Shown piece by piece: positions 1 to 64,000 of a DNA stretch of 64,000 nucleotides; the first letter of the stretch is position 1, and the number at the start of each line of letters is the position of its first letter. The position numbers were made by a program, and so were the translations under genes. Source of the stretch: an uncultured Eudoraea sp. (GTDB lineage Bacteria; Bacteroidota; Bacteroidia; Flavobacteriales; Flavobacteriaceae); the NCBI GenBank assembly GCA_947258555.1, contig CAMYJF010000015.1, positions 1 through 64,000 on the forward strand, in the 5' to 3' direction. The notes beneath the pieces were generated by a model. It did no database searches, was not told the DNA's origin, and saw only the letters and a program-made list of their open reading frames with translations.

Positions 1-1
1 T

Positions 2-703
2 ATAGAGCTTTCGCTCAGTGTGGATAATGTATTTGTGATCGCCGTTATATTTTCGGCCTTTAGTATACCGCCAAAATATCAGCACAGAGTCTTATTCTGG
101 GGGATATTGGGCGCGATCATATGTCGGGCTGTGATGATCCTTTTTGGGGTGGCTTTGATCAATAAAGTAGATTGGATCATTTATGTTTTTGGCGTTTTCC
201 TCCTCTACACTGCCTATAAAATGTTTCGCTCAGTTGAAACTAAATTCAATCCCAGAAAATCTTTTGTGTTTAAGCAGATAAAGAAATACATCCCACTGAC
301 ACATAGTGTTCACGGCCGGGATTTTATTATCAGAAGAATGGGGATCACGGCAGCTACGCCCCTCCTGGTAGCCTTGATAATTATTGAGCTTACAGACGTT
401 ATGTTTGCCCTGGACAGCATTCCGGCCATCCTTGCCATAACAGCAGACCCTTTTATAGTCTTTAGCTCCAACATCATGGCCATCTTAGGATTGCGGTCCA
501 TGTATTTCCTGGTCTCGCGGATGCTGGCCAAATTCAGGTTTATCAACTATAGTCTTGCAATTATCCTGGGATTTGTAGGCTTTAAAATGCTTACCAGTCA
601 TTATATAGCCATTCCGGAATGGGCCTCCCTAACGCTGATCGTAGCGGCACTTATAGGTGGGATCTCCATTTCTGTACTTATCCCTGATGAATATAATTTA
701 TAG
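2..703 (+). CDS. TerC family integral membrane protein, 5' end outside window
   Basis: The reading frame is open from base 2 and begins inside the TerC signature ELSLSVDNVFV, so the true start lies before the window; the GTG at base 20 is internal. About 233 residues remain. A second acidic membrane motif, ELTDVMFALDSIP, sits near visible residue 130; the two motifs repeat in TerC and are thought to bind or move divalent metal. Several hydrophobic segments are visible, including a C-terminal pair. Known roles in the family are tellurite resistance and manganese export (Alx/MntP-like); which substrate applies here is not visible. It converges on the next gene with a 3-base gap. A second TerC member lies at 45129-45947. 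Confidence 0.9.
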   Translation: MELSLSVDNVFVIAVIFSAFSIPPKYQHRVLFWGILGAIICRAVMILFGVALINKVDWIIYVFGVFLLYTAYKMFRSVETKFNPRKSFVFKQIKKYIPLTHSVHGRDFIIRRMGITAATPLLVALIIIELTDVMFALDSIPAILAITADPFIVFSSNIMAILGLRSMYFLVSRMLAKFRFINYSLAIILGFVGFKMLTSHYIAIPEWASLTLIVAALIGGISISVLIPDEYNL

Positions 704-706
704 GAA

Positions 707-1045
707 TTAGCTGGACCGTTTTGCCTCCCCGATATAGGCAATGATCTTATTTTCCAGATCCTGGCACATCCTGTGCTGAATACGGAATTGCTCTTCAGGT
801 TTCAAGTCGCTTTGCCTGTGCTCGCTTAAATTTTTAAGGAGGATCTGATTGTTTGACTTAATACCATCCAATTCCTGAGATAAGGTTTCCCTGCGCTCAA
901 ACATAGCCGGTGTTCTGGGTTCACAGGCATACGATCTTAGGAGGCGATGCAAGCCTACCAGGTTTCGGTGATCCTGCTCGACCTTCCGGATGAGCGCGCC
1001 ATGGCCGGAGCGCCTACCGGAAAAAGTTCTGCGGGTAGTTTCCAT
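707..1045 (-). CDS. Hypothetical basic protein, 112 aa
   Basis: I do not recognise this protein. It has an Arg-rich N-terminus (residues 4-20, with TTRR and GRRSGHG), followed by a largely helical, charged, probably coiled-coil region to the C-terminus. It has no signal peptide and no membrane segment. It contains only two Cys (near 40 and 94) and no recognisable metal motif. It is convergent with terC and separated by 180 bases from the terminator of the OmpA gene, so it is probably transcribed alone. The ATG at 1045 is the only reasonable start. Coding status rests on clean length and residue composition, not on a known family. Confidence 0.6.
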   Translation of the reverse strand: METTRRTFSGRRSGHGALIRKVEQDHRNLVGLHRLLRSYACEPRTPAMFERRETLSQELDGIKSNNQILLKNLSEHRQSDLKPEEQFRIQHRMCQDLENKIIAYIGEAKRSS

Positions 1046-1172
1046 AGCTGAAATATTAATGGTTATCTGGGGAACCGAGGCAGTTTAACCTGCCTTCAAT
1101 AAAAGTACGAAATCTCTTTATCATTGGGATGCACCATCTCCATTTTTGATATGACTTTAACATCTTCCTCCT

Positions 1173-1203
1173 AAAAACAAAAAACCCGGGAGATCCCGGG
1201 TTT
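1173..1203 (-). terminator. Rho-independent terminator of the lipocalin-OmpA unit
   Basis: A 9-bp perfect stem (AAACCCGGG with CCCGGGTTT, 1182-1190 and 1195-1203) has a 4-base loop. It is followed on the minus strand by a T-rich tract (1173-1184 are A on the plus strand apart from one C). It lies 25 bases past the stop of the OmpA gene. Confidence 0.88.
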
Positions 1204-1227
1204 CTATTTTTTGATAAAGGTCAAGGA

Positions 1228-1917
1228 CTAGCCTCCTGTTTTTTCCGAAGCTTCTTCCTTCAGTGCTTCACTGGCTATGATACCCAGTTCTACACGTCTG
1301 TTTTGTGCTTTTCCTTCTGCAGTGGCATTGTCTGCCTTGGGCTGATTTTCACCATACCATTTTGTCGTAAATCTGTCGGCACTGATCCCCTGGCTGACCA
1401 GGTAATTGGTTACTGATACGGCCCTGCTTTCGGATAGGTTCATATTGTAATCTTCCGGGCCAGCACTGTCTGTATGCCCTTCTATCAAAATAACGGATTT
1501 GGGATATTCCTTAAAGATCCCTACCAGTTTATCGAGTGTAGTTGCCGAAGTGCCTTTTATGGCCGATTTATTCGTATCAAAATATACACCGGCGTCTTCC
1601 GTAAAGGTCACATTGATGCCCTCTCCTACCCGATTCACTACAGCTCCGGGTACTTCTTCTTCGATGCGCTCTGCCTGTCGGTCCATTCGATCCCCGATGT
1701 AGCCACCGGCTACACCGCCTACTACGCCACCAATGATGGCGCCCAGGACGGTATTTCCTTTCCCCACATTGTTGCCAATGACACCGCCTATGACGGCACC
1801 ACCTGCGGCTCCGATAACGGCGCCTTTTTGTTTGTTATTCGCATTCTTTGCTGCACCGCATCCGAACAAGAGGAATGCACAAAGGATTAGGGTCAGATAT
1901 TTCATATATAATTTCAT
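1228..1917 (-). CDS. OmpA family lipoprotein with glycine zipper
   Basis: This is an outer-membrane lipoprotein expected to anchor the envelope to peptidoglycan. It has a lipoprotein signal with lipobox LLFGC (Cys20), or Cys16 if the ATG at residue 5 is used. A glycine-zipper segment follows at residues 32-78 (repeated GAVIGG / GGVVGG), which can form a hydrophobic hairpin in a membrane. The OmpA C-terminal domain spans about 110-215, with YFDTNKSAI, the GHTDSAG core, LSESRAVSV and the closing NRRVEL. The Asp of GHTD and the Arg of NRR match peptidoglycan-binding residues of the family. It starts 3 bases after the lipocalin gene, so the two are co-transcribed, and a strong terminator follows. 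Confidence 0.93.
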   Translation of the reverse strand: MKLYMKYLTLILCAFLLFGCGAAKNANNKQKGAVIGAAGGAVIGGVIGNNVGKGNTVLGAIIGGVVGGVAGGYIGDRMDRQAERIEEEVPGAVVNRVGEGINVTFTEDAGVYFDTNKSAIKGTSATTLDKLVGIFKEYPKSVILIEGHTDSAGPEDYNMNLSESRAVSVTNYLVSQGISADRFTTKWYGENQPKADNATAEGKAQNRRVELGIIASEALKEEASEKTGG

Positions 1918-1920
1918 GTC

Positions 1921-2400
1921 TTACTTTTTTGTGAATTTATAAACAAGGGTAATGGGCTCGCCTTCGACAGAGACATTGGATTTCAATGTCATATTCGCGC
2001 CCGTTAATTCGGCTATGTTGAGTTTATAACCCAGGCCATTGGAAATGTCTTTACGCTTGTCGTCAATAAATTTAAATTGAATTTGGCCTTCATAATTCTG
2101 ATCGGGTTTTACGACAGACCATCTGATAAAGCGATCACCACCTTCGCAGAGACTGCCTTGCTTCAGGGTGTACCTACCTGTGCTATTGTTGTCCCTGAAA
2201 AACCAGTCGCTTCCTTCAAAGCAAATGACATCGGCATCGCCAAATAGATCCGCCGAAAAAGTGCCTTCGTTATTTTCAAAGCTGATGTCGGTGAGAGTCC
2301 AGCTTCCGCTGATGAGATTGCGCTGATTGCGCACATCTTTTGTGATGGAACATGAAAGTACGCTCGCTGCCAAGAGCAGGAGAATGGGGTATTTTTTCAT
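1921..2400 (-). CDS. Lipocalin-like lipoprotein
   Basis: The 159-residue protein has a short lipoprotein signal peptide with lipobox VLSC (Cys17). The start of the mature protein, LISGSWTLTDISF, resembles the first strand of the lipocalin-like families common in Bacteroidota, and the rest alternates short beta strands, as expected of a small barrel. The ligand is unknown. It is the first gene of a two-gene unit with the OmpA lipoprotein, separated by 3 bases, which suggests a shared envelope role. Family assignment rests on the GxW motif, length and neighbour; the outer-membrane location is inferred. Confidence 0.75.
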   Translation of the reverse strand: MKKYPILLLLAASVLSCSITKDVRNQRNLISGSWTLTDISFENNEGTFSADLFGDADVICFEGSDWFFRDNNSTGRYTLKQGSLCEGGDRFIRWSVVKPDQNYEGQIQFKFIDDKRKDISNGLGYKLNIAELTGANMTLKSNVSVEGEPITLVYKFTKK

Positions 2401-2493
2401 AGGTAGTAATTTGGAGTTCCCCTTATATACGAGGGGATGGTCTTTTTGGTTTACGGACCATAGAGGTAGATGAAAATTTAAAAGCTACCACGC

Positions 2494-4473
2494 TTAGAAA
2501 GCGTATAAGTCATCTAATTCCTGAAGGAATCTTTCCTGGGGTAAGTATTGGGCCTCGAGATTTTTGGCAAAAGGTACCGGCGTTGGCAAACTGCCTACTC
2601 TCCGGACAGGGGCATCCAGGTATTCAAAGCCCTCCTCCATGATCAGTGCAGAGATGTCGCTTCCAATACCCCCGAACAAGGTATCCTCATGTAGAATGAT
2701 CACTTTTCCTGTTCGCATCAGGCTGTCCAGGATCATATCCGTATCCAAAGGTTGCAAACTGCGCAAGTCAATTAGGTCTGCGCTAATGTGTGACCTGTTT
2801 TCCAAAGCTTCCAGCGCCCAGTGTACGCCTGCGCCGTAAGTGATAATGCTAATGTCTTCTCCTTCTTTAAGTCGACTCGCTTTTCCTATTGGCAACGTAT
2901 AATATTCCGTTGGTACATCCTGGTAAATGCTCCGATACAAGGCTTTATGTTCAAAGAAGAGAATGGGATTCGGATCATTAATACTTGTGGCCAGCAAGCC
3001 TTTGGCATCATAAGGAAAAGCCGGATAAACTACTTTTAAACCAGGGGTCTTTGTAAACCAGGCCTCATTTGTTTGTGAATGAAATGGTCCTGCCCCTACT
3101 CCTGCCCCACAGGGCATACGGATCAATACATCTGCTTTTTGTGCCCATCTGTAGTGCACCTTGGCCAGGTAGTTTACGATGGGGTTGAAACCTGTGCTGA
3201 CAAAATCTGCAAATTGCATTTCAATCACCGACTTCATATCCTGTATAGACAGTCCCATGGCTGCAGAAACAATAGCCGATTCACAAATAGGCGTATTCCG
3301 GACCCTGGCAGTACCGAATTGTTCGGCAAATCCCTCTGTGATCTTAAAAACGCCGCCATACTCCGCAATATCCTGACCCAGGATTACCAGATTGTCATGG
3401 GCCTCCATACTCTGCTTTAATCCCTGTGAGATGGCATCTACCAGTCGGATATTTTCGGTCTCATCATTAGGTGCCGTTTCTGCATACGCAAAAGGATGAT
3501 AAACATCTTTTAGCTCTGTTTCTTTATCCACCGTGACTGCTTCCTCATCATAGGCTAATTGCAATTCGTGTTCGATCTCTTGCTGGATCTTCTCCCTTAT
3601 TTTTTCTCTTTTCCCTTTTTTAAGGATCCCCTCCTTTTTCAAATATTTTTCAAAATTTGTGATGGGATCTTTTTGGGCCCAGGTATCCATCAATTCCTGG
3701 GGCACATACTTGGTGCCACTGGCTTCCTCATGTCCGCGCATCCTGAACGTTTTAAACTCGATCATGACAGGACGTGGTTTTTTACGCATGCTTTTACACA
3801 GCTTATTAATGAGGCTGAATACCTCTATAATATTGTTGCCATCTACGATATGAGATTCCATGCCATAGCCTTTTCCCTTGTCGGCCAGGTGTTCACATCG
3901 AAACTGCTCGGACACAGGCGTAGATAGGCCGTAGCCATTATTCTCAATACAAAACAACACGGGCAGGTCCCATACGGCGGCTACATTGAGGGCTTCGTGA
4001 AAATCCCCTTCACTGGTGGCGCCTTCCCCTGTAAATACCGCTGTTACTTTCTTGCGCTCTTTCAAAATATCAGCCAAAGCAATGCCATCGGCTACTCCCA
4101 GTTGCGGACCTAAATGGGAGATCATACCTACGATCTTGTATTCCGGTGCACCAAAGTGGAAGCTACGATCACGGCCTTTGGTAAACCCCCTGGCTTTTCC
4201 CTGCCATTGAGAGAAGAGTCGGACCAAGGGTACATCCCGTGTTGTGAAAACGCCCAGATTCCTGTGCATGGGCAGGATAAATTCATCGGATTCCAACGCC
4301 ATGGTGACCCCTACCGAAATAGCCTCCTGCCCTATTCCGCTGAACCATTTGGAGATCTTGCCTTGCCGAAGCAGCACAAGCATCTTTTCCTCGATCAGTC
4401 GAGGTTTCAACATGGCTTTATACAACTTCAGCGTGAGTTTTTTACTTAAAGCGTTTGCGGGATATGCAATCAT
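2494..4473 (-). CDS. Fused alpha-beta 2-oxoacid dehydrogenase E1 (branched-chain type)
   Basis: This is a thiamine-diphosphate-dependent decarboxylating E1 component, 659 aa, carrying both subunits in one chain. Residues 1-325 are the alpha part, with the thiamine-diphosphate motif from TGEGATSEGD (148-157) to ENNGYGLS (177-184). Residues about 340-659 are the transketolase-like beta part, with LGQDIAEYGG near 366 and the C-terminal transketolase domain. Such fusions in Bacteroidota are usually annotated as 2-oxoisovalerate dehydrogenase and would feed acyl-CoA for branched fatty acids. No E2 or E3 gene is present here. It is divergent from the oxygenase gene at 4599. Substrate choice (branched-chain against pyruvate) cannot be settled by eye. 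Confidence 0.92.
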   Translation of the reverse strand: MIAYPANALSKKLTLKLYKAMLKPRLIEEKMLVLLRQGKISKWFSGIGQEAISVGVTMALESDEFILPMHRNLGVFTTRDVPLVRLFSQWQGKARGFTKGRDRSFHFGAPEYKIVGMISHLGPQLGVADGIALADILKERKKVTAVFTGEGATSEGDFHEALNVAAVWDLPVLFCIENNGYGLSTPVSEQFRCEHLADKGKGYGMESHIVDGNNIIEVFSLINKLCKSMRKKPRPVMIEFKTFRMRGHEEASGTKYVPQELMDTWAQKDPITNFEKYLKKEGILKKGKREKIREKIQQEIEHELQLAYDEEAVTVDKETELKDVYHPFAYAETAPNDETENIRLVDAISQGLKQSMEAHDNLVILGQDIAEYGGVFKITEGFAEQFGTARVRNTPICESAIVSAAMGLSIQDMKSVIEMQFADFVSTGFNPIVNYLAKVHYRWAQKADVLIRMPCGAGVGAGPFHSQTNEAWFTKTPGLKVVYPAFPYDAKGLLATSINDPNPILFFEHKALYRSIYQDVPTEYYTLPIGKASRLKEGEDISIITYGAGVHWALEALENRSHISADLIDLRSLQPLDTDMILDSLMRTGKVIILHEDTLFGGIGSDISALIMEEGFEYLDAPVRRVGSLPTPVPFAKNLEAQYLPQERFLQELDDLYAF

Positions 4474-4570
4474 AGTTTAGCTGGCCTTCTCTTCCTTATA
4501 AAGTATAAAAGTAAGTAATTTGAAACGATATGAAAGTCCCTGCTTTTAGAGTCTAACAGGCATAATTTTG

Positions 4571-4578
4571 TACCTTTG
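4571..4578 (+). promoter_or_regulatory. Bacteroidota -7 box upstream of the 2OG oxygenase gene
   Basis: TACCTTTG is an exact match to the TAnnTTTG consensus of the Bacteroidota housekeeping sigma factor. It ends 20 bases before the ATG at 4599. No TTG is seen at the usual upstream distance. Confidence 0.6.
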
Positions 4579-4598
4579 AGAGACTAAAAATTAGAATT

Positions 4599-5549
4599 AT
4601 GAGTGCAATACCCAGCGTAGATCTACGCGATTTTGTGTCGGGTGATCCCGAACGGAAAGCAAAATTTGTCAGGGAGATAGGAGCCGCATTTGAATCGATC
4701 GGATTTGTAGCTTTGAGCGGACATTTTCTTTCGGATCAATTGGTGGAAGACCTGTATGAACAGATCAAGCAATTCTTTGCCTTGCCACAAGAGATCAAAG
4801 ACTCATATGAAATAGAAGGCATTGGAGGACAACGCGGCTATACCTCATTTGGTAAAGAGCACGCCAAAGGCAGGAAAGAAGGCGACTTAAAAGAGTTTTG
4901 GCATTTTGGCCAGTATGTAGAAAACAATCCGGATTTAGAAGCTGAATACCCGGATAACGTAACGGTTTCTGAATTGGCTGACTTTAATGAGGTGGGGAAG
5001 GAAACCTATAAAATGCTGGAGAAAACTGCTCAGTATGTCTTGCGTGCCCTGGCACTGCACCTAGGATTGGAAGAAACTTATTTTGATAAATATATTTATA
5101 ACGGGAATTCCATTCTGCGGCCTATCCACTACCCTCCTATTACCAGTGAACCTGAAAAGGCAGTCAGAGCAGCAGCCCATGGCGACATAAACCTTATTAC
5201 CTTATTAATGGGAGCACATGGGAAAGGGCTTCAAGTGCAAAACCATGAAGGTGAATGGGTAGATGCCATTGCGCGACCGGATCAATTGATGATCAACGTA
5301 GGCGATATGTTATCCCGCCTGGCTAATAATTCTTTAAAATCTACCATCCACAAAGTGGTTAATCCGCCACGAGAAATGTGGGGAACTTCCAGATATTCTA
5401 TTCCGTTCTTTATGCATCCCATAAGCGATATGCCCTTGAATTGCCTGGAAAACTGCATAGATGATGCCCATCCAAAGTTGTATGAGGACATTACAGCCGG
5501 GAAATTTCTTCATGAGAGACTCATTGATCTGGGCTTAATTAAGAAGTAA
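4599..5549 (+). CDS. Isopenicillin-N-synthase-like 2OG-Fe(II) oxygenase
   Basis: This is a non-haem iron oxygenase of 316 aa. It has the N-terminal DIOX_N part (SVDLRDFV through FFALP, residues 6-63). The jelly-roll core carries the iron triad His194, Asp196 (AHGDINL) and His251 (STIHKVV), and the co-substrate-binding pair Arg265/Ser267 (RYS). Family members oxidise small molecules such as peptides, hormones or purine derivatives; no biosynthetic cluster is present here to indicate the substrate. A copy with this layout is common in Flavobacteriia. An exact -7 box lies upstream, and the SUI1-like gene follows after 2 bases, so the two form an operon. Confidence 0.9.
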   Translation: MSAIPSVDLRDFVSGDPERKAKFVREIGAAFESIGFVALSGHFLSDQLVEDLYEQIKQFFALPQEIKDSYEIEGIGGQRGYTSFGKEHAKGRKEGDLKEFWHFGQYVENNPDLEAEYPDNVTVSELADFNEVGKETYKMLEKTAQYVLRALALHLGLEETYFDKYIYNGNSILRPIHYPPITSEPEKAVRAAAHGDINLITLLMGAHGKGLQVQNHEGEWVDAIARPDQLMINVGDMLSRLANNSLKSTIHKVVNPPREMWGTSRYSIPFFMHPISDMPLNCLENCIDDAHPKLYEDITAGKFLHERLIDLGLIKK

Positions 5550-5551
5550 GA

Positions 5552-5881
5552 ATGGATCTAGAAGACCAGCTAAAAAACCTCTTTCCGGATCATGAACCGG
5601 AACCTGAGAAGGTAGCTCCAAAAAAGGAGATACAGCTATGGATGCAAGCGGCCCCTTTGCTGTGCAAATATGAAAAAAGGAAGGGAAAGCCTATTACGCT
5701 GATCGAAGGCTATACAGGTGCTGACCGGGATTTTAAGACACTTACCAAGCATTTAAAATCAAAATTTAGCACCGGAGGTACGTATAAAAACGATATAATC
5801 CTGATCCAGGGCGATTTTCGGGATAAGATCATGGAACTATTACAAGGCCTGGGCTTTGCTACCAAACGGGTTGGAGGCTAA
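5552..5881 (+). CDS. SUI1/eIF1-like translation factor (YciH family)
   Basis: This small protein (109 aa) has an acidic, Pro-rich N-terminus and a C-terminal SUI1 fold at about residues 43-106. The family-typical run of charged and glycine residues is present: ITLIEGYTG, LTKHLKSKFSTGG, then GDFRDKIMELLQGLGF. Bacterial SUI1 homologues such as YciH are thought to act on initiation-complex fidelity, by analogy with eukaryotic eIF1. It sits 2 bases after the oxygenase stop and is probably translated from the same mRNA. The pairing gives no obvious functional link. Family assignment is confident; physiological role is not. Confidence 0.9.
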   Translation: MDLEDQLKNLFPDHEPEPEKVAPKKEIQLWMQAAPLLCKYEKRKGKPITLIEGYTGADRDFKTLTKHLKSKFSTGGTYKNDIILIQGDFRDKIMELLQGLGFATKRVGG

Positions 5882-5945
5882 GCACTTGCCTCATTTATGT
5901 TGAAAACTGTAAAAAAGGGTTGCGTCAATTTCTGTTAATTTTTTT

Positions 5946-5974
5946 TTGATTTCTACGAGTAAATAGTACTTTTA
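5946..5974 (+). promoter_or_regulatory. Candidate promoter of the DUF1835 operon
   Basis: TTG (5946-5948) is followed after 18 bases by TACTTTTA (5967-5974), one mismatch from TAnnTTTG. It lies 27 bases before the ATG at 6002. Confidence 0.5.
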
Positions 5975-6001
5975 ATCGTCATAACCTAAACTACTACCTA
6001 A

Positions 6002-6934
6002 ATGGGTTCCCAATTGCACATAACAAACGGGGATAGTTTTACTGAGCGGTTAAAGTCTTTAGATATACCCGGGGATATTATTACGTGGCGTGAAATGCTG
6101 TGTGAAGGTAAAACCGAACCCAATGTGGGTAGTGAGTCATTCTGGAAAACCCGCTTTGAATTTCTCAGTAAGAATTACAAGGTCACTAAAACCTGGTTCG
6201 TTGAGAAGACGCTCAAAGAATACCGCTCCCTCTGTAATCATAAACAACAAGATCAGATCATCCTATGGTTTGAATACGATCTGTTTTGTCAGGTCAATAT
6301 GCTGGCTGTGATCAGCTGGCTTAAATCGTATCGCAGGCATGCGGAGATATCGCTGGTATGCAGTGGCGATGAGGATGCCTCTGACCGCCTGTACGGCTTA
6401 AACGAATTGTCAGATGAGCAATTGCAAGGTTTATACGAGAAGCGTGTCGCCTTGACACAGGACGATATTGAATACGCCGACTATGTATGGCAGCTATACT
6501 GTAGCGATAATCCGATCCGATTAGAACACTTAACGGATTTTGAGAACTATCAATTCGACTATCTGTCTGATGCGATCAAAGCCCATTTGCAGCGCTTTCC
6601 TTCTATCAAGAATGGTCTCAACGCCGTAGAAAACAATATTCTCACACTTTCAGAGCAAGAGAAGCCGGCTTCCAAAAAAGAATTATTGGGTAAAGTGCTT
6701 GAAAACCAGGGCGTCTATGGCTTTGGCGATACTCAATATGAGCGGATGATCGGAAGATTAAAGCCTTTATACACCTCATTTAATCCGGTCAAACTTTCCA
6801 AAAAAGGGAAAGAGATCCTGGAAGAAAAGGCCAATTTCTATTCTCATTTACGAGACAATGATGCCTATCTGGGCGGCGCTCTAATGTATAACTACCTATA
6901 TAATACGGAGTCGGACCGCATCCTCAAATTATAG
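6002..6934 (+). CDS. DUF1835 domain protein, 310 aa
   Basis: This is a soluble protein resembling the DUF1835 family. The N-terminal 120 residues carry the typical start SQLHITNGDSF, the ILWFEYDLFCQVNML segment near 93-107 and the following LSLV-type strand, which together look like a nucleotide-binding-like alpha/beta fold. The C-terminal half (about 200-310) is helical. There is no signal peptide. It is the first gene of a three-gene unit: the nucleoside phosphorylase starts 2 bases after its stop. Function is unknown; the name reflects family resemblance only. Confidence 0.8.
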   Translation: MGSQLHITNGDSFTERLKSLDIPGDIITWREMLCEGKTEPNVGSESFWKTRFEFLSKNYKVTKTWFVEKTLKEYRSLCNHKQQDQIILWFEYDLFCQVNMLAVISWLKSYRRHAEISLVCSGDEDASDRLYGLNELSDEQLQGLYEKRVALTQDDIEYADYVWQLYCSDNPIRLEHLTDFENYQFDYLSDAIKAHLQRFPSIKNGLNAVENNILTLSEQEKPASKKELLGKVLENQGVYGFGDTQYERMIGRLKPLYTSFNPVKLSKKGKEILEEKANFYSHLRDNDAYLGGALMYNYLYNTESDRILKL

Positions 6935-6935
6935 C

Positions 6936-7817
6936 ATGCCATTAGGAGCTTCTGAACTAATCTTAAATGCCGATGGTAGCATTTATCACCTCAATCTTTT
7001 GCCTGAAGATATTGCCCAAACCATTTTCCTTGTGGGGGATCAAAACCGTGTTGCCCGGGTTTCAGCTCGTTTCGATCGGATCGACATCAAAAAGGAGAGG
7101 CGGGAATTCATCACACATACCGGATATATTGGCGACCAGCGAATTAGTGCACTCTCAACGGGGATTGGTACTGATAACATAGATATCGTTATTAATGAAT
7201 TGGATGCCTTGGCCAATATCGACTTTCATACACGGGAGCCCAAAGCTGAACATACAGCATTAAACTTGGTGCGCCTGGGTACTTCGGGATCTATCCAGGA
7301 GGATATTGAAGTAGACATGATCCTGGGCAGCAACTACGCTATAGGCTTCGACAATGTCATTCACTACTACAAAAGCGAGCACGTACAAGAAACCGACATA
7401 CAAAACGCCTTTGCGAACTATGCCAATTGGCCCTCTGAGCAATCGAGGCCCTATGTAGTAAAGGGAAGTGAAAAGATGAAGTCGCTTTTTGCGGATCCGG
7501 AATTGATAGATGGGTTTACCGGGACCAATGTAGGTTTCTATGGGCCGCAAGGTCGAAAATTGCGGGTCGACTTAAAAGAGCAAAACCTCAGTGAAAAGCT
7601 GTCAAACTTTGAATATAACGGAATGCGAATAACAAATCTTGAGATGGAAACATCAGCTATCTATGCACTTTCAGCATTATTAGGACATCACGGATATTCG
7701 ATCAATTGTATTTTGGCAGGCCGCGCACAAGGTCAATTCTCCCCCGATCCCGCCGCTTCTGTAGATAATTTGATCGACTTCGCTATTCGAAAAGTCAGGA
7801 CGGCATGGAGCGGGTAA
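6936..7817 (+). CDS. Nucleoside phosphorylase (uridine phosphorylase-like)
   Basis: This 293-aa enzyme belongs to the nucleoside phosphorylase I / MTA-SAH nucleosidase superfamily. It shows the phosphate-loop region LVGDQNRVARV (32-42), the STGIGTDNIDIV loop (74-85), RLGTSGSIQ (113-121) and the ribose-binding Glu-Met-Glu motif LEMETSAIY (235-243). The expected reaction is reversible phosphorolysis of a nucleoside, or hydrolysis in some members, in the cytosol. It is longer than E. coli Udp (253 aa). It overlaps the downstream binding-protein-like gene by 13 bases, indicating translational coupling. The exact base specificity is not visible. Confidence 0.87.
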   Translation: MPLGASELILNADGSIYHLNLLPEDIAQTIFLVGDQNRVARVSARFDRIDIKKERREFITHTGYIGDQRISALSTGIGTDNIDIVINELDALANIDFHTREPKAEHTALNLVRLGTSGSIQEDIEVDMILGSNYAIGFDNVIHYYKSEHVQETDIQNAFANYANWPSEQSRPYVVKGSEKMKSLFADPELIDGFTGTNVGFYGPQGRKLRVDLKEQNLSEKLSNFEYNGMRITNLEMETSAIYALSALLGHHGYSINCILAGRAQGQFSPDPAASVDNLIDFAIRKVRTAWSG

Positions 7818-8662
7818 AGATAGTTGGTGTCCCCGAGCATTTTAACCTGCCATGGCATTTTGCTATTGAAGAAGGCGCTTTTGAGGCCCAGGGGATTGAA
7901 TTGGTTTGGGAAGATATTCCCCAGGGAACGGGCCGCATGTGTCAAATGTTACAGGATAAGGAAACCGATTTAGCGATTGTGCTTACGGAGGGCATATGTA
8001 AAGCCATATACGACGGTGTGCCGGCCAAGATCTTACAAGAATACATTGGGAGTCCCCTACTCTGGGGCATTCATGTGGGTTTTAATTCTCCTTATCAATC
8101 CATGGATGACCTGAAGGGAACTAAAGTGGCGATTAGCCGATATGGTAGTGGTAGTCATTTGATGGCTTATGTACATGCCAAACAATTGGGCTGGAATGCT
8201 GAAAAATTGTCTTTTGAGCTTATTGGAACCCTGCAAGGCGCTGTTGATGCCCTTACAAAAGGAATGGCCGATTATTTTATGTGGGAGCATTTTACGACCA
8301 AACCCCTGGTAGATCAAAAAATATTCAGGCGAATCGAAGATTGTACTACGCCCTGGCCCTGTTTTGTGATCACAGCATCTCAGGATTTTATAGATAAGAA
8401 GGAAGGACTTATACCCCATATTCTGGAGGTGATAAATACATATACGGCAGAATTCAGGCAGATCCCGAGTATCGATCGCACATTTAGCAATCGCTATGAC
8501 CTGGCCATTGAAGACATTCACAAGTGGTTAGGTATTACAGATTGGAGTCAGTCTCAGCTGGAATCTCAAGTAGTTGATAACATTATAGATACGTTATCTG
8601 ACTTAAAGTTAATTAACGATAATATTGACGGCTACTCTCCCTTGTGGCAGCCGTTGGATTAA
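7805..8662 (+). CDS. Cytosolic periplasmic-binding-protein-like protein (NMT1/THI5-related)
   Basis: This 285-aa protein has the type 2 periplasmic binding fold seen in SsuA/NMT1/THI5 proteins: EHFNLPWHFAIEEGAF at the N-terminus, a D-x-A-I-V-L strand (TDLAIVLTEG), then SMDDLKGTKVAISRYGSGSH (about 99-118) and a YFMWEHF loop. It has no signal peptide and no lipobox, and no permease or ATPase lies nearby, so it is unlikely to serve an ABC importer. It resembles the non-transport Ca3427-like branch. Its 13-base overlap with the phosphorylase suggests a linked nucleoside- or pyrimidine-related job. That link is inferred. Confidence 0.75.
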   Translation: MERVKIVGVPEHFNLPWHFAIEEGAFEAQGIELVWEDIPQGTGRMCQMLQDKETDLAIVLTEGICKAIYDGVPAKILQEYIGSPLLWGIHVGFNSPYQSMDDLKGTKVAISRYGSGSHLMAYVHAKQLGWNAEKLSFELIGTLQGAVDALTKGMADYFMWEHFTTKPLVDQKIFRRIEDCTTPWPCFVITASQDFIDKKEGLIPHILEVINTYTAEFRQIPSIDRTFSNRYDLAIEDIHKWLGITDWSQSQLESQVVDNIIDTLSDLKLINDNIDGYSPLWQPLD

Positions 8663-8734
8663 GTAGATTTCATCTGTTCATAAGCAGGTTAACAACTTGT
8701 ATAATTCCCGCTGAGTCTTCAGGTCTCGTTGTTC

Positions 8735-8742
8735 TACCTTTA
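8735..8742 (+). promoter_or_regulatory. Candidate -7 box of the 136-aa hypothetical gene
   Basis: TACCTTTA is one mismatch from TAnnTTTG and ends 13 bases before the ATG at 8756. It lies inside the longer reading frame that would begin at 8729, which argues for the later start. Confidence 0.4.
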
Positions 8743-8755
8743 TAAAAACTCGATT

Positions 8756-9166
8756 ATGTCGCGTAGATCTGAAGCCCTGTTGAAAGGCAGGCCTGATGTT
8801 CCATCAGCTGCGTTGAATCCGGAAATGTCCGCTGAAGAACGCTTCCAAAACACCACCCTCCGCCCTATCCTCCAAACACAAAACAACCTTTTCCTGGCTG
8901 TTTTCAGGCATTACATCAACAAGCATAAAAATGCGTATTACAATTTGGATTCAGAAGCCAGGGAAGGCTATATTGAGAATGCCATTCAAAAGGATATCAA
9001 ATTCAGAAATGCACTGAAAGGCATGATCATCGGTCAGTTTACCCTGGAAGAATACGAAGGGTACAAACAGCATAGCTCATCGCTTAACAAACGCATGATG
9101 CAAATGGTGATCAATAGAATAAAAGATCAGATGCAACTCTTCGATGAACCTGTATTACTTCAATAA
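8756..9166 (+). CDS. Hypothetical conserved-looking protein, 136 aa
   Basis: I do not recognise a characterised family. The protein starts MSRRSEALLKGRPD, is helical and charged, and lacks signal peptide, membrane segment and cysteines. The core (about 30-125) has Asn-, Lys- and Tyr-rich helices. An in-frame ATG at 8729 would add MFYLYKNSI, but a -7-like box overlaps that stretch, so I place the start at 8756. Its last 12 bases overlap the end of the convergent DUF2461 gene. It may be transcribed alone. Confidence 0.65.
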   Translation: MSRRSEALLKGRPDVPSAALNPEMSAEERFQNTTLRPILQTQNNLFLAVFRHYINKHKNAYYNLDSEAREGYIENAIQKDIKFRNALKGMIIGQFTLEEYEGYKQHSSSLNKRMMQMVINRIKDQMQLFDEPVLLQ

Positions 9167-9835
9167 GGATTGTCCATTGAGATCAGTCGTCAGGATCTCA
9201 CTCATCAGATCAAAATAAGGCCGGATTGCTTTAAACGAATTATTCACTTCGTCCATGAAGCCGGGCGCATTCACTTCATTATTTTTAAAGTTCCGTACAA
9301 AAATGAACTGCTTTTTTCGGATCAGATCAATATTGGGATCTTCCTTATTAAATCCTTTGGGGGCTGTCTTCACCCCGTCACCGACCAGATCACCCCAGAC
9401 CGATTTGAATTTCTTGTTATTGATCACTTTCCGGAAGGGTGCTGCATCTACTTCAAATTCTTTTCGGATCCGGTATATATCCTCCTTGTTAGGCTCCCAG
9501 AATCCGGCCGCAATAAAGGATTCACCCGGACGGATACGCAGGTAATAGCCCCCTCGTAAATGGGCTCCGGCCCGCGCAAAAGAACCGGCAAAATGGGGCT
9601 GGTATGGAGTTTTATCCTTTGAAAATCGGACATCGCGATAGATTCGAAACATTTTGAGCTTTTCAATATCATCGTGGTCTTTCATCTTCTCCATCAAATT
9701 ATTATAGAAGGTTTTCGCTTCAGCTTCTACCTCCTTGAACTCCTTTTTATGTTCCCCAAACCATTCGCGGTTGTTATTTTTCTTTAAGCGCGACAGGAAA
9801 CCCAGTACGTTCTTGGATAATGCATTAGCAGACAT
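9155..9835 (-). CDS. DUF2461 domain protein
   Basis: This 226-aa soluble protein matches the DUF2461 family. It has the N-terminal signature FLSRLKKNNNREWFGEHKKEF (residues about 13-33, Trp and Phe conserved), the IYRDVRFSKDKTPYQPHFAG motif (about 65-84), then GGYYLRIRPGESFIAAGFWEP (about 95-115). The C-terminal part is helical. Molecular function is unknown. It overlaps the convergent gene by 12 bases at the 3' ends. It is probably monocistronic, because the neighbour on its upstream side ends 43 bases away without an obvious linkage. Confidence 0.88.
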   Translation of the reverse strand: MSANALSKNVLGFLSRLKKNNNREWFGEHKKEFKEVEAEAKTFYNNLMEKMKDHDDIEKLKMFRIYRDVRFSKDKTPYQPHFAGSFARAGAHLRGGYYLRIRPGESFIAAGFWEPNKEDIYRIRKEFEVDAAPFRKVINNKKFKSVWGDLVGDGVKTAPKGFNKEDPNIDLIRKKQFIFVRNFKNNEVNAPGFMDEVNNSFKAIRPYFDLMSEILTTDLNGQSLLK

Positions 9836-9878
9836 GATATTGACTTTTTGGATGAAACTTAAAGATAGGAAATTTGAG

Positions 9879-10552
9879 CTATTCTACCGGGGCGTGCGAC
9901 TTCAAACTCATGAGGAGTGATTCGTGGAATTCGCTAAATGTATCCAGATCATTATGCCCTCCCCCCCGGATCTTGTAGAACGATTTGGTTGGAGCAGATA
10001 TAGACTCAAACAACTTGCGGCCAGAGCTAATAGGGATCACTTTGTCTTCATCCCCGTGAAGGATGCTAATAGGTGCACTTAGCTCTTGTAAATATTCATA
10101 GGAATTGAGGTTGTATCTCAACAACATGGATATTGGCAGAATGGGAAATCGCCTTTTTGCAATAGCCAGCGATTAGCATCATCCAGTAAAGCATGCTTGC
10201 TTAATTTCCCTGTGCTTTTGCCATAAGTTCTGTAATCCATTACGATCACATCATATCCATATGCAGGAAATATGGAAACAACTTCACCCCAACGAGAGAG
10301 GTCTCCGGCGTTCCCGTGAAAATACAGGATGACGCCTTTCGGGTCAGTTGCCTTAAAATGCAAGGCGTTTAATCGTGCAAGATCCGGAGTCTCAAGGGTA
10401 AATTCCTCAAAGGAATGATCAAATGAATAGGTATATGATTCCGGTAATTTTGTGGGAAGAAATATGAGTCGCTCCTGGAACATATACAGTAGAATTCCTG
10501 CAAATATAAGCGCCCCGATCCCAAGAACAAGAAATTGCCTGATCTTACGCAT
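9879..10552 (-). pseudogene. Alpha/beta hydrolase with internal out-of-frame deletion
   Basis: This is the second copy of the neighbouring hydrolase, broken in the middle. The N-terminal part (10552-10118) has an N-terminal membrane helix, YFHGNAGD (oxyanion region) and MDYRTYGKST. It then leaves frame after QKGDFP and stops. The C-terminal part continues in another frame from about 10142, reading FPILPISMLLRYNL, then HGDEDKVIP (acid) and GGGHNDL (His). Aligned to the intact paralogue, about 43 residues are absent, including the GRSLGSG nucleophile elbow, and the 674-base span is not a multiple of three. Without the Ser it cannot be a working hydrolase. An assembly deletion is the alternative. 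Confidence 0.85.
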
Positions 10553-11414
10553 TCACCTGATTAGATTTGGCTTCTTTAGGAAAGCTGGTGCCTTCCAGAT
10601 CCACTGCTTTAGGTTTGGAGTTGACGATCTGGCTCAGCATCTGATGATAGGCTTCAAAATTGTTCAAATTTTTATGTCCACCGCCAATGACCGTATGCAA
10701 GGTGGTCAGGCCCGGTTTTATCTTAGAGAGCTTCACACTGGTTTTATAAGGAATTAAGGCGTCGTCTGTACCGTGAATAATATGAATAGGGCATTGTACA
10801 TAGCGCATCCACTTATAGGTAGGCATAGGAAATTTAATGAGCAGCGACAATGGCATAAAGGGAATGAACTTTTTAGCTACTTTGCTCAGCGAATAGTAAG
10901 GGGCATCCAGAATGAGCATGCGTGGATTATTCATGGAAGCCAGTTTAGCTGCAAAGCCCGACCCCAGCGAACGTCCGTACAAAATGATATATTTTTCTGC
11001 CACATTTTCCTTGATCTTGTCATAGATCATTTGCATATCGCGTTTTATGGCCTTTTGTGATCGCCTGCCGGTGCTTTTTCCAAATCCACGATAGTCCACC
11101 ATGATCACATCATAGCCATGGCGGGTAAAGTCGACAGCAAACTTACCCCATCCTTTGATACTCCGCGAATTCCCTTTGAGGTAAAAGACGACTCCTTTGG
11201 GATTCGACGTTTTAAAACGAAGTCCATTGATATTGGCCCCATCACGGGTTTCAAGATTGTACTCTTCGAACTCTTGATGTTCATAATAAAACTGAAAGTC
11301 CTCCGGTAATTTTTCAGGCCTGAAAAGAAAAAAGTCCTGGACCACATACAAGGCGATGCTGATGAGAAGATATATGGCGACAATGATCAGTAAGGTTGTG
11401 AGCCACCCCGGCAT
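10545..11414 (-). CDS. Membrane-anchored alpha/beta hydrolase (BEM46/ABHD-like)
   Basis: This is an intact serine hydrolase of 289 aa. It has an N-terminal membrane helix (5-27), a hydrolase core with FYLKGNSRS (77-85), MVDYRGFGKST (105-115), nucleophile elbow YGRSLGSG (Ser149), acid HGTDDALIP (Asp217/218) and catalytic His247 in GGGHKNL. The family includes membrane-tethered esterases, lipases and peptidases of unknown natural substrate. It overlaps the broken paralogue by 8 bases, so the pair arose by tandem duplication and shares a transcript. The upstream gene truA ends 29 bases away on the same strand. Confidence 0.88.
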   Translation of the reverse strand: MPGWLTTLLIIVAIYLLISIALYVVQDFFLFRPEKLPEDFQFYYEHQEFEEYNLETRDGANINGLRFKTSNPKGVVFYLKGNSRSIKGWGKFAVDFTRHGYDVIMVDYRGFGKSTGRRSQKAIKRDMQMIYDKIKENVAEKYIILYGRSLGSGFAAKLASMNNPRMLILDAPYYSLSKVAKKFIPFMPLSLLIKFPMPTYKWMRYVQCPIHIIHGTDDALIPYKTSVKLSKIKPGLTTLHTVIGGGHKNLNNFEAYHQMLSQIVNSKPKAVDLEGTSFPKEAKSNQVNA

Positions 11415-11443
11415 AGTTGCAGTCTTTAGGCTGAAGTTACAAT

Positions 11444-12226
11444 TTATTTATAAGATACTTCCTTAAGTACTAAACCCGACGCAGGTGCTACCGTTGTGAT
11501 CGCTAACTGCGCCTCTCCATTTAAGGCGTTTATGATATCTTTCTCGTGCAATTCTCCCCTGCCTAGCATAACAAGGGCGCCTACCATCATTCTAACCTGA
11601 TAGCGTAAAAACCCATTAGATCTGACAATATAGGCATAGGTATTTTCTGGCATATGTGGAGCCGACTGGTAGGTGTTGATCTCTATTTTACTAATTTCTA
11701 TTGTTCGTTCGAATGAGGCCTTGCCACCAGGGCGACTGCAGAAGGATTCAAATGTATGTGTGCCTTCAAATAATGGTGCAGCCTCACGCATGCGACCAAT
11801 GTCTACAGCCTCATGAAAATAGCCGATAAAGGGTGCAGCATATGGGTGAAAGCCCGGCTCATTACTAAAGTAATAGTGGTATTCTTTCCAAACGACATCC
11901 TGGATCACATTGAATTCCTGGTCCACCTCCCGAACGTTCAGAATACGGATATCCGGCGGTAAATTCCGATTTACCTCCTTCCTGAATACTTCCTCCTCCA
12001 TGGGTAGTGCCTCTCTGAGAAAGAGACTGACAGGCAGGGCTTCGGCAGATACTTTGGCGTCGGTCCTGCCAGATGCCAGGACCTTGACCGGCATTCCGGG
12101 AAGCACAAATTTTAAGGTCTTTTTTAACATGCCTTCCACGGTTTGCTGCCCGGGTTGGTGCTGCCATCCCCGGAATCTGAAGCCCAGAAATTGTACATGT
12201 AATACGTATTGGTAGTTTGGCTTCAT
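11444..12226 (-). CDS. truA: tRNA pseudouridine synthase A
   Basis: This enzyme modifies U38-U40 in the anticodon stem-loop of many tRNAs. The 260-aa length is standard. The catalytic Asp lies in ASGRTDAKVSA (Asp56). The N-terminal LHVQFLGFRFRGWQHQP and the C-terminal FLRYQVRMMVGALVMLGRG are typical TruA stretches, with the conserved Arg of the QVR motif. The start MKPNYQY is the first in-frame ATG after a short AT-rich gap that separates it from the divergent membrane-protein gene at 12311. Confidence 0.95.
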   Translation of the reverse strand: MKPNYQYVLHVQFLGFRFRGWQHQPGQQTVEGMLKKTLKFVLPGMPVKVLASGRTDAKVSAEALPVSLFLREALPMEEEVFRKEVNRNLPPDIRILNVREVDQEFNVIQDVVWKEYHYYFSNEPGFHPYAAPFIGYFHEAVDIGRMREAAPLFEGTHTFESFCSRPGGKASFERTIEISKIEINTYQSAPHMPENTYAYIVRSNGFLRYQVRMMVGALVMLGRGELHEKDIINALNGEAQLAITTVAPASGLVLKEVSYK

Positions 12227-12310
12227 AGGTGTTCAAGGAGTAGTTTTGTACCTGCAAAAACAAATTTTTGTATTTTAAACTCACGAAGTAACCAATAAAA
12301 TACAGAAAAG

Positions 12311-12748
12311 ATGGAGAATTCTTCAACTAAACCCAATGTGTGGTTTTGGATTATCAGTATTGTAGGTCTGATTTGGAATGGCATGGGTGCCATGAATTAT
12401 CTCGCCCAAACCAGTATGAGCGATGAGCAAAAATTGGCATATACACCAGAACAATTGGCCATTGTCGAAGTGACACCAGCCTGGGTTACCGGCGCATTTG
12501 CTCTGGCTGTCTGGGGAGGCGCTCTGGGATGTATTGCTTTATTGCTTCGTAAAAAATGGGCAAAACCGGTACTCTTGGTCTCTTTGATCGGGATTTTGGG
12601 CCAGATGTTTTACGGCTGGTTTATGACAAATTCTGTTGAAGCCTTTGGCACTGTAATGGGCATAGTTATACCTGTACTTGTAATTTTCATAGGAATTGGC
12701 TTATATTTATTCGCGAAATCAGGAATCCGTAAAGGATGGCTTACTTGA
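12311..12748 (+). CDS. Small four-helix membrane protein of unknown function
   Basis: The 145-aa protein has four predicted membrane segments (about 10-30, 55-75, 85-105 and 115-137). A polar stretch between the first two contains YTPEQLAIVEVTPAW, and the C-terminus is basic. Similar proteins are widespread in Flavobacteriia, but no function is known to me; some are loosely labelled as transporter-like without evidence. It is followed by a clear terminator, so it is a single-gene unit divergent from truA. Confidence 0.75.
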   Translation: MENSSTKPNVWFWIISIVGLIWNGMGAMNYLAQTSMSDEQKLAYTPEQLAIVEVTPAWVTGAFALAVWGGALGCIALLLRKKWAKPVLLVSLIGILGQMFYGWFMTNSVEAFGTVMGIVIPVLVIFIGIGLYLFAKSGIRKGWLT

Positions 12749-12777
12749 TTTTTCGTTAACTAACCATTTATAACATA

Positions 12778-12816
12778 GGAAAGCACCGACTCAGGCACGG
12801 TGTTTTCCTTTTTTTT
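12778..12816 (+). terminator. Rho-independent terminator after the small membrane protein
   Basis: An 11-bp stem GGAAAGCACCG / CGGTGTTTTCC (one G-U pair, 12778-12788 with 12798-12808) has a 9-base loop and a run of eight T at 12809-12816. Confidence 0.9.
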
Positions 12817-12825
12817 ATCATTCTG

Positions 12826-14040
12826 ATGAGCAATACTACTTCTAAGAGAATACAAATAATAGATGCCCTGAGGGGTTTTGCGCTTGCCGGTATTGTCTTA
12901 GTGCATATGGTAGAAAACTACCTTGGCGGTCCTGGGGACGAAGCGGTTATGGAAGGTATGCATGCGGGCACGATAGATTATGTTGTTGATGGTATCATCC
13001 AAATATTTTTCAGAGGTAAGTTCTTTGCCCTCTTTTCCTTCCTTTTCGGGCTCTCCTTTTTTATTCAAATGGATAGCGGTGCAAAGCGCGAACAAAAATA
13101 CGCACTACGTTTCCTATGGCGAGTGCTATTATTATTGATCATTGGACTTGCACACCATTTTATATACCGTGGTGACATTCTGAGCATTTATGCCATTCTC
13201 GGTATTCTACTAATACCTTTTTATAAGGTTTCCACCCGGACCTTGCTTATTTTGACCGGACTCATATTCCTTGGTGTTGGGCGCTTTGTTGTCTTTGCTT
13301 TGAATCCGGACGGCCTACTCTTCTTTGAAGAAATGATGATGCCCGATAGTCCGGCAACAAAAGCCTATCTGGAAGTACTAAGAAATGGAAGTTTTTGGGA
13401 GGTAGGTATCGATAATAGCACAAATGGACAACTGATGAAGATGGAATTTCAGTTTGGTGTCTTTACCCGCGGCTACCTGACATTTGCCTTCTTTTTGTTG
13501 GGTCTCCTGGTAGGCAGATTTAAATTGTTACATGAGTTTGAGACACATCTGAACAAGCTCTCTAATTTGTTTTGGGCCGGTGGTATAGGCCTGGTTGTTG
13601 CACTAGGGATCACGATAGCTGGCTTTTCACAAATGGGTCAGGAATTCAGCCTCGAAAGTTGGTGGGTCATGATCGGTTTCACAGGGATAGATCTGGCCAA
13701 TATAGCCCTCACCCTCTTGATCCTGACTTTCTTTGTCTGGCTATTCGCCAAGGGTAAATGGCAAAGGCGATTATTGCATTTTGCACCCTATGGGCGTATG
13801 GCACTTACAAATTATGTTCTGCAAAGTGTTATCGGCGCCTTGATCTTTTACGGTTGGGGACTGGGCTACCTGGGAAAAATTCCAAATAGATATACCTTTT
13901 TAATGGCCTTCCTTATTATAGCACTCCAGATGTGGCTTAGTAAAATTTGGCTTAAAAAATGCCACTACGGACCGCTGGAATGGCTTTGGCGAAGTGCAAC
14001 CCATGGTAAATGGTACCCGCTTCTGAAAAGGAATAAGTAA
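12826..14040 (+). CDS. DUF418 family membrane protein (YeiB-like)
   Basis: This is a multispanning inner-membrane protein of 404 aa. It has the family start RIQIIDALRGFALAGIVLVH (residues 7-26), followed by around ten hydrophobic segments, and a C-terminal DUF418 region (about 240-395) with APYGRMALTNYVLQS and a final PLEWLWRSATHGKWYPL. The family includes E. coli YeiB and relates to acyltransferase-3-like membrane proteins; the substrate is unknown. The ATG follows the preceding terminator by 9 bases, so the gene may have its own promoter inside that short gap, or be read through. Confidence 0.9.
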   Translation: MSNTTSKRIQIIDALRGFALAGIVLVHMVENYLGGPGDEAVMEGMHAGTIDYVVDGIIQIFFRGKFFALFSFLFGLSFFIQMDSGAKREQKYALRFLWRVLLLLIIGLAHHFIYRGDILSIYAILGILLIPFYKVSTRTLLILTGLIFLGVGRFVVFALNPDGLLFFEEMMMPDSPATKAYLEVLRNGSFWEVGIDNSTNGQLMKMEFQFGVFTRGYLTFAFFLLGLLVGRFKLLHEFETHLNKLSNLFWAGGIGLVVALGITIAGFSQMGQEFSLESWWVMIGFTGIDLANIALTLLILTFFVWLFAKGKWQRRLLHFAPYGRMALTNYVLQSVIGALIFYGWGLGYLGKIPNRYTFLMAFLIIALQMWLSKIWLKKCHYGPLEWLWRSATHGKWYPLLKRNK

Positions 14041-14058
14041 CTCAAGTAAATAGTCTAA

Positions 14059-14262
14059 ATGCCAATGTTTATTGGGGGGGTACGCGCTTGAATTCAAGAA
14101 TTTCATTGTGTCCGACTCCTACTTCAGCCCGCGTTATTGTATGATCGTGCTATATGGTCTGCTGATGCTCTTAAAACTTCGTACATTCCTTCACAGAAAG
14201 ACACAGTTTGGATCCTTCTCATTCAAAAAAGTACTGAAAACCCGGTTAAGATGTCCAAATAA
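14059..14262 (+). other. Gene-poor gap with possible coding remnant
   Basis: The gap between the DUF418 gene and the AAA+ gene (14041-14278) holds one frame that reads like protein: ATG at 14059, one in-frame TGA at 14089, then an open stretch to TAA at 14260 including ALLYDRAIWSADALKTSYIP. A run of seven G lies at 14074-14080. No family is recognised. It may be the 3' end of a degraded gene, or chance. Confidence 0.2.
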
Positions 14263-14278
14263 GTCTTTGGAACTTATG

Positions 14279-15742
14279 TTAAAGTCGACTAATATAACTG
14301 CCGTATAAGTCCTTGATCTGATACCCCTGGCTAAAACGTTGTTTGCTTAATTTTTTATGGGCCACCAGTCCCCAAAGAAGAAATTCGGATAGAAAGTAAC
14401 GGTCTTCTTCCTCTACATCGGTAACATAAGTCCTGATGATCTCTTTTAACGGGGATATTGCATCTATTCGCTCTTTATATTCATCATCGTTCAGATCGTC
14501 GAGCAATTCAAACCCCTCCCCTTCAAAGAACCAGTGGATGAGCTCATCGTAAGGCCCTTCTGTTTCCTTGTGTTCCAGTTTTTTTATAGACGGAAAATAC
14601 GATGGGAAAAGACTAGAAATGGCTTCTTCGATCAGGTGTAAAGCCACACTATCTGCACCTTCCTGTTCTCCTTCATATACTAATTCAATTTTTCCCGTAA
14701 TCGATGGAATTACGCCAGTGAAATCACTGAGTCGCACACTGGTAGTTTCATCGCCAGTTGCCAACGAACGCCTTTCTGCTGTACTTAACAAGTTTTCAAA
14801 ACCGGTGATACTCGTTCTTGCACTGACACCGCTCTTACGGTCTACAAATTCACTGTCCCTGGCTTCAAAACTGATCTGCTCCAGTAAGTCTCTTGCCAGT
14901 TCCGGCACGTAGATCGCCTCCGTTTGCCGCTTATCTAATTGAGCTTCCTGATCGGTGATCTTTTTGGCGATTTCAACAGATTCAGGATAGTGCGTGAGGA
15001 TCTGTGATCCTATCCTGTCCTTTAAAGGGGTTACAATACTCCCCCTGTTGGTGTAGTCTTCCGGATTCGCCGTGAAAACAAATTGCACATCTAAAGGAAG
15101 TCGCAACTTAAAGCCGCGGATCTGAATATCCCCTTCCTGCAGAATATTAAAAAGGGAGACTTGTATACGCGCCTGAAGATCCGGAAGCTCATTAATGACA
15201 AAAATGCAGCGATTCGCCCTGGGGATCATTCCAAAATGAATTACTCTGTCGTCTGCGTAGGACAATTTTAGATTAGCAGCCTTGATGGGGTCCACATCGC
15301 CGATCAGATCAGCCACGGTCACATCCGGTGTTGCCAGCTTCTCATAGAATCGATCATCTCTGTGTATCCATTCTATAGGTGTCTTATCCCCTTCCTCCTT
15401 TATTCGTTCACGGGCAAAGCGCGAAATAGGTTTTAGTGGATCGTCATTGATCTCCGATCCGGCAATGATTGGAATATATTCATCCAGCAAACCCACCATG
15501 AGCCGGGCGATCCGGGTCTTGGCCTGACCCCTCAAGCCTAATAAATTGATGTTATGTCTGGAAAGAATGGCGCGTTCTACATCTGGGATAACACTATTCT
15601 CATAACCCCAGATACCTTCAAATACGGCAACCCCGTCTTTTATGGCTGCTCGTAAGTTATCGCGCAATTCATCTTTGATGCTTTTAGTCTCATAGCCGGC
15701 TTTCTTAAGCTCGCCGAGGGTTTTAATGCTTTTTGGATTCAT
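14279..15742 (-). CDS. AAA+ ATPase, magnesium-chelatase / MoxR-like
   Basis: This AAA+ protein (487 aa) resembles the ATPase subunit of chelatase-type complexes. The Walker A is GLRGQAKT (69-76), with Ala where most have Gly. The Walker B is FVINELPDL (181-189), followed by the QVSLFNILQEGDIQIRG helix-hairpin typical of the MoxR/ChlI branch. Then come FVFTANPEDYTNRG (sensor 1) and a C-terminal lid. Such ATPases work with a VWA partner to insert metals or remodel proteins, and the VWA gene lies directly upstream with a 4-base overlap. No chlorophyll or cobalamin genes are near, so a chaperone-like role is more likely. Confidence 0.87.
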   Translation of the reverse strand: MNPKSIKTLGELKKAGYETKSIKDELRDNLRAAIKDGVAVFEGIWGYENSVIPDVERAILSRHNINLLGLRGQAKTRIARLMVGLLDEYIPIIAGSEINDDPLKPISRFARERIKEEGDKTPIEWIHRDDRFYEKLATPDVTVADLIGDVDPIKAANLKLSYADDRVIHFGMIPRANRCIFVINELPDLQARIQVSLFNILQEGDIQIRGFKLRLPLDVQFVFTANPEDYTNRGSIVTPLKDRIGSQILTHYPESVEIAKKITDQEAQLDKRQTEAIYVPELARDLLEQISFEARDSEFVDRKSGVSARTSITGFENLLSTAERRSLATGDETTSVRLSDFTGVIPSITGKIELVYEGEQEGADSVALHLIEEAISSLFPSYFPSIKKLEHKETEGPYDELIHWFFEGEGFELLDDLNDDEYKERIDAISPLKEIIRTYVTDVEEEDRYFLSEFLLWGLVAHKKLSKQRFSQGYQIKDLYGSYISRL

Positions 15743-16884
15743 CCTTTTAATCGTTTGCGTCTGTTTTGTTCATAATCTTCAAAGATCATCTCGCCCAGAT
15801 TTTTAATGCCCGTAAAAAAAGCTTTTCCTTTATTAGCCTCAGTAAAATGTCTGACAAACTGCTGTAAATAGGGATCTTGCGCGATCATAAATGTGGTAAT
15901 AGGGATGTGTAATTTTCGTGCTTGACGGGCCATATTGTAACATTTCTCCACGATAAAATCATCGAGTCCCACACTGTTTTTATAGTAGTGACCATCTGGC
16001 ATTCGCAAGCAACTTGGCTTCCCATCGGTGATCATAAAGATCTGTTTATTCGTATTTCGCTTGCGTCTTAGGATATCCATTGCCAATTGCAGACCGGCTA
16101 CCGTATTAGTATGATATGGGCCTACCTTTAAATAGGGAAGTTCCTGTATAGTGATCGGCCAGGCATCGTTGCCAAAAACCAAAATATCCAGGGTGTCTTT
16201 TGGATACCGTGTTGTGATCAGCTCAGCCAGGGCCATAGCTACTTTCTTTGCCGGTGTGATGCGATCTTCCCCATAAAGGATCATACTGTGGCTGATATCG
16301 ATCATGAGTACTGTACTCATCTGGGCTTTGAAATAGGTGTCCTCCACAACCAGATCGTCCTCTGTAAACGACCATTGGTCAATTCCGTGATTTACCTGGG
16401 CATTTTTTAAGCTTTCCGTCATGGAAATACTGTCAAGACTGTCGCCGTAGCGATACGCTCTGAAATCACCTGTATGTTCATCCCCCAGGCCCGACTTTCC
16501 AGTCCTGTGATTCCCATACCCGCTGCGTTTAAGTTTACCAAAGATTTGATCCAGGGCACGTAAACGGAGTAAGCGCTCCATTTTAGAGGTTAGGGAAAGT
16601 CCGGGATCGCCCTCCTCTCCTTCTCCATCGCCACCACCTTCCTTAATTTCTTCTCGTAAATAGCCTTTGGCTTTCAGGTCTTCAATAAAATCATCTATAG
16701 TGTAGTCGTCGTCGGTGAGTTCATATTCCTTATCAAGTTCACGCAGCCAATCGAGGGCTTCTTCAACATCTCCGCTGGTATGAGTAACCAGTTCCTGGAA
16801 GATATCGAATAGCTTATCAAAAGGCGAAAGATCTGGCGCCTTGTATGAAGTGAATTTAAATCCTTTTCGGGTTTTCATGGACAT
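15739..16884 (-). CDS. VWA domain protein, partner of the AAA+ ATPase
   Basis: This 381-aa soluble protein has an acidic helical N-terminal region (20-80), a Gly/Glu-rich linker (82-95) and a C-terminal von Willebrand A domain from about 187. The metal-ion-dependent adhesion site begins with DISHS (196-200), followed by conserved Thr (TNT, about 258) and MITDGKPS (about 283). The pair with the AAA+ gene (4-base overlap) matches the MoxR-VWA pattern, in which the VWA protein recognises the client. An ATG two codons downstream is an alternative start. The client here is unknown. Confidence 0.87.
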   Translation of the reverse strand: MSMKTRKGFKFTSYKAPDLSPFDKLFDIFQELVTHTSGDVEEALDWLRELDKEYELTDDDYTIDDFIEDLKAKGYLREEIKEGGGDGEGEEGDPGLSLTSKMERLLRLRALDQIFGKLKRSGYGNHRTGKSGLGDEHTGDFRAYRYGDSLDSISMTESLKNAQVNHGIDQWSFTEDDLVVEDTYFKAQMSTVLMIDISHSMILYGEDRITPAKKVAMALAELITTRYPKDTLDILVFGNDAWPITIQELPYLKVGPYHTNTVAGLQLAMDILRRKRNTNKQIFMITDGKPSCLRMPDGHYYKNSVGLDDFIVEKCYNMARQARKLHIPITTFMIAQDPYLQQFVRHFTEANKGKAFFTGIKNLGEMIFEDYEQNRRKRLKG

Positions 16885-16940
16885 CTCATAAATGTACCTA
16901 ATTTTCTGGGGGGCTTCAGCTATTTTACGAAATCTTAACG

Positions 16941-17549
16941 CTATTGTTCATGCCGTTCCTGCAAGATCCGACTCACATCTTTAAGGCTTTTATCGCTGGC
17001 CTGAAGCAGGATCAAATAATGAAAAAGCAAGTCAGCAGCCTCATTTAAAAAATCTTCTTCATTTCCATCCTTAGTTTCCAGGACTAATTCCACGGCCTCT
17101 TCCCCTACTTTTTGAGCTATTTTTTTTGTCCCGGACTTAAACAAAGATGCTACATAACTGGTCGAGGGATCTGCTGCGCTTTTACGATCTGCGATCACAG
17201 ATTCCAGGGTCTGCAAAAAAGAGAGCGCATTGGTGTCACTATCACCAAAACAAGTCTCAGATCCGGTATGGCAAACCGGTCCGTGTGGCTTCACCTTTAG
17301 CAATACCGTATCCTGGTCACAATCTACCTGAATATCGACTACATCCAAAAAGTTGCCACTTTCCTCACCTTTGGTCCAAAGTCGGCCTTTAGATCGACTG
17401 TAAAAGGTAACCCTTCTTTCCGTCAATGTCTTTTCCCAGGCAGCATCATTCATGTATCCTAACATCAATACATCCCTGGTTTGATGGTCCTGCACTACAG
17501 CCGGAACCAAACCATCGGCATTTTTACTAAAATCAAGCTTCTTTTCCAT
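16941..17549 (-). CDS. hisIE: Bifunctional phosphoribosyl-AMP cyclohydrolase / phosphoribosyl-ATP pyrophosphatase
   Basis: This enzyme catalyses steps two and three of histidine synthesis. Residues 1-105 are HisI, with VDCDQDTVLLKV and the zinc-ligand motif HGPVCHTGSETCFG. Residues about 108-202 are HisE, a helical MazG-like pyrophosphatase with KVGEEAVELVLETK and NEAADLLFHYLILL. The 202-aa length is normal for the fusion. It is the last gene of the his operon and lies 11 bases after hisF. No obvious hairpin follows, and the VWA gene starts 56 bases further on. Confidence 0.96.
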   Translation of the reverse strand: MEKKLDFSKNADGLVPAVVQDHQTRDVLMLGYMNDAAWEKTLTERRVTFYSRSKGRLWTKGEESGNFLDVVDIQVDCDQDTVLLKVKPHGPVCHTGSETCFGDSDTNALSFLQTLESVIADRKSAADPSTSYVASLFKSGTKKIAQKVGEEAVELVLETKDGNEEDFLNEAADLLFHYLILLQASDKSLKDVSRILQERHEQ

Positions 17550-17560
17550 ATTATAATCTA

Positions 17561-18316
17561 TTATATACGCATTGGGATTCCTTCTTCCCTCAAATATTTT
17601 TTCAGATCCCGGATCTGCATTTCTTTAAAGTGGAATACACTTGCCGCCAAAGCAGCATCGGCTTTTCCCTGATGAAAAGCATCTCTAAAATGAGGCATTG
17701 TACCGGCACCCCCTGAGGCAATTATGGGAATATTCACGCGCTCACTTAATTCGGACAGGGTTTCATTTGCAAAGCCGGCTTTGGTGCCATCATGGTCCAT
17801 TGAAGTGAACAGGATCTCGCCAGCGCCTCTATCGGCAACTTCTTCCGCCCAGGCAAAAAAATCGATGTCGGTTGCCACTTTACCCCCAACCAAATGCACT
17901 TTCCAGCCATCCTCACCTTTTTTGGCATCAATAGCGACAACAATACACTGCGACCCAAATTTACCCACCAGTTCGGAGATCAATTCCGGTCGCCTTACGG
18001 CAGAGGAGTTTACTGATACCTTGTCGGCTCCATTTTTTAAAAGGACGTCTACATCTTCCACAGAACTGATACCCCCTCCTACTGTAAAAGGAATATCCAC
18101 TTCGGCGGCAATATGCCTGACCAGAGTTGCCAGGGTCTTGCGTTTCTGTTCCGTTGCTGATATATCCAGGAAAACCAATTCATCTGCCCCTTCCTCTGCA
18201 TAGTACCTTCCCAGTTCCACAGGATCGCCTGCATCTCTGAGACCCACAAAGTTTATACCCTTAACGGTACGGCCGTTAAGGATATCCAGGCAGGGTATGA
18301 TCCTTTTTGTGAGCAT
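17561..18316 (-). CDS. hisF: Imidazole glycerol phosphate synthase, cyclase subunit
   Basis: HisF converts PRFAR plus ammonia from HisH into imidazole glycerol phosphate and AICAR. The 251-aa barrel begins with [16 protein letters not shown] (catalytic Asp11), and a second catalytic Asp lies in [11 protein letters not shown] (about 130). Phosphate-binding loops TVGGGI and ASGGAG are present. Its partner hisH is upstream in the same operon, but separated from hisF by hisA and the DinB-like gene. It starts 4 bases after the DinB-like gene. Confidence 0.97.
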
Positions 18317-18320
18317 GAGC

Positions 18321-18824
18321 TTATGGATTCAGACTGTTTAAATTGTGACCCTCATAAAAGCCAAGATCTTTTTCTTTACGATATTTTACCCAAAAAGCGA
18401 TCTGACCTGTGTGATAGGATAAGTGCTCAACTACATGCATAATAATTCCCAACCCATCCAGTTCAAAGCCTTGCACCTCACGTTTTTGCAGCAATTGATC
18501 CTCCTCGCAATTTTCGATCACGGTTATGGCTTCTTTGACAGTCGTTTTTAATTCCTCTAGCAAGGCCAATTTCGTTTGGTCCTGTGCTTGTGAGAATTCC
18601 ACATCTCTCTCCCGGGTATCGGGCATTTCACCAAGTGAGGAAATAATATATTGGCGGATATTTCCTGAAAGGTGCAGGAGTAAATTCGCCATACTGTTCA
18701 ATTGTGGATTGGGCTTTTCCCATGTCTCATTATCATCGAACTGAGCCAGGCTCTTCTCGATCATCCGCACGCTTTCCTGCATACGATATTTCGCATTTTC
18801 CTTTACACTTACAATCCAGTTCAT
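18321..18824 (-). CDS. DinB/DUF1572-like protein inside the his operon
   Basis: This 167-aa four-helix protein has the DinB-superfamily pattern of metal-ligand histidines: [12 protein letters not shown] (about 48-59) and [16 protein letters not shown] near 131-146. Members include metal-dependent thiol transferases and proteins of unknown role. It overlaps hisA by 4 bases upstream and ends 4 bases before hisF, so it is translated as part of the his mRNA. No direct role in histidine synthesis is known. It might protect or process an intermediate, or simply be a hitch-hiker. Function is not inferred further. Confidence 0.82.
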
Positions 18825-19570
18825 CCTTCACTTATATATTTTGCCAACTCTTTCAAATCGATCTTATTCTCATATATGGCTTTCCCGATAATGACACCTT
18901 CACAACCGGTTTCCGCTATAGCCAATACATCCTCCATGTTTGAAATGCCCCCGCTTGCGATAAGCTTAAAGCCTTCTTCTTCTGCAGGATGAGTCCTCTT
19001 TACAGCCTTCAGAATAGAGATGTATAGATCCGTCGCCGGGCCTTCTAACATCCCATCTTTGGCAATATCGGTACAAACTGCATAGCGTATTCCCCGGGCT
19101 ACATATTTCTGAATATAAGGGATCAGCTCAGCTTCTGTTGTATCCTGCCAACCCCCTACTGCGATCTTCCCATTCCTTGCATCCGCTCCCAAAATGAGCT
19201 GATCAGGACCATAGCGTTCCAACCAACCAAGGAACGTGTTCTCATCTTTGAAGGCGATACTTCCGCCTGTTATCTGGCGGGCCCCTGATTCAAAGGCAAT
19301 ACGGATATCTTCATCACTACTCATCCCACCCCCAAAATCGATGGTAAGATCTGTTCCGCCAGCTATCCTTTCCAAGGTTTTGTGATTTGTGATCCTGCCA
19401 TTTCTCGCCCCATCAAGGTCAACCAAATGCAAATACTGAATGCCATGATCCGAAAAGCGCTTAGCCATTTCCAGCGGATCTGAAGCGTATTCTTTTTTGT
19501 CCGTGAACCGACCTTGCGTGAGTCGGACGCACTTACCATTAATAATATCAATAGCGGGGATTATTCGCAT
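18821..19570 (-). CDS. hisA: ProFAR isomerase
   Basis: HisA isomerises ProFAR to PRFAR. The 249-aa (beta-alpha)8 barrel has [16 protein letters not shown] with catalytic Asp8 and a second Asp in [16 protein letters not shown] (about 127-130). Phosphate-binding loops [12 protein letters not shown] and ASGGIS are present. It begins directly after the hisH stop and overlaps the DinB-like gene by 4 bases. Confidence 0.97.
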
Positions 19571-20158
19571 TTAAGAACCCATTTTTAGAAAGTTAGACAA
19601 TATCAAACTACCCACTGCACTACTCTTTTCAGGATGAAACTGAACTCCATAAAAGTTATCCTGCTGCAAGGCCGCACTGTATGGCCCGGCATACTCAGAA
19701 ACAGCTATCGTGTTATCACATAGCGGTGCATAATAACTATGCACGGTATAGACATGAGATCCGTCCTTGATCCCTTGAAATAATGGCGACTTTAATTCAG
19801 TAATTGTGTTCCAACCTATTTGCGGGACTTTGACGCTGCCCGGGAATCGCAGTACTGAAGTATCAAATATCCCCAGTCCTTCGGTATTTCCTTCCTCAGT
19901 GTAGTTGCACATAAGTTGCATGCCCAGGCAGATGCCTAATACGGGTTGTTTCAACGACGAGACCAAGGTGTCAAGGCCTGTGGCTTTGAGTTTTGCCATA
20001 GCCGATGATGCTTCCCCTACTCCGGGAAATATCACCAGATCTGCCGAGCGGATCTCCTCCGGATCATCGCTGAGCACTGCCTTCACCTGCAGCCTCTCCA
20101 GAGCAAATAAGATACTCTGGATATTCCCTGCACCGTAGTTGATCAATACGATCTTCAT
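19571..20158 (-). CDS. hisH: Imidazole glycerol phosphate synthase, glutamine amidotransferase subunit
   Basis: HisH hydrolyses glutamine and channels ammonia to HisF. The class I amidotransferase triad is complete: Cys77 in LGICLGMQ, and His175 and Glu177 in VQFHPEKSS. The N-terminal INYGAGNIQSI and oxyanion region FPGVGEAS are standard, and the 195-aa length is normal. It starts 2 bases after hisB and abuts hisA. Confidence 0.97.
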   Translation of the reverse strand: MKIVLINYGAGNIQSILFALERLQVKAVLSDDPEEIRSADLVIFPGVGEASSAMAKLKATGLDTLVSSLKQPVLGICLGMQLMCNYTEEGNTEGLGIFDTSVLRFPGSVKVPQIGWNTITELKSPLFQGIKDGSHVYTVHSYYAPLCDNTIAVSEYAGPYSAALQQDNFYGVQFHPEKSSAVGSLILSNFLKMGS

Positions 20159-20160
20159 GA

Positions 20161-21300
20161 TTATAAACTGCCTTTGGTTGAGGGCAGGAATAGCTTGTCC
20201 GTGTCCTTTTTGACTGCCATTTTTATCGATTTCGCCAAGGCTTTAAATATGGCTTCGATCTTATGGTGTTCATTACTCCCTTCGGCCTTGATATTAATGT
20301 TAGCACGGGCTCCATCGGATAGGGATTTAAAGAAATGCATAAACATTTCTGTCGGCATTTGTCCGATCATTTCCCTTTGAAAATCTGCTTCCCAAACCAA
20401 CCAGCTTCGCCCTCCAAAATCGATCGCAACCTGGGCGAGGCAATCATCCATTGGAAGGGTGAACCCGTATCGCTCCATACCTATCTTACTCCCAATAGCC
20501 TCATTCAAAGCCTCTCCCAGGGCTATAGCCGTATCCTCAATGGTATGGTGTTCGTCTACTTCAAGGTCGCCCTTAACTTTTATATCGAGATCCATAAGGC
20601 CGTGTTTTGACAATTGTTCCAGCAGGTGGTCAAAAAAGGCAATGCCGGTGCTGATCGAACTTCTTCCGGAGCCATCCGGATTGATACGAATAAAAATATC
20701 GGTTTCTGCTGTTTTTCTTTTCACTTCAGCGATCCGATCTTTTGTCTTTAAAAATGTGTAGACTTCCTCCCAGCTATCTGTTGTTAAAGCGATCTTCTCC
20801 TCGATCTTCGTTGTGTCACTTTTAATTTCATCTTCACCCAATGCAGCTGCAGAATTTATAAAGATCCCCGATGCCCCTAGGTTAAGGGCTAATTCCATGT
20901 CGGTTAATCGATCTCCGATGACAAAAGAATTCTCCAGGTCATAGGACTTGCTAAAGTAATCTTGCAAAAGACCCACTCCAGGCTTGCGCGTATCTGCCCC
21001 TTCCTCGGGAAATGTGCGATCCATATGGATAGCTTCAAATGAGATCCCCTCATTGGCCAGTGAGTCAATGATAAAATTTTGAATGGGCCAAAAATCGCCC
21101 TCCGGAAAAGCATCGGTCCCCAAACCATCCTGATTGGTAACCATGACCAGCTCATAGTCCATTTCATGCGCGATCTTACCCAAGTAGGTAAAAACTCCAG
21201 GGTAAAACTGCATTTTATTGATCGTATCTATTTGTTCATCAGGCGCTTCAGAAATTAAGGTGCCATCTCTATCGATAAACAATACTTTCTTTGGTTTCAT
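20161..21300 (-). CDS. hisB: Bifunctional histidinol-phosphatase / imidazoleglycerol-phosphate dehydratase
   Basis: The protein combines two non-consecutive steps. Residues 1-165 are a HAD phosphatase with the FIDRDGTLI motif (Asp10 nucleophile, Asp12) and a Cys-free variant of the E. coli-type domain. Residues about 190-379 are the dehydratase, with [11 protein letters not shown], two manganese-binding His clusters (VDEHHTIED and [15 protein letters not shown]) and SLSDGARAN. The 379-aa length fits the fused form. It overlaps hisC by 4 bases. Confidence 0.96.
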
Positions 21301-22346
21301 CTGATCTCCTTTAAAATCTTTCTTATTAATTGATTTTCCTCAGGGGTGCCAATGGTAATTCTCAGTGTATTGGCACAATGCTTTTGTGTGGAACGATTGC
21401 GGACAACGATCCCATGTTCTATGAGTTGATGGTATCTTTTATCCCCATCATCTACCCGGATCAAAATAAAATTTGCATCTGACGGATAGGTTTCTTCTAC
21501 CCACGATATGGCATTCAATACGGGATATAATTTTTCCCTTTCAGAGATAATTTCCTTTACTTCTGCAGCAATTTTATCTTGCTTCTCTAAACGTTCTTTG
21601 GCCCATTGCTGTGTCAATACATTCACATTATAAGGCAACTTGATCTTATGCAGCAGCTCTATGATCTGAGGATCTGCGTAGGCAATGCCCAGCCGTATAC
21701 CTGCCTGTCCGTATGCTTTGGATAAGGTCTGGGTAACAATCAAGTTGGGATACTTTGGTAATTGGAACAGCCAACTATCATTTGCTGAAAAATCAATATA
21801 GGCTTCATCGATCACAACAAGTCCTTCAAAGGAATTCAAAATGGCTCGAATAGAATCCGGGCTGAAACTGTTCCCTGTTGGGTTGTTCGGGGAACAGAAC
21901 ATGATCATTTTACAGGTAGAGGGTATGCTTTCCAGAACCGCCTCCACGTCGATCTCGAAATCGGGCCGAAGTGGCACTTCTATATTTTCAACCTGATTGA
22001 GCCCTGCCAAAACCTTGTACATTCCAAAAGTAGGTGGCATAGTGAGAATGGCATCTTTTCCCGGTTCACAAAAAGCGCGAAAAAGCAGGTCCAGTATTTC
22101 ATCACTGCCATTTCCAAGGAAAATTTTTTCCGGCTGTATTCCCCGTAGATCGGAAATTCTGGCCTTAAGACTCGATTGATTGGGGTCCGGGTAGCGATTA
22201 ACAGCTGTTTCAAACGGATTCTCATTGGCATCTAAAAACACCATATCTCCTCCCTTGGACATAAATTCATCCCGAGCAGACGCATAGGGTTTTAATCCTA
22301 ATACTGAGAGCCTGGCCCATTTTTGTATGTTAAACCCGGGCTTCAT
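21297..22346 (-). CDS. hisC: Histidinol-phosphate aminotransferase
   Basis: This PLP enzyme converts imidazole acetol phosphate to histidinol phosphate. It is a fold type I aminotransferase of 349 aa, with [22 protein letters not shown] (151-160), the VIDEAYIDF Asp/Tyr pair and the Schiff-base Lys210 in [16 protein letters not shown]. It overlaps hisD and hisB by 4 bases each, so translation is coupled. Confidence 0.96.
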
Positions 22347-23638
22347 TCTTCGTTCTTTTTCAATGCATTAAGTCGGACACGTACTGCATTCTTATGCCCT
22401 TCCAGCTTTTCAGCTGCCGCCATCGTCTCAATAGCACGACCAATCTTTCCCAATCCTTCGGGCGCTATCTCCTGGAAGGTTATACTTTTTAAGAAGGACT
22501 GAAGTGTAACTCCGCTAAACTGTTTTGCATAGCCATTGGTTGGCAGGGTGTGATTGGTGCCAGAGGCATAATCCCCGGCACTTTCAGGTGTAAAAGGCCC
22601 CAGGAAAACAGACCCTGCATTACGAACCCGATCTTCATAAAATGTATCCTCATTTGTATTGATAATAAGATGTTCGGGGGCGTATTCATTCATAAACTCG
22701 GCAATATCTTCCCGGTCCTGGAAGCAAACAGCGCGACTATGTTGCAGGGCTTGAGATGCTAGTTCTTTCCTGGGCAGGTTTTCCAATTGATCCGATAGCT
22801 TTGCTTTTACCGACTCTATCAATTTTTGAGATGGCGTAAGCAAGATCACCTGGCTATCCGGCCCGTGTTCGGCCTGACTCAAAAGATCGGCGGCTATGAA
22901 TTCAGGATCTGCCGAATCATCGGCTATAACCATTAGCTCACTAGGGCCTGCCGGCATATCGATAGCAACGCCCAATTGTGTGGCATAGCTCTTAGCAGCT
23001 GTAACATATTGATTCCCCGGACCAAAAATCTTATATACGGCAGGTATTGTTTTGGTGCCATTGGTCATAGCGGCGATGGCCTGGATCCCTCCTACTTTAT
23101 AAATTGAGTGTACACCACATATGTTCGCAGTATACAGCACTACCGGGTCGATTGTACCATCCTTGCGAGGCGGAGTACACATAAGCACTTCCGGACACCC
23201 TGCTATTGCAGCAGGAATAGCTAGCATTAATAAGGTTGAAAACAAAGGAGCTGAGCCACCTGGAATGTACAACCCAATTTTCTCAATGGGCTGAAAGGTC
23301 TGCCAGCATCTGACGCCAGGCATGGTTTCAACTTTTGCACCTACTACTTTTTGAGCTGTGTGAAAGGCATATATATTGTCTTTTGCCAGGGAGATGGCGC
23401 TTTTTAATTCTTCCGACACCTGCTGTTCTGCCATTCTTAATTCATCGGCAGTAACGATAAGATCGCTTAGGTCCACACCATCAAACTGGCGGGTATAACG
23501 GTACAAGGCTTCATCTCCATTTTGTGCAATGGCATCATAAACTTCGCGCACCAAGGGCTCCAATTCTCTCATCGGTTTAGTACCTCTTTCGCAGAGGGAT
23601 CCCCAAGTATCTTTTGATGGCTCTAGTATCGTTTTCAT
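22343..23638 (-). CDS. hisD: Histidinol dehydrogenase
   Basis: HisD performs the final two oxidations from L-histidinol to histidine with NAD+ and zinc. The 431-aa protein has GLYIPGGSAPLFSTLLMLAIPA, the FGPGNQYV loop, IDMPAGPSE, the QAEHGPDSQ zinc-site motif and the catalytic Glu-His in NEYAPEHLII. It overlaps hisG by 4 bases upstream and hisC by 4 downstream. Confidence 0.97.
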   Translation of the reverse strand: MKTILEPSKDTWGSLCERGTKPMRELEPLVREVYDAIAQNGDEALYRYTRQFDGVDLSDLIVTADELRMAEQQVSEELKSAISLAKDNIYAFHTAQKVVGAKVETMPGVRCWQTFQPIEKIGLYIPGGSAPLFSTLLMLAIPAAIAGCPEVLMCTPPRKDGTIDPVVLYTANICGVHSIYKVGGIQAIAAMTNGTKTIPAVYKIFGPGNQYVTAAKSYATQLGVAIDMPAGPSELMVIADDSADPEFIAADLLSQAEHGPDSQVILLTPSQKLIESVKAKLSDQLENLPRKELASQALQHSRAVCFQDREDIAEFMNEYAPEHLIINTNEDTFYEDRVRNAGSVFLGPFTPESAGDYASGTNHTLPTNGYAKQFSGVTLQSFLKSITFQEIAPEGLGKIGRAIETMAAAEKLEGHKNAVRVRLNALKKNEE

Positions 23639-24492
23639 AGGACCATTTTTTCTATCGGGCAGACAAGGATGCCCTCAGCTCCAGCCGTTCTGAGTTCGTC
23701 TATGACTTCCCAAAAACTTTCCTTTTTAATGACCGTATGCACGGAACTCCAACCTTGTTCTGCCAGGGGCAATACGGTCGGACTGCGCATACCAGGAAGG
23801 AGTTTAGTGATTATATCTAGTTTCTCATTTGGCACATTCATCAGCACATATTTGAATTGTCGTGCCTGCAGGACCGAATTGATCCGGAAAAGAAATTGGT
23901 CTTGTGTGGAACTGTTCTGTGAGCTGCCATTCGAGGCACTGGCTATAACGGCCTCGCTCTTAAGGATAACATCAACTTCTTTTAGATTGTTCTTAAAAAG
24001 CGTACTACCACTTGAGACAATGTCACATATGGCGTCGGCCAGACCTATGTTTGGGGCTATCTCCACAGAACCATTAATGGTGTGCAACTCTGCCTGTATG
24101 CCTTTCTCTTTAAGGAAATTGGACACCGTGACCGGGTACGAGGTAGCGATGCGTTTGCCTTGCAGATCTTCAATCGAATTATAGCTAAAAGATTTGGGCA
24201 CGGCCAGGGAAACCCGGCATTTTGAGAATCCTAGTTTTACTAAACTCCTTATCCCCTCTCCATTCTCTTCTAATAGGTTTTCACCGACTATAGCCAGGTC
24301 TACAACACCATCTCGTAAATATTGTGGAATATCACTGTTTCTCAGGAAGAAGACTTCCAAAGGAAAATTTCGCGCACTGGCCTTTAACTGGTCTATCCCA
24401 TTATCTATGGATATTCCAGAATCTTTGAGCAGGCGAAGCGATTCTTCATTGAGTCGCCCTGATTTCTGTACGGCAATTTTTAGTGTTTTCAT
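23635..24492 (-). CDS. hisG: ATP phosphoribosyltransferase, long form
   Basis: HisG catalyses the first, feedback-controlled step of the pathway. The 285-aa length indicates the long form, with a C-terminal ACT-like regulatory domain (about 215-285, MNVPNEKLDIITKLLPGM and VHTVIKKESF). The catalytic part includes KIAVQKSGRLNEESL and the PRPP-binding DIVSSGSTLFKNN. It is the first structural gene after the leader peptide and attenuator, so its expression is expected to depend on histidyl-tRNA supply. Confidence 0.96.
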   Translation of the reverse strand: MKTLKIAVQKSGRLNEESLRLLKDSGISIDNGIDQLKASARNFPLEVFFLRNSDIPQYLRDGVVDLAIVGENLLEENGEGIRSLVKLGFSKCRVSLAVPKSFSYNSIEDLQGKRIATSYPVTVSNFLKEKGIQAELHTINGSVEIAPNIGLADAICDIVSSGSTLFKNNLKEVDVILKSEAVIASASNGSSQNSSTQDQFLFRINSVLQARQFKYVLMNVPNEKLDIITKLLPGMRSPTVLPLAEQGWSSVHTVIKKESFWEVIDELRTAGAEGILVCPIEKMVL

Positions 24493-24523
24493 TTTTCAAT
24501 TGATTATAGACGATCAGGCGGAT

Positions 24524-24562
24524 AAAAAAAACAAACCCGTCTGATCGCTCAAACGGGTTTGT
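24524..24562 (-). terminator. His operon attenuator terminator
   Basis: A perfect 10-bp stem (ACAAACCCGT at 24531-24540 pairing with 24553-24562) has a 12-base loop. On the minus strand it is followed by a run of T (24524-24531). It lies between the leader-peptide stop and the hisG start and would stop transcription before hisG when formed. Confidence 0.88.
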
Positions 24563-24603
24563 CTATGTAGCTACACACAATACATTCCTACCTCGCTTGA
24601 GCG
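24546..24603 (-). promoter_or_regulatory. Candidate antiterminator pairing in the his leader
   Basis: In the leader RNA, CGCUCAAGCG (24603-24594, inside leader codons 13-17) can pair with CGUUUGAGCG (24555-24546) over 10 bp with one G-U. The second strand covers the last bases of the terminator 5' arm and half of its loop, so this pairing should compete with the terminator. A ribosome stopped at the leader stop codon would cover the first strand; one stalled at the early His codons would leave it free. Confidence 0.65.
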
Positions 24604-24641
24604 CCAGGGTCAAAATGAAGATGTGTGTGCTTCTTGTTCAT
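24588..24641 (-). CDS. His operon leader peptide
   Basis: A 17-codon reading frame encodes MNKKHTHLHFDPGAQAR, with His at positions 5, 7 and 9, ending in TAG 25 bases before the attenuator stem. Three His in five residues, directly upstream of a terminator and hisG, is the hallmark of a ribosome-mediated attenuation leader. The ATG lies 45 bases beyond the stop of the prohibitin-like gene. The start is supported by a -7-like box just upstream. Translation is inferred from layout alone. Confidence 0.85.
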   Translation of the reverse strand: MNKKHTHLHFDPGAQAR

Positions 24642-24648
24642 CAGGCTA

Positions 24649-24677
24649 TAAAAATAGAATTTATTTTAGTATTGCAA
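24649..24677 (-). promoter_or_regulatory. Candidate his operon promoter
   Basis: TTG (24675-24677, minus strand) is followed after 18 bases by TATTTTTA (24649-24656), one mismatch from TAnnTTTG. Transcription would begin close to the leader ATG at 24641, giving a nearly leaderless leader peptide. Confidence 0.38.
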
Positions 24678-24686
24678 AAATTGTGT

Positions 24687-25502
24687 TTAATTATTTCCCA
24701 ATATCAAAGGCAGACCTGCGTCACCAGATCCAACAATGACTACCTTGGCATTCGGTGATTGTGCGAGCATTAAGGTTGCCTCGATCCCTTTGTCCTGTAA
24801 GATCTTATCCGTCAGGGATGCGCTTAAGATACGATTGGCATCGGCTTTTCCCTGAGCTTCAATGACTTGTTTTTGTGCCTCCTTATCAGCCTTTTCAAGT
24901 CGGAATTCGTATTCCAGAGACTCCTGTTCCTGTCTTAGCTTGCGTTCGATCGCATCCTTGATGGTAGGTGGCAGGGTTACGTCACGTACCAGGATGTCGT
25001 CCAGAACGATATATTGATTGCTGACGATCTTTTTAGTTTCCTCAAATATTTCGGCCTGAATGGCGTCACGTTTAGAAGAATACAATTGTTCCGGTGTATA
25101 TCTACCTACGACGCTTCTGGCTGCTGATCGAATGGTCGGCAATAGAATACGCTGCACATAGTTTTCTCCGATCCGCTGGTGCAAAAATCCCAGTTGATCG
25201 TATTCAGGCATATACCAGGCCGAGGCATCTAATTGAATATCCAGGCCGTTAGAAGAAAGGACTTTCATTTTTTCAAAGATCTCCATCCTACGTACTTCAT
25301 AAACAAATACTTTGTTCCAGGGAGCGACGATATGAAAACCTTCACTCAGTGGGGGCTTATCTGTTACAACACCATCCCCAAACGTTTTATACAATACTCC
25401 GGCCTCTCCGGAGCCAATTACCACAGCCGATTTGGATATGATGATCACTAATAATAATATAATAAATACAGCCGGTAAGGCTATTTTTGGAAGTTTATCC
25501 AT
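24687..25502 (-). CDS. Prohibitin / SPFH domain membrane protein
   Basis: This 271-aa protein has one N-terminal membrane helix (about 7-30), an SPFH/Band 7 domain (about 30-190) and a C-terminal coiled coil rich in Glu, Lys and Gln (185-235), followed by a short hydrophobic tail. The LYSSKRDAIQAEIFEETKK and DILVRDVTLPPTIKDAIERKL stretches are typical of prohibitin-like proteins. They form large ring assemblies in membranes and often modulate proteases such as FtsH. It follows the VWA gene by 12 bases and is probably co-transcribed with it. Confidence 0.87.
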   Translation of the reverse strand: MDKLPKIALPAVFIILLLVIIISKSAVVIGSGEAGVLYKTFGDGVVTDKPPLSEGFHIVAPWNKVFVYEVRRMEIFEKMKVLSSNGLDIQLDASAWYMPEYDQLGFLHQRIGENYVQRILLPTIRSAARSVVGRYTPEQLYSSKRDAIQAEIFEETKKIVSNQYIVLDDILVRDVTLPPTIKDAIERKLRQEQESLEYEFRLEKADKEAQKQVIEAQGKADANRILSASLTDKILQDKGIEATLMLAQSPNAKVVIVGSGDAGLPLILGNN

Positions 25503-25514
25503 GAGTTAAAAATT

Positions 25515-27545
25515 TTAAATTAATCCGTTATATTTCCTCAGAAACCATTCTGCAGCAAGACAAAGTGCAATGGCTGCCAGCAGTATTCTAAAATCTATTA
25601 AAGATACGACATTTTGATTGCTTTTTTGGACGGGAAGAAATTCATTCCTATTGGATAATTCATCGATCAATTGATCTGCCTCGTCCATATAAAATAAATC
25701 CCCACCAGAGGCAAGAGCCAATCGTTCCATCTTCTTATAATTACTAGAGATCAGCTGCTTTTCTACCTCAAAATCCAATATTTTAAAACTCCCTGATCGC
25801 GCTATATCCGTGCTTTCAACACGAACTGTAAATTCGTAATTCCCGGCTGGAAAGTCGTTAATGCTTAGTCCATAATACCCATTCCTCAGGAGCATTGGAA
25901 ATTCCCGATACGAAGATTCTTCGCTTGTTTTGATAAACAGCTTTAAAGATGCATTTCCATCAAACGCCATGGTTTCATTAAAATAGCGCGCCACAATTTC
26001 AGCGGCATTCACCCCTTCATAGCTTTTCTCGTATTCAATGGTGAGTCGGTTTGCTCTTTTTTTAAGATCCAGAAAGCGTATTACTTGAGCTATAAAGGCA
26101 TCATATGATTTAAAATCCCCTTCGTTCCTAAAGGACTGAATGCGCCACTTCCAGCTATTCTCTCCAAAAAGAACCGCCTCATTTCTCTCATTGCCCCGGA
26201 TCATCACCAACATGGGCTCTTCGAGGACCACTCCTTTCACCTTTTGATCTAAAACTGTTTCATGTTCCGTGTAGATGCTTATCTCACCTAATTCAAAATC
26301 CAGCGGGGGAAAATCAGTGATATCGAGAGAAGAGTCAAAAAAAGAAAAGCTCCCGTTCAATTCCGGGAAGATCTCCTCATCCTGACCATAAGAGCTTATT
26401 GAATACCCCCCCTGAATGGCATTAATGAATGCCCAATCTGTCTTAGACCCAATGATCGAAAACGTGCTTATTTCTTCTTTTTTTATTACATCAAAAACTG
26501 CTGCGAATGTCCTGTCTGGTTGATAAAGGATTATCAGATCTGCATCCTCCCAGGTATTTTTTGCTGCGCTTGGGGCAGCAATAGTCACGTCTCGCTGTTC
26601 GTTCTGTTCAATGGCAGCTTTCAAACTCCCAAGATCCGGGTGTACAAGGGAAGAAACTATGACGATCTTTGTTTTTTCATCAATTACTTCCAGGCTTAAT
26701 TGTCGGCTATTATTGTAGACATTTCGCTCATTTTCAAAAGCTGAAAGGCTAACACTCACATCCTGCAAGCCTGTAGTTTGTGCTTCCATTTCTGCCGTTA
26801 CCTGAATAGCGTTCTTATCATTTGTGAATGTGACATTCTGTTGAAATCGAATTTGACCGTTCATGCGTATCCTTAAAACAGAGTTCCTGTTTCCACTTCC
26901 GCTATAGGAAGCAAATACCTCTATCGGGAAGGTGTTTTTGAGATATGCGTAATTATTCATGTTTATTCGATCCAGTCTCAGGTCTTCGTAGGTCGTAGTA
27001 TCGCCAGCGACCACAGGGAATATCTTTTGTTCAGGTTTATGGGACATAAATTCATAGTCTTCTCCTAAGGTCTGATTTCCATCACTGATCAATACAGTGA
27101 CGGTATTACTACCGATCGATACGTCTTGTAAGCTTTGCAAAGGGCTAGAGATATTTGTCGCCTGATCTGTAAAAGTCAAGGAATCAAGTGGCTGCATTTC
27201 TTCTCCAATTTCCATGGCCCTCACTGTAAATCGATCCTGAAGTGCCTGGTTTTGCATTAAGCGGCTTGTTAAGTCTCTATACGAATCGGCCGAATCGGAA
27301 ACCACCATAGAGGAAGAGTTATCTACCAAAATAGTCAGCAGGGCTTTTTCCAGATCGTATGTGGTCTTAGTGAATTTTGGATTCACAAGAAGTAGTATGA
27401 GCCCGAATATGCTCAGGAATCTCAATAAAGCCAGCCCTCTGAATAAAGGAGATTTGCGCCTGGGTTTGGAAAGATAATGCCACCAAGCCAGGATGAATGC
27501 TAAGAGAGCACCCAGGAGTATCAATATGAAAATGGGTCCAGGCAT
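25515..27545 (-). CDS. Large membrane-anchored VWA-like protein
   Basis: This 676-aa protein has two N-terminal hydrophobic helices (about 4-22 and 37-57), a VWA-type metal site beginning VDNSSSM (about 94-100), a long beta-rich extracytoplasmic region and one C-terminal helix (about 648-668) near the end. The architecture resembles BatA/BatB-like and DUF7408-like proteins of Bacteroidota with glutamine-amidotransferase-like folds, but no catalytic residues are evident. It lies 57 bases after fabG and 12 bases before the prohibitin-like gene. Function is unknown; a surface or periplasmic scaffold role is a guess. Confidence 0.75.
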   Translation of the reverse strand: MPGPIFILILLGALLAFILAWWHYLSKPRRKSPLFRGLALLRFLSIFGLILLLVNPKFTKTTYDLEKALLTILVDNSSSMVVSDSADSYRDLTSRLMQNQALQDRFTVRAMEIGEEMQPLDSLTFTDQATNISSPLQSLQDVSIGSNTVTVLISDGNQTLGEDYEFMSHKPEQKIFPVVAGDTTTYEDLRLDRINMNNYAYLKNTFPIEVFASYSGSGNRNSVLRIRMNGQIRFQQNVTFTNDKNAIQVTAEMEAQTTGLQDVSVSLSAFENERNVYNNSRQLSLEVIDEKTKIVIVSSLVHPDLGSLKAAIEQNEQRDVTIAAPSAAKNTWEDADLIILYQPDRTFAAVFDVIKKEEISTFSIIGSKTDWAFINAIQGGYSISSYGQDEEIFPELNGSFSFFDSSLDITDFPPLDFELGEISIYTEHETVLDQKVKGVVLEEPMLVMIRGNERNEAVLFGENSWKWRIQSFRNEGDFKSYDAFIAQVIRFLDLKKRANRLTIEYEKSYEGVNAAEIVARYFNETMAFDGNASLKLFIKTSEESSYREFPMLLRNGYYGLSINDFPAGNYEFTVRVESTDIARSGSFKILDFEVEKQLISSNYKKMERLALASGGDLFYMDEADQLIDELSNRNEFLPVQKSNQNVVSLIDFRILLAAIALCLAAEWFLRKYNGLI

Positions 27546-27602
27546 GAATTATTTACTCATTAGAAAGATGCCGGGTATAAGACATCCAGTAATCGAAGGA
27601 AT

Positions 27603-28349
27603 CTATGTTAGCATTCCGCCATCCACATGCAGTACTTGCCCAGTAATATAGGCTGAGAGGTCTGATGCGAGAAAAAGGCAAGCATTAGCGACATCTTCCG
27701 TAGATCCGCCACGCTTTAACGGAATTGCAGCCCTCCAGCCTTCTACCGTCTTCTCATCTAATTTCTCTGTCATTTCTGTTTCGATGAAACCGGGAGCAAT
27801 AGCATTACAGCGAATATTCCTCGAGCCTAATTCCAAAGCGATGGATTTAGTAAACCCGATCATACCTGCCTTGGAGGCCGCATAATTGGATTGACCGGCA
27901 TTTCCTTTAACACCAACCACGCTACTCATGTTTATGATAGAACCACTGCGTTGCTTCAAAAAGCTGCGCTGTATGGCTTTAGTCATATTGAAAACCGACT
28001 TAAGGTTCACATCGACAACCGAATCAAAATCTTCCTCAGACATGCGCATTAGCAGGTTGTCCTTGGTGATCCCGGCATTGTTGATAAGGATATCTACTGT
28101 CTCAAAATCTTCCAGGACCTGGCTCACCAGTTTTTCGGCATCTTCAAAGCTTGCAGCGTTGCTCATATACGCTTTGGCCTTAACTCCTAAATTGCTCAGC
28201 TCTTTCTCTAATTCTTTTGCCGGGCCTTCGCTTGAACTATAGGTAAAAGCTACATCGCAGCCATGGGCCGCAAATACTTGAGCTATTCCTTTTCCAATAC
28301 CCCGACTCGCGCCGGTAATGATGGCAGTTTTACCTTCCAATATCTTCAT
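27603..28349 (-). CDS. fabG: 3-oxoacyl-[acyl-carrier-protein] reductase
   Basis: This NADPH-dependent short-chain dehydrogenase reduces 3-oxoacyl-ACP in fatty acid elongation. The 248-aa sequence has the cofactor motif TGASRGIG (12-19), NNAG (90-93), catalytic Ser142/143, Tyr156 and Lys160 (SNYAASK), and the C-terminal YITGQVLHVDGGM typical of FabG. It has its own terminator-promoter boundary upstream (28374-28417). fabZ is in the nearby lipid A cluster. Confidence 0.93.
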   Translation of the reverse strand: MKILEGKTAIITGASRGIGKGIAQVFAAHGCDVAFTYSSSEGPAKELEKELSNLGVKAKAYMSNAASFEDAEKLVSQVLEDFETVDILINNAGITKDNLLMRMSEEDFDSVVDVNLKSVFNMTKAIQRSFLKQRSGSIINMSSVVGVKGNAGQSNYAASKAGMIGFTKSIALELGSRNIRCNAIAPGFIETEMTEKLDEKTVEGWRAAIPLKRGGSTEDVANACLFLASDLSAYITGQVLHVDGGMLT

Positions 28350-28373
28350 ATAACGCTAAATTTAGGTGTTGAT

Positions 28374-28381
28374 CAAAGATA
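28374..28381 (-). promoter_or_regulatory. -7 box of fabG
   Basis: The minus strand reads TATCTTTG, an exact TAnnTTTG match, 24 bases before the fabG ATG and just beyond the sucD terminator. No TTG is seen at the standard distance. Confidence 0.55.
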
Positions 28382-28392
28382 CTTCAAGAAAT

Positions 28393-28417
28393 AAAAAAAT
28401 CCCGTTAAAAACGGGAT
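28393..28417 (-). terminator. Rho-independent terminator after sucD
   Basis: An 8-bp stem (ATCCCGTT with AACGGGAT, 28399-28406 and 28410-28417) has a 3-base loop, followed on the minus strand by a run of T (28393-28398). It lies 22 bases past the sucD stop. Confidence 0.85.
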
Positions 28418-28439
28418 ATTCATTTACTTTTTACAGATA

Positions 28440-29315
28440 CTAGGGCATCACCTCTTTTACCTTCTTTCCGATCTCTGCAGGCGAATCCACAACATGGATC
28501 CCGCATTCCCGCATGATCCTCTTTTTTGCCTGGGCCGTATCGTCGCTACCTCCAACAATGGCTCCGGCATGACCCATAGTTCGCCCAGCTGGTGCAGTTT
28601 CTCCGGCAATAAAGCCAACGATAGGTTTAGAACTGCCGCTATTCTTGTACCATTCTGCAGCATCGGCCTCCAGTTGTCCACCAATTTCACCGATCATCAC
28701 TACACATTCTGTTTCCGGGTCATTGATCAATAACTCAACCGCTTCCCGGGTAGTCGTACCAATTATTGGATCTCCGCCAATTCCTATGGCTGTGGTGATA
28801 CCTAATCCTTGTCGCACAACCTGATCGGCTGCTTCATATGTCAGGGTTCCTGATTTAGAGACCAGGCCTACGGTTCCTTTTTTAAAGACAAAGCCAGGCA
28901 TAATTCCTACTTTGGCCTCACCCGGTGTGATCACCCCCGGACAATTAGGTCCTACCAAGGTGCAATCGTCAGACCGCTTCACATACTCATAAGCTTTTAC
29001 CATATCAGCTACAGGGATACCTTCTGTTATAGTTATGATCACCTTAATTCCGGCATTGGCTGATTCCATAATGGCATCAGCTGCGAATGCTGGCGGCACA
29101 AAAATGATCGATGTATCGGCTCCCACGTCTTTTACTGCATCCGCCACAGTATTGAAAACCGGTTTCCCAAGATGGGACTGCCCTCCTTTTCCGGGCGTAA
29201 CGCCTCCTACGATCTGGGTGCCGTATTCTATCATTTGCTCGGAATGAAATGTGCCTTCACTACCTGTAAAACCTTGTACGATGATCCTGGAATCTTTGTT
29301 TACCAATACGCTCAT
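28440..29315 (-). CDS. sucD: Succinate-CoA ligase, alpha subunit
   Basis: SucD carries the phosphohistidine of the TCA-cycle enzyme that makes ATP or GTP from succinyl-CoA. The 291-aa sequence has the CoA-binding [35 protein letters not shown] (121-141) and the phosphorylated His249 in [11 protein letters not shown]. The beta subunit gene sucC is not in the window; separation of the two is common in Bacteroidota. It has its own -7 box upstream and a terminator downstream, so it is a single-gene unit. Confidence 0.96.
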
Positions 29316-29340
29316 GAGGAAAATGCAATTAAATGATGGG

Positions 29341-29348
29341 CAAAAATA
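29341..29348 (-). promoter_or_regulatory. -7 box of sucD
   Basis: The minus strand reads TATTTTTG, an exact TAnnTTTG match 25 bases before the sucD ATG. No TTG lies at the expected distance upstream. Confidence 0.5.
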
Positions 29349-29376
29349 TGTGTTATGATATGAATAAAGAAGCGGA

Positions 29377-30318
29377 TTACGATTTTTGTTCTTTAAGCTG
29401 ATCGAGGATATCCGGAATACGCTTCACATTGGCCAATTGCTTCATTTTGGATCTGGCTTCTTCGGCAGGGCTGCCAAAATATGTTTTACCTCCATCCAGA
29501 GAATTAGCCACCCCGGATTGGGCCAATACAACAGTTTTTGCACCTATCGTAGCTGCACTTACAACGCCTACCTGACCCCAGAGGGTGACTTCATCTTCGA
29601 TCACTACACAACCGGCTACGCCTGTTTGCGATGCGATCAGGCATTTCTCCCCAATGACGGTATCGTGTCCGACATGAACCTGATTGTCGAGCTTACTTCC
29701 TTTCTTTATGGTCGTATTCCCACTCACACCACGATCAATCGTGCACAGAGCCCCGATCTCTACCTCGTCCTGGATGATGACGGCACCACCAGATTTTAGC
29801 TTATCAAAACCTTCCGGTCTATTTTTATAGTAAAAAGCATCTGAACCAATGACGGTCCCTGCATGAATGATCACATTATCACCTAGTTCGCAATGGTCAT
29901 AAATACAGACGTTTGCGTGCAGGATACAACCCTTGCCAATTTTTACATTATTCCCGACAAAAACATTGGGTTGTAAAATTGTATCTGCACCGATAATGGC
30001 AGATGATGATACCATTTGGTTTGAACGCTCAAAGGGTCTGAAATGATCGGTAAGGACATTGAAATCCCTAAATGGGTCATTTGAGATCAAGAGTGCCTTC
30101 CCTTCAGGACAATCTACGACCTTATTAATCAGGACTATGGTAGCTGCTGAGTTTAACGCCTTTTCATAGTATTTGGGATGGTCTACAAAAACGATATCCC
30201 CTTCAACCACCACATGGATCTCATTCATGCCGGTCACCGGAAAATCATCCGGCCCAATATACTCAGCATGAATAATTTGGGCGACTTCCTTTAATGTATA
30301 AGATCTTGGAAATTTCAT
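29377..30318 (-). CDS. LpxD-like left-handed beta-helix acyltransferase (paralogue)
   Basis: This 313-aa LpxD-family protein has an N-terminal uridine-binding-like domain (1-100), a hexapeptide-repeat beta helix (100-270) and a C-terminal helical tail. The position of the catalytic His is kept (His218 in VHVGHDT, equivalent to His241 of the neighbouring LpxD), but the second conserved His of LpxD (GQVGIVGH) is Ala here (GQVGVVSA, Ala255). It follows efp by 12 bases inside the lipid A cluster. It is likely an acyltransferase on a related nucleotide sugar; the substrate is unknown. It is the last gene of the lpx unit, and a separate promoter lies before sucD. Confidence 0.82.
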
Positions 30319-30330
30319 AGGCAGAAGCCT

Positions 30331-30894
30331 TTATTTCGCGCGTTCCATATAGGATCCTTTCTCTGTATCGATCTTGATCCGGTCTCCTTCATTAATAAAC
30401 AAAGGAACTTTTACCCTTGCGCCTGTTTCAACAGTCGCAGGCTTGGTGGCATTAGTGGCGGTATTTCCTTTTACGCCAGGTTCGGTATGTGTTACCTCCA
30501 GAACAACACTGGCCGGCATTTCAACTGTCAACGGACTGCTGTCTTCAGTATTGAACATTACCTTGACAATCTCTCCTTCCTTCAACAACTTGGGTGCGTC
30601 TAGTGTATCCTCTTGTAAGGTGATCTGATTATAATCGTCTGTGTTCATAAAATGATATGTAGTGTCATCGTTGTACAAGAATTGATAATTCCTGGTCTCA
30701 ATACGTACATCATCTATCTTGTGTCCGGCCGAGAAGGTATTGTCAATAACTTTCCCCGTACTGATGCTCTTGAGCTTGGTGCGGACAAAGGCTGGACCTT
30801 TCCCTGGTTTGACATGAAGGAACTCGACGATCTTATAGATGTCGTTGTTATATCGGATACATAATCCTTTTCTAATATCTGAAGTTGATGCCAT
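30331..30894 (-). CDS. efp: Translation elongation factor P
   Basis: EF-P rescues ribosomes stalled at consecutive prolines. The 187-aa sequence shows the three-beta-domain layout. The modification-loop Lys is in VKPGKGPAFV (Lys32, equivalent to Lys34 of E. coli). The C-terminal domain has GVKGNTATNATKPATVETGARVK-type sequence. No EpmA/EpmB genes are near. It sits between lpxA (5-base gap) and the LpxD-like gene (12-base gap), an arrangement common in Bacteroidota. Confidence 0.96.
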   Translation of the reverse strand: MASTSDIRKGLCIRYNNDIYKIVEFLHVKPGKGPAFVRTKLKSISTGKVIDNTFSAGHKIDDVRIETRNYQFLYNDDTTYHFMNTDDYNQITLQEDTLDAPKLLKEGEIVKVMFNTEDSSPLTVEMPASVVLEVTHTEPGVKGNTATNATKPATVETGARVKVPLFINEGDRIKIDTEKGSYMERAK

Positions 30895-30899
30895 GTGAT

Positions 30900-31685
30900 C
30901 TAAGTTGTGCTAAAATATCCTTTCATGATCCCTCGCTGGGAATCTCGGATGAATTGTAAAATCTCGTCCCTTTCCGGTGTCGCTTCCATTTCTGCTTCAA
31001 TGATCTGCACCGCCTGGGAGTTGTTGTAATTTTTTTGATAGAGGATTCGATAAATGTTTTGTATCTCCCGGATCTTTTCAGAAGTGAACCCTCTTCTGCG
31101 TAGCCCTACAGAATTTATGCCAACATAGGACAAAGGCTCCCGGGCCCCTTTAACAAAAGGAGGTACATCTTTACGCACCAGGGAACCCCCGGTGACAAAA
31201 GCATGATTCCCGATGGAGACAAATTGATGTACAGCCACCATCCCGGCAAGGATGGCAAAATCCCCTACGGTAACATGTCCCGCCAGTGTAGAATTATTGG
31301 AAAAAATGCAATTATCCCCAACAAAGCAATCATGTGCTATGTGGCAATAGGCCATTACCAAACAGTTATTTCCCACAACTGTTTTCATTCTGTCTGCTGT
31401 GCCTTTATGAATCGTAGCACATTCTCGGATTGTTGTATTATCTCCTATGATGACGGTAGTTTCTTCACCGTCGTATTTGAGATCCTGAGGAGGAGCGGAG
31501 ATCACAGCGCCTGGAAAGATATTGCAGTTTTTACCAATGCGGGCCCCTTCCATTATGGTCACATTGGATCCGATCCATGTGCCATCTCCTATGATCACAT
31601 TATTATGAATGGTGGTAAAAGGTTCGATAACAACATTTTTGGCGATCTTCGCCCCGGGATGTACATAAGCCAAAGGTTGATTCAT
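30900..31685 (-). CDS. lpxA: UDP-N-acetylglucosamine acyltransferase
   Basis: LpxA transfers a 3-hydroxyacyl chain from ACP to UDP-GlcNAc, the first step of lipid A synthesis. The 261-aa protein has a hexapeptide beta helix (about 8-185) with catalytic His118 in CHIAHDCFVGDN, and a C-terminal helical domain with GLRRRGFTSEKIREIQNIYR. It begins 1 base after the lpxC-fabZ stop, so translation is coupled. Confidence 0.96.
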   Translation of the reverse strand: MNQPLAYVHPGAKIAKNVVIEPFTTIHNNVIIGDGTWIGSNVTIMEGARIGKNCNIFPGAVISAPPQDLKYDGEETTVIIGDNTTIRECATIHKGTADRMKTVVGNNCLVMAYCHIAHDCFVGDNCIFSNNSTLAGHVTVGDFAILAGMVAVHQFVSIGNHAFVTGGSLVRKDVPPFVKGAREPLSYVGINSVGLRRRGFTSEKIREIQNIYRILYQKNYNNSQAVQIIEAEMEATPERDEILQFIRDSQRGIMKGYFSTT

Positions 31686-31686
31686 A

Positions 31687-33087
31687 CTAGACGCCTTTGG
31701 TTTTTACGATTTGGGCCATTAATTCTGCTTCCGATACTAATTTGCCATTGGCATAAGCATAAGCTTGCATATGACATATACCCCGCCTTATCGGCGCTAC
31801 CAGGTCACATTTAAAAATCAGTGTATCTCCGGGTCGCACCATATGCTTAAATTTTGCATTGTCTATTTTCATAAAGAAAGTAAGCCAGTTTTCAGGGTCG
31901 GGTACTGTGCTTAAAACCAATATTCCCCCTGTTTGTGCCATTGCTTCCACCTGTAAGACACCTGGCATCACCGGAGCACCCGGAAAATGCCCAACAAAAT
32001 AGGGCTCGGTCATGGTGACATTCTTTATACCCACAACATGGGTGTCAGATAACTCCAGGATCTTATCCACCAAAAGGAAAGGAGGCCTATGTGGTAAAAT
32101 TTCCATGATCTTGGTCGTATCCATCAAAGGTTCCTGATGCAGATCATAGGTAGGCACCTTATTCCTTTTTTCAAGTTTTATGATCTTGGCTAGTTTTTTA
32201 GCAAATTGTGTATTTACAAAATGACCGGGCTTATTCGCGATCACTTTTCCGCGAATAGGCGTACCTACCAGTGCCAGGTCTCCAATTACATCGAGTAATT
32301 TATGCCTTGCCGCTTCATTGGGATGATGCAGCGTAAGATTATCAAGTATGCCATTTGGCTTGACAGAAAGCTTCTTTTTATCAAAGGCCTTTTCAAGCTT
32401 TTTCATGGTATTCTCAGAAATTTCCTTGTCTACATAAACTATGGCGTTATTTAAGTCACCGCCTTTGATCAGTCCGTTTTCCAGTAGCATCTCCAGTTCA
32501 TGTAGAAAACTAAATGTCCGAGCATCGGATATCTCAGCTTTAAAATCGTCCAGATGGGATAAAGTAGCATTTTGAGTACCCAGAACTTTGGTGCCAAAAT
32601 CTACCATTGTCGTAATCTGGTATTCGTCTGCAGGGATTATCGTAATGTCACTTCCGGTCTCTTCATCCTTATATGAGATCACGTCTTTGACAATATATTC
32701 TTCCTGCTCTGCTTCTTGTTCAACAATTCCGGCCATTTCAAGTGCTTCTACAAAAAATTTAGAAGAGCCGTCCATGATCGGAGGTTCAGGGGAATCCAAC
32801 TCAATGAGAACGTTATCTATGCCCATACCCACCAAGGCGGCCAGAACATGTTCGGAGGTTTGAATTTTCACCCCTCTTTTTTCAAGATTGGTACCCCTCT
32901 GGGTGTTCACTACATAGTTTACATCAGCCTCTATAACAGGCTCACCTTCAAGATCTATACGTTTGAAGGCAAAGCCATGATTAACCGGTGCAGGAATGAA
33001 TTTCATCTTCACATTTTCCCCGGTATGTAAACCAACACCTTTTAGTGTTACTTCTTTAGCGATTGTCTTCTGCTGCCCCATACTCAC
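31687..33087 (-). CDS. lpxC-fabZ: LpxC-FabZ fusion (deacetylase and 3-hydroxyacyl-ACP dehydratase)
   Basis: This fused enzyme of 466 aa is characteristic of Bacteroidota. Residues 1-305 are the LpxC zinc deacetylase, with His80 (TSEHVLAAL) and His262/Asp266 in ARHKLLDVIGDL. Residues about 322-466 are FabZ, with LPHRPPFLLVD (331-341), catalytic His367 (VGHFPGAPVMPG) and Glu381 (VEAMAQ). The fusion physically joins the committed lipid A step to fatty acid elongation, which compete for the same 3-hydroxyacyl-ACP. It overlaps lpxD by 4 bases. Confidence 0.96.
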   Translation of the reverse strand: MSMGQQKTIAKEVTLKGVGLHTGENVKMKFIPAPVNHGFAFKRIDLEGEPVIEADVNYVVNTQRGTNLEKRGVKIQTSEHVLAALVGMGIDNVLIELDSPEPPIMDGSSKFFVEALEMAGIVEQEAEQEEYIVKDVISYKDEETGSDITIIPADEYQITTMVDFGTKVLGTQNATLSHLDDFKAEISDARTFSFLHELEMLLENGLIKGGDLNNAIVYVDKEISENTMKKLEKAFDKKKLSVKPNGILDNLTLHHPNEAARHKLLDVIGDLALVGTPIRGKVIANKPGHFVNTQFAKKLAKIIKLEKRNKVPTYDLHQEPLMDTTKIMEILPHRPPFLLVDKILELSDTHVVGIKNVTMTEPYFVGHFPGAPVMPGVLQVEAMAQTGGILVLSTVPDPENWLTFFMKIDNAKFKHMVRPGDTLIFKCDLVAPIRRGICHMQAYAYANGKLVSEAELMAQIVKTKGV

Positions 33088-34109
33088 TTACCATTGGTTT
33101 TCTTCTCGATCTCATCAAGACGGTTAACTATTTTGGGTAAATTCTTAAAATGTACATAGGATTTGTTGTAATCCCCGTAGTTCAATGCCGGTGACCCCTG
33201 TATGATCTCGTCATCTTTGACGTTCCGCGTAATACCTGATTGCGCCTGGATCTTAACCCTGTCGCCAATGGTGACATGGCCTACAATCCCAACTTGTCCT
33301 CCGATCTGACAGTACTTGCCAATTTTGGTAGAACCTGCTACACCTGATTGAGCAGCTATGGCCGTGTGCTCTCCTATTTCCACATTATGAGCGATCTGTA
33401 TCTGGTTATCAAGCTTTACACCTTTTCGTAAGATAGTTGAGCCCAAGGTAGCCCTGTCTATGGTAGTTCCGGCGCCAACATCTACATGGTCTTCGAGGAT
33501 GACATTACCTGTCTGAGGTACTTTCTTGTATTCTCCATTATTGCCCGGAGAAAATCCGAAGCCATCAGCCCCAATAATAGCCCCGCTATGAATAACACAA
33601 TGATCTCCAATTTCTGTCTCGGAATACACTTTGGCTCCAGCGAAAATGGTCACATCTTCTCCAATAGTCACATTATCGCCGACATACACATTCGGATAGA
33701 TCTTGACATTGTTACCGATCTTGACATCAGATCCCAAATAAGAAAAGGCACCAAAGTAAAATCCGTCCCCATAAGAAGCCGATTTAGAAATGAAATTGGG
33801 CTCTTCGATTCCGCTTTTGTCGTTCTTTACTTTATTGTAGAATTCTAATAACTTAGAGAAGGATTCGTAAGCATCATCTACTTTGATCAAAGTCGTGGAT
33901 ATTTCCTGTTCGGGAATAAAATCTCTGTTTACGATCGTAATGGAAGCCTTGGTACTATATATAAAGGGGGTGTATTTTGGGTTTGCCAAAAATGTAAGTG
34001 AACCTTGTTCCCCTTCCTCGATTTTTGATAGTTTATGCACGGCAACCTCGGGGTTTCCTTCGATCTCCCCTTCTAGGATGCCTGCAATCTGACTTGCTGT
34101 AAATTCCAA
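33084..34109 (-). CDS. lpxD: UDP-3-O-acylglucosamine N-acyltransferase, TTG start
   Basis: LpxD adds the second acyl chain in lipid A synthesis. I start it at a TTG (34109), giving LEFTASQIAGILEGE and 341 aa, the same length as E. coli LpxD. Catalytic His241 (IAHNVEIG) and His278 (GQVGIVGH) then line up within two residues of E. coli His239/His276. A longer frame opens at ATG 34208, but its extra 33 residues do not resemble LpxD, and a -7 box (34139-34146) lies inside them. It overlaps lpxC-fabZ by 4 bases. Confidence 0.9.
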   Translation of the reverse strand: MEFTASQIAGILEGEIEGNPEVAVHKLSKIEEGEQGSLTFLANPKYTPFIYSTKASITIVNRDFIPEQEISTTLIKVDDAYESFSKLLEFYNKVKNDKSGIEEPNFISKSASYGDGFYFGAFSYLGSDVKIGNNVKIYPNVYVGDNVTIGEDVTIFAGAKVYSETEIGDHCVIHSGAIIGADGFGFSPGNNGEYKKVPQTGNVILEDHVDVGAGTTIDRATLGSTILRKGVKLDNQIQIAHNVEIGEHTAIAAQSGVAGSTKIGKYCQIGGQVGIVGHVTIGDRVKIQAQSGITRNVKDDEIIQGSPALNYGDYNKSYVHFKNLPKIVNRLDEIEKKTNGK

Positions 34110-34138
34110 TTCCCGAATATTAATCCATAAATGCGGGA

Positions 34139-34146
34139 CAAAAGTA
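34139..34146 (-). promoter_or_regulatory. -7 box of the lpx operon
   Basis: The minus strand reads TACTTTTG, an exact TAnnTTTG match, 29 bases before the TTG start of lpxD and downstream of the alternative ATG at 34208. It supports the shorter LpxD. Confidence 0.55.
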
Positions 34147-34235
34147 AGAAAATTTGTGTAAAGCCCATACCTACGGGGCTGAACGGAAATCTGGTCTATT
34201 GAGACCACATGAGTCAGACGCTTTGACTAGTAAGT

Positions 34236-35465
34236 TTAGTCTTCCAACAGCGGATAGCATAAATAATGTTTTGTGACCGTTCGGGCCAGGGCCTTTAAAT
34301 TAAAATCGTCTGAGGTTTCTGTGACATCTGTGATCTTTCCATCTTTTTTTAAAATATGAATGCTCTGATCCTGAAGGTCATAGGCTGTATTGGCAATTAC
34401 CCCTTTGAAGACAAAATAACCGGCCTCTTCAGAAGAACATTTGAAGAACGCTTTTGCTTTTTCCAATTCCTGTTGATACTCCTCTTCGTCAAAATCTTCA
34501 TTTTGAAGACGGATCTTTAACAGTCTTCTATCCAAGACCATTTGGCATAATTTGGACAAAACAAGATCGGCATGATGTCGCCAATGCTTGATGGCAGACA
34601 GGATATCAATATCATCAAGATTGGCAAAAACCTGGAGCGCATGTGCATCGAAAGAAGCCTGATCTATTTGTTTATCTATAAAGAAAGACAAGGCTGTACT
34701 CGCCTCGATTACTTCTCCCCTTCGATGGAGTTCTTTCGCCCTTTGCAATATTTTAATAAGTAGTTGTTCGGCAACCAAACCTGTTTTGTGCAGGTAGACC
34801 TGCCAGTACATAAATCTTCGGGCCATCAGGAATTTTTCAACAGAGTAGATCCCTTTTTCTTCAATTACCAGAGAATCGTCGTGGACATTGAGCATAGAAA
34901 TGAGTCGCTCTGCATTGATGTTTCCTTCAAATACACCGGTGAAGAAACTATCCCGTTTCAGATAATCCAGCCGATCCATATCTAATTGAGAGGAAACTAA
35001 TTGATTCAGGAACTTTTTGGGATACGACCCTTTAAATATGTCAATAGCCATATCGAGATCGCCTTCAAATTCTACGTTCAGGGCTTCCATAAATGCAAGG
35101 GAGATCTCCTCGTGGTTGATACCCTCAACAATACTGTGTTCCATTGCATGAGAAAAAGGGCCATGGCCAATATCGTGAAGCAAAATGGCCGTCAATAAGG
35201 CCACCCCCTCCTCTTCGGTGATCTCGTTTTTTTTAAATCGCAGGACCTGGATCGCTTGTTGCATCAGGTACATACTGCCCATGGCATGGTGAAACCGTGT
35301 ATGGTGAGCTCCCGGGTAAACTAGGTAAGACAGCCCCATTTGGGAAATGCGACGAAGGCGTTGAAAATACGGGTGGGCAATAAGATTAAAAAGCTGTGCG
35401 TTGGGAATTCTAATAAATCCGTAAATTGGATCACTGAACACCTTGAGCTTATTTGATTTTTTCAA
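34236..35465 (-). CDS. HD domain phosphohydrolase (dGTPase-like, COG1078)
   Basis: This 409-aa enzyme has an HD metal-binding core: His59/60 in GAHHTRFHHAMG, His97-Asp98 in LLHDIGHGPFSHAMEH, and a later Asp in QLDMDRLDYLKRDSFFTG (about 161-178). The start IYGFIRIPN and the C-terminal region match the YwfO/SAMHD1-related family, which hydrolyses (d)NTPs. Substrate is not visible. It is divergent from porX with only 27 bases between starts, so the promoters must overlap. lpxD follows 126 bases downstream from its own -7 box. Confidence 0.9.
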   Translation of the reverse strand: MKKSNKLKVFSDPIYGFIRIPNAQLFNLIAHPYFQRLRRISQMGLSYLVYPGAHHTRFHHAMGSMYLMQQAIQVLRFKKNEITEEEGVALLTAILLHDIGHGPFSHAMEHSIVEGINHEEISLAFMEALNVEFEGDLDMAIDIFKGSYPKKFLNQLVSSQLDMDRLDYLKRDSFFTGVFEGNINAERLISMLNVHDDSLVIEEKGIYSVEKFLMARRFMYWQVYLHKTGLVAEQLLIKILQRAKELHRRGEVIEASTALSFFIDKQIDQASFDAHALQVFANLDDIDILSAIKHWRHHADLVLSKLCQMVLDRRLLKIRLQNEDFDEEEYQQELEKAKAFFKCSSEEAGYFVFKGVIANTAYDLQDQSIHILKKDGKITDVTETSDDFNLKALARTVTKHYLCYPLLED

Positions 35466-35484
35466 AATCTCTCGATTTTACAGG

Positions 35485-35492
35485 CAAATATA
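35485..35492 (-). promoter_or_regulatory. -7 box of the HD hydrolase gene, abutting the porX start
   Basis: The minus strand reads TATATTTG, an exact TAnnTTTG match, 19 bases before the HD gene ATG. It directly abuts the porX ATG at 35493, so its upstream region must lie inside porX. Confidence 0.5.
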
Positions 35493-37037
35493 ATGAACAA
35501 GATAACAATCCTTTGGGTTGATGATGAGATCGATCTGCTTAAACCTCATATCCTCTTCCTGGAAGACAAGAACTATGAGGTAATAACCTGCCAAGGCGGA
35601 CAAGATGCGCTGGAAGCGCTTGCAGTGCAGCGGGTAGATATCGTATTTCTGGATGAGAATATGCCGGGCTTATCGGGGCTGGAAACCTTGAATGAGATCA
35701 AGCAGCGAGATAGTTCCCTCCCCGTTGTAATGATCACAAAGAGTGAAGAGGAATATATAATGGAAGAAGCTATAGGTTCAAAGATAGCTGACTACCTGAT
35801 CAAGCCTGTTAATCCGAATCAGATATTGTTATCGCTCAAAAAGAACCTGGATCATTCACGCCTGGTTTCCCAGAAAACTTCTGCTTCCTATCAGCAACAA
35901 TTTCAAAAAATTGCCATGGACCTTTCTATGGTAAATACGTTTGAAGAGTGGGCAGATCTTTATCGGAGATTGATCTATTGGGAACTCCAGCTGGAAGAGA
36001 TCGAAGACAGTGGAATGTTTGAGATCCTGGAGTCGCAAAAACTGGAAGCGAATTCACAGTTTAGTAAATTTATAGAGCGACGTTACGAAGGATGGTTGCA
36101 TGGCGAAGACAAGCCTGTTATGTCGCACACTTTATTTAAATCCTGGGTAGTCCCTGAATTAGATAAAGGCCCTACCCTGTGTGTTGTCATAGACAATTTG
36201 CGTTACGATCAGTGGTTCGCTTTTGAAGAGATCTTATCTGCCTTCTACAGGAAGGAATCTGAAAGGCCTTTTTACAGCATCCTGCCAACGGCTACACAGT
36301 ACGCACGAAATGCAATATTCTCCGGACTTATGCCCTCTGAAATGGAGAAAAAGTATCCGGATTGGTGGAAGAATGATACCGATGAGGGCGGGAAAAATAT
36401 GTTCGAGGATAAATTTTTGGACGCCCAGATCAAACGGCTGGGATTAGATCTGAAATGGGAGTACCACAAGATCAGTTCCTTAAGGCAAGGAAAGAATCTG
36501 GCACAGAATTTTAAATCTCAAAAGGAGAACGACCTCACTGTGATCGTCTATAATTTTGTGGACATGCTCTCTCATTCCAAAACGGAAATGGAAGTGATCA
36601 AGGAATTGGCTTCTAATGATAAAGCGTATCGTTCGCTTACTCAAAGCTGGTTTAAGAATTCCCCTTTATTGGACATCATACAACAGGCACAGCTGATGGG
36701 AATGCGTCTGATCATCACTACAGACCATGGGACTATCAACGTAAAACAACCTTCCAAGGTCATCGGAGATAAAGAGACTAGCTTAAATCTGCGTTACAAA
36801 ACAGGCAGAAGCCTGACGTATGAGCAAAAAGATGTTGTAGAAGCCCCGGTTCCCGGAGATTTTTATTTGCCTCGCATAACTATGAGTAGTTCTTTTATTT
36901 TTGCAAAAAATGATTTGTTCTTCGCCTATCCGAACAATTTTAATCATTATGTAAGTTATTACAGGAATACCTTCCAGCACGGAGGAGTTTCCCTGGAAGA
37001 AATGGTTATCCCTTTTATTGTTTTATCTCCGAAATAG
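35493..37037 (+). CDS. porX: PorX-type response regulator with PglZ phosphatase-like domain
   Basis: PorX is a regulator linked to the type IX secretion system. Residues 1-120 form a receiver domain with acidic pair Asp10/Asp11, phospho-acceptor Asp54 (FLDENMPG), ITKSEEE and IKPVNP. Residues about 225-514 are an alkaline-phosphatase-superfamily (PglZ) domain, with CVVIDNLRYDQW (metal and nucleophile region) and TTDHGTINVKQP near 409-420. In Porphyromonas and Flavobacterium, PorX works with the kinase PorY and the sigma factor SigP, and its PglZ domain hydrolyses nucleotides. No T9SS structural genes are in the window. TsaE follows after 2 bases. Confidence 0.93.
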   Translation: MNKITILWVDDEIDLLKPHILFLEDKNYEVITCQGGQDALEALAVQRVDIVFLDENMPGLSGLETLNEIKQRDSSLPVVMITKSEEEYIMEEAIGSKIADYLIKPVNPNQILLSLKKNLDHSRLVSQKTSASYQQQFQKIAMDLSMVNTFEEWADLYRRLIYWELQLEEIEDSGMFEILESQKLEANSQFSKFIERRYEGWLHGEDKPVMSHTLFKSWVVPELDKGPTLCVVIDNLRYDQWFAFEEILSAFYRKESERPFYSILPTATQYARNAIFSGLMPSEMEKKYPDWWKNDTDEGGKNMFEDKFLDAQIKRLGLDLKWEYHKISSLRQGKNLAQNFKSQKENDLTVIVYNFVDMLSHSKTEMEVIKELASNDKAYRSLTQSWFKNSPLLDIIQQAQLMGMRLIITTDHGTINVKQPSKVIGDKETSLNLRYKTGRSLTYEQKDVVEAPVPGDFYLPRITMSSSFIFAKNDLFFAYPNNFNHYVSYYRNTFQHGGVSLEEMVIPFIVLSPK

Positions 37038-37039
37038 TT

Positions 37040-37459
37040 GTGAAAATCACGTATACTTTAGATGAGGTCAGAAGGCTAGCTGAAACCTTAGTATCTGAGA
37101 TACCTCGCAAGACATGGGCGTTACACGGACCGATGGGTGCAGGTAAAACAACATTGATAAAGGCCTTGATGCAAGTACTTGGAAGTCCCGATAGTGTTCA
37201 AAGCCCAACATTCGGACTCGTGAATGAATACCATTCAAAAGATGGGGGCCTATTGGCGTATCATTTTGATTTTTATCGTTTAGAAGATCCGTTGGAAGTA
37301 CTGGATATCGGCTTCGAAACCTACCTGGAACAGGGCTGTTGGATCTTTATGGAGTGGCCAGATAAAATAGGGCCTTACCTCCCTGATGACCGGACAGATA
37401 TTTATATTGATGTCATAGACGCCCATACGCGGCAACTTACTTATCAGAAAGAAAAATAA
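37040..37459 (+). CDS. tsaE: tRNA threonylcarbamoyladenosine biosynthesis ATPase
   Basis: TsaE supports TsaB-TsaD in making t6A37 on ANN-decoding tRNAs. The 139-aa protein has a P-loop GPMGAGKTT (30-38), switch regions QSPTFGLVNEY and YHFDFYRL, and IFMEWPDKI, all family-typical. The start is GTG at 37040, two bases after the porX stop; a start further in would remove the N-terminal strand. Co-transcription with porX is likely. Confidence 0.93.
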   Translation: MKITYTLDEVRRLAETLVSEIPRKTWALHGPMGAGKTTLIKALMQVLGSPDSVQSPTFGLVNEYHSKDGGLLAYHFDFYRLEDPLEVLDIGFETYLEQGCWIFMEWPDKIGPYLPDDRTDIYIDVIDAHTRQLTYQKEK

Positions 37460-37476
37460 TATCGGTTCCATGGCTG

Positions 37477-37507
37477 TTGTCGTCTTTTGTTAAAAGTTGT
37501 AAATTTG
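37477..37507 (+). promoter_or_regulatory. Promoter of the alanine dehydrogenase gene
   Basis: TTG (37477-37479) is followed after 20 bases by TAAATTTG (37500-37507), an exact TAnnTTTG match. It lies 35 bases before the ATG at 37543. The TTG-20-TAnnTTTG layout matches three other promoters in this window. Confidence 0.65.
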
Positions 37508-37542
37508 AAAGAACCCCTCTAGTCAGGTACGCCTAATAACAT

Positions 37543-38742
37543 ATGGATCAACCTTCTTCCCCTTTTAGTAAACAGCAGTTGCTACCTCAGGAAGAAATGC
37601 TGGAAATATTAGCCCAAAAGGGCGAATTATACATTGGCATTCCTAAGGAAAATCAGTATCAGGAAAAACGAATATGCCTTACACCAGATGCTGTTAACGC
37701 GATAACAGCACATGGGCATCGTGTCCTAATTGAATCCAATGCCGGAAAGGGATCAAATTTCTCAGATCTTGACTACACCAACGCAGGCGCTAAGATTACC
37801 CGGGATACGAAAAAGGTGTTCTCCTGCCCTATTATTCTGAAAGTAGAACCGCCCACGCTGGCTGAAATAGAATTGATTAACCCACAAACGACCTTAATCT
37901 CTGCTCTGCAGATCAAAACCCAGAGCAAGGCATACTTTGAAACCCTTGCTAAAAAGCGGATAACGGCTGTTGCCTTTGAATTCATACGAGATGAAGATGG
38001 GAAATATCCGGCTGTCAGATCCTTAAGTGAGATCGCCGGGATATCTACGGTACTCATCGCTTCCGAGATCATGGCAGCTACCAATCAGGGGAACGGACTC
38101 CTGTTCGGAAATATCAGTGGCGTGCCCCCGGTAGAAGTGGTTATTCTCGGTGCAGGGACGGTCGGTGAATTTGCTGCGCGTTCTGCTCTCGGACTTGGCG
38201 CAAATGTTAAGGTTTTTGACAACTCTTTAACCAAGTTAAGAAACATCCAAACCAGCTTAAATACGACACTCTATACATCTACCATTCAACCAAAGAATTT
38301 GCTAAAATCCCTCAAACGGTGTGATGTGGCCATAGGAGCCTTACGTGGTAAGGACAGGTCTCCTGTTGTCGTTACCCAAACTATGGTTGAGCACATGAAA
38401 AAAGGCGCTGTGATCATAGATGTAAGTATCGATATGGGAGGATGTTTTGAAACGAGTGAGGTTACTACCCATGACAAACCCACTTTTGAAAAATTTGGGG
38501 TCATCCATTATGGTGTGCCGAACATTCCCGCGCGATATCCCAGGACATCTTCTGTATCTATCAGCAATATATTTACGCCCTACCTCTTGAAGATCGGAGA
38601 AGAAGGCGGACTTGAAAATTCACTTCGCTTTGATAAGGGACTTCGGAACGGACTATATATGTATCACGGCATTCTCACCAATAAAACGGTTGGAGATTGG
38701 TTTGATCTGAAATTCAGCGATATCAATTTCCTGATCTTTTAA
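37543..38742 (+). CDS. ald: Alanine dehydrogenase
   Basis: This NAD-dependent enzyme interconverts alanine and pyruvate plus ammonia. The 399-aa protein has the AlaDH/PNT N-terminal domain with GIPKENQYQEKRICLTPDAV (about 33-52) and a Rossmann domain with VVILGAGTVGEFAARSALGLGA (about 197-218). A later segment reads HYGVPNIPARYPRTSS. An N-terminal extension of about 30 residues is usual in Flavobacteriia. A good promoter precedes it. The following small gene starts 2 bases after its stop. Confidence 0.92.
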   Translation: MDQPSSPFSKQQLLPQEEMLEILAQKGELYIGIPKENQYQEKRICLTPDAVNAITAHGHRVLIESNAGKGSNFSDLDYTNAGAKITRDTKKVFSCPIILKVEPPTLAEIELINPQTTLISALQIKTQSKAYFETLAKKRITAVAFEFIRDEDGKYPAVRSLSEIAGISTVLIASEIMAATNQGNGLLFGNISGVPPVEVVILGAGTVGEFAARSALGLGANVKVFDNSLTKLRNIQTSLNTTLYTSTIQPKNLLKSLKRCDVAIGALRGKDRSPVVVTQTMVEHMKKGAVIIDVSIDMGGCFETSEVTTHDKPTFEKFGVIHYGVPNIPARYPRTSSVSISNIFTPYLLKIGEEGGLENSLRFDKGLRNGLYMYHGILTNKTVGDWFDLKFSDINFLIF

Positions 38743-38744
38743 CT

Positions 38745-39119
38745 ATGGCATTTCTTAAGCGGTTAGGCTACTACCTGTTTGGGCTTTCTATAGGACTTGT
38801 ATTTCTAGCCTTTTTCCTCAAGAAAAAATCAGAAGAAACAGGCACTTCTTTTTGCTATTTTCCCAATTGCCGGGTTTTAAAAGAACTGAGATCAAAACCT
38901 ATGTCCTTTGATAAATTGAAAACATCATCAACAGCCCTGGTATTGGATTCGATCCAAATTGAGAAGTTCCTGATAGATGGGAAGGTAGATTTTAAGGCGA
39001 GCGATACAAAGGCCGATCCTTGTGGATTCTATGTCATTACGTTAATAGGCGATGAAGATCCAGCACAGATCACTGTAGAAAATTGCAGGGATACTGTTCG
39101 GGTACTATCCTATCAATAA
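38745..39119 (+). CDS. Small membrane-anchored hypothetical protein
   Basis: This 124-aa protein has one N-terminal membrane helix (about 8-26) and a soluble remainder containing Cys residues in FCYFPNCRVLKELRSKP (about 36-52), DPCGF and ENCRDT. A short beta-rich C-terminal part reads FYVITLIGDEDPAQITVENC. It resembles a family that often follows alanine dehydrogenase in Flavobacteriia (possibly DUF4258; I am not sure of the number). It starts 2 bases after ald and converges with proline dehydrogenase with a 2-base gap. Function is unknown. Confidence 0.65.
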   Translation: MAFLKRLGYYLFGLSIGLVFLAFFLKKKSEETGTSFCYFPNCRVLKELRSKPMSFDKLKTSSTALVLDSIQIEKFLIDGKVDFKASDTKADPCGFYVITLIGDEDPAQITVENCRDTVRVLSYQ

Positions 39120-39121
39120 AA

Positions 39122-40294
39122 TTATTCGTCGAGGTTACGGCGCTTTCTTTCTTTTTTTAACAAGGCCAACTCCCTGTTTGTCTGTCCGGCGACAGAGGTG
39201 TTTTCTTCGGCACGGCGTATCAGGTAGGGCATTACATCTCTTACCGGGCCAAAGGGCAGGTACTTTGCCACATTATATCCATGGTCTGCCAGGTTAAATG
39301 ATATATGATCGCTCATTCCAAAGAGTTGACTGAACCAGATACGGGGATCGGCTTCGGCAATGCCATCAGCCTTCATCCAATCCAGAAGCTTATAGCAACT
39401 CTCTTCATTATGCGTACCTGCAAAGATGGAAAAGACCTCGAGATCATCGAGCATGTAACGAATGGCCTCATCAAAATTGGCATCTGATGCCGGTTTATTC
39501 GGACAGATCGGGCTCGGATACCCCTTTTCTTGAGCGCGCTCATTCTCTTTTTCCATATACGCTCCGCGTACCGCCTTGATCCCAACTTTAAACCCATTTT
39601 CTTGAGCGGTTTTATGCAGTTTATGCAGATAATCCATTCGATCCCAGCGATACATTTGCACTGTATTAAAAACAATAGCTCTTTCCTTATTATATTGCTC
39701 CATCAATTGCTCTACCAGCTTATCCACAGCATCCTGCATCCAACTTTCTTCGGCATCAACTAGAAGCCGTACGCCCAAAGAATGGGCTTTCTTAGCCGTG
39801 ACATCAAATCTGTTTACCACCCTAGCCCATTCGGCTTCTTCATCTGCACTAAGCACTTGACCCGTGCTCATTTTTTCAAATAATGCGAGTCGGCCATAGC
39901 CAGTAGGCTTGAATACGGCAAAAGGAATTGCATCCTTCTCCTTAACAAAATCGAGGATCTTTAAGGTCATTGCCAGAGCATCATCTAAAGGATCTTCTGT
40001 TTCCTTTCCTTCTACGGAATAATCAAGGACAGCATACACTTTCTTAGACCATAACTTTTCAATAACAGGCATGCAATCATCTTCGCTGACACCTCCGCAA
40101 AAATGATCGAAAACAGTAGCCCTGATCAGGCCGTCGACAGGTAGGTGTGCTTTGATCGCAAAATTTGTCACAGCTGTACCGATCCTGACGAGTGGCTCAT
40201 TCGCAATGAGTTTGAATAGAAAGAAAGCTCTTTCCAGTTCCGAATCAGATTTTAAGGCAAATGCGGTTTTGGTGTTTTCAAATATTCTATCCAT
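39122..40294 (-). CDS. Proline dehydrogenase
   Basis: This FAD-dependent enzyme of proline catabolism is a monofunctional 390-aa form. The barrel includes the segment AFKPTGYGRLALFEKMSTG and the FAD-binding VRLLVDAEESWMQDAVD (about 179-195). Next come GIKAVRGAYMEKENERAQ (about 237-254) and FAGTHNEESCY. The C-terminal LPFGPVRDVMPYLIRRAEENTSV carries the conserved Arg-Arg that binds proline. The partner P5C dehydrogenase is not in the window. A -7 box lies upstream. The gene is divergent from aroB. Confidence 0.93.
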   Translation of the reverse strand: MDRIFENTKTAFALKSDSELERAFFLFKLIANEPLVRIGTAVTNFAIKAHLPVDGLIRATVFDHFCGGVSEDDCMPVIEKLWSKKVYAVLDYSVEGKETEDPLDDALAMTLKILDFVKEKDAIPFAVFKPTGYGRLALFEKMSTGQVLSADEEAEWARVVNRFDVTAKKAHSLGVRLLVDAEESWMQDAVDKLVEQLMEQYNKERAIVFNTVQMYRWDRMDYLHKLHKTAQENGFKVGIKAVRGAYMEKENERAQEKGYPSPICPNKPASDANFDEAIRYMLDDLEVFSIFAGTHNEESCYKLLDWMKADGIAEADPRIWFSQLFGMSDHISFNLADHGYNVAKYLPFGPVRDVMPYLIRRAEENTSVAGQTNRELALLKKERKRRNLDE

Positions 40295-40316
40295 GCGACT
40301 AACTGATGTACGTCCT

Positions 40317-40324
40317 CAAATATA
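40317..40324 (-). promoter_or_regulatory. -7 box of the proline dehydrogenase gene
   Basis: The minus strand reads TATATTTG, an exact TAnnTTTG match, 22 bases before the ATG. No standard upstream TTG is seen. Confidence 0.5.
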
Positions 40325-40409
40325 AACACTCCCATGCTAATCATTTACGGAAAATAGGCTTTATTTGTGGTCACAAAGAGTCTGACTTCTTAAAGACAGC
40401 AAAGATAAC

Positions 40410-41444
40410 ATGAGCCCGGTATATTATAACGAAGAAGCCTTCGCAGCACTGGCTGAATGGATATCCACACAGCATTATTCCAAGAAGTTCATTCTTGTAG
40501 ATGAGAATACGAAAAAATTATGCCTGCCTGTCCTTCAAGCAAAATTATCTGATCCGGGAGAATTTAAAATACTCGAAATCCCTGCCGGAGAATCCCATAA
40601 AAATATCCAGGTCTCTACAGCCCTCTGGCAATACCTATCGGATCAGGGCGCAGATAGGAAAAGCCTGCTCATAAATCTGGGCGGAGGTGTCGTTACAGAT
40701 ATTGGAGGGTTTGTGGCTGCCACATTCAGGCGCGGGATTCATTTTATCAATATCCCTACGAGCTTATTAGCCATGGTAGATGCTGCTATTGGTGGGAAAA
40801 CAGGCGTAGATCTGGGCGTATTGAAGAACCAGGTTGGAGTGATCTTGCAACCCCAATTAATTTTGGTTATCACCAATTTCCTTGAAACCTTACCCGCTCG
40901 CCAATTGGCCAACGGGAAAGCTGAAATGTTTAAGCACGGCTTAATCCATGATGAGGCTTATTGGTCTGAGATGATTCGCGATAATGGCGATCCTGATACC
41001 CAAATAATGCGCTCAGTTGAGATCAAGAATGAGATCGTAGCCCAGGATTTCAACGAACAAAATTTACGAAAGATCCTGAATTTCGGACATACCCTGGGCC
41101 ATGCGATCGAATCTCATTTTCTGGCAAGCAAGAATACGCCCTTATTCCACGGAGAGGCTATCATAGCCGGAATGATACTCGAAGGGTACTTATCACATCA
41201 GCTCACAGGATTGGATAAACATCAATTGGATGAAATGTCAGCCGCATTAAACCAGCGATACGACAAGATTGAATTTACGGAGAACGATATAAAAGCTATA
41301 AGCGATCTCTTGAAATTCGACAAAAAGAATACGCATGGACATATCAATTTTGTATTGCTGAAAAAGATCGGGGAGGCAACTATTGATGTTAACGTACCTG
41401 GAAATATGATCCATAGAGCCTTCGCATACTACAAGGAATCATAA
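40410..41444 (+). CDS. aroB: 3-dehydroquinate synthase
   Basis: AroB closes the ring in the shikimate pathway with NAD+ and a divalent metal. The 344-aa protein has the NAD-binding NLGGGVVTDIGGFVAATFRRG (about 90-110), MVDAAIGGKTGVDLGVLKN with catalytic Lys, EMFKHGLIHD (Glu metal ligand), and zinc-ligand His in LNFGHTLGHAIESH and LFHGEAIIAGM. Other shikimate genes are not in the window. The ATG at 40410 follows a 115-base divergent gap. Confidence 0.95.
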   Translation: MSPVYYNEEAFAALAEWISTQHYSKKFILVDENTKKLCLPVLQAKLSDPGEFKILEIPAGESHKNIQVSTALWQYLSDQGADRKSLLINLGGGVVTDIGGFVAATFRRGIHFINIPTSLLAMVDAAIGGKTGVDLGVLKNQVGVILQPQLILVITNFLETLPARQLANGKAEMFKHGLIHDEAYWSEMIRDNGDPDTQIMRSVEIKNEIVAQDFNEQNLRKILNFGHTLGHAIESHFLASKNTPLFHGEAIIAGMILEGYLSHQLTGLDKHQLDEMSAALNQRYDKIEFTENDIKAISDLLKFDKKNTHGHINFVLLKKIGEATIDVNVPGNMIHRAFAYYKES

Positions 41445-41454
41445 GTTCATATAC

Positions 41455-41462
41455 TATTTTTG
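41455..41462 (+). promoter_or_regulatory. Possible -7 box upstream of the 106-aa acidic protein
   Basis: TATTTTTG is an exact TAnnTTTG match, but lies 106 bases before the ATG at 41569. It has no TTG at the usual distance, so a long 5' leader would be needed. Confidence 0.25.
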
Positions 41463-41568
41463 ACACTTGACAACTCTTTGAGCAGCTGCTTCTAAAAAAA
41501 ACCTAGATTGCTTTCAGTAACCAAACTTGTGCGCCAACCTCAAAAGGGTTGTAGGCCAAAACCCGCCT

Positions 41569-41889
41569 ATGAAACGCTTACTTATTGACTACAAGAAACT
41601 CGATCAAGAAACCGCAATGCTGTTATTGACGTCCTATCCCGATGGGTATGGAGATGAAGATATCATTTCCTTCAAAACGGCAGATGGGTATATTATCCAG
41701 GCCGTGGAGCTGCGTACCGATGAGATTTGGTACCTGGTAAAGATCAACAAAAACACATCTCACTTCCTTTCTGAGGCCTTCGCTCAAGCTGAGCAAGTAG
41801 ACGAAATTCCTGAAGAGATCACGTCGGCTGAGGCTGATCTTGATCCGGACATGGAATCTGAAGTTGACGATAATGTAGAAGAGTTTTAG
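41569..41889 (+). CDS. Small acidic hypothetical protein, 106 aa
   Basis: I know no function for this protein. It begins MKRLLIDYKKLDQETAMLLL, has a compact alpha/beta region to about residue 72 (YGDEDIISFKTADGYIIQAVELRTDEIWYLVKI) and then a very acidic tail (about 80-106) rich in Glu and Asp, ending VEEF. It has no Cys, no signal peptide and no membrane segment. A TTG 14 codons upstream could start a longer form, but the ATG gives a cleaner N-terminus. It overlaps the convergent DinB-like gene by 4 bases. Confidence 0.7.
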   Translation: MKRLLIDYKKLDQETAMLLLTSYPDGYGDEDIISFKTADGYIIQAVELRTDEIWYLVKINKNTSHFLSEAFAQAEQVDEIPEEITSAEADLDPDMESEVDDNVEEF

Positions 41890-42401
41890 AGGTAACGCTC
41901 TTTGAGAATTCCTTTGTGATGTTTTTGGTGCCCACAGATCATAAAGCCCAGCGCACCCACGCTTACTATGGCATTGCTGGCCGTACCCTTTCTATGAAGT
42001 ATTTTTTCCGGAAAACTTTGAAATAAGGACAAGGTTGACTGCCTTACACTTTTGTACTCTTCAATTATACTTGCCAATGTTCTGGTATTTGCATGGGACT
42101 GAGGCACATATGCATCCTGATCAAAACTAGCCAATGGCGTAATATCTCCTCTGCCTATGCGCAAGGCGCGATATTGAAATATGCGTTCAGCGTCAAGAAT
42201 ATGCACTAAAGCTTCCGCTACCGTCCATTTGTTTTCGCCGTAAGAATATGAGAGTTTGTCTTCAGGAATGCTGGCGAGAAATTGTGGGAAATTAACAAGT
42301 TGACGCTCTAACATTTCCAGTAGGTCAACCTCTCCTAATGCCTTAATATAAGGTTCATAAAAAGAATGGTAATCTCCTATAGCTAGGTCCGAGCGCTTCA
42401 T
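41886..42401 (-). CDS. DinB family protein
   Basis: This 171-aa four-helix protein belongs to the DinB superfamily. The metal triad is suggested by His in WTVAEALVHILDAERIFQYR (about 53-72) and the C-terminal GHQKHHKGILKERYL (His near 158, 161 and 162). Many members are bacillithiol or mycothiol transferases or have unknown functions. It is the second DinB-like gene in the window (the other lies in the his operon), but sequence similarity between them is low. The Lrp gene lies 19 bases upstream on the same strand, so the two may share a transcript. Confidence 0.85.
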   Translation of the reverse strand: MKRSDLAIGDYHSFYEPYIKALGEVDLLEMLERQLVNFPQFLASIPEDKLSYSYGENKWTVAEALVHILDAERIFQYRALRIGRGDITPLASFDQDAYVPQSHANTRTLASIIEEYKSVRQSTLSLFQSFPEKILHRKGTASNAIVSVGALGFMICGHQKHHKGILKERYL

Positions 42402-42420
42402 TCCTCAATGTTTTTAGAAA

Positions 42421-42900
42421 TTAGAGTTCATTAAAAATGGTGTGCATCAGGCGTTTCTTGTCATTGATGCTTTCTTCCAGGGAAATCATCGTTTCTGTGC
42501 GGCTGATGCCCTCTATATCATCAATTTTAAATATGATATTCTTGGCATGTGTAGTGTCTTTTGCTCGAATTTTGCAGAAAATGTTGAATTTACCTGTGGT
42601 GATATGGGCCACTGTGACATTGGGTATCTCTTTTAATCTCTCAAGCACAAACTTAGTCTGATGTGTCTTTTCAAGAAATATTCCCACATATGCAATAAAG
42701 GAATATCCCAGCTTCACATAATCCAGCGTTAAAGAAGATCCTCGTATAATTCCTGCTTCTTCCATTTTTCGGACCCTGACATGCACAGTTCCGGCCGATA
42801 TCAACAACTTTTTAGCGATATCAGTAAATGGGGTCCTGGTATTATCAATAAGAATATCCAGGATCTGGTGATCTATCTCATCGAGCTTAACTTTTCCCAT
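42421..42900 (-). CDS. Lrp/AsnC family transcriptional regulator
   Basis: This 159-aa DNA-binding regulator has an N-terminal helix-turn-helix (KLDEIDHQILDILIDNTRTPF, then GTVHVRVRKMEEAGII) and a C-terminal RAM domain (about 65-150) for ligand sensing and oligomerisation, with VTVAHITTGKFNIFCKIRAKD. I choose ATG 42900 (MGKVKL). A TTG at 42918 would add six residues but overlaps the -7 box. Amino acid sensing is the usual role; targets are not visible. Confidence 0.93.
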   Translation of the reverse strand: MGKVKLDEIDHQILDILIDNTRTPFTDIAKKLLISAGTVHVRVRKMEEAGIIRGSSLTLDYVKLGYSFIAYVGIFLEKTHQTKFVLERLKEIPNVTVAHITTGKFNIFCKIRAKDTTHAKNIIFKIDDIEGISRTETMISLEESINDKKRLMHTIFNEL

Positions 42901-42915
42901 GTGTAAATTTTCACG

Positions 42916-42946
42916 CAAAATTATGGATTTAAGAAATAATATTCAA
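42916..42946 (-). promoter_or_regulatory. Promoter of the Lrp-type regulator
   Basis: TTG (42944-42946, minus strand), a 20-base spacer and TAATTTTG (42916-42923, exact TAnnTTTG). Transcription would begin about 9 bases before the ATG at 42900, confirming that start. Confidence 0.7.
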
Positions 42947-42964
42947 CAAAATGGCCGATTGTTT

Positions 42965-42994
42965 AAAAAAAGCTTAACAAAAAGAGCTTTTTTT
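42965..42994 (-). terminator. AT-rich hairpin after the M14 peptidase gene
   Basis: A 10-bp stem (AAAAAAAGCT with AGCTTTTTTT) has a 10-base loop, 10 bases past the peptidase stop. GC content is low, but the T run on either strand makes a weak bidirectional terminator possible. Confidence 0.4.
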
Positions 42995-43004
42995 GCCTTT
43001 TTAT

Positions 43005-44084
43005 TCAAATAAATGCAGAAAGGTAGGGGTCAGCTTTAAGGATATTTAGATGCTCTTCATTGCTAAGATCATATGTTTTGTGGCCAATATAGGAAGTCGC
43101 ATACCCCTCAGATACTAATTTTGGAACAAGAAGTATGCGTCCATCTTTCAACTGTTCATCAAAATTTAGAGGAAGGTCTGACACCTGGCCCTCAGCATCA
43201 CCATTTTGCAGGACAATATCAGCGAAGGAAGTTTTATTCTCTGGTATTTCAAAATACTGCTTATGATCAATTTTATTCCATTGGGATTGAATGATCAACT
43301 CTAACCCAATACAGAGGGAATCAAAAATATATTTCCTGGTATGTTGCCTTTGATAATCTCCCGGGTAATGACCTGCCTCAAAAAGCAATGTGGGTGTACC
43401 CAATGAGGTAAAAGTATCTCCTACACACTGTGCATTATAGGCATCGTCATAACGGGACATGCCTATGTCTGACTCGCTTTTCAAGCTGTCATATATTCCG
43501 GCAATGACCTGCATGGCGCCTATCCGCGCCGCTGTTAAAGTTTTCATCTTATCTGCCGAAGGGGACAAAAAGGCAAGTGTGGAAGGCACTTCAGAGTTTC
43601 CGACCGCATAGCGGGTACGCTGGTCGTGAAGATTGAAGCAGAAATCAGGCTGAACATCCTCGTAGGTAGAGAAAAGTGCTTGAGTCTCCGGTTGTGATTG
43701 CGTTTGTGCATCCCGGTTTAAGTCGACATCATTGGCATTTCGTCTTGTATAATAAAAAGCCCCATCAGGATTGAGCATGGGTATGGCGTGTAAAGTAATG
43801 TGCTCCAGCCAATCTTTTTTCCCTCCATTGGCCAGCAGGAACATGTGTATCAGATCTAAAAGTGCGCGCGTTGTAGTAGTTTCATTCCCGTGCATTTGAG
43901 ACCATAACAAAATTTTAGTGGAACCCCGACCCATTTTAATCTTTTGAATAGGCCGGCCCTCAACTGAATGTCCAATAATAGACATCTCAAACTTGGAAGC
44001 CAAAGATTCCAGAATCGTTTCTATTCCTTCGGGCGGTAAGTAGCGGGAATCTAATCCCGGAATTTTCACTTTATCGTGATCCAC
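43005..44084 (-). CDS. M14 family zinc carboxypeptidase
   Basis: This metallopeptidase of 359 aa has the zinc motif HxxE in WSQMHGNETTTT (His65, Glu68), third ligand His in CFNLHDQRTRY (about 157), an Asn-Arg pair in DVDLNRDAQ (substrate carboxylate binding) and the catalytic Glu in LLFEAGHYPGDY (about 237). No signal peptide is visible, so it may act in the cytosol on peptide or muropeptide fragments, or be exported by another route. It has its own good promoter. Confidence 0.87.
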   Translation of the reverse strand: MDHDKVKIPGLDSRYLPPEGIETILESLASKFEMSIIGHSVEGRPIQKIKMGRGSTKILLWSQMHGNETTTTRALLDLIHMFLLANGGKKDWLEHITLHAIPMLNPDGAFYYTRRNANDVDLNRDAQTQSQPETQALFSTYEDVQPDFCFNLHDQRTRYAVGNSEVPSTLAFLSPSADKMKTLTAARIGAMQVIAGIYDSLKSESDIGMSRYDDAYNAQCVGDTFTSLGTPTLLFEAGHYPGDYQRQHTRKYIFDSLCIGLELIIQSQWNKIDHKQYFEIPENKTSFADIVLQNGDAEGQVSDLPLNFDEQLKDGRILLVPKLVSEGYATSYIGHKTYDLSNEEHLNILKADPYLSAFI

Positions 44085-44108
44085 GTTTAAAACTTTATCA
44101 ATCTATTG

Positions 44109-44139
44109 CAAAGGTACACTCTTGATCACAAGCGGTCAA
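44109..44139 (-). promoter_or_regulatory. Promoter of the M14 peptidase gene
   Basis: TTG (44137-44139, minus strand), a 20-base spacer and TACCTTTG (44109-44116, exact TAnnTTTG), 24 bases before the ATG at 44084. Confidence 0.7.
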
Positions 44140-44155
44140 TTTTCTTAAATTTACA

Positions 44156-44267
44156 TTTGTATACAAACACTTCTTGGAAATCTAGATGTTTTGTATACAT
44201 TCGTAAACATATTTTAACATTGAAAATGTTATAGATGATTATAATATCGTATACTATTGTATATCAA
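44156..44267. promoter_or_regulatory. Cluster of GTATAC palindromes upstream of the XRE-family gene
   Basis: The AT-rich gap 44085-44358 holds a perfect 12-bp palindrome TTTGTATACAAA (44156-44167), an 8-bp TGTATACA (44192-44199), a GTATAC (44249-44254) and an imperfect TTGTATATCAA (44257-44267). They sit between divergent genes and are candidate operators for the downstream regulator. The rest of the gap shows no gene. Confidence 0.5.
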
Positions 44268-44358
44268 CATTATATATAATATTATCTTAAGTTATATCTC
44301 CAGTTATATAGCATCAGTTAGGTTAGTATTTTAATAGTTTTATAAAAATTTTGTTACT

Positions 44359-44709
44359 ATGGTAAACGAAAAGGGTTTTGCAGGTCGTCTCCAACAAATA
44401 ATGAAATTGAACTCCCTTTCTGCGTCTGCATTTGCAGACACTATTGGCGTTCAGCGTTCAGGTATCTCCCATCTCCTTTCCGGGAGAAATAAGCCTAGTT
44501 TAGATTTTGTGCTGAAAGTAGTGAACGCATTTCCTGAAGTAGATCTGTATTGGCTGCTCAATGGCAAAGGCACCTACCCTATTAGGGACACTACTAAGGA
44601 AACTGCTTTAGAACCTACAGCTAAGCAGTCAAGATCGAAGGGAAAGAAAATCACACGGGTCATGCTATTCTATGATGATGGCAGCTTTGAATCCTGGGAT
44701 AAGCGCTGA
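44359..44709 (+). CDS. Cro/C1 (XRE) family transcriptional regulator
   Basis: This 116-aa DNA-binding protein has a lambda-repressor-like helix-turn-helix at about residues 8-62 (NSLSASAFADTIGVQRSGISHLLSGRNKPSLDFV), then a polar Lys/Arg-rich linker and a short C-terminal strand region (RVMLFYDDGSFESW). No ligand or protease-sensitive domain is seen. An unusual AT-rich upstream region with repeated GTATAC palindromes suggests autoregulation or control of the divergent M14 gene. Confidence 0.88.
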   Translation: MVNEKGFAGRLQQIMKLNSLSASAFADTIGVQRSGISHLLSGRNKPSLDFVLKVVNAFPEVDLYWLLNGKGTYPIRDTTKETALEPTAKQSRSKGKKITRVMLFYDDGSFESWDKR

Positions 44710-44748
44710 TCTTTTCACTATGTATAGGGGTTTTTGTAGTTTGCAGCC

Positions 44749-45126
44749 ATGCATAAACGAATTGTTGGATTGTTCTCTTTATTTCTAGCCCTGATATCCT
44801 GCTATGAGCCTCAAAGGGAGTGTAAAGACTTTAAAAATGGGACATTTGAGTTCACCACTATGGTTGGACAGGAAGAGCGGACAACAACTTTTGAGCGGCG
44901 CGGCGATTTGGAGATCGACTATTATGAAGGCAAGGCCGATTCTTCCAGCATTCGCTGGATAAACGATTGCGAATTCATCGTACAAAAGCTCCATCCCAAG
45001 AATCGCGCAGAACAGCAGGCCATCCACATGAAAATATTGACAACTACAAAGAATTCCTATACATTTGAATACGGCTTAGTTGGAGAACCCCCAATTGCCA
45101 AAGGAACTGCTATAAAAACAAACTAA
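44749..45126 (+). CDS. Small lipoprotein of unknown function
   Basis: This 125-aa protein has a lipoprotein signal peptide with lipobox LISC (Cys18), and a beta-rich mature part with NGTFEFTTMVGQEERTTTFERR and RWINDCEFIVQKLHP (one further Cys near 67). Similar proteins next to topoisomerase IV genes are sometimes named after the neighbour; nothing in this sequence supports a topoisomerase role. TerC starts 2 bases after its stop, so the two are co-transcribed. It is probably an envelope protein; the ligand is unknown. Confidence 0.78.
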   Translation: MHKRIVGLFSLFLALISCYEPQRECKDFKNGTFEFTTMVGQEERTTTFERRGDLEIDYYEGKADSSSIRWINDCEFIVQKLHPKNRAEQQAIHMKILTTTKNSYTFEYGLVGEPPIAKGTAIKTN

Positions 45127-45128
45127 TT

Positions 45129-45947
45129 ATGTTTGAAATACTAACCAGTGCGGATGCTTGGGTCATCCTTCTTACATTAACTTTCCTTGAAATTGTATTG
45201 GGTATAGACAATATTGTTTTCATATCTATTGCTGCCAACAAATTACCTGAAGAAGAACAGAAGAAAGCGACTAATATTGGGCTATTGCTGGCCATGGTAC
45301 AACGGATAATCCTGTTATTTGCCATCACCTTCCTTATTGGTTTAAAGAATCCATTTTACTATGTGGATATCTCCTGGCTCACGACAGGGATCAGCGGACA
45401 ATCTATAATACTCTTCCTGGGTGGACTCTTTTTGATCTATAAAAGTACCTCTGAGATCCATGAAAAGGTAGAATTACCCTCCCATGACGAAGACGCGATA
45501 AAAGCTAAGAACCTTACCACTTTTGGAAGGGCCATTGTTCAGATCGTGATCATCGATTTTATTTTCTCGATAGACTCCATCTTGACTGCCGTTGGAATGA
45601 CGAATGGAGTTGGCGAGAAACCTTCTGATGCCTTGGTATTAATGGTGATAGCTGTAATAGTCTCTATTGTGATAATGATGATATTTGCCAACCCGATCCG
45701 AAAATTTATCAATGAACATCCCTCCATGCAATTACTGGCCCTGGCTTTTCTTATCTTGATCGGGTTTATGCTTATTGCCGAGGCCGGGCACTTAAGCCAT
45801 ACTAAAATATTCGGACAGGAGATAGGAGCGATCCCTAAGGGCTATCTCTATTTTGCTATCGCTTTCTCATTACTGGTAGAGTTCCTGAATATGAAGTATA
45901 AAAAGAAGGAAACTATTTTGGAGCAGAATACTGATGATAAGATGTGA
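45129..45947 (+). CDS. TerC family membrane protein
   Basis: This 272-aa integral membrane protein has the two TerC acidic motifs: LTFLEIVLGIDNIVFISI (about 16-33) and VIIDFIFSIDSILTAVGM (about 138-155), each followed by further helices. A charged cytoplasmic stretch lies between (about 108-130), and the C-terminal helix is followed by MKYKKKET. It is more like the YoaE/YgdQ branch than the TerC at the window start. Metal (manganese) handling is the usual inferred role. It is convergent with parC with a 2-base gap and no visible terminator. Confidence 0.92.
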   Translation: MFEILTSADAWVILLTLTFLEIVLGIDNIVFISIAANKLPEEEQKKATNIGLLLAMVQRIILLFAITFLIGLKNPFYYVDISWLTTGISGQSIILFLGGLFLIYKSTSEIHEKVELPSHDEDAIKAKNLTTFGRAIVQIVIIDFIFSIDSILTAVGMTNGVGEKPSDALVLMVIAVIVSIVIMMIFANPIRKFINEHPSMQLLALAFLILIGFMLIAEAGHLSHTKIFGQEIGAIPKGYLYFAIAFSLLVEFLNMKYKKKETILEQNTDDKM

Positions 45948-45949
45948 TC

Positions 45950-48601
45950 TTATTCAAACAAACTTCCTTGTGTTTCTGAAGAGGTATCGGCCTTTTTAGC
46001 TTTGGACTTTGGTTTAGGTTTAGCACTTTTGCTACTTATGTTTTCTTCGTCCACGACTTCAATATCGTTGGTCTTTTTAGCCTCTGGTTCCTCATACGGT
46101 AATGGGTCTAAGGCATTAACTTCCAAAAGTTTATCCTTTGTCAGCTGATTCCCCATGGCCGAGAGACCTTTTATGGAAATAAACCCTTCGAGATCTACGG
46201 ATGTATTTTCTTTTCGATCCTCTCCCCGCTTTTTTGAATAGACAAGTTCAGCAACAGGCCGGAAGTCGGTAAATACGCGTTCTAAATACGATTTAGGGTG
46301 GTCTGTGATAATTCGCTCTTCCTTATCAGGCTGTTCAACTAAGAATCGCTTCACATAAAACAATTCCTTTTCGCCTGCCCAATAGATCGCCGTCAAGGGT
46401 TTGTTCTTATTCCACTTTTCGAGTATGATCATGTCGTCATCAAAACGCATCGTCAATTCAGGGATCACTGTTTTAAGCGTACCATTCTGTCTGACGATTA
46501 GCAATCTGTCTTCCGAAGTGAATTCTCCCAGCAATTCACCTCGCTCATCCACATTCAATCGCTGTATGGTATCGTCGAACCAGATCCTCCTTGGCTTGAG
46601 GGTAGAAAGACCTTTTTCTTTGAGCTCAATTCTTTTGACCGGGTATTTCGTGACCAGATTTCCTTTTGTGGCCCTTCCTTTGATCATTACATCGGCAAAA
46701 TCAAGATCCCATTTTATTTTTTTGATGCTCCCTTTTTGACGAAGGTTTATGGTGATCACTTCAGCTTCCCCATTGGGATTGGCAGTAAAATAAAGAACAT
46801 CCGCGCTTGCTTTGCCGCCTGCAAGCTCATATAATTTATCTCGCGTCACTCCTGTAACATTAAATCGTTTGATGTAGCTGGGGCCTCCCCTGACTATCTT
46901 ATAGACCATGTTATATGTAGTTCGGGCATCTTTTCTCTTAAAAACCGCTACGTGAATGATATTCTTCCCGACAAAAGTTTTAGAATCAACCTTGGTCACC
47001 ATCATCTGCCCCGTTTTGGTGAATACGATAATATCATCTATATCACTACAGTCGGTCACATATTCATCTTTCCGCATGGATGTCCCGACAAAGCCTTCAG
47101 ACCTGTTGACATATAACTTGGTGTTCCGAATAACAACTTTAGTGGCCACAATATCATCGAAAATGCGAATTTCAGACTTACGCCCACGCCCTTTGCCATA
47201 TTTCTTCTTGAGTTCCCTGAAGTAAGCAATAGAAAAATCTACCAGGTTTTTAAGGTTGTGCTTCGTTTCTGCGATTCGCCCTTCAAGGCTTTCAATTAAT
47301 TGCTGCGCCTTATCCAGGTCAAATTTTGAAATACGCTTTATTCGGATCTCCGTCAGACGTACAATATCTTCTTCGGTTACTTCACGTTTTAATTTCTTAG
47401 TATGTGGTTTTAGCCCTTTGTCTATGGCCGTAATCACGCCTTCCCATGTTTCTTCTTCTTCTATTTCCCGATAGATACGTTTCTCTATGAAAATGCGCTC
47501 CAGGGAAGAAAAATGCCATTGCTCTTCTAATTCAGACAACTGGATCTCCAATTCCGACTTCAGCAAGGTCACAGTATGATCTGTTGACCTGCGCAGCATT
47601 TCATCTACCCCAATAAAAATGGGCCTATTGTCTTCAATAACGCATCCAAGCGGGGATACTGAGGATTCACAGGCCGTAAAGGCGTAGAGTGCATCTATCG
47701 TTTTGTCCGGCGAAATTCCCGATGGCAAATGGATCAGGATCTCTACTTCGGCTGCCGTATTATCTTCAATGCGTTTTATTTTGATCTTGCCTTTGTCATT
47801 CGCCTTCAAAATAGAATCGATCAGACTGGACGTATTGGTGCCATGCGGGATCTCTGTGATGACAAGGGTGTTTTTATCCAACTGAGATATCCGTGCCCGT
47901 GCCCGGATCTTCCCACCCCTGTTTCCCTTATTGTAATTGGTAACATCGATGATGCCGCCTGTTGGGAAATCCGGATAGATCGTAAAGCGTTGGCCTTTCA
48001 GATGCTTTACGGATGCATCGATGAGTTCATTGAAGTTGTGCGGCAATATCTTGGTCGACAAACCTACAGCAATACCCTCGGCTCCCTGAGCCAGAAGCAT
48101 TGGGAATTTTACGGGAAGATGGACAGGTTCTTTTTTCCGGCCGTCATAAGACGACTGCCATTCGGTGATCTTTGGGCTGAAAACTACCTCTAGTGCAAAC
48201 TTGGTGAGTCGGGCTTCTATATATCGGGCAGCTGCAGCACTGTCTCCGGTAAGAATGTTTCCCCAGTTACCCTGGGTGTCTATTAAAATATCCTTCTGTC
48301 CTATTTGAACCATGGCGTCTGTGATAGACGCATCTCCGTGAGGATGATACTGCATGGTATGCCCAACCACATTGGCCACTTTATTGTACCGGCCATCATC
48401 CAATTCTTTCAAGGCATGCATGATGCGTCGCTGCACCGGCTTAAAGCCATCTTCTATTGAGGGAACTGCGCGTTCCAGGATCACATATGAAGCGTAATCC
48501 AGGAACCAATCTTTATACATCCCTGTCACCCGGGTCAGGCTATCCTCGGGTAGCTCTTGCTGGTTTTCATTCGCTTCGTTCAACGTGCCATTATCCTCCA
48601 T
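45950..48601 (-). CDS. parC: DNA topoisomerase IV, subunit A
   Basis: ParC cuts and religates DNA during decatenation. The 883-aa protein starts with the breakage-reunion domain, with YASYVILERAVPSIEDGFKPVQRR (about 37-60) and the catalytic Tyr in AAARYIEARLTKFA (about 130). A coiled-coil tower region (about 350-450) and a beta-propeller-like C-terminal part follow, ending in a Lys/Ser-rich tail. The pairing with parE 27 bases upstream and the length support topoisomerase IV over gyrase A. Confidence 0.93.
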   Translation of the reverse strand: MEDNGTLNEANENQQELPEDSLTRVTGMYKDWFLDYASYVILERAVPSIEDGFKPVQRRIMHALKELDDGRYNKVANVVGHTMQYHPHGDASITDAMVQIGQKDILIDTQGNWGNILTGDSAAAARYIEARLTKFALEVVFSPKITEWQSSYDGRKKEPVHLPVKFPMLLAQGAEGIAVGLSTKILPHNFNELIDASVKHLKGQRFTIYPDFPTGGIIDVTNYNKGNRGGKIRARARISQLDKNTLVITEIPHGTNTSSLIDSILKANDKGKIKIKRIEDNTAAEVEILIHLPSGISPDKTIDALYAFTACESSVSPLGCVIEDNRPIFIGVDEMLRRSTDHTVTLLKSELEIQLSELEEQWHFSSLERIFIEKRIYREIEEEETWEGVITAIDKGLKPHTKKLKREVTEEDIVRLTEIRIKRISKFDLDKAQQLIESLEGRIAETKHNLKNLVDFSIAYFRELKKKYGKGRGRKSEIRIFDDIVATKVVIRNTKLYVNRSEGFVGTSMRKDEYVTDCSDIDDIIVFTKTGQMMVTKVDSKTFVGKNIIHVAVFKRKDARTTYNMVYKIVRGGPSYIKRFNVTGVTRDKLYELAGGKASADVLYFTANPNGEAEVITINLRQKGSIKKIKWDLDFADVMIKGRATKGNLVTKYPVKRIELKEKGLSTLKPRRIWFDDTIQRLNVDERGELLGEFTSEDRLLIVRQNGTLKTVIPELTMRFDDDMIILEKWNKNKPLTAIYWAGEKELFYVKRFLVEQPDKEERIITDHPKSYLERVFTDFRPVAELVYSKKRGEDRKENTSVDLEGFISIKGLSAMGNQLTKDKLLEVNALDPLPYEEPEAKKTNDIEVVDEENISSKSAKPKPKSKAKKADTSSETQGSLFE

Positions 48602-48628
48602 AGGGAATGAACCTAATTAAATGTTTTA

Positions 48629-50485
48629 CTAGTGGTTATCGTCAACAAGGTCAACTTCTACTTTAAGGTTTTGAATGATGAATTCTTGTCGGTCCGGAGT
48701 ATTTTTTCCCATATAGAATTTCAATAATTCATCAATGGACATAGCCTTATCGAGCATCACAGGCTCGAGACGGATATCGTCGCCGATAAAATGTTTGAAC
48801 TCATCGGGTGATATTTCCCCTAGTCCCTTGAATCGGGTTATTTCCGGTTTACCTGTTAGTTTTTTTAGCGCCAGCTGCCTTTCTTCATCGCTATAACAAT
48901 AGATCGTTTCTTTTTTATTTCGAACACGGAATAAGGGTGTCTGCAAAATGTAGAGGTGATTCTCTTTTATCAATTCCGGGAAGAATTGGAGGAAAAAGGT
49001 AATAAGTAATAAACGGATATGCATCCCATCCACATCTGCATCTGTCGCTATTACGATATTATTATATCGCAAATTTTCCATGGAATCCTCTATGTTCAGT
49101 GCAGCTTGAAGTAAATTGAATTCTTCATTCTCATAAACGATCTTTTTGGACATCCCATATGAGTTCAGGGGCTTACCTCGTAAACTAAAAACAGCCTGGG
49201 TATTCACGTCCCGCGATTTGGTAATGGATCCGGATGCAGAATCCCCTTCCGTGATGAATAAGGTAGAGTCTAAGCGCCGGTCGTGTTTCATATTATCCAA
49301 ATGGACACGGCAATCTCTTAATTTCTTATTGTGCAGGCTCGCTTTTTTAGCGCGTTCTCTCGCCAATTTGCGAATGCCCGATAATTCTTTTCGCTCCTTT
49401 TCTGCCTGGACGATCTTTTGCTGAATGGCCTCTGCGGTTTCCGGATTCTTATGCAGGTAGTTGTCGAGTTGCCGACCCACAAAATCATTGATGAAAGTAC
49501 GCACAGTAGGCAGTCCGCCTCCCATATCAGTGGAGCCTAGCTTGGTTTTTGTCTGACTTTCAAAAACAGGCTCCATGACTTTGATTGAAATAGCCGAAAT
49601 AATGGACTTACGAATATCAGAGGAATCAAAATTCTTACCGTAAAATTCCCTGATGGTGCGCACCACAGCTTCCCTGAAGGCAGATTGATGTGTTCCCCCT
49701 TGTGTAGTATGCTGTCCATTCACAAAGGATTGATACTCCTCGCTGTATTGGGTTTTGCTATGCGTAATAGCGATCTCGATATCTTCCCCTTTTAGATGTA
49801 TAATGGGATAGCGCATATCTTCCGGATTGTTGTAATCCATCAGAAGATCTTTCAGGCCATTCTCAGAAAAATACTTTTCCCCATTAAAGATGATCGTGAG
49901 GCCCCGGTTAAGGTATACGTAATTCCTGAGCAATCTCTCAACGTACTCCTTGCGATACTTGTATTTCTTAAATATGGATTCGTCCGGAGTGAATGTGATT
50001 TTTGTACCACGCCGCCTTGAGGTCTCATCCAACAGGTCTTCATTTACCAATTCCCCTACGCTGAATTCGGCCGACTTTGATTTGCCGTCCCGAGTTGATT
50101 CTACACGGAAAAATGTAGATAGGGCGTTCACCGCCTTCGTACCTACACCATTTAAACCAACTGATTTCTTAAAGGCACGGGTGTCATACTTTCCACCCGT
50201 ATTCATTTTAGAAACTACATCTACGACTTTTCCTAGTGGAATACCCCGACCATAATCCCGCACGATCACTTTATCGCCTTGTATAGAGATATCGATCGTT
50301 TTCCCAGCACCCATGACAAATTCATCAATGCTGTTGTCTATCACCTCTTTTAGAAGAATATAAATACCATCATCCTGAGAAGAACCATCACCTAGTTTTC
50401 CTATATACATACCGGGTCGCATCCGGATGTGTTCTTTCCAATCCAGCGACCGTATATTCTCCTCTGTGTATTTCGTTTCGGCCAT
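48629..50485 (-). CDS. parE: DNA topoisomerase IV, subunit B
   Basis: ParE supplies the ATPase and TOPRIM domain. The 618-aa protein has a GHKL ATPase domain with [13 protein letters not shown] (about 48-60), RDYGRGIP (about 74-81) and [14 protein letters not shown] (about 109-122), and a TOPRIM domain with [12 protein letters not shown] (about 405-416) and [12 protein letters not shown] (about 483-494). It precedes parC in the same direction. Confidence 0.94.
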
Positions 50486-50625
50486 TCTTTTGACTAAAGT
50501 TGCTAATATAAAATTTCAGGCCTGATCTTTGACCCATCAAGAAGGAAAGTAATTAACAACTAAACCACCGGTTTTGTTGATACATTTTACATTTCATGCT
50601 AAGTGAAACGAATGTCGTGTAAGGG

Positions 50626-51665
50626 CTAAACGTTAAATCTGAAGTGTATAACATCACCATCTTTTACCACATATTCCTTTCCTTCAATCCTCATTTTTCC
50701 GGCCTCTTTTACTTTGGCCTCACTACCATAATGTACGTAATCTTCGAAAGAAATGACTTCGGCTCTGATAAAACCTTTTTCAAAATCCGAATGGATTACG
50801 CCTGCTGCTTCCGGAGCTGTAGATCCAATAAGCACCGTCCAGGCCCGCACTTCCTTGGGTCCTGCAGTGAAATAGGTAAGTAAGTTCAGGAGCGCATAAG
50901 CAGACCGAATAAGTTTGGCAGCTCCGGCTTCTTCCAGGCCCAGATCCTCAAGGAACATTTGCCGTTCTTCATAGGTCTCCAGCTCATTGATGTCTGCTTC
51001 TGTACTTACTGCTAGAACCAGTAATTCAGCTTCTTCATGTGCAATAGCCTGTTTAACTTTCGCTACATATTCATTCCCGTCTTTTGCAGCACTTTCATCC
51101 ACATTACATACATAAAGTACAGGTTTATCAGTGATCAGCTGCATCGGCTTCACATAAGTTCTGTAGTCTTCCTTATCAAAATTTAGAGAACGCACAGAAT
51201 TTCCCTTTTCGAGGGATATTATTATTTTTTTCTTCTTTTCTTCTTCTTTGATAGCCTCTTTATCACCTGTCCTGGCCGCTCGTTTTACCTTTTCGTTTCG
51301 TTTTTCGACCGACTCCAGGTCTTTTCAACATGGACGACATTGTCATTATCGAAACATCGAAGCACATGAATTATAGCATCGGTCTCCCGGATATTGGCCA
51401 GGAATTGATTGCCTAACCCCTCACCTTTGCTGGCTCCTTTAACGAGTCCGGCAATATCCACTATCTCTACATTCGCAGGGATCACTTTTTCCGGGTTCAC
51501 CAATTCATCCAGCTTCTCCAGGCGCGGATCCGGCACATTTACAACACCAATATTGGGTTCAATAGTGCAAAACGGAAAATTCGCACTTTGGGCCTTCGCA
51601 TTGGAAAGGCAATTGAATAAGGTAGATTTACCGACATTGGGCAAACCAACAATTCCTGCTTTCAT
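50626..51665 (-). pseudogene. ychF: YchF GTPase with out-of-frame internal deletion
   Basis: YchF (OLA1-like) is a universally conserved P-loop ATPase/GTPase that binds ribosomes. The first part (51665 to about 51324) has G1 [12 protein letters not shown] and [15 protein letters not shown]. It leaves frame after HVE. The second part resumes at DLESVEKR in another frame, with NVDE (G4) and the TGS domain ending DVIHFRFNV. About 18-19 codons (normally GxVDPVRDKEIIDTELQLK) are absent; the span is 1040 bases against 1095 for a 364-aa protein, a loss of 55. This cannot be a programmed shift. A sequencing or assembly deletion is a serious alternative, since the rest is well preserved. Confidence 0.88.
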
Positions 51666-51685
51666 AAGTCATTTTAAATCGGCTG

Positions 51686-51714
51686 CAAAGATAGCAGGAT
51701 ATTAAAAAAGACAA
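51686..51714 (-). promoter_or_regulatory. Promoter of ychF
   Basis: TTG (51712-51714, minus strand), an 18-base spacer and TATCTTTG (51686-51693, exact TAnnTTTG), 20 bases before the ATG. The intact promoter shows that upstream sequence has not decayed. Confidence 0.5.
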
Positions 51715-51778
51715 TGCCAATATCTTCCAGGGGTTAAAGAATTTAAATGGATAGGGCTATGCCTATCGACGAGAAGGG

Positions 51779-52129
51779 TTATTCCGGGTGCATAAAGCCT
51801 TGCTTCCCTAACAAGGTCTCCTCAGATTCCACATGATCCTCGTCGGGGACACAACAATCCACGGGGCACACTGCAGCACACTGAGGTTCATCATGAAAGC
51901 CTTTGCACTCTGTACATTTATCAGGGACTATGTAATATAATTCATCACTTACCGGTTCCTGAACAACATCTGCATTAACGGCCTTGCCATCGGGAAGTAC
52001 AATATCTCCACTCAAGGACGTTCCATCAGAATATCGCCATTCTTCTGCACCCTCATATATCGCCGTATTCGGGCATTCAGGTTCACAAGCCCCGCAATTA
52101 ATACATTCGTCTGTTATAATGATAGCCAT
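51779..52129 (-). CDS. Ferredoxin with two [4Fe-4S] clusters
   Basis: This 116-aa electron carrier has Cys9, 12, 15 and 19 ([13 protein letters not shown]) as the first cluster motif, and Cys72, 75, 84, 88 and 92/93 (KCTECKGF...[11 protein letters not shown]) as the second. An insertion of about 40 residues lies between the motifs, as in the Alvin/YfhL-like ferredoxins. The redox partner is unknown. Its promoter faces that of the acyl-CoA reductase gene, with overlapping -7 boxes. Confidence 0.93.
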
Positions 52130-52197
52130 AGCTTTTTCAAAACAATTTTTATGCCTTTGATCAGTGTTTACTTCTGATCATTGGCAGGGGTTTTTAA

Positions 52198-52205
52198 TAC
52201 ATTTG
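52198..52205 (+). promoter_or_regulatory. -7 box of the acyl-CoA reductase gene
   Basis: TACATTTG is an exact TAnnTTTG match, 38 bases before the ATG at 52244. No TTG lies at the usual 19-20-base distance. It faces the ferredoxin -7 box, 2 bases away. Confidence 0.45.
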
Positions 52206-52207
52206 CG

Positions 52208-52238
52208 CAAAGGTAATCCCAAAAGACGGCTCGTACAA
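52208..52238 (-). promoter_or_regulatory. Promoter of the ferredoxin gene
   Basis: TTG (52236-52238, minus strand), a 20-base spacer and TACCTTTG (52208-52215, exact TAnnTTTG). It overlaps the opposite-strand promoter through the palindrome TTTGCGCAAA (52202-52211). Confidence 0.68.
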
Positions 52239-52243
52239 GTTCA

Positions 52244-53278
52244 ATGATCCAACAGATCCCACATATAAACACTTTCCTGGCACTTGGCAAAGTTCTCCGG
52301 TCCTATAGTCAGGGTATTACCGATACCCATTCAGAATCTCTCGACACAGCAATTGAAAGAGCCTCTCAAAAGAATCCCTGGTTTACCAGAGAACATTGTG
52401 AACAAGCACTGGCGTGGTGGGGAGAATGCCTCACAGAAGATCGGATATCCTCTTGGCTTTCTGCCTATCTCCTGCCAGCAGAAAACTCAAAACGTGTCGC
52501 CCTGGTCATGGCGGGTAATATTCCTATGGTTGGATTTCACGATCTGCTATGCGTTTTATTAACCGGCCATAAGGCATTGATCAAATTATCTTCAAAAGAC
52601 GATGTGCTGCTCCCAATTATTCTGGATCTTATGTTGGAATTTGATCCGGAGCTAAGTTCCAAGATCGCCATTGCAGATGGACCTTTCAAAGGACATGAGG
52701 CAGTGATAGCCACCGGAAGTTCAAATACAGCCCGATATTTTGAATATTATTTTAAAGATATTCCGCACATAATCCGTAAAAACAGGAATGCTGTTGCCAT
52801 TTTGAATGGAGAAGAATCCGAAGAAGACCTAAGCAGGCTCGGTACAGATCTTTTTCTCTATTTCGGACTGGGTTGCCGGAATGTGTCCAAACTCTACCTA
52901 CCGGAGAAGTATGATTTTGAATTACTTTATAAAGCTATTGAACCCTATGAGAGCTTATTGAACCATCATAAATATGCCAACAACTACCACTATTATAAAG
53001 CTATTTATCTTATGGGCGGCCAGGAATTTCAAGACAAAGAGTTCGTTTTACTCAAAGAAGATACTTCCATAGCCTCCCCAATCGCCAATATTTATTTTGA
53101 GTACTTCAGGGATAGCCTCTCCCTTTTTTCTTCCCTTGATGCCAGCAAAGACGCCATTCAATGTGTAGTAGGCAAACTTGGCTACCCGGGGGAGCTCGAT
53201 TTCGGGCAAGCACAAAATCCGCAATTAGGAGATTATGCAGATGGCGTGGACACTGTTGAATTCCTGTTAAAAACATAA
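52244..53278 (+). CDS. LuxC-like acyl-CoA reductase
   Basis: This 344-aa protein resembles acyl-CoA reductases of the LuxC type (aldehyde-dehydrogenase fold). It has VALVMAGNIPMVGFHDLLCVLLTGH (about 87-111, nucleotide loop), IATGSSNTARYFEYYFKD (about 154-171) and a catalytic Cys candidate in FGLGCRNVSKLYLP (about 206-219). It would reduce acyl-CoA to an aldehyde with NADPH. No luciferase genes are present. It precedes serC, an arrangement I associate with Bacteroidota. The role is unclear; see findings. Confidence 0.85.
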   Translation: MIQQIPHINTFLALGKVLRSYSQGITDTHSESLDTAIERASQKNPWFTREHCEQALAWWGECLTEDRISSWLSAYLLPAENSKRVALVMAGNIPMVGFHDLLCVLLTGHKALIKLSSKDDVLLPIILDLMLEFDPELSSKIAIADGPFKGHEAVIATGSSNTARYFEYYFKDIPHIIRKNRNAVAILNGEESEEDLSRLGTDLFLYFGLGCRNVSKLYLPEKYDFELLYKAIEPYESLLNHHKYANNYHYYKAIYLMGGQEFQDKEFVLLKEDTSIASPIANIYFEYFRDSLSLFSSLDASKDAIQCVVGKLGYPGELDFGQAQNPQLGDYADGVDTVEFLLKT

Positions 53279-53351
53279 CGGAAATATTACACTTGCAGCC
53301 TCGCAAATTCCCTAATATTTCAGACCTTTACCGCTCCAATTTTATAGCGAA

Positions 53352-54416
53352 ATGATGAAACACAATTTTAGTCCTGGCCCTTGTATTCTCCCTAAAGAAG
53401 TTATGAAAAAAGCAGCCGATGCAGTTGTTGAACTGGACGGCATGGGACTATCCCTGATCGAGATATCCCATAGAAGTAAGGAATTCGTATCCATAATGGA
53501 AACCGCCCGTTCCCTGACATTAGACCTGTTAGGGTTGGAGGATAAGGGATATCAGGTATTATTCCTGCAAGGTGGCGCCAGTCTTCAATTCCTGATGGTC
53601 GCCTATAACCTTTTAGAAAATAAAGGGGGCTATTTGAATACAGGAACCTGGAGTTCTAAAGCGATCAAAGAAGCTAATTTGCTTGGGCAAACCGAAGTAA
53701 TTGCCTCTTCAGAAGACAAAGGATTTAATTACATACCTAAAGGGTATGATATTCCTAAAGATCTGGACTACTTTCATATCACCTCAAATAATACCATTTT
53801 CGGCACCCAACTATGGGAATTTCCCGAAACTTCCGTGCCTTTAGTATGCGATATGAGTTCTGATATCTTCTCGCGCCAGTTGGATTTCTCCAAGTTTGAC
53901 CTGATCTATGCAGGGGCACAAAAAAATATGGGTCCTGCCGGTGCTACTTTAGTAGTTATCAAAGAATCTATATTAGGAAAAGTAAGTAGAAAGATACCAT
54001 CCATGCTGGATTACTCTGTGCATCTTGGAAAAGGAAGTATGTTCAATACCCCCCCTGTTTTTGCTGTCTATACGTCCATGCTTACACTGCAGTGGCTGGT
54101 CAACCAAGGCGGAATTCCCAGTATTGAAGAAATTAATGAGAGGAAGGCCAAATTACTTTATTCTGAAATTGATCTAAATCCGCTTTTCAAAGGATATGCT
54201 GCCAAGGAGGACCGTTCCTTCATGAATGCCACTTTCACCTTAACGGATGATAAATTAAAAGACACTTTTGATGCCATGTGGAAGGATGCCGGAATTAATG
54301 GCCTGAACGGACATCGTTCAGTTGGCGGTTATCGGGCTTCAATGTACAATGCACTGACCCTTGATAGCGTCGGTGTCTTGGTAGATGTAATGAGTGATCT
54401 CGAACGCAAAGCATAA
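53352..54416 (+). CDS. serC: Phosphoserine aminotransferase
   Basis: SerC converts 3-phosphohydroxypyruvate to phosphoserine. The 354-aa PLP enzyme has NFSPGPCILPKEV (5-17), LFLQGGASLQF, DMSSDIFSR and the Schiff-base Lys in IYAGAQKNMGPAG (about 194), with C-terminal GLNGHRSVGGYRASMYNA. The second Met (53355) may be the true start. The dehydrogenase of the preceding step follows 3 bases after its stop, so the serine pathway enzymes are coupled. Confidence 0.95.
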   Translation: MMKHNFSPGPCILPKEVMKKAADAVVELDGMGLSLIEISHRSKEFVSIMETARSLTLDLLGLEDKGYQVLFLQGGASLQFLMVAYNLLENKGGYLNTGTWSSKAIKEANLLGQTEVIASSEDKGFNYIPKGYDIPKDLDYFHITSNNTIFGTQLWEFPETSVPLVCDMSSDIFSRQLDFSKFDLIYAGAQKNMGPAGATLVVIKESILGKVSRKIPSMLDYSVHLGKGSMFNTPPVFAVYTSMLTLQWLVNQGGIPSIEEINERKAKLLYSEIDLNPLFKGYAAKEDRSFMNATFTLTDDKLKDTFDAMWKDAGINGLNGHRSVGGYRASMYNALTLDSVGVLVDVMSDLERKA

Positions 54417-54419
54417 AAT

Positions 54420-55370
54420 ATGAAGATCTTAGCAAACGACGGAATATCAAAACTGGGTGTAGAAACCCTTGAAGCAGCAGGATATGAAGTGCTTACCACC
54501 AAAGTAGCCCAGGAACAACTTCCTGCCTATATAAATGAGAATCAAGTACAGGGATTGCTTGTACGAAGTGCCACGCAGGTTAGAAAAGAACTTATAGATG
54601 AATGTCCTGATTTAAAGTTGATCGGACGTGGCGGTGTCGGTATGGATAATATAGATGTGGCATATGCGCGTGAAAAAGGACTGCATGTCATAAATACACC
54701 GGCTGCCTCTTCAGGATCTGTGGCAGAATTGGTTTTTGCGCATCTATACGGTGGTGCCCGTTTTTTGTATGATGCCAATCGCAACATGCCACTCGAAGGA
54801 GACAGTAACTTCAAAAAGCTTAAAAAATCGTACGCAGGCGGATCTGAATTGAGAGGTAAAACACTTGGGATCCTCGGTTTTGGTCGAATTGGTCAGGCGA
54901 CGGCCAAGATAGGGCTAGGTAGCGGAATGAGAGTTGTTTTCCACGATCCATTTATTGAAGAGGCAACAATAGATCTCGACTTCTTCGATGGACAAAAGAT
55001 CAGCTTTCATTTTGAAAATATGTCGAAACAAGATGTCTTGAAAACCGCTGACTACCTTACACTACACGTTCCGGCACAGAAGGATTACGTAATTGGTCAG
55101 TCAGAATTCGAAATTATGAAACACGGTGTTGGATTAGTGAATGCAGCTCGTGGGGGTGTTGTGGATGAAAAGGCACTGGTAAATGCGTTGGAATCAGGGA
55201 AAGTTTCCTTTGCCGGATTGGATGTCTTTGAATCAGAACCTGCCCCTGAGATCAAGATCTTGATGCATCCTAATATATCCCTTTCGCCTCACATTGGTGC
55301 TTCGACAGGGGAAGCCCAGGATCGGATCGGACTAGAATTGGCAGAACAGATAATCGATCTGTTAAAATAA
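54420..55370 (+). CDS. D-3-phosphoglycerate dehydrogenase-like enzyme
   Basis: This is a D-2-hydroxyacid dehydrogenase of 316 aa, the short form without an ACT regulatory domain. NAD-binding GILGFGRIGQATAKIGLGSG (about 149-168), GRGGVGMDNIDV near 69-80, catalytic Arg in NAARGGVVDE (about 241-250) and His in SLSPHIGAS are present. Directly after serC, it most likely oxidises 3-phosphoglycerate for serine synthesis. Absence of the ACT domain suggests no feedback control by serine. Confidence 0.9.
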   Translation: MKILANDGISKLGVETLEAAGYEVLTTKVAQEQLPAYINENQVQGLLVRSATQVRKELIDECPDLKLIGRGGVGMDNIDVAYAREKGLHVINTPAASSGSVAELVFAHLYGGARFLYDANRNMPLEGDSNFKKLKKSYAGGSELRGKTLGILGFGRIGQATAKIGLGSGMRVVFHDPFIEEATIDLDFFDGQKISFHFENMSKQDVLKTADYLTLHVPAQKDYVIGQSEFEIMKHGVGLVNAARGGVVDEKALVNALESGKVSFAGLDVFESEPAPEIKILMHPNISLSPHIGASTGEAQDRIGLELAEQIIDLLK

Positions 55371-55449
55371 GATAATAACAAGGAAAGCCTCGAGATTCGT
55401 ACACTTTTTCGTACTTTACGAGCTTATTAACATTAACCTTTTCAATAGT

Positions 55450-56085
55450 ATGTCTGGATTATTAGATTTATTAAATAGCCCAATGGGCAAACAACTTATT
55501 AGTGGCGTTGCAGGCCAAACTGGTCAGCCGGAAAGTAAGACAGGAGATGTCCTGAGTATGGCAATGCCCCTCCTCCTTGGAGCCATGAAAAAAAATGCAT
55601 CTACCCCCGATGGTGCTGCAGGATTAATGAATGCCTTATCATCTAAGCACGATGGCGGGATTTTGGATGATCTAGGTGGATTGTTCGGCGGTGGCGTTGA
55701 TAGCAGTGTTATGGACGATGGTGCTGGTATCCTTGGCCATGTTTTTGGTAAAAAGCAAGCCAATGTTGAAAATGCATTGAGCCAACGCTCAGGTGTAGAT
55801 TCAGGGTCAATAGGAAATATCCTAAAGATCGCTGCACCACTTGTAATGGGATTTCTCGGAAAGCAACAACGACAAAGCAACGTATCTGATGCTTCCGGAT
55901 TATCATCAATGCTCGGAAATATGATGGGCGGCCAACCTAAGCAGAGTCAAAGTTTAATTGAAAGTTTGCTGGATCAGGATGGAGATGGCAGTGTAATTGA
56001 TGATGTAGCCGAAATGGTCATGAACTCTGGCGGCAAGAAAAAAGGCGGATTAGGCGGCCTCCTGGGCGGCTTGTTCAAGCGCTAG
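55450..56085 (+). CDS. DUF937 domain protein
   Basis: This 211-aa protein has DUF937 features: an N-terminal GLLDLLNSPMGKQLISGVAGQTG, repeated Gly-Met-Leu-rich helices (MAMPLLLGAMKKNAS, APLVMGFLGKQQ), an Asp-rich calcium-like loop LLDQDGDGSVIDDVAEMV (about 178-195) and a Lys/Gly-rich C-terminus ending GGLGGLLGGLFKR. Similar proteins are widespread and mostly uncharacterised. It has no signal peptide. It is followed by a strong terminator. Confidence 0.85.
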   Translation: MSGLLDLLNSPMGKQLISGVAGQTGQPESKTGDVLSMAMPLLLGAMKKNASTPDGAAGLMNALSSKHDGGILDDLGGLFGGGVDSSVMDDGAGILGHVFGKKQANVENALSQRSGVDSGSIGNILKIAAPLVMGFLGKQQRQSNVSDASGLSSMLGNMMGGQPKQSQSLIESLLDQDGDGSVIDDVAEMVMNSGGKKKGGLGGLLGGLFKR

Positions 56086-56110
56086 GAATTTCTTAACGAT
56101 AATTAACAGA

Positions 56111-56138
56111 ACCATCGGCCAACGCCGATGGTTTTTTT
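56111..56138 (+). terminator. Rho-independent terminator after the DUF937 gene
   Basis: A 9-bp perfect stem ACCATCGGC / GCCGATGGT (56111-56119 with 56124-56132) has a 4-base loop, then a run of seven T including the last stem base. It lies 25 bases after the stop. Confidence 0.93.
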
Positions 56139-56168
56139 GTATCTTACTATTAAGGGAAAGATCACGCT

Positions 56169-56621
56169 ATGAGAAAACTCGTTAGTTACATTTTGGCACT
56201 CGCCGTAGTTGCACTATTGGGCAATTGTGGTGCATCCAAAAAGGAGGTTAATATTACCGAAGATGAGAAACAGACCTTTACGGCTGCAGGGAATGATACA
56301 GTAACCATTGGCAGTGAGGAATCCAACTACGAGATCATAATTATAGAGCCCGGATTTAATAGATGGCTTCTTAGTATTGCGCAACCCAGGGGCTATTATT
56401 CTCAATCCTATATGGAAACAAGGAACAGGATCTTTGTAATAGAATGGAATAACCGTGTGCTTATGCCTGGCCAATATTCACCCCTTCTTTACGAAATGCA
56501 AATCAATTACGACCTCTATACTGATTATGGCTATGAGGTGAACTATCAGCTCTATAATTATTTTATCTATTTCCAGCGAAAATACAGACAGCGATTAGGC
56601 CCGTTCTTGCCCAGAATTTAG
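56169..56621 (+). CDS. Lipoprotein of unknown function (DUF6146-like)
   Basis: This 150-aa lipoprotein has lipobox LGNC (Cys20). The mature part contains the aromatic-rich stretch EPGFNRWLLSIAQPRGYYSQSYMETRNRIFVIEWNNR (about 63-99) and many Tyr near the C-terminus (NYDLYTDYGYEVNYQLYNYFIYF). I recall this as the DUF6146 family of Flavobacteriia; the name is from memory. Function is unknown, and it probably faces the periplasm. A small membrane protein gene follows 22 bases after the stop. Confidence 0.72.
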   Translation: MRKLVSYILALAVVALLGNCGASKKEVNITEDEKQTFTAAGNDTVTIGSEESNYEIIIIEPGFNRWLLSIAQPRGYYSQSYMETRNRIFVIEWNNRVLMPGQYSPLLYEMQINYDLYTDYGYEVNYQLYNYFIYFQRKYRQRLGPFLPRI

Positions 56622-56643
56622 ATTTGCATATTTTTGCAGACCG

Positions 56644-56961
56644 ATGAAAAAATTAAAAGAACGCTGGGGCATCACCTCTAATTTTCAACTTCTGATCATC
56701 TTGATCGTTTTTGCTGTAACCGGCTCAGCTTCTGTATGGGTAGCAAAGCCCTTTTTGGCCTGGGTTGGCCTGGACCGCTCTAACTTTCCTGATGCAGCCT
56801 GGAGCGGATGGGTATATTGGACGCTGCGACTGATACTAATTTTTCCTTTTTATCAGGTATTACTTGTCTTCTTTGGTTTTGTATTTGGGCAATTCAAATT
56901 CTTCTGGGCATTTGAAAAGAAAATGCTTAGGGCCATTGGATTGGGTTTCCTTCTTAAATAA
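56644..56961 (+). CDS. Small membrane protein (DUF6787-like)
   Basis: This 105-aa protein has two membrane segments (about 16-38 and 58-82), a basic N-terminus MKKLKERWGITSNFQLL, a WSGWVYWTLRLILIFPFYQVLLV stretch and a basic C-terminus (FWAFEKKMLRAIG). It resembles the DUF6787 family found with the preceding lipoprotein in Flavobacteriia (name from memory). Function is unknown; the conserved pairing suggests joint action at the inner membrane and periplasm. Confidence 0.7.
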   Translation: MKKLKERWGITSNFQLLIILIVFAVTGSASVWVAKPFLAWVGLDRSNFPDAAWSGWVYWTLRLILIFPFYQVLLVFFGFVFGQFKFFWAFEKKMLRAIGLGFLLK

Positions 56962-57023
56962 AACCTAAATCGCTTCTAACCACTAGTAATTTACTTCCAA
57001 TTTTACGTACTTGTGCGATCTTT

Positions 57024-59261
57024 ATGAGACCCTTTTTTCAAATACTTATCGCATTCTGTTGTTTCTCATTATCTGCTCAAAAGCAGCTGACAGGAAGTGT
57101 CTATGACACAGCAACTAAGGAACCCTTAGAGCAAGTAAGCGTTTACTTTCCTGAACTGGAATTGGGAACGGTAACCACCGCAGATGGCCGCTTTCAATTA
57201 AGCAACTTACCGTCTGGCACATTTAAAATAATCATATCATATTTGGGGTATAAGACTTATTCTGCCCCAGTAGATCTAAGCACAACATCCAACATTGATG
57301 TTGCCCTTGAACAGAGCGCTATTGAGATGAAGGAAGTTATACTAGCAACTCCTTTCCATAAGCTTCAGCGCGAGAATGTCATGAAGGTAGAACAGGTACA
57401 AATAGAAGCGCTCCAGAAAACAGGGGCTCCTACCCTATCAGAAGGATTGGCTACCATCCCCGGCGTAAGTACAGTAAGCACTGGTATTGGCATTGGGAAA
57501 CCTGTCATCAGAGGTCTAAGCTATAATCGGGTTGTGGTCTATGCACAACATATCCGCTTGGAGAATCAACAATTTGGCGATGAGCATGGCCTGGGCCTGA
57601 GCGATAATGGACTGGAAAGTGTAGAGCTTATCAAAGGTCCTGCATCGCTACTATATGGTTCCGATGCGCTGGGGGGTGTACTCTATTTGAATCCGGAACG
57701 ATTTGCCAATCCAAATACAGGCATGGGGGATATCAACCTGAATTATTTTTCGAATACCCAGGGATATAAAACCAATGGTGGCTACAAATGGTCTGGCGAT
57801 GCCATGAAGTACCTGGTAAGGATCGGTGGGAGCTCACATGCCGACTACCAGGATGGAAACGGGACACGTATTACAAATAGTAGATTTCAGGATCGGGATG
57901 TGAAGCTCGGACTTGGGTATCGTGCGGGTTCTTTTAAAACCGACTTACGCTACAATTTCAATACTTCCGAATTGGGATTGCCCGAGGAGTTAGGCGTACA
58001 GACAACGGAAAGAGAGCCCATGCTACCAAGCCAGGAGCTGGATAATCATATGCTCAGTTTGAGATCGACTCTATTCTTTGATCGTTCCAGTCTGAAAGCA
58101 ACCCTTGGCTACAGCACAAATGAAAGAAAAGAATTTGAGGATGACGAAGAAGAGATCGCCGCTATTGAGGAAGAAGAAGGCCCCGCGCTTGATATGAAAT
58201 TGAATACACTCAGCTATAATTTGCAATATCAATTGCCCTCAGGCAAGAAATTAGAGACCGTGGTAGGCTTACAAGGCATGCGACAAGAGAACGAGAATTC
58301 CGGGGAAGAGGTTTTAATACCGGATGCTCTTACTAAGGACTTTGGCATCATGGCTACTTCTCATATTCATCTCGGCAAAAGCGATATTCAATTAGGTATC
58401 CGCTATGATACAAGGGCCATCGAAGGAGAAGCCAGTGGCCTGCCTTCTGAAGAAGGGTATATAGCCCCTATTGATGTCGATTTTAGCAATTTTAACCTCG
58501 CCCTGGGTTATCGGATCGATTTGGGTAGTAAAATGATCGGGCGTATTAACCTGGCCTCAGGATTTCGTGCACCCAATTTAGCCGAGCTTACTTCTAATGG
58601 TGTACATGAAGGAACAAACCGTTACGAAATAGGAAATCCCGATTTGGGCAATGAGAAGAATTTTCAAGTAGACCTGGCTCTGGAATATGCAGATGAGCAC
58701 ATTGAATTTACTGTAAACGGCTTTCATAATGCCGTTAAGGATTTTATTTATATCGAACCTACCGGCAGCATGATAGACGGAAATAACGTTTTTGAGTATC
58801 TGCAACAAAATGCCGTTTTGTACGGCGGAGAAGTTGGGGCACATTTTCATCCGCATCCATTGGATTGGTTACACCTGGAAAGCACCTATCAATTAGTGAT
58901 CGGAGAGTTGGATGATGATAGTGATATCCCCTTGGTTCCTGCCAATAGCTGGCGAAATACCTTGCGTATAGAAAGCCAGAAGAAGAGTGCAGATCTTGGC
59001 CGTGCCTATGCCTTTGTCACCTTGCATTCAGTGGCAGACCAGGATCGGGTAAGTTTTTACGAAACATCCACAAATGGTTATAACCTGTTGGATCTGGGTG
59101 CAGGGGCTAATCTGAATTTTATTGATAAAGGGGTCAGCCTGAGGATCAGCGTGAATAATGTCCTGGACAAACTGTATTTTGCCCATTTGTCCCGCTTAAA
59201 AGCTGATGGGTTGGCAAATGCCGGAAGAAATATAAATATGGGATTGAGCTGGGTGTTCTAA
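57024..59261 (+). CDS. TonB-dependent outer-membrane receptor
   Basis: This is a 745-aa outer-membrane receptor. It has a signal peptide (about 1-19, ending LSAQ), a carboxypeptidase-regulatory-like beta-sandwich (about 20-105, TGSVYDTATKEPLEQVSVYFP), a plug domain (about 120-225, with PGVSTVSTGIGIGKPVIRGLSYNRV and LIKGPASLLYGSDALGGVLYL), and a beta-barrel ending in a terminal Phe (SWVF). There is an acidic loop (EFEDDEEEIAAIEEEEG) near 372-388. Substrate is unknown; there is no SusD or siderophore gene nearby. Metal or haem import is possible. Confidence 0.93.
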   Translation: MRPFFQILIAFCCFSLSAQKQLTGSVYDTATKEPLEQVSVYFPELELGTVTTADGRFQLSNLPSGTFKIIISYLGYKTYSAPVDLSTTSNIDVALEQSAIEMKEVILATPFHKLQRENVMKVEQVQIEALQKTGAPTLSEGLATIPGVSTVSTGIGIGKPVIRGLSYNRVVVYAQHIRLENQQFGDEHGLGLSDNGLESVELIKGPASLLYGSDALGGVLYLNPERFANPNTGMGDINLNYFSNTQGYKTNGGYKWSGDAMKYLVRIGGSSHADYQDGNGTRITNSRFQDRDVKLGLGYRAGSFKTDLRYNFNTSELGLPEELGVQTTEREPMLPSQELDNHMLSLRSTLFFDRSSLKATLGYSTNERKEFEDDEEEIAAIEEEEGPALDMKLNTLSYNLQYQLPSGKKLETVVGLQGMRQENENSGEEVLIPDALTKDFGIMATSHIHLGKSDIQLGIRYDTRAIEGEASGLPSEEGYIAPIDVDFSNFNLALGYRIDLGSKMIGRINLASGFRAPNLAELTSNGVHEGTNRYEIGNPDLGNEKNFQVDLALEYADEHIEFTVNGFHNAVKDFIYIEPTGSMIDGNNVFEYLQQNAVLYGGEVGAHFHPHPLDWLHLESTYQLVIGELDDDSDIPLVPANSWRNTLRIESQKKSADLGRAYAFVTLHSVADQDRVSFYETSTNGYNLLDLGAGANLNFIDKGVSLRISVNNVLDKLYFAHLSRLKADGLANAGRNINMGLSWVF

Positions 59262-59269
59262 AAGGAATT

Positions 59270-59581
59270 TTAAGTCACCTCCTCAGCCGTAGTTTCAACA
59301 ACTTTTTCTTTTTTAGCCCCTTTTAAGAGATAGGTATATATCCACATAAGGGTAAAGGTTGGAATGATATCCATGCCGGGCATCAATTCCTCGACGAAGG
59401 TTATAAAACCTGCGGCCTTGCCTGTTCTGCCTTTATACATTCGTGTCATCAACCATCCTGCAAGGGGTGCCCATATGACATCGGAAAATGCACCGATTCC
59501 CGGGATAATAAAACTAGCCATTCCCAGGGCATCAAATAATAGTCCGAGAAATAAATATTTGAATTTGTTGTCGTCTTTCAT
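59270..59581 (-). CDS. Small membrane protein of unknown function
   Basis: This 103-aa protein has three hydrophobic segments (about 8-28, 30-45 and 68-88), typical of a small inner-membrane protein. It reads LFLGLLFDALGMASFIIPGIGAFSDVIWAPLAGWLMTRMYKG, and ends in a Lys/Glu-rich tail. Similar proteins occur in Flavobacteriia. Function is unknown. The start ATG at 59581 is preceded by no clear promoter box. It is convergent with the TonB receptor (8-base gap). Confidence 0.7.
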   Translation of the reverse strand: MKDDNKFKYLFLGLLFDALGMASFIIPGIGAFSDVIWAPLAGWLMTRMYKGRTGKAAGFITFVEELMPGMDIIPTFTLMWIYTYLLKGAKKEKVVETTAEEVT

Positions 59582-59646
59582 AAAATTTAAAAATAGGGGT
59601 TCCGTCTTTGCAAGGCAAAAAGGATGCCGAACTTTGGGACCTCAGA

Positions 59647-60261
59647 TCAGGATAGATCCGAGCTGATCAGGCGTAAAAATTCGTTCCTGGTTTCATTATT
59701 TTTAAAAGCCCCCCGGAATCCGGAAGTTGTAGTCACCGAATTCTGTTTTTGCACCCCTCGCATCATCATACACATATGGGCAGCTTCAATAACAACAGCA
59801 ACGCCCTTAGGTTTTAGGGTGTTATTAATACAATTTACTATCTCATCAGTTAGTCGTTCCTGCACCTGTAGCCTTCTGGCAAACACATCCACTACCCTGG
59901 GTATTTTACTTAAACCTACAATATGCCCATTTGGTATGTAGGCAATATGGGCTTTCCCAAAAAATGGAAGCATATGATGCTCACAGAGGGAATAGATCTC
60001 AATGTCTTTAATGATCACCATTTCATTATAAGACTCTTCAAACATGGCACTTTGGAGTATCTCCACTGCATCCTGCTTATAGCCTTGGGTAAGAAATAAC
60101 ATAGCCTTGGCAGCACGTTCGGGAGTTTTTACCAATCCTTCGCGCTTTACATCTTCTCCGATCTCATCAATGATCCTGGAATAACGCTCCTGGATGTCTT
60201 TGGTGATTTCAATATTGTATTCTTCTAAATTTTTATAAGGGGCCATATAGATTTTTGGCAT
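59647..60261 (-). CDS. folE: GTP cyclohydrolase I
   Basis: FolE makes dihydroneopterin triphosphate from GTP, the entry to folate and other pterins. The 204-aa protein has the zinc-ligand motif [10 protein letters not shown] (Cys93, His96), a second Cys164 ([11 protein letters not shown]) and substrate-binding segments [12 protein letters not shown] and [11 protein letters not shown]. The N-terminal extension (residues 1-15) may vary: ATG at 60246 gives MAPYKN as an alternative start. It is followed by an intergenic gap of 65 bases. Confidence 0.95.
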
Positions 60262-60382
60262 TTATTATTTTACAATAGGTCGTGCTATGAACTAAAAAAT
60301 TAACAGGCTTTTTTGCGAAGGCTCAAATTAAGGCTTAAAAGTGATATCTCCATATATTTTGTAAAGCTTCCGATCGGATATT

Positions 60383-60412
60383 TTGACACCAATATCTGAA
60401 TATCTACTTTCG
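60383..60412 (+). promoter_or_regulatory. Candidate promoter of the LolD-like gene
   Basis: TTG (60383-60385), a 19-base spacer and TACTTTCG (60405-60412), one mismatch from TAnnTTTG, 16 bases before the ATG at 60429. Confidence 0.5.
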
Positions 60413-60428
60413 TAACCGAATTCCGGCT

Positions 60429-61094
60429 ATGATCAAAGCGAGCAATATTAAAAAGTCTTTTGGATCCCTTGACGTGTTAAAAGGGGTGGATCTCATTATA
60501 AAAGAAGGTGAAGTGGTCTCAATAGTAGGTGCCTCAGGTGCCGGTAAGACCACCCTGTTGCAGATCCTGGGAACACTAGATGATCCGTCCAATGCCGATA
60601 AGAGCAGTCTGCGCATCAATGATGTAGAGATCAGCGAACTTTCCGAAAAGGAACTAGCCCGCTTTAGAAATGAGCAAATAGGCTTTATTTTTCAATTCCA
60701 CCAGTTGCTCCCTGAATTTACCGCTATAGAAAATGTGTGCATTCCTGCATACATAGGTCAGAAATCCAAACAGGAATCCGAAGCACGCGCTACTGAATTG
60801 TTGACATTCCTTGGATTAAAAGACAGGCTACATCACAAACCCAATGCCCTTTCCGGCGGGGAACAACAACGTGTGGCCGTCGCCCGAGCCCTAATGAACA
60901 AGCCGGCTGTCCTTCTGGCAGATGAACCCAGCGGGAATTTGGATTCTGAGAGTGCCGATAGACTGCACAAGCTCTTTTTTGAACTCAGAGAAAAAATGGG
61001 CCAAACGATCATCATTGTTACCCACAATGAGGAATTGGCCGCAATGGCTGACAGAAAACTTACCATGGTTGACGGTCAAATTATTGATTCATGA
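60429..61094 (+). CDS. ABC transporter ATP-binding protein (LolD-like)
   Basis: This 221-aa ATPase is of the LolD/MacB subgroup. Its P-loop is GASGAGKTT (34-42), the Q-loop [18 protein letters not shown] is typical of LolD (about 87-104), the signature is LSGGEQQR (141-148), Walker B is [12 protein letters not shown] and the H-loop VTHNEE lies near 197-202. LolD works with a LolC/E-type permease in lipoprotein release or other export; no permease gene is in the window. It overlaps the TIGR02757 gene by 4 bases. Confidence 0.9.
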
Positions 61095-61846
61095 TATCGT
61101 ATCTCAAGGCATTTCTCGATGAGAAAGCAGATCAGTATAATCACCCCGACTTTATAGCATCAGACCCCATTCAGATCCCTCATCGGTTTACACGAAAGGA
61201 GGATATTGAGATCAGTGGCTTTCTGACGGCAACTATTGCCTGGGGTAACCGAAAGAGCATAATTAATAATGCAGGTCGTCTTATGGACTTGTTGGGCAAT
61301 TCTCCCTATGATTTTGTCATGGAACACCAAGAGAAACATTTGCAACCTCTTGAATCCTTTTTACATCGAACCTTTAACAGTACGGATGCAAAAACCTTTA
61401 TGCGTGGGTTGAAACACATTTATACAAACCACGGCGGCATGGAGTATGTATTCTCCGGGCATGGCACAGATCTGCAAAAGGCCATTTCAAGATTTAAGAA
61501 TACTTTCTTTGAGATCCCCCATCTCCCAAGGACTGAAAAACATATTTCAGATCCCTCAAAAGGTTCGGCGGCAAAACGCATCAATATGTACCTGCGCTGG
61601 ATGGTGCGGAACGACAATCGGGGGGTGGATTTTGGCTTGTGGCCTTCAATTTCTCCCTCAAATCTTAGTTGTCCGCTCGATGTACACTCCGGGAATATTG
61701 CGCGTAAACTTAAATTACTGCAGCGCAAACAGAACGATGCCAAGGCCTTGAATGAATTAGATTCGGCCTTACGTAAACTGGATCCTATAGACCCGGTTAA
61801 GTACGACTTTGCCCTTTTTGGATTAGGGGTTTTTGAAGATTTTTAA
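61091..61846 (+). CDS. TIGR02757 family protein
   Basis: This 251-aa protein matches the uncharacterised TIGR02757 family, with the start [29 protein letters not shown] and [22 protein letters not shown] (about 37-58). The segment [24 protein letters not shown] (about 159-182) and the closing [18 protein letters not shown] are also family-typical. No enzymatic motif is known to me. Translational coupling to the LolD-like ATPase (4-base overlap) suggests a shared process, but that is only positional. Confidence 0.87.
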
Positions 61847-61855
61847 AGCTGCGGT

Positions 61856-63019
61856 CTACCTCACTATACCCATATCACCCAAACTCAGATCTATTCCTTT
61901 ACCGTTCTGCGCAATGGAAGCATAAATAGCTTCGCAAATGATCATATCTCTTTTGCCCATGGACCCTGGAGCCAAATTTGGCGTTCCCTCCAAAATATGT
62001 CGGGCAAAATCATCCATCTGCAATTTTTGTTGGCTTTCATGCTCAAATTGAATCCTTCCCTCTGAACTTCGTCCTGACAAAGGTCCGTATGAATTGGCAG
62101 GTTGTAATTCGAACCACCCATTCCTACATGAGGCAAATAAGCGATTTGCGCTGGCATTATGGGAAGTCATTATCTGCCCTACGGCCCCACTGGGAAATTC
62201 AAATTGCGCTGTAATAGTCTCATCGGTGTCTTTAAAATAGTCCGGGCGTGTACTGAATTCCTGTGCGTTAACCGATATTGGGTTTTCCCCAGTACTATAA
62301 ATAGCACTCTGAATGGAGTAGACCCCCATATTCAATAAGGCGCCTCCACCGGACAAGGCTTTATTGAGTCGCCATTGATCAGGATTACCTCTGGATTGGT
62401 AGGCGGCATCCGCGCTCACAAAATTTATCGCACCAAAAGTCTTTTCGCGGACTAATCGCTTCACCTCTTGCGTATAAGGCTCTGACTGCAAACGGTATCC
62501 GATCCCCAGTTTCACACTGGCTTTTTCACAGGCCTCGATAATGGCATCGCATTCTTTCACGCTGATCGCCATGGGCTTTTCACAGATCACATGTTTACCT
62601 GCCTGCGCTGCCCGTATCGAAAATTCGGCATGCATGCTATTGGGTAAGACAACATAAACAATATCAATATCGTCGTTCTTGGTTATATCGTCAAAGGAGT
62701 CATAATCATAAATATTAGGGCCTGGAATGTTGTATTTGCTTGCCCACCTTCTTGCCTTTGCAGGTGTTCCTGTGACAATACCGGCAAGGTGGCAGTGCTT
62801 CGTATCCTGCAGGGCCGGCGCCAATTGGTAGGTACTATAAGCACCCAGGCCAACGAGTGCAACCCCCAGGGAAGCTTCCTTTGATTTTTGCTCCCCCATT
62901 GCGCATGATAAAGGAAGGCTGGAGATCATTGCTGTTCCCGCAATTCCCTGACCCAGCAATCGATTAAATTTTCGACGGGATACCGGACGCCTCTGAAACT
63001 CAAGTGAGTTTTTCTTCAT
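61856..63019 (-). CDS. Tat-exported Gfo/Idh/MocA family oxidoreductase lipoprotein
   Basis: This NAD(P)-dependent oxidoreductase of 387 aa has a twin-arginine signal (SRRKFNRLL, Arg15/Arg16) followed by a lipobox-like LPLSC (Cys39). It is likely folded with its cofactor in the cytosol and exported as a lipoprotein. The Rossmann start GVALVGLGAYSTYQLAPAL and the signature HVICEKPMAISVKECD (catalytic Lys region) are clear, with a C-terminal substrate domain. Similar exported members act on sugars, for example glucose-fructose oxidoreductase. Substrate is unknown. Confidence 0.9.
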   Translation of the reverse strand: MKKNSLEFQRRPVSRRKFNRLLGQGIAGTAMISSLPLSCAMGEQKSKEASLGVALVGLGAYSTYQLAPALQDTKHCHLAGIVTGTPAKARRWASKYNIPGPNIYDYDSFDDITKNDDIDIVYVVLPNSMHAEFSIRAAQAGKHVICEKPMAISVKECDAIIEACEKASVKLGIGYRLQSEPYTQEVKRLVREKTFGAINFVSADAAYQSRGNPDQWRLNKALSGGGALLNMGVYSIQSAIYSTGENPISVNAQEFSTRPDYFKDTDETITAQFEFPSGAVGQIMTSHNASANRLFASCRNGWFELQPANSYGPLSGRSSEGRIQFEHESQQKLQMDDFARHILEGTPNLAPGSMGKRDMIICEAIYASIAQNGKGIDLSLGDMGIVR

Positions 63020-63115
63020 AACTCTTAAAGATAAAAACTAAAAATGTAGTCAGGTTTTCTTTGCTTTTCATTGCATTTATTTCAATACATTTAACCTTCA
63101 ATATAGAGCAACACC

Positions 63116-64000
63116 ATGAAAAAAACTATTTTCTTCTTATTCGTTATTTCACTTAGCTATTCAATAGCCCAGGAACGTAAAATTCCGGTAGATACTACCG
63201 TGACAACGCAGCACTCAGTCACGGTAAATGGCTCCGCCTTTTCTTATACAGCTACAACAGGTACACAACCGGTTTGGGATGAACACGGAAAACCTATTGC
63301 AGCCCTCCATTATACCTACTATACCAGGAATGGGGTTAAAAATCGCCAGTCCAGGCCTTTGTTGATTTCCTTTAACGGAGGTCCGGGATCCGGTTCCGTT
63401 TGGATGCACCTGGCCTATACCGGCCCTAGAGTATTAAAGATCGATGATGAAGGCTACCCGGTTCAGCCTTATGGTGTACGCCAGAATCCATATTCTGTCT
63501 TAGATGTAACCGATATCGTTTATGTCAATCCTGCGAACACTGGCTATTCGAGGACAATTCCTGAAACGGGTGAAGAAGTAGATCGTAAGAAATTCTTCGG
63601 TATCAATGCCGATGTCAAATACCTGGCGGAGTGGTTAAATACATTCGTCACCAGGAATAACCGCTGGAGTTCACCAAAATATATTGTAGGTGAAAGCTAT
63701 GGAGGAACCCGTGTAATGGGACTATCCCTGGCACTTCAAAATCAGCAATGGATGTATCTGAACGGGGTGATCATGGTCTCCCCAGCAGATTATAAAGTGA
63801 TACGAGTAGGAGGACCTGTTAGTAGCTCTCTTAATCTCCCCTACTATACCGCTGCTGCCTGGCACCAGAAAGCCTTATCTGCTGATCTGCAACAAAAAGA
63901 CCTGTTAGACATCTTACCAGAATCTGAAGAATATACCATTAATACGTTGATCCCAGCCATAGCGAAGGGCGGGTTTATTTCTGATACCGAGAAAGATCAG
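63116..64000 (+). CDS. S10 family serine carboxypeptidase, 3' end outside window
   Basis: The first 295 codons are present. A signal peptide spans residues 1-19 (MKKTIFFLFVISLSYSIAQ). The alpha/beta hydrolase core has the oxyanion loop FNGGPGSGSVWMH (86-98) and catalytic Ser194 in VGESYGGTR. The catalytic Asp and His must lie beyond base 64000. Family members remove C-terminal residues from peptides in the periplasm or outside the cell. The ATG at 63116 is the first in-frame start and follows a divergent gap of about 100 bases shared with the Gfo/Idh/MocA gene. Confidence 0.9.
   Translation, partial: MKKTIFFLFVISLSYSIAQERKIPVDTTVTTQHSVTVNGSAFSYTATTGTQPVWDEHGKPIAALHYTYYTRNGVKNRQSRPLLISFNGGPGSGSVWMHLAYTGPRVLKIDDEGYPVQPYGVRQNPYSVLDVTDIVYVNPANTGYSRTIPETGEEVDRKKFFGINADVKYLAEWLNTFVTRNNRWSSPKYIVGESYGGTRVMGLSLALQNQQWMYLNGVIMVSPADYKVIRVGGPVSSSLNLPYYTAAAWHQKALSADLQQKDLLDILPESEEYTINTLIPAIAKGGFISDTEKDQ

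Follow-up and report, generated by a model that had tools for sequence, protein, structure and literature searches.

Evidence for a ribosome-mediated transcription attenuator upstream of the his operon of Flavobacteriaceae and, in many members, a further conserved pairing near the hisG start codon

Organization of the his leader

The window, a stretch of 64,000 nucleotides from an uncultured Eudoraea sp. (contig CAMYJF010000015.1), carries on its minus strand a his operon with the gene order hisG-D-C-B-H-A-(DinB-like)-F-IE. The DinB-like gene, also classified as DUF1572, is located inside the operon between hisA and hisF (18321-18824, minus strand). Between the upstream Band-7 gene and the hisG start codon (ATG at 24492, minus strand) the following elements were delineated, listed in the direction of transcription:

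24649..24678, minus strand: probable promoter, judged from sequence, consisting of TTTG (24678-24675), an 18-nt spacer and TATTTTTA (24656-24649)
24588..24641, minus strand: leader peptide ORF MNKKHTHLHFDPGAQAR with stop codon TAG; 198 of 201 family members have an orthologous His-rich ORF
24621..24630, minus strand: segment 1, GCACACACAU, 5' arm of a pause-type hairpin, overlapping His codons 5 and 7
24592..24604, minus strand: strand A, GCGCUCAAGCGAG, 5' arm of the antiterminator within the 3' end of the ORF, identified by its duplex with B and by covariation
24570..24585, minus strand: segment 2, AUGUAUUGUGUGUAGC, pairing with segment 1
24545..24562, minus strand: strand B, the terminator 5' arm ACAAACCCGUUUGA plus the loop GCGA, common partner of A, C and D
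24531..24544, minus strand: strand C, the terminator 3' arm UCAGACGGGUUUGU
24524..24531, minus strand: T run of the terminator, recognized from sequence
24508..24521, minus strand: strand D, CCGCCUGAUCGUCU, a weak and shifted form in the genus of the window, paired to the loop of the terminator and to the top of C
23635..24492, minus strand: hisG, first gene of the his operon (Pfam HisG and HisG_C)

An earlier note, made from the letters of the window, had placed a His-codon peptide ORF at 24641-24588 of the minus strand ahead of a terminator and hisG, and the ORF is indeed present there. Three of its 17 codons (codons 5, 7 and 9) specify histidine, the family median being four His codons per leader ORF. 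The terminator, ACAAACCCGTTTGA-GCGA-TCAGACGGGTTTGT, comprises 14 pairs with one G-U (-21.0 kcal/mol) and is followed by a run of eight T; the perfect 10-bp stem described earlier is the lower part of this strong terminator's 14-pair stem.

The promoter of the window probably belongs to the TTTG / TAnnTTTG type of Bacteroidetes, which it resembles in sequence, with a variant -7 box. In relatives, TAnnTTTG occurs within 70 nt 5' of the leader ATG in 49 of 119 cases, compared with 8% expected by chance. The putative -7 box of the window ends only 7 nt 5' of the leader ATG (24656-24641, minus strand), compared with 17-19 nt in some other genera; at this short distance, the mRNA of the leader may be nearly leaderless in the genus of the window.

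Folding of the leader gave z = -5.4. The complete A:B duplex, formed by GCGCUCAAGCGAG and ACCCGUUUGAGCG, reaches -21.5 kcal/mol, whereas shuffled sequences average -9.1 +/- 2.7 kcal/mol and none of 2000 shuffles was as good. Within this duplex lies the antiterminator pairing recognized before, in which CGCUCAAGCG (24603-24594) does pair with CGUUUGAGCG (24555-24546). The 1:2 helix, with 24630-24621 paired to 24585-24570, has an energy of -15.9 kcal/mol, a value matched by 86 of 2000 shuffles, and forms part of the minimum-energy fold. It is the counterpart of segments 1:2 in classical attenuators. The view that the leader departs from the classical four-segment design in favour of a compact two-structure form fails on this point, because the pause-type hairpin is also there and its position is conserved. 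When a stalled ribosome was represented by masking in equilibrium folding, the terminator was still preferred and no switch became visible; antitermination would therefore have to be kinetic, A pairing with B before C is made, as is usual for attenuators.

Conservation of the leader among relatives

The comparison of hisG upstream regions drew on one genome for each genus of the family, on further families of the order, on the class and on 80 named close relatives, which include Maribacter, Flagellimonas, Arenibacter and Zobellia. A His-rich ORF followed by a terminator precedes 198 of 201 Flavobacteriaceae hisG genes, a set that includes a handful of members from sister families of the order, compared with 2.2% of Markov-randomised upstream regions. 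The terminator is found in all 198 family leaders that have the ORF, and one of the three exceptions (L201), inspected by eye, encodes a peptide of this kind that starts with GTG. Most sampled Bacteroidia likewise have a His-rich leader ORF upstream of hisG: in the class-wide sample it is convincing at 23 of 27 loci (L122-L148, the doubtful ORF of L122 being left out). The leader is present irrespective of the sequence further upstream, which differs in several relatives. Moreover, a genome-wide search for the A-B motif in 60 relatives yielded at most one match per genome, always 5' of hisG, and the reversed control yielded zero.

The spacing within the leader is also preserved. In most leaders 22, 25 or 28 nt separate the first His codon from A, and in 83 of 95 the 3' end of A precedes the end of the stop codon by 5 nt. 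Given the usual ribosome footprint, these distances suggest that a stalled ribosome would spare A, or nearly so, and that a ribosome terminating at the stop codon would cover it.

Covariation of the leader helices

Base pairing was evaluated by counting paired and changed positions in 49 leaders and by a cognate test, in which the pairing energy of each leader with its own partner strand was compared with that obtained after permuting partners among species. Since kinship inflates the cognate comparisons, helices slid out of register and a tree-based test matter as controls.

For A:B, 92.5% of positions are paired, 26 cells are changed on both sides, and the covariation is 0.175 compared with at most 0.090 for slid helices; for B:C, 98.3% are paired and the covariation is 0.188 versus 0.078 slid. 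Within the family A and B hardly vary, so that most pairs between them contribute little covariation. Cognate A:B partners pair better than permuted ones both in the family (-13.35 versus -11.91, 0/2000) and in divergent Bacteroidia, whose stems differ considerably (-12.9 versus -9.66, 0/2000), and the pairing is kept with other letters in L026 (CCACCACGGC/GCUGUGGUG), L020 (GCGACCGG/CUGGUCGC) and L134. The 1:2 helix is 70.3% paired, with a covariation of 0.189 against up to 0.157 when slid by one, and a cognate energy of -10.34 versus -8.00 for permuted partners (0/2000). The covariation of A:B and B:C is established, that of 1:2 more weakly. Conserved His codons in related hisG leaders and covariation in both the terminator and the antiterminator helix, the comparison that the earlier note had proposed as a check, are thus found, and the mutually exclusive antiterminator that it postulated is backed by compensatory changes in distant relatives.

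Strand D between the terminator and hisG

The earlier note missed a fifth strand, D, which lies between the terminator and hisG. In many relatives D is located about 16 nt 5' of the hisG start codon and is complementary to the 5' arm and loop of the terminator, for example GUUUGAGACAAUC with GAUUGUUUCAAAC in L009, GUCUGAGUAAAA with UUUUACUCAGAU in L118 and GUUUGAGUAGUU with GAACUGCUCAAAC in L091. Across the 49 leaders 89.6% of B:D positions are paired and 60 cells show changes on both sides; the covariation of B:D, 0.383 (shuffled, 0.216 +/- 0.011; slid, at most 0.097), is the strongest among all helices tested. Cognate B:D partners pair at -9.44 versus -7.25 for permuted ones (sd 0.15). As MAFFT columns misplace D in leaders with 4-nt loops, position-anchored and tree-based tests were added. 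With D set by its distance to the ATG and only the loop letters considered, complementarity is 4.86 of 6 compared with 3.61 +/- 0.09 (0/5000); on a hisG tree with 65 leaves, 16 changes on both sides between standard pairs were counted, compared with 1-3 when D was shifted. B:D covariation in relatives is established as well.

The 3' end of D lies 15.8 +/- 2.1 nt before the ATG and 25.5 +/- 5.5 nt from the T run; the former distance being the steadier, D is tied to the start codon. In L098, L084 and L103 small extra hairpins are inserted between the terminator and D, and D stays near the hisG start codon. According to the position-anchored test a canonical D is present in 77 of 198 leaders. Leaders without it that have a sufficiently long spacer pair with the whole apical hairpin at -11.2 compared with -8.82 when permuted (0/2000), and in 17 family leaders the spacer is too short for D. 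At several loci of the Maribacter/Flagellimonas group, among them L194, L206, L154, L171 and L029, the complementarity of D extends over the entire top of the terminator hairpin. Such a D is itself a small hairpin (e.g. GUUUGGUUUCCAAAC), so that it could also contact the terminator loop to loop.

In relatives B:D thus constitutes a conserved pairing near the start codon, and it and the antiterminator exclude each other; D has its strong canonical form in other genera, and in the window B:D is weak. The window form, CCUGAUCGU, has an energy of -12.7 kcal/mol, and 76 of 2000 shuffles were as good. In the sister genome L003 a change from G to A in the loop is matched by a change from C to U in D, keeping the pairing; in L002 the pairing is degraded.

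D-like strands were also sought at other amino acid operons of these genomes. In the genome of the window (L286, contig C3) a Phe-rich leader peptide (MSLNYFWNRFFFYFYYLGAKGLL) precedes a terminator that lies only a few bases 5' of pheA, and most sampled relatives (L279-L298) have this arrangement too. No convincing D was found at these pheA attenuators, where the spacer between terminator and start is mostly about 7-25 nt and mostly too short; in pheA rows with long apparent spacers the presumed start is probably an internal ATG. The thrA loci yielded few terminators, and the candidate leaders of ilvD are located a long way 5' of the gene. At ilvD, loci L229, L230 and L232 of relatives have short Ile/Val-rich ORFs (e.g. 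MKLRVVIISVIVIIIIPW) with a terminator and about 180-200 nt more of leader, a possible branched-chain attenuator.

Proposed mechanism and alternative explanations

The conserved His-rich ORF and terminator, which are established, together with A:B covariation and compensatory changes, make classical leader-peptide attenuation very likely, and we conclude with high confidence that the his operon is preceded by a ribosome-mediated transcription attenuator. Stalling and termination in vivo we infer from the sequence as follows. When charged His-tRNA is scarce, the ribosome would stall at His5-His9 of the leader ORF, break the 1:2 helix and leave strand A uncovered; A would capture the emerging B, the terminator would be blocked and hisG transcribed. 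With plentiful histidine, the ribosome would reach the stop codon and cover A, allowing B to pair with C, and transcription would end at the T run. D, a further partner of B or of the loop in the family, about 16 nt before the hisG AUG, would act solely in read-through mRNA: RNA polymerase is already beyond the terminator when D is synthesized, so that D cannot influence termination of the transcript that carries it. D probably acts on the read-through mRNA, perhaps on translation of hisG, as its position and pairing suggest. In Flavobacterium johnsoniae, structure between -20 and +20 tunes (lowers) initiation (PMC6847099), and D sits at the upstream edge of this stretch.

The same F. johnsoniae observation (PMC6847099), combined with a D that pairs with B about 16 nt before the hisG AUG, could be taken to indicate attenuation at the level of translation only, or a regulatory uORF, with no terminator function for the hairpin and T run. 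We regard this as very unlikely, since practically all relatives have a GC-rich stem with a T run behind it, even those without room for D, and an initiation-blocking stem would not need a T run. A structured leader with covariation would also be expected of a trans-acting or metabolite-sensing element such as a T-box or riboswitch that controls hisG, with the ORF incidental; against such an element, which appears exceedingly improbable, stand the match between the regulatory codons and the product of the operon and the result of the Rfam search, which returned no match for the window at the gathering threshold and nothing credible for the leader at E <= 5. In the window the upstream Band-7 gene ends about 45 nt before the leader ATG, so that the hairpin might be its ordinary terminator, accompanied by a chance His-rich ORF. 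This explanation has a practically negligible probability and is largely refuted by conservation: the leader occurs irrespective of an upstream sequence that differs in several relatives, and His codons, frame and A:B pairing are conserved, the chance rate being 2%.

As to D, we tentatively propose a dual switch, plausible but short of an even chance, in which B is common to A (on), C (transcription off) and D. In the read-through mRNA, B:D, which would probably form a pseudoknot together with the lower stem of the terminator, would lower hisG translation except where a ribosome stalled on the leader holds B on A, so that one codon sensor would act on transcription and then on translation. D might instead be without a regulatory role, insulating the read-through mRNA by keeping B off the hisG start region, or stabilising its 5' end. 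Such a function would fit the lineages that lack D or have little room for it, the 17 short-spacer leaders included; covariation maintained through many loop changes, and a distance that is fixed relative to the start codon (15.8 +/- 2.1 nt) instead of the terminator (25.5 +/- 5.5 nt), speak against it, and we consider it plausible but less likely than not.

If D works as in the proposed dual switch, a single codon sensor would govern both synthesis and translation of the same mRNA, and the conserved additional RNA pairing near the hisG AUG may provide a second layer of regulation. Attenuation is in the textbooks, chiefly from work on proteobacteria; here it extends through a whole family of an abundant marine phylum. 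As mRNAs of the phylum Bacteroidota are without Shine-Dalgarno sequences, the leader ribosome must load by another route.

Comparison with known systems

The trp leader of Bacillus subtilis resembles the proposed arrangement in combining transcription attenuation with a second structure in the read-through mRNA that affects translation of the first gene. It differs in its sensor, since tryptophan is sensed by the TRAP protein and not by stalling on a leader peptide. With the his attenuator of E. coli and other gammaproteobacteria (RF00514) the leader shares a His-codon leader peptide, a pause-type helix, an antiterminator and a terminator 5' of hisG, but here the 3' end of the ORF contains the antiterminator strand and, in many members, the extra strand D follows 3' of the terminator. 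Neither the His_leader covariance model (RF00514) nor that of Bacteroid-trp (RF01692) matched the window at the gathering threshold or the leader at E <= 5, and no other relevant or credible Rfam match was obtained in these searches; weak matches to L10_leader and a snoRNA were far below their cut-offs.

In Flavobacterium psychrophilum, according to passages of Guerin et al. 2021 (PMC9723704), hisG and pheA are preceded by structured 5' elements that are conserved in the family and absent from Rfam, and leader-peptide attenuation was inferred there for amino acid operons. That element concerns the same gene and family; its anatomy and mechanism are absent from the main-text passages, and the supplement may hold details. 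The earlier description of a his leader of this kind in a flavobacterium as little described therefore holds only in part, as a hisG 5' element had already been reported (PMC9723704). Passages of another study place his leader-peptide attenuators in proteobacteria and some Firmicutes, with candidates in the Bacillus cereus group, Peptostreptococcaceae and Erysipelotrichales (PMC9413887); these share the His-rich leader peptide with terminator and antiterminator but belong to another phylum, and the same passages mention no D-like strand. The LEU element 5' of actinobacterial leuA (PMC1262725) likewise has regulatory codons in a leader ORF, and a conserved pseudoknot near the start of the regulated gene; it differs in that its base stem pairs the regulatory codons with the Shine-Dalgarno box and no terminator is described there. 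No description of a D-like strand was found in searches of open-access literature; attenuation across bacteria is also the subject of Lopatovskaya et al. 2010 (cited in PMC4833913). The attenuator is of a long-known type, and strand D is what is new in the version of this family.
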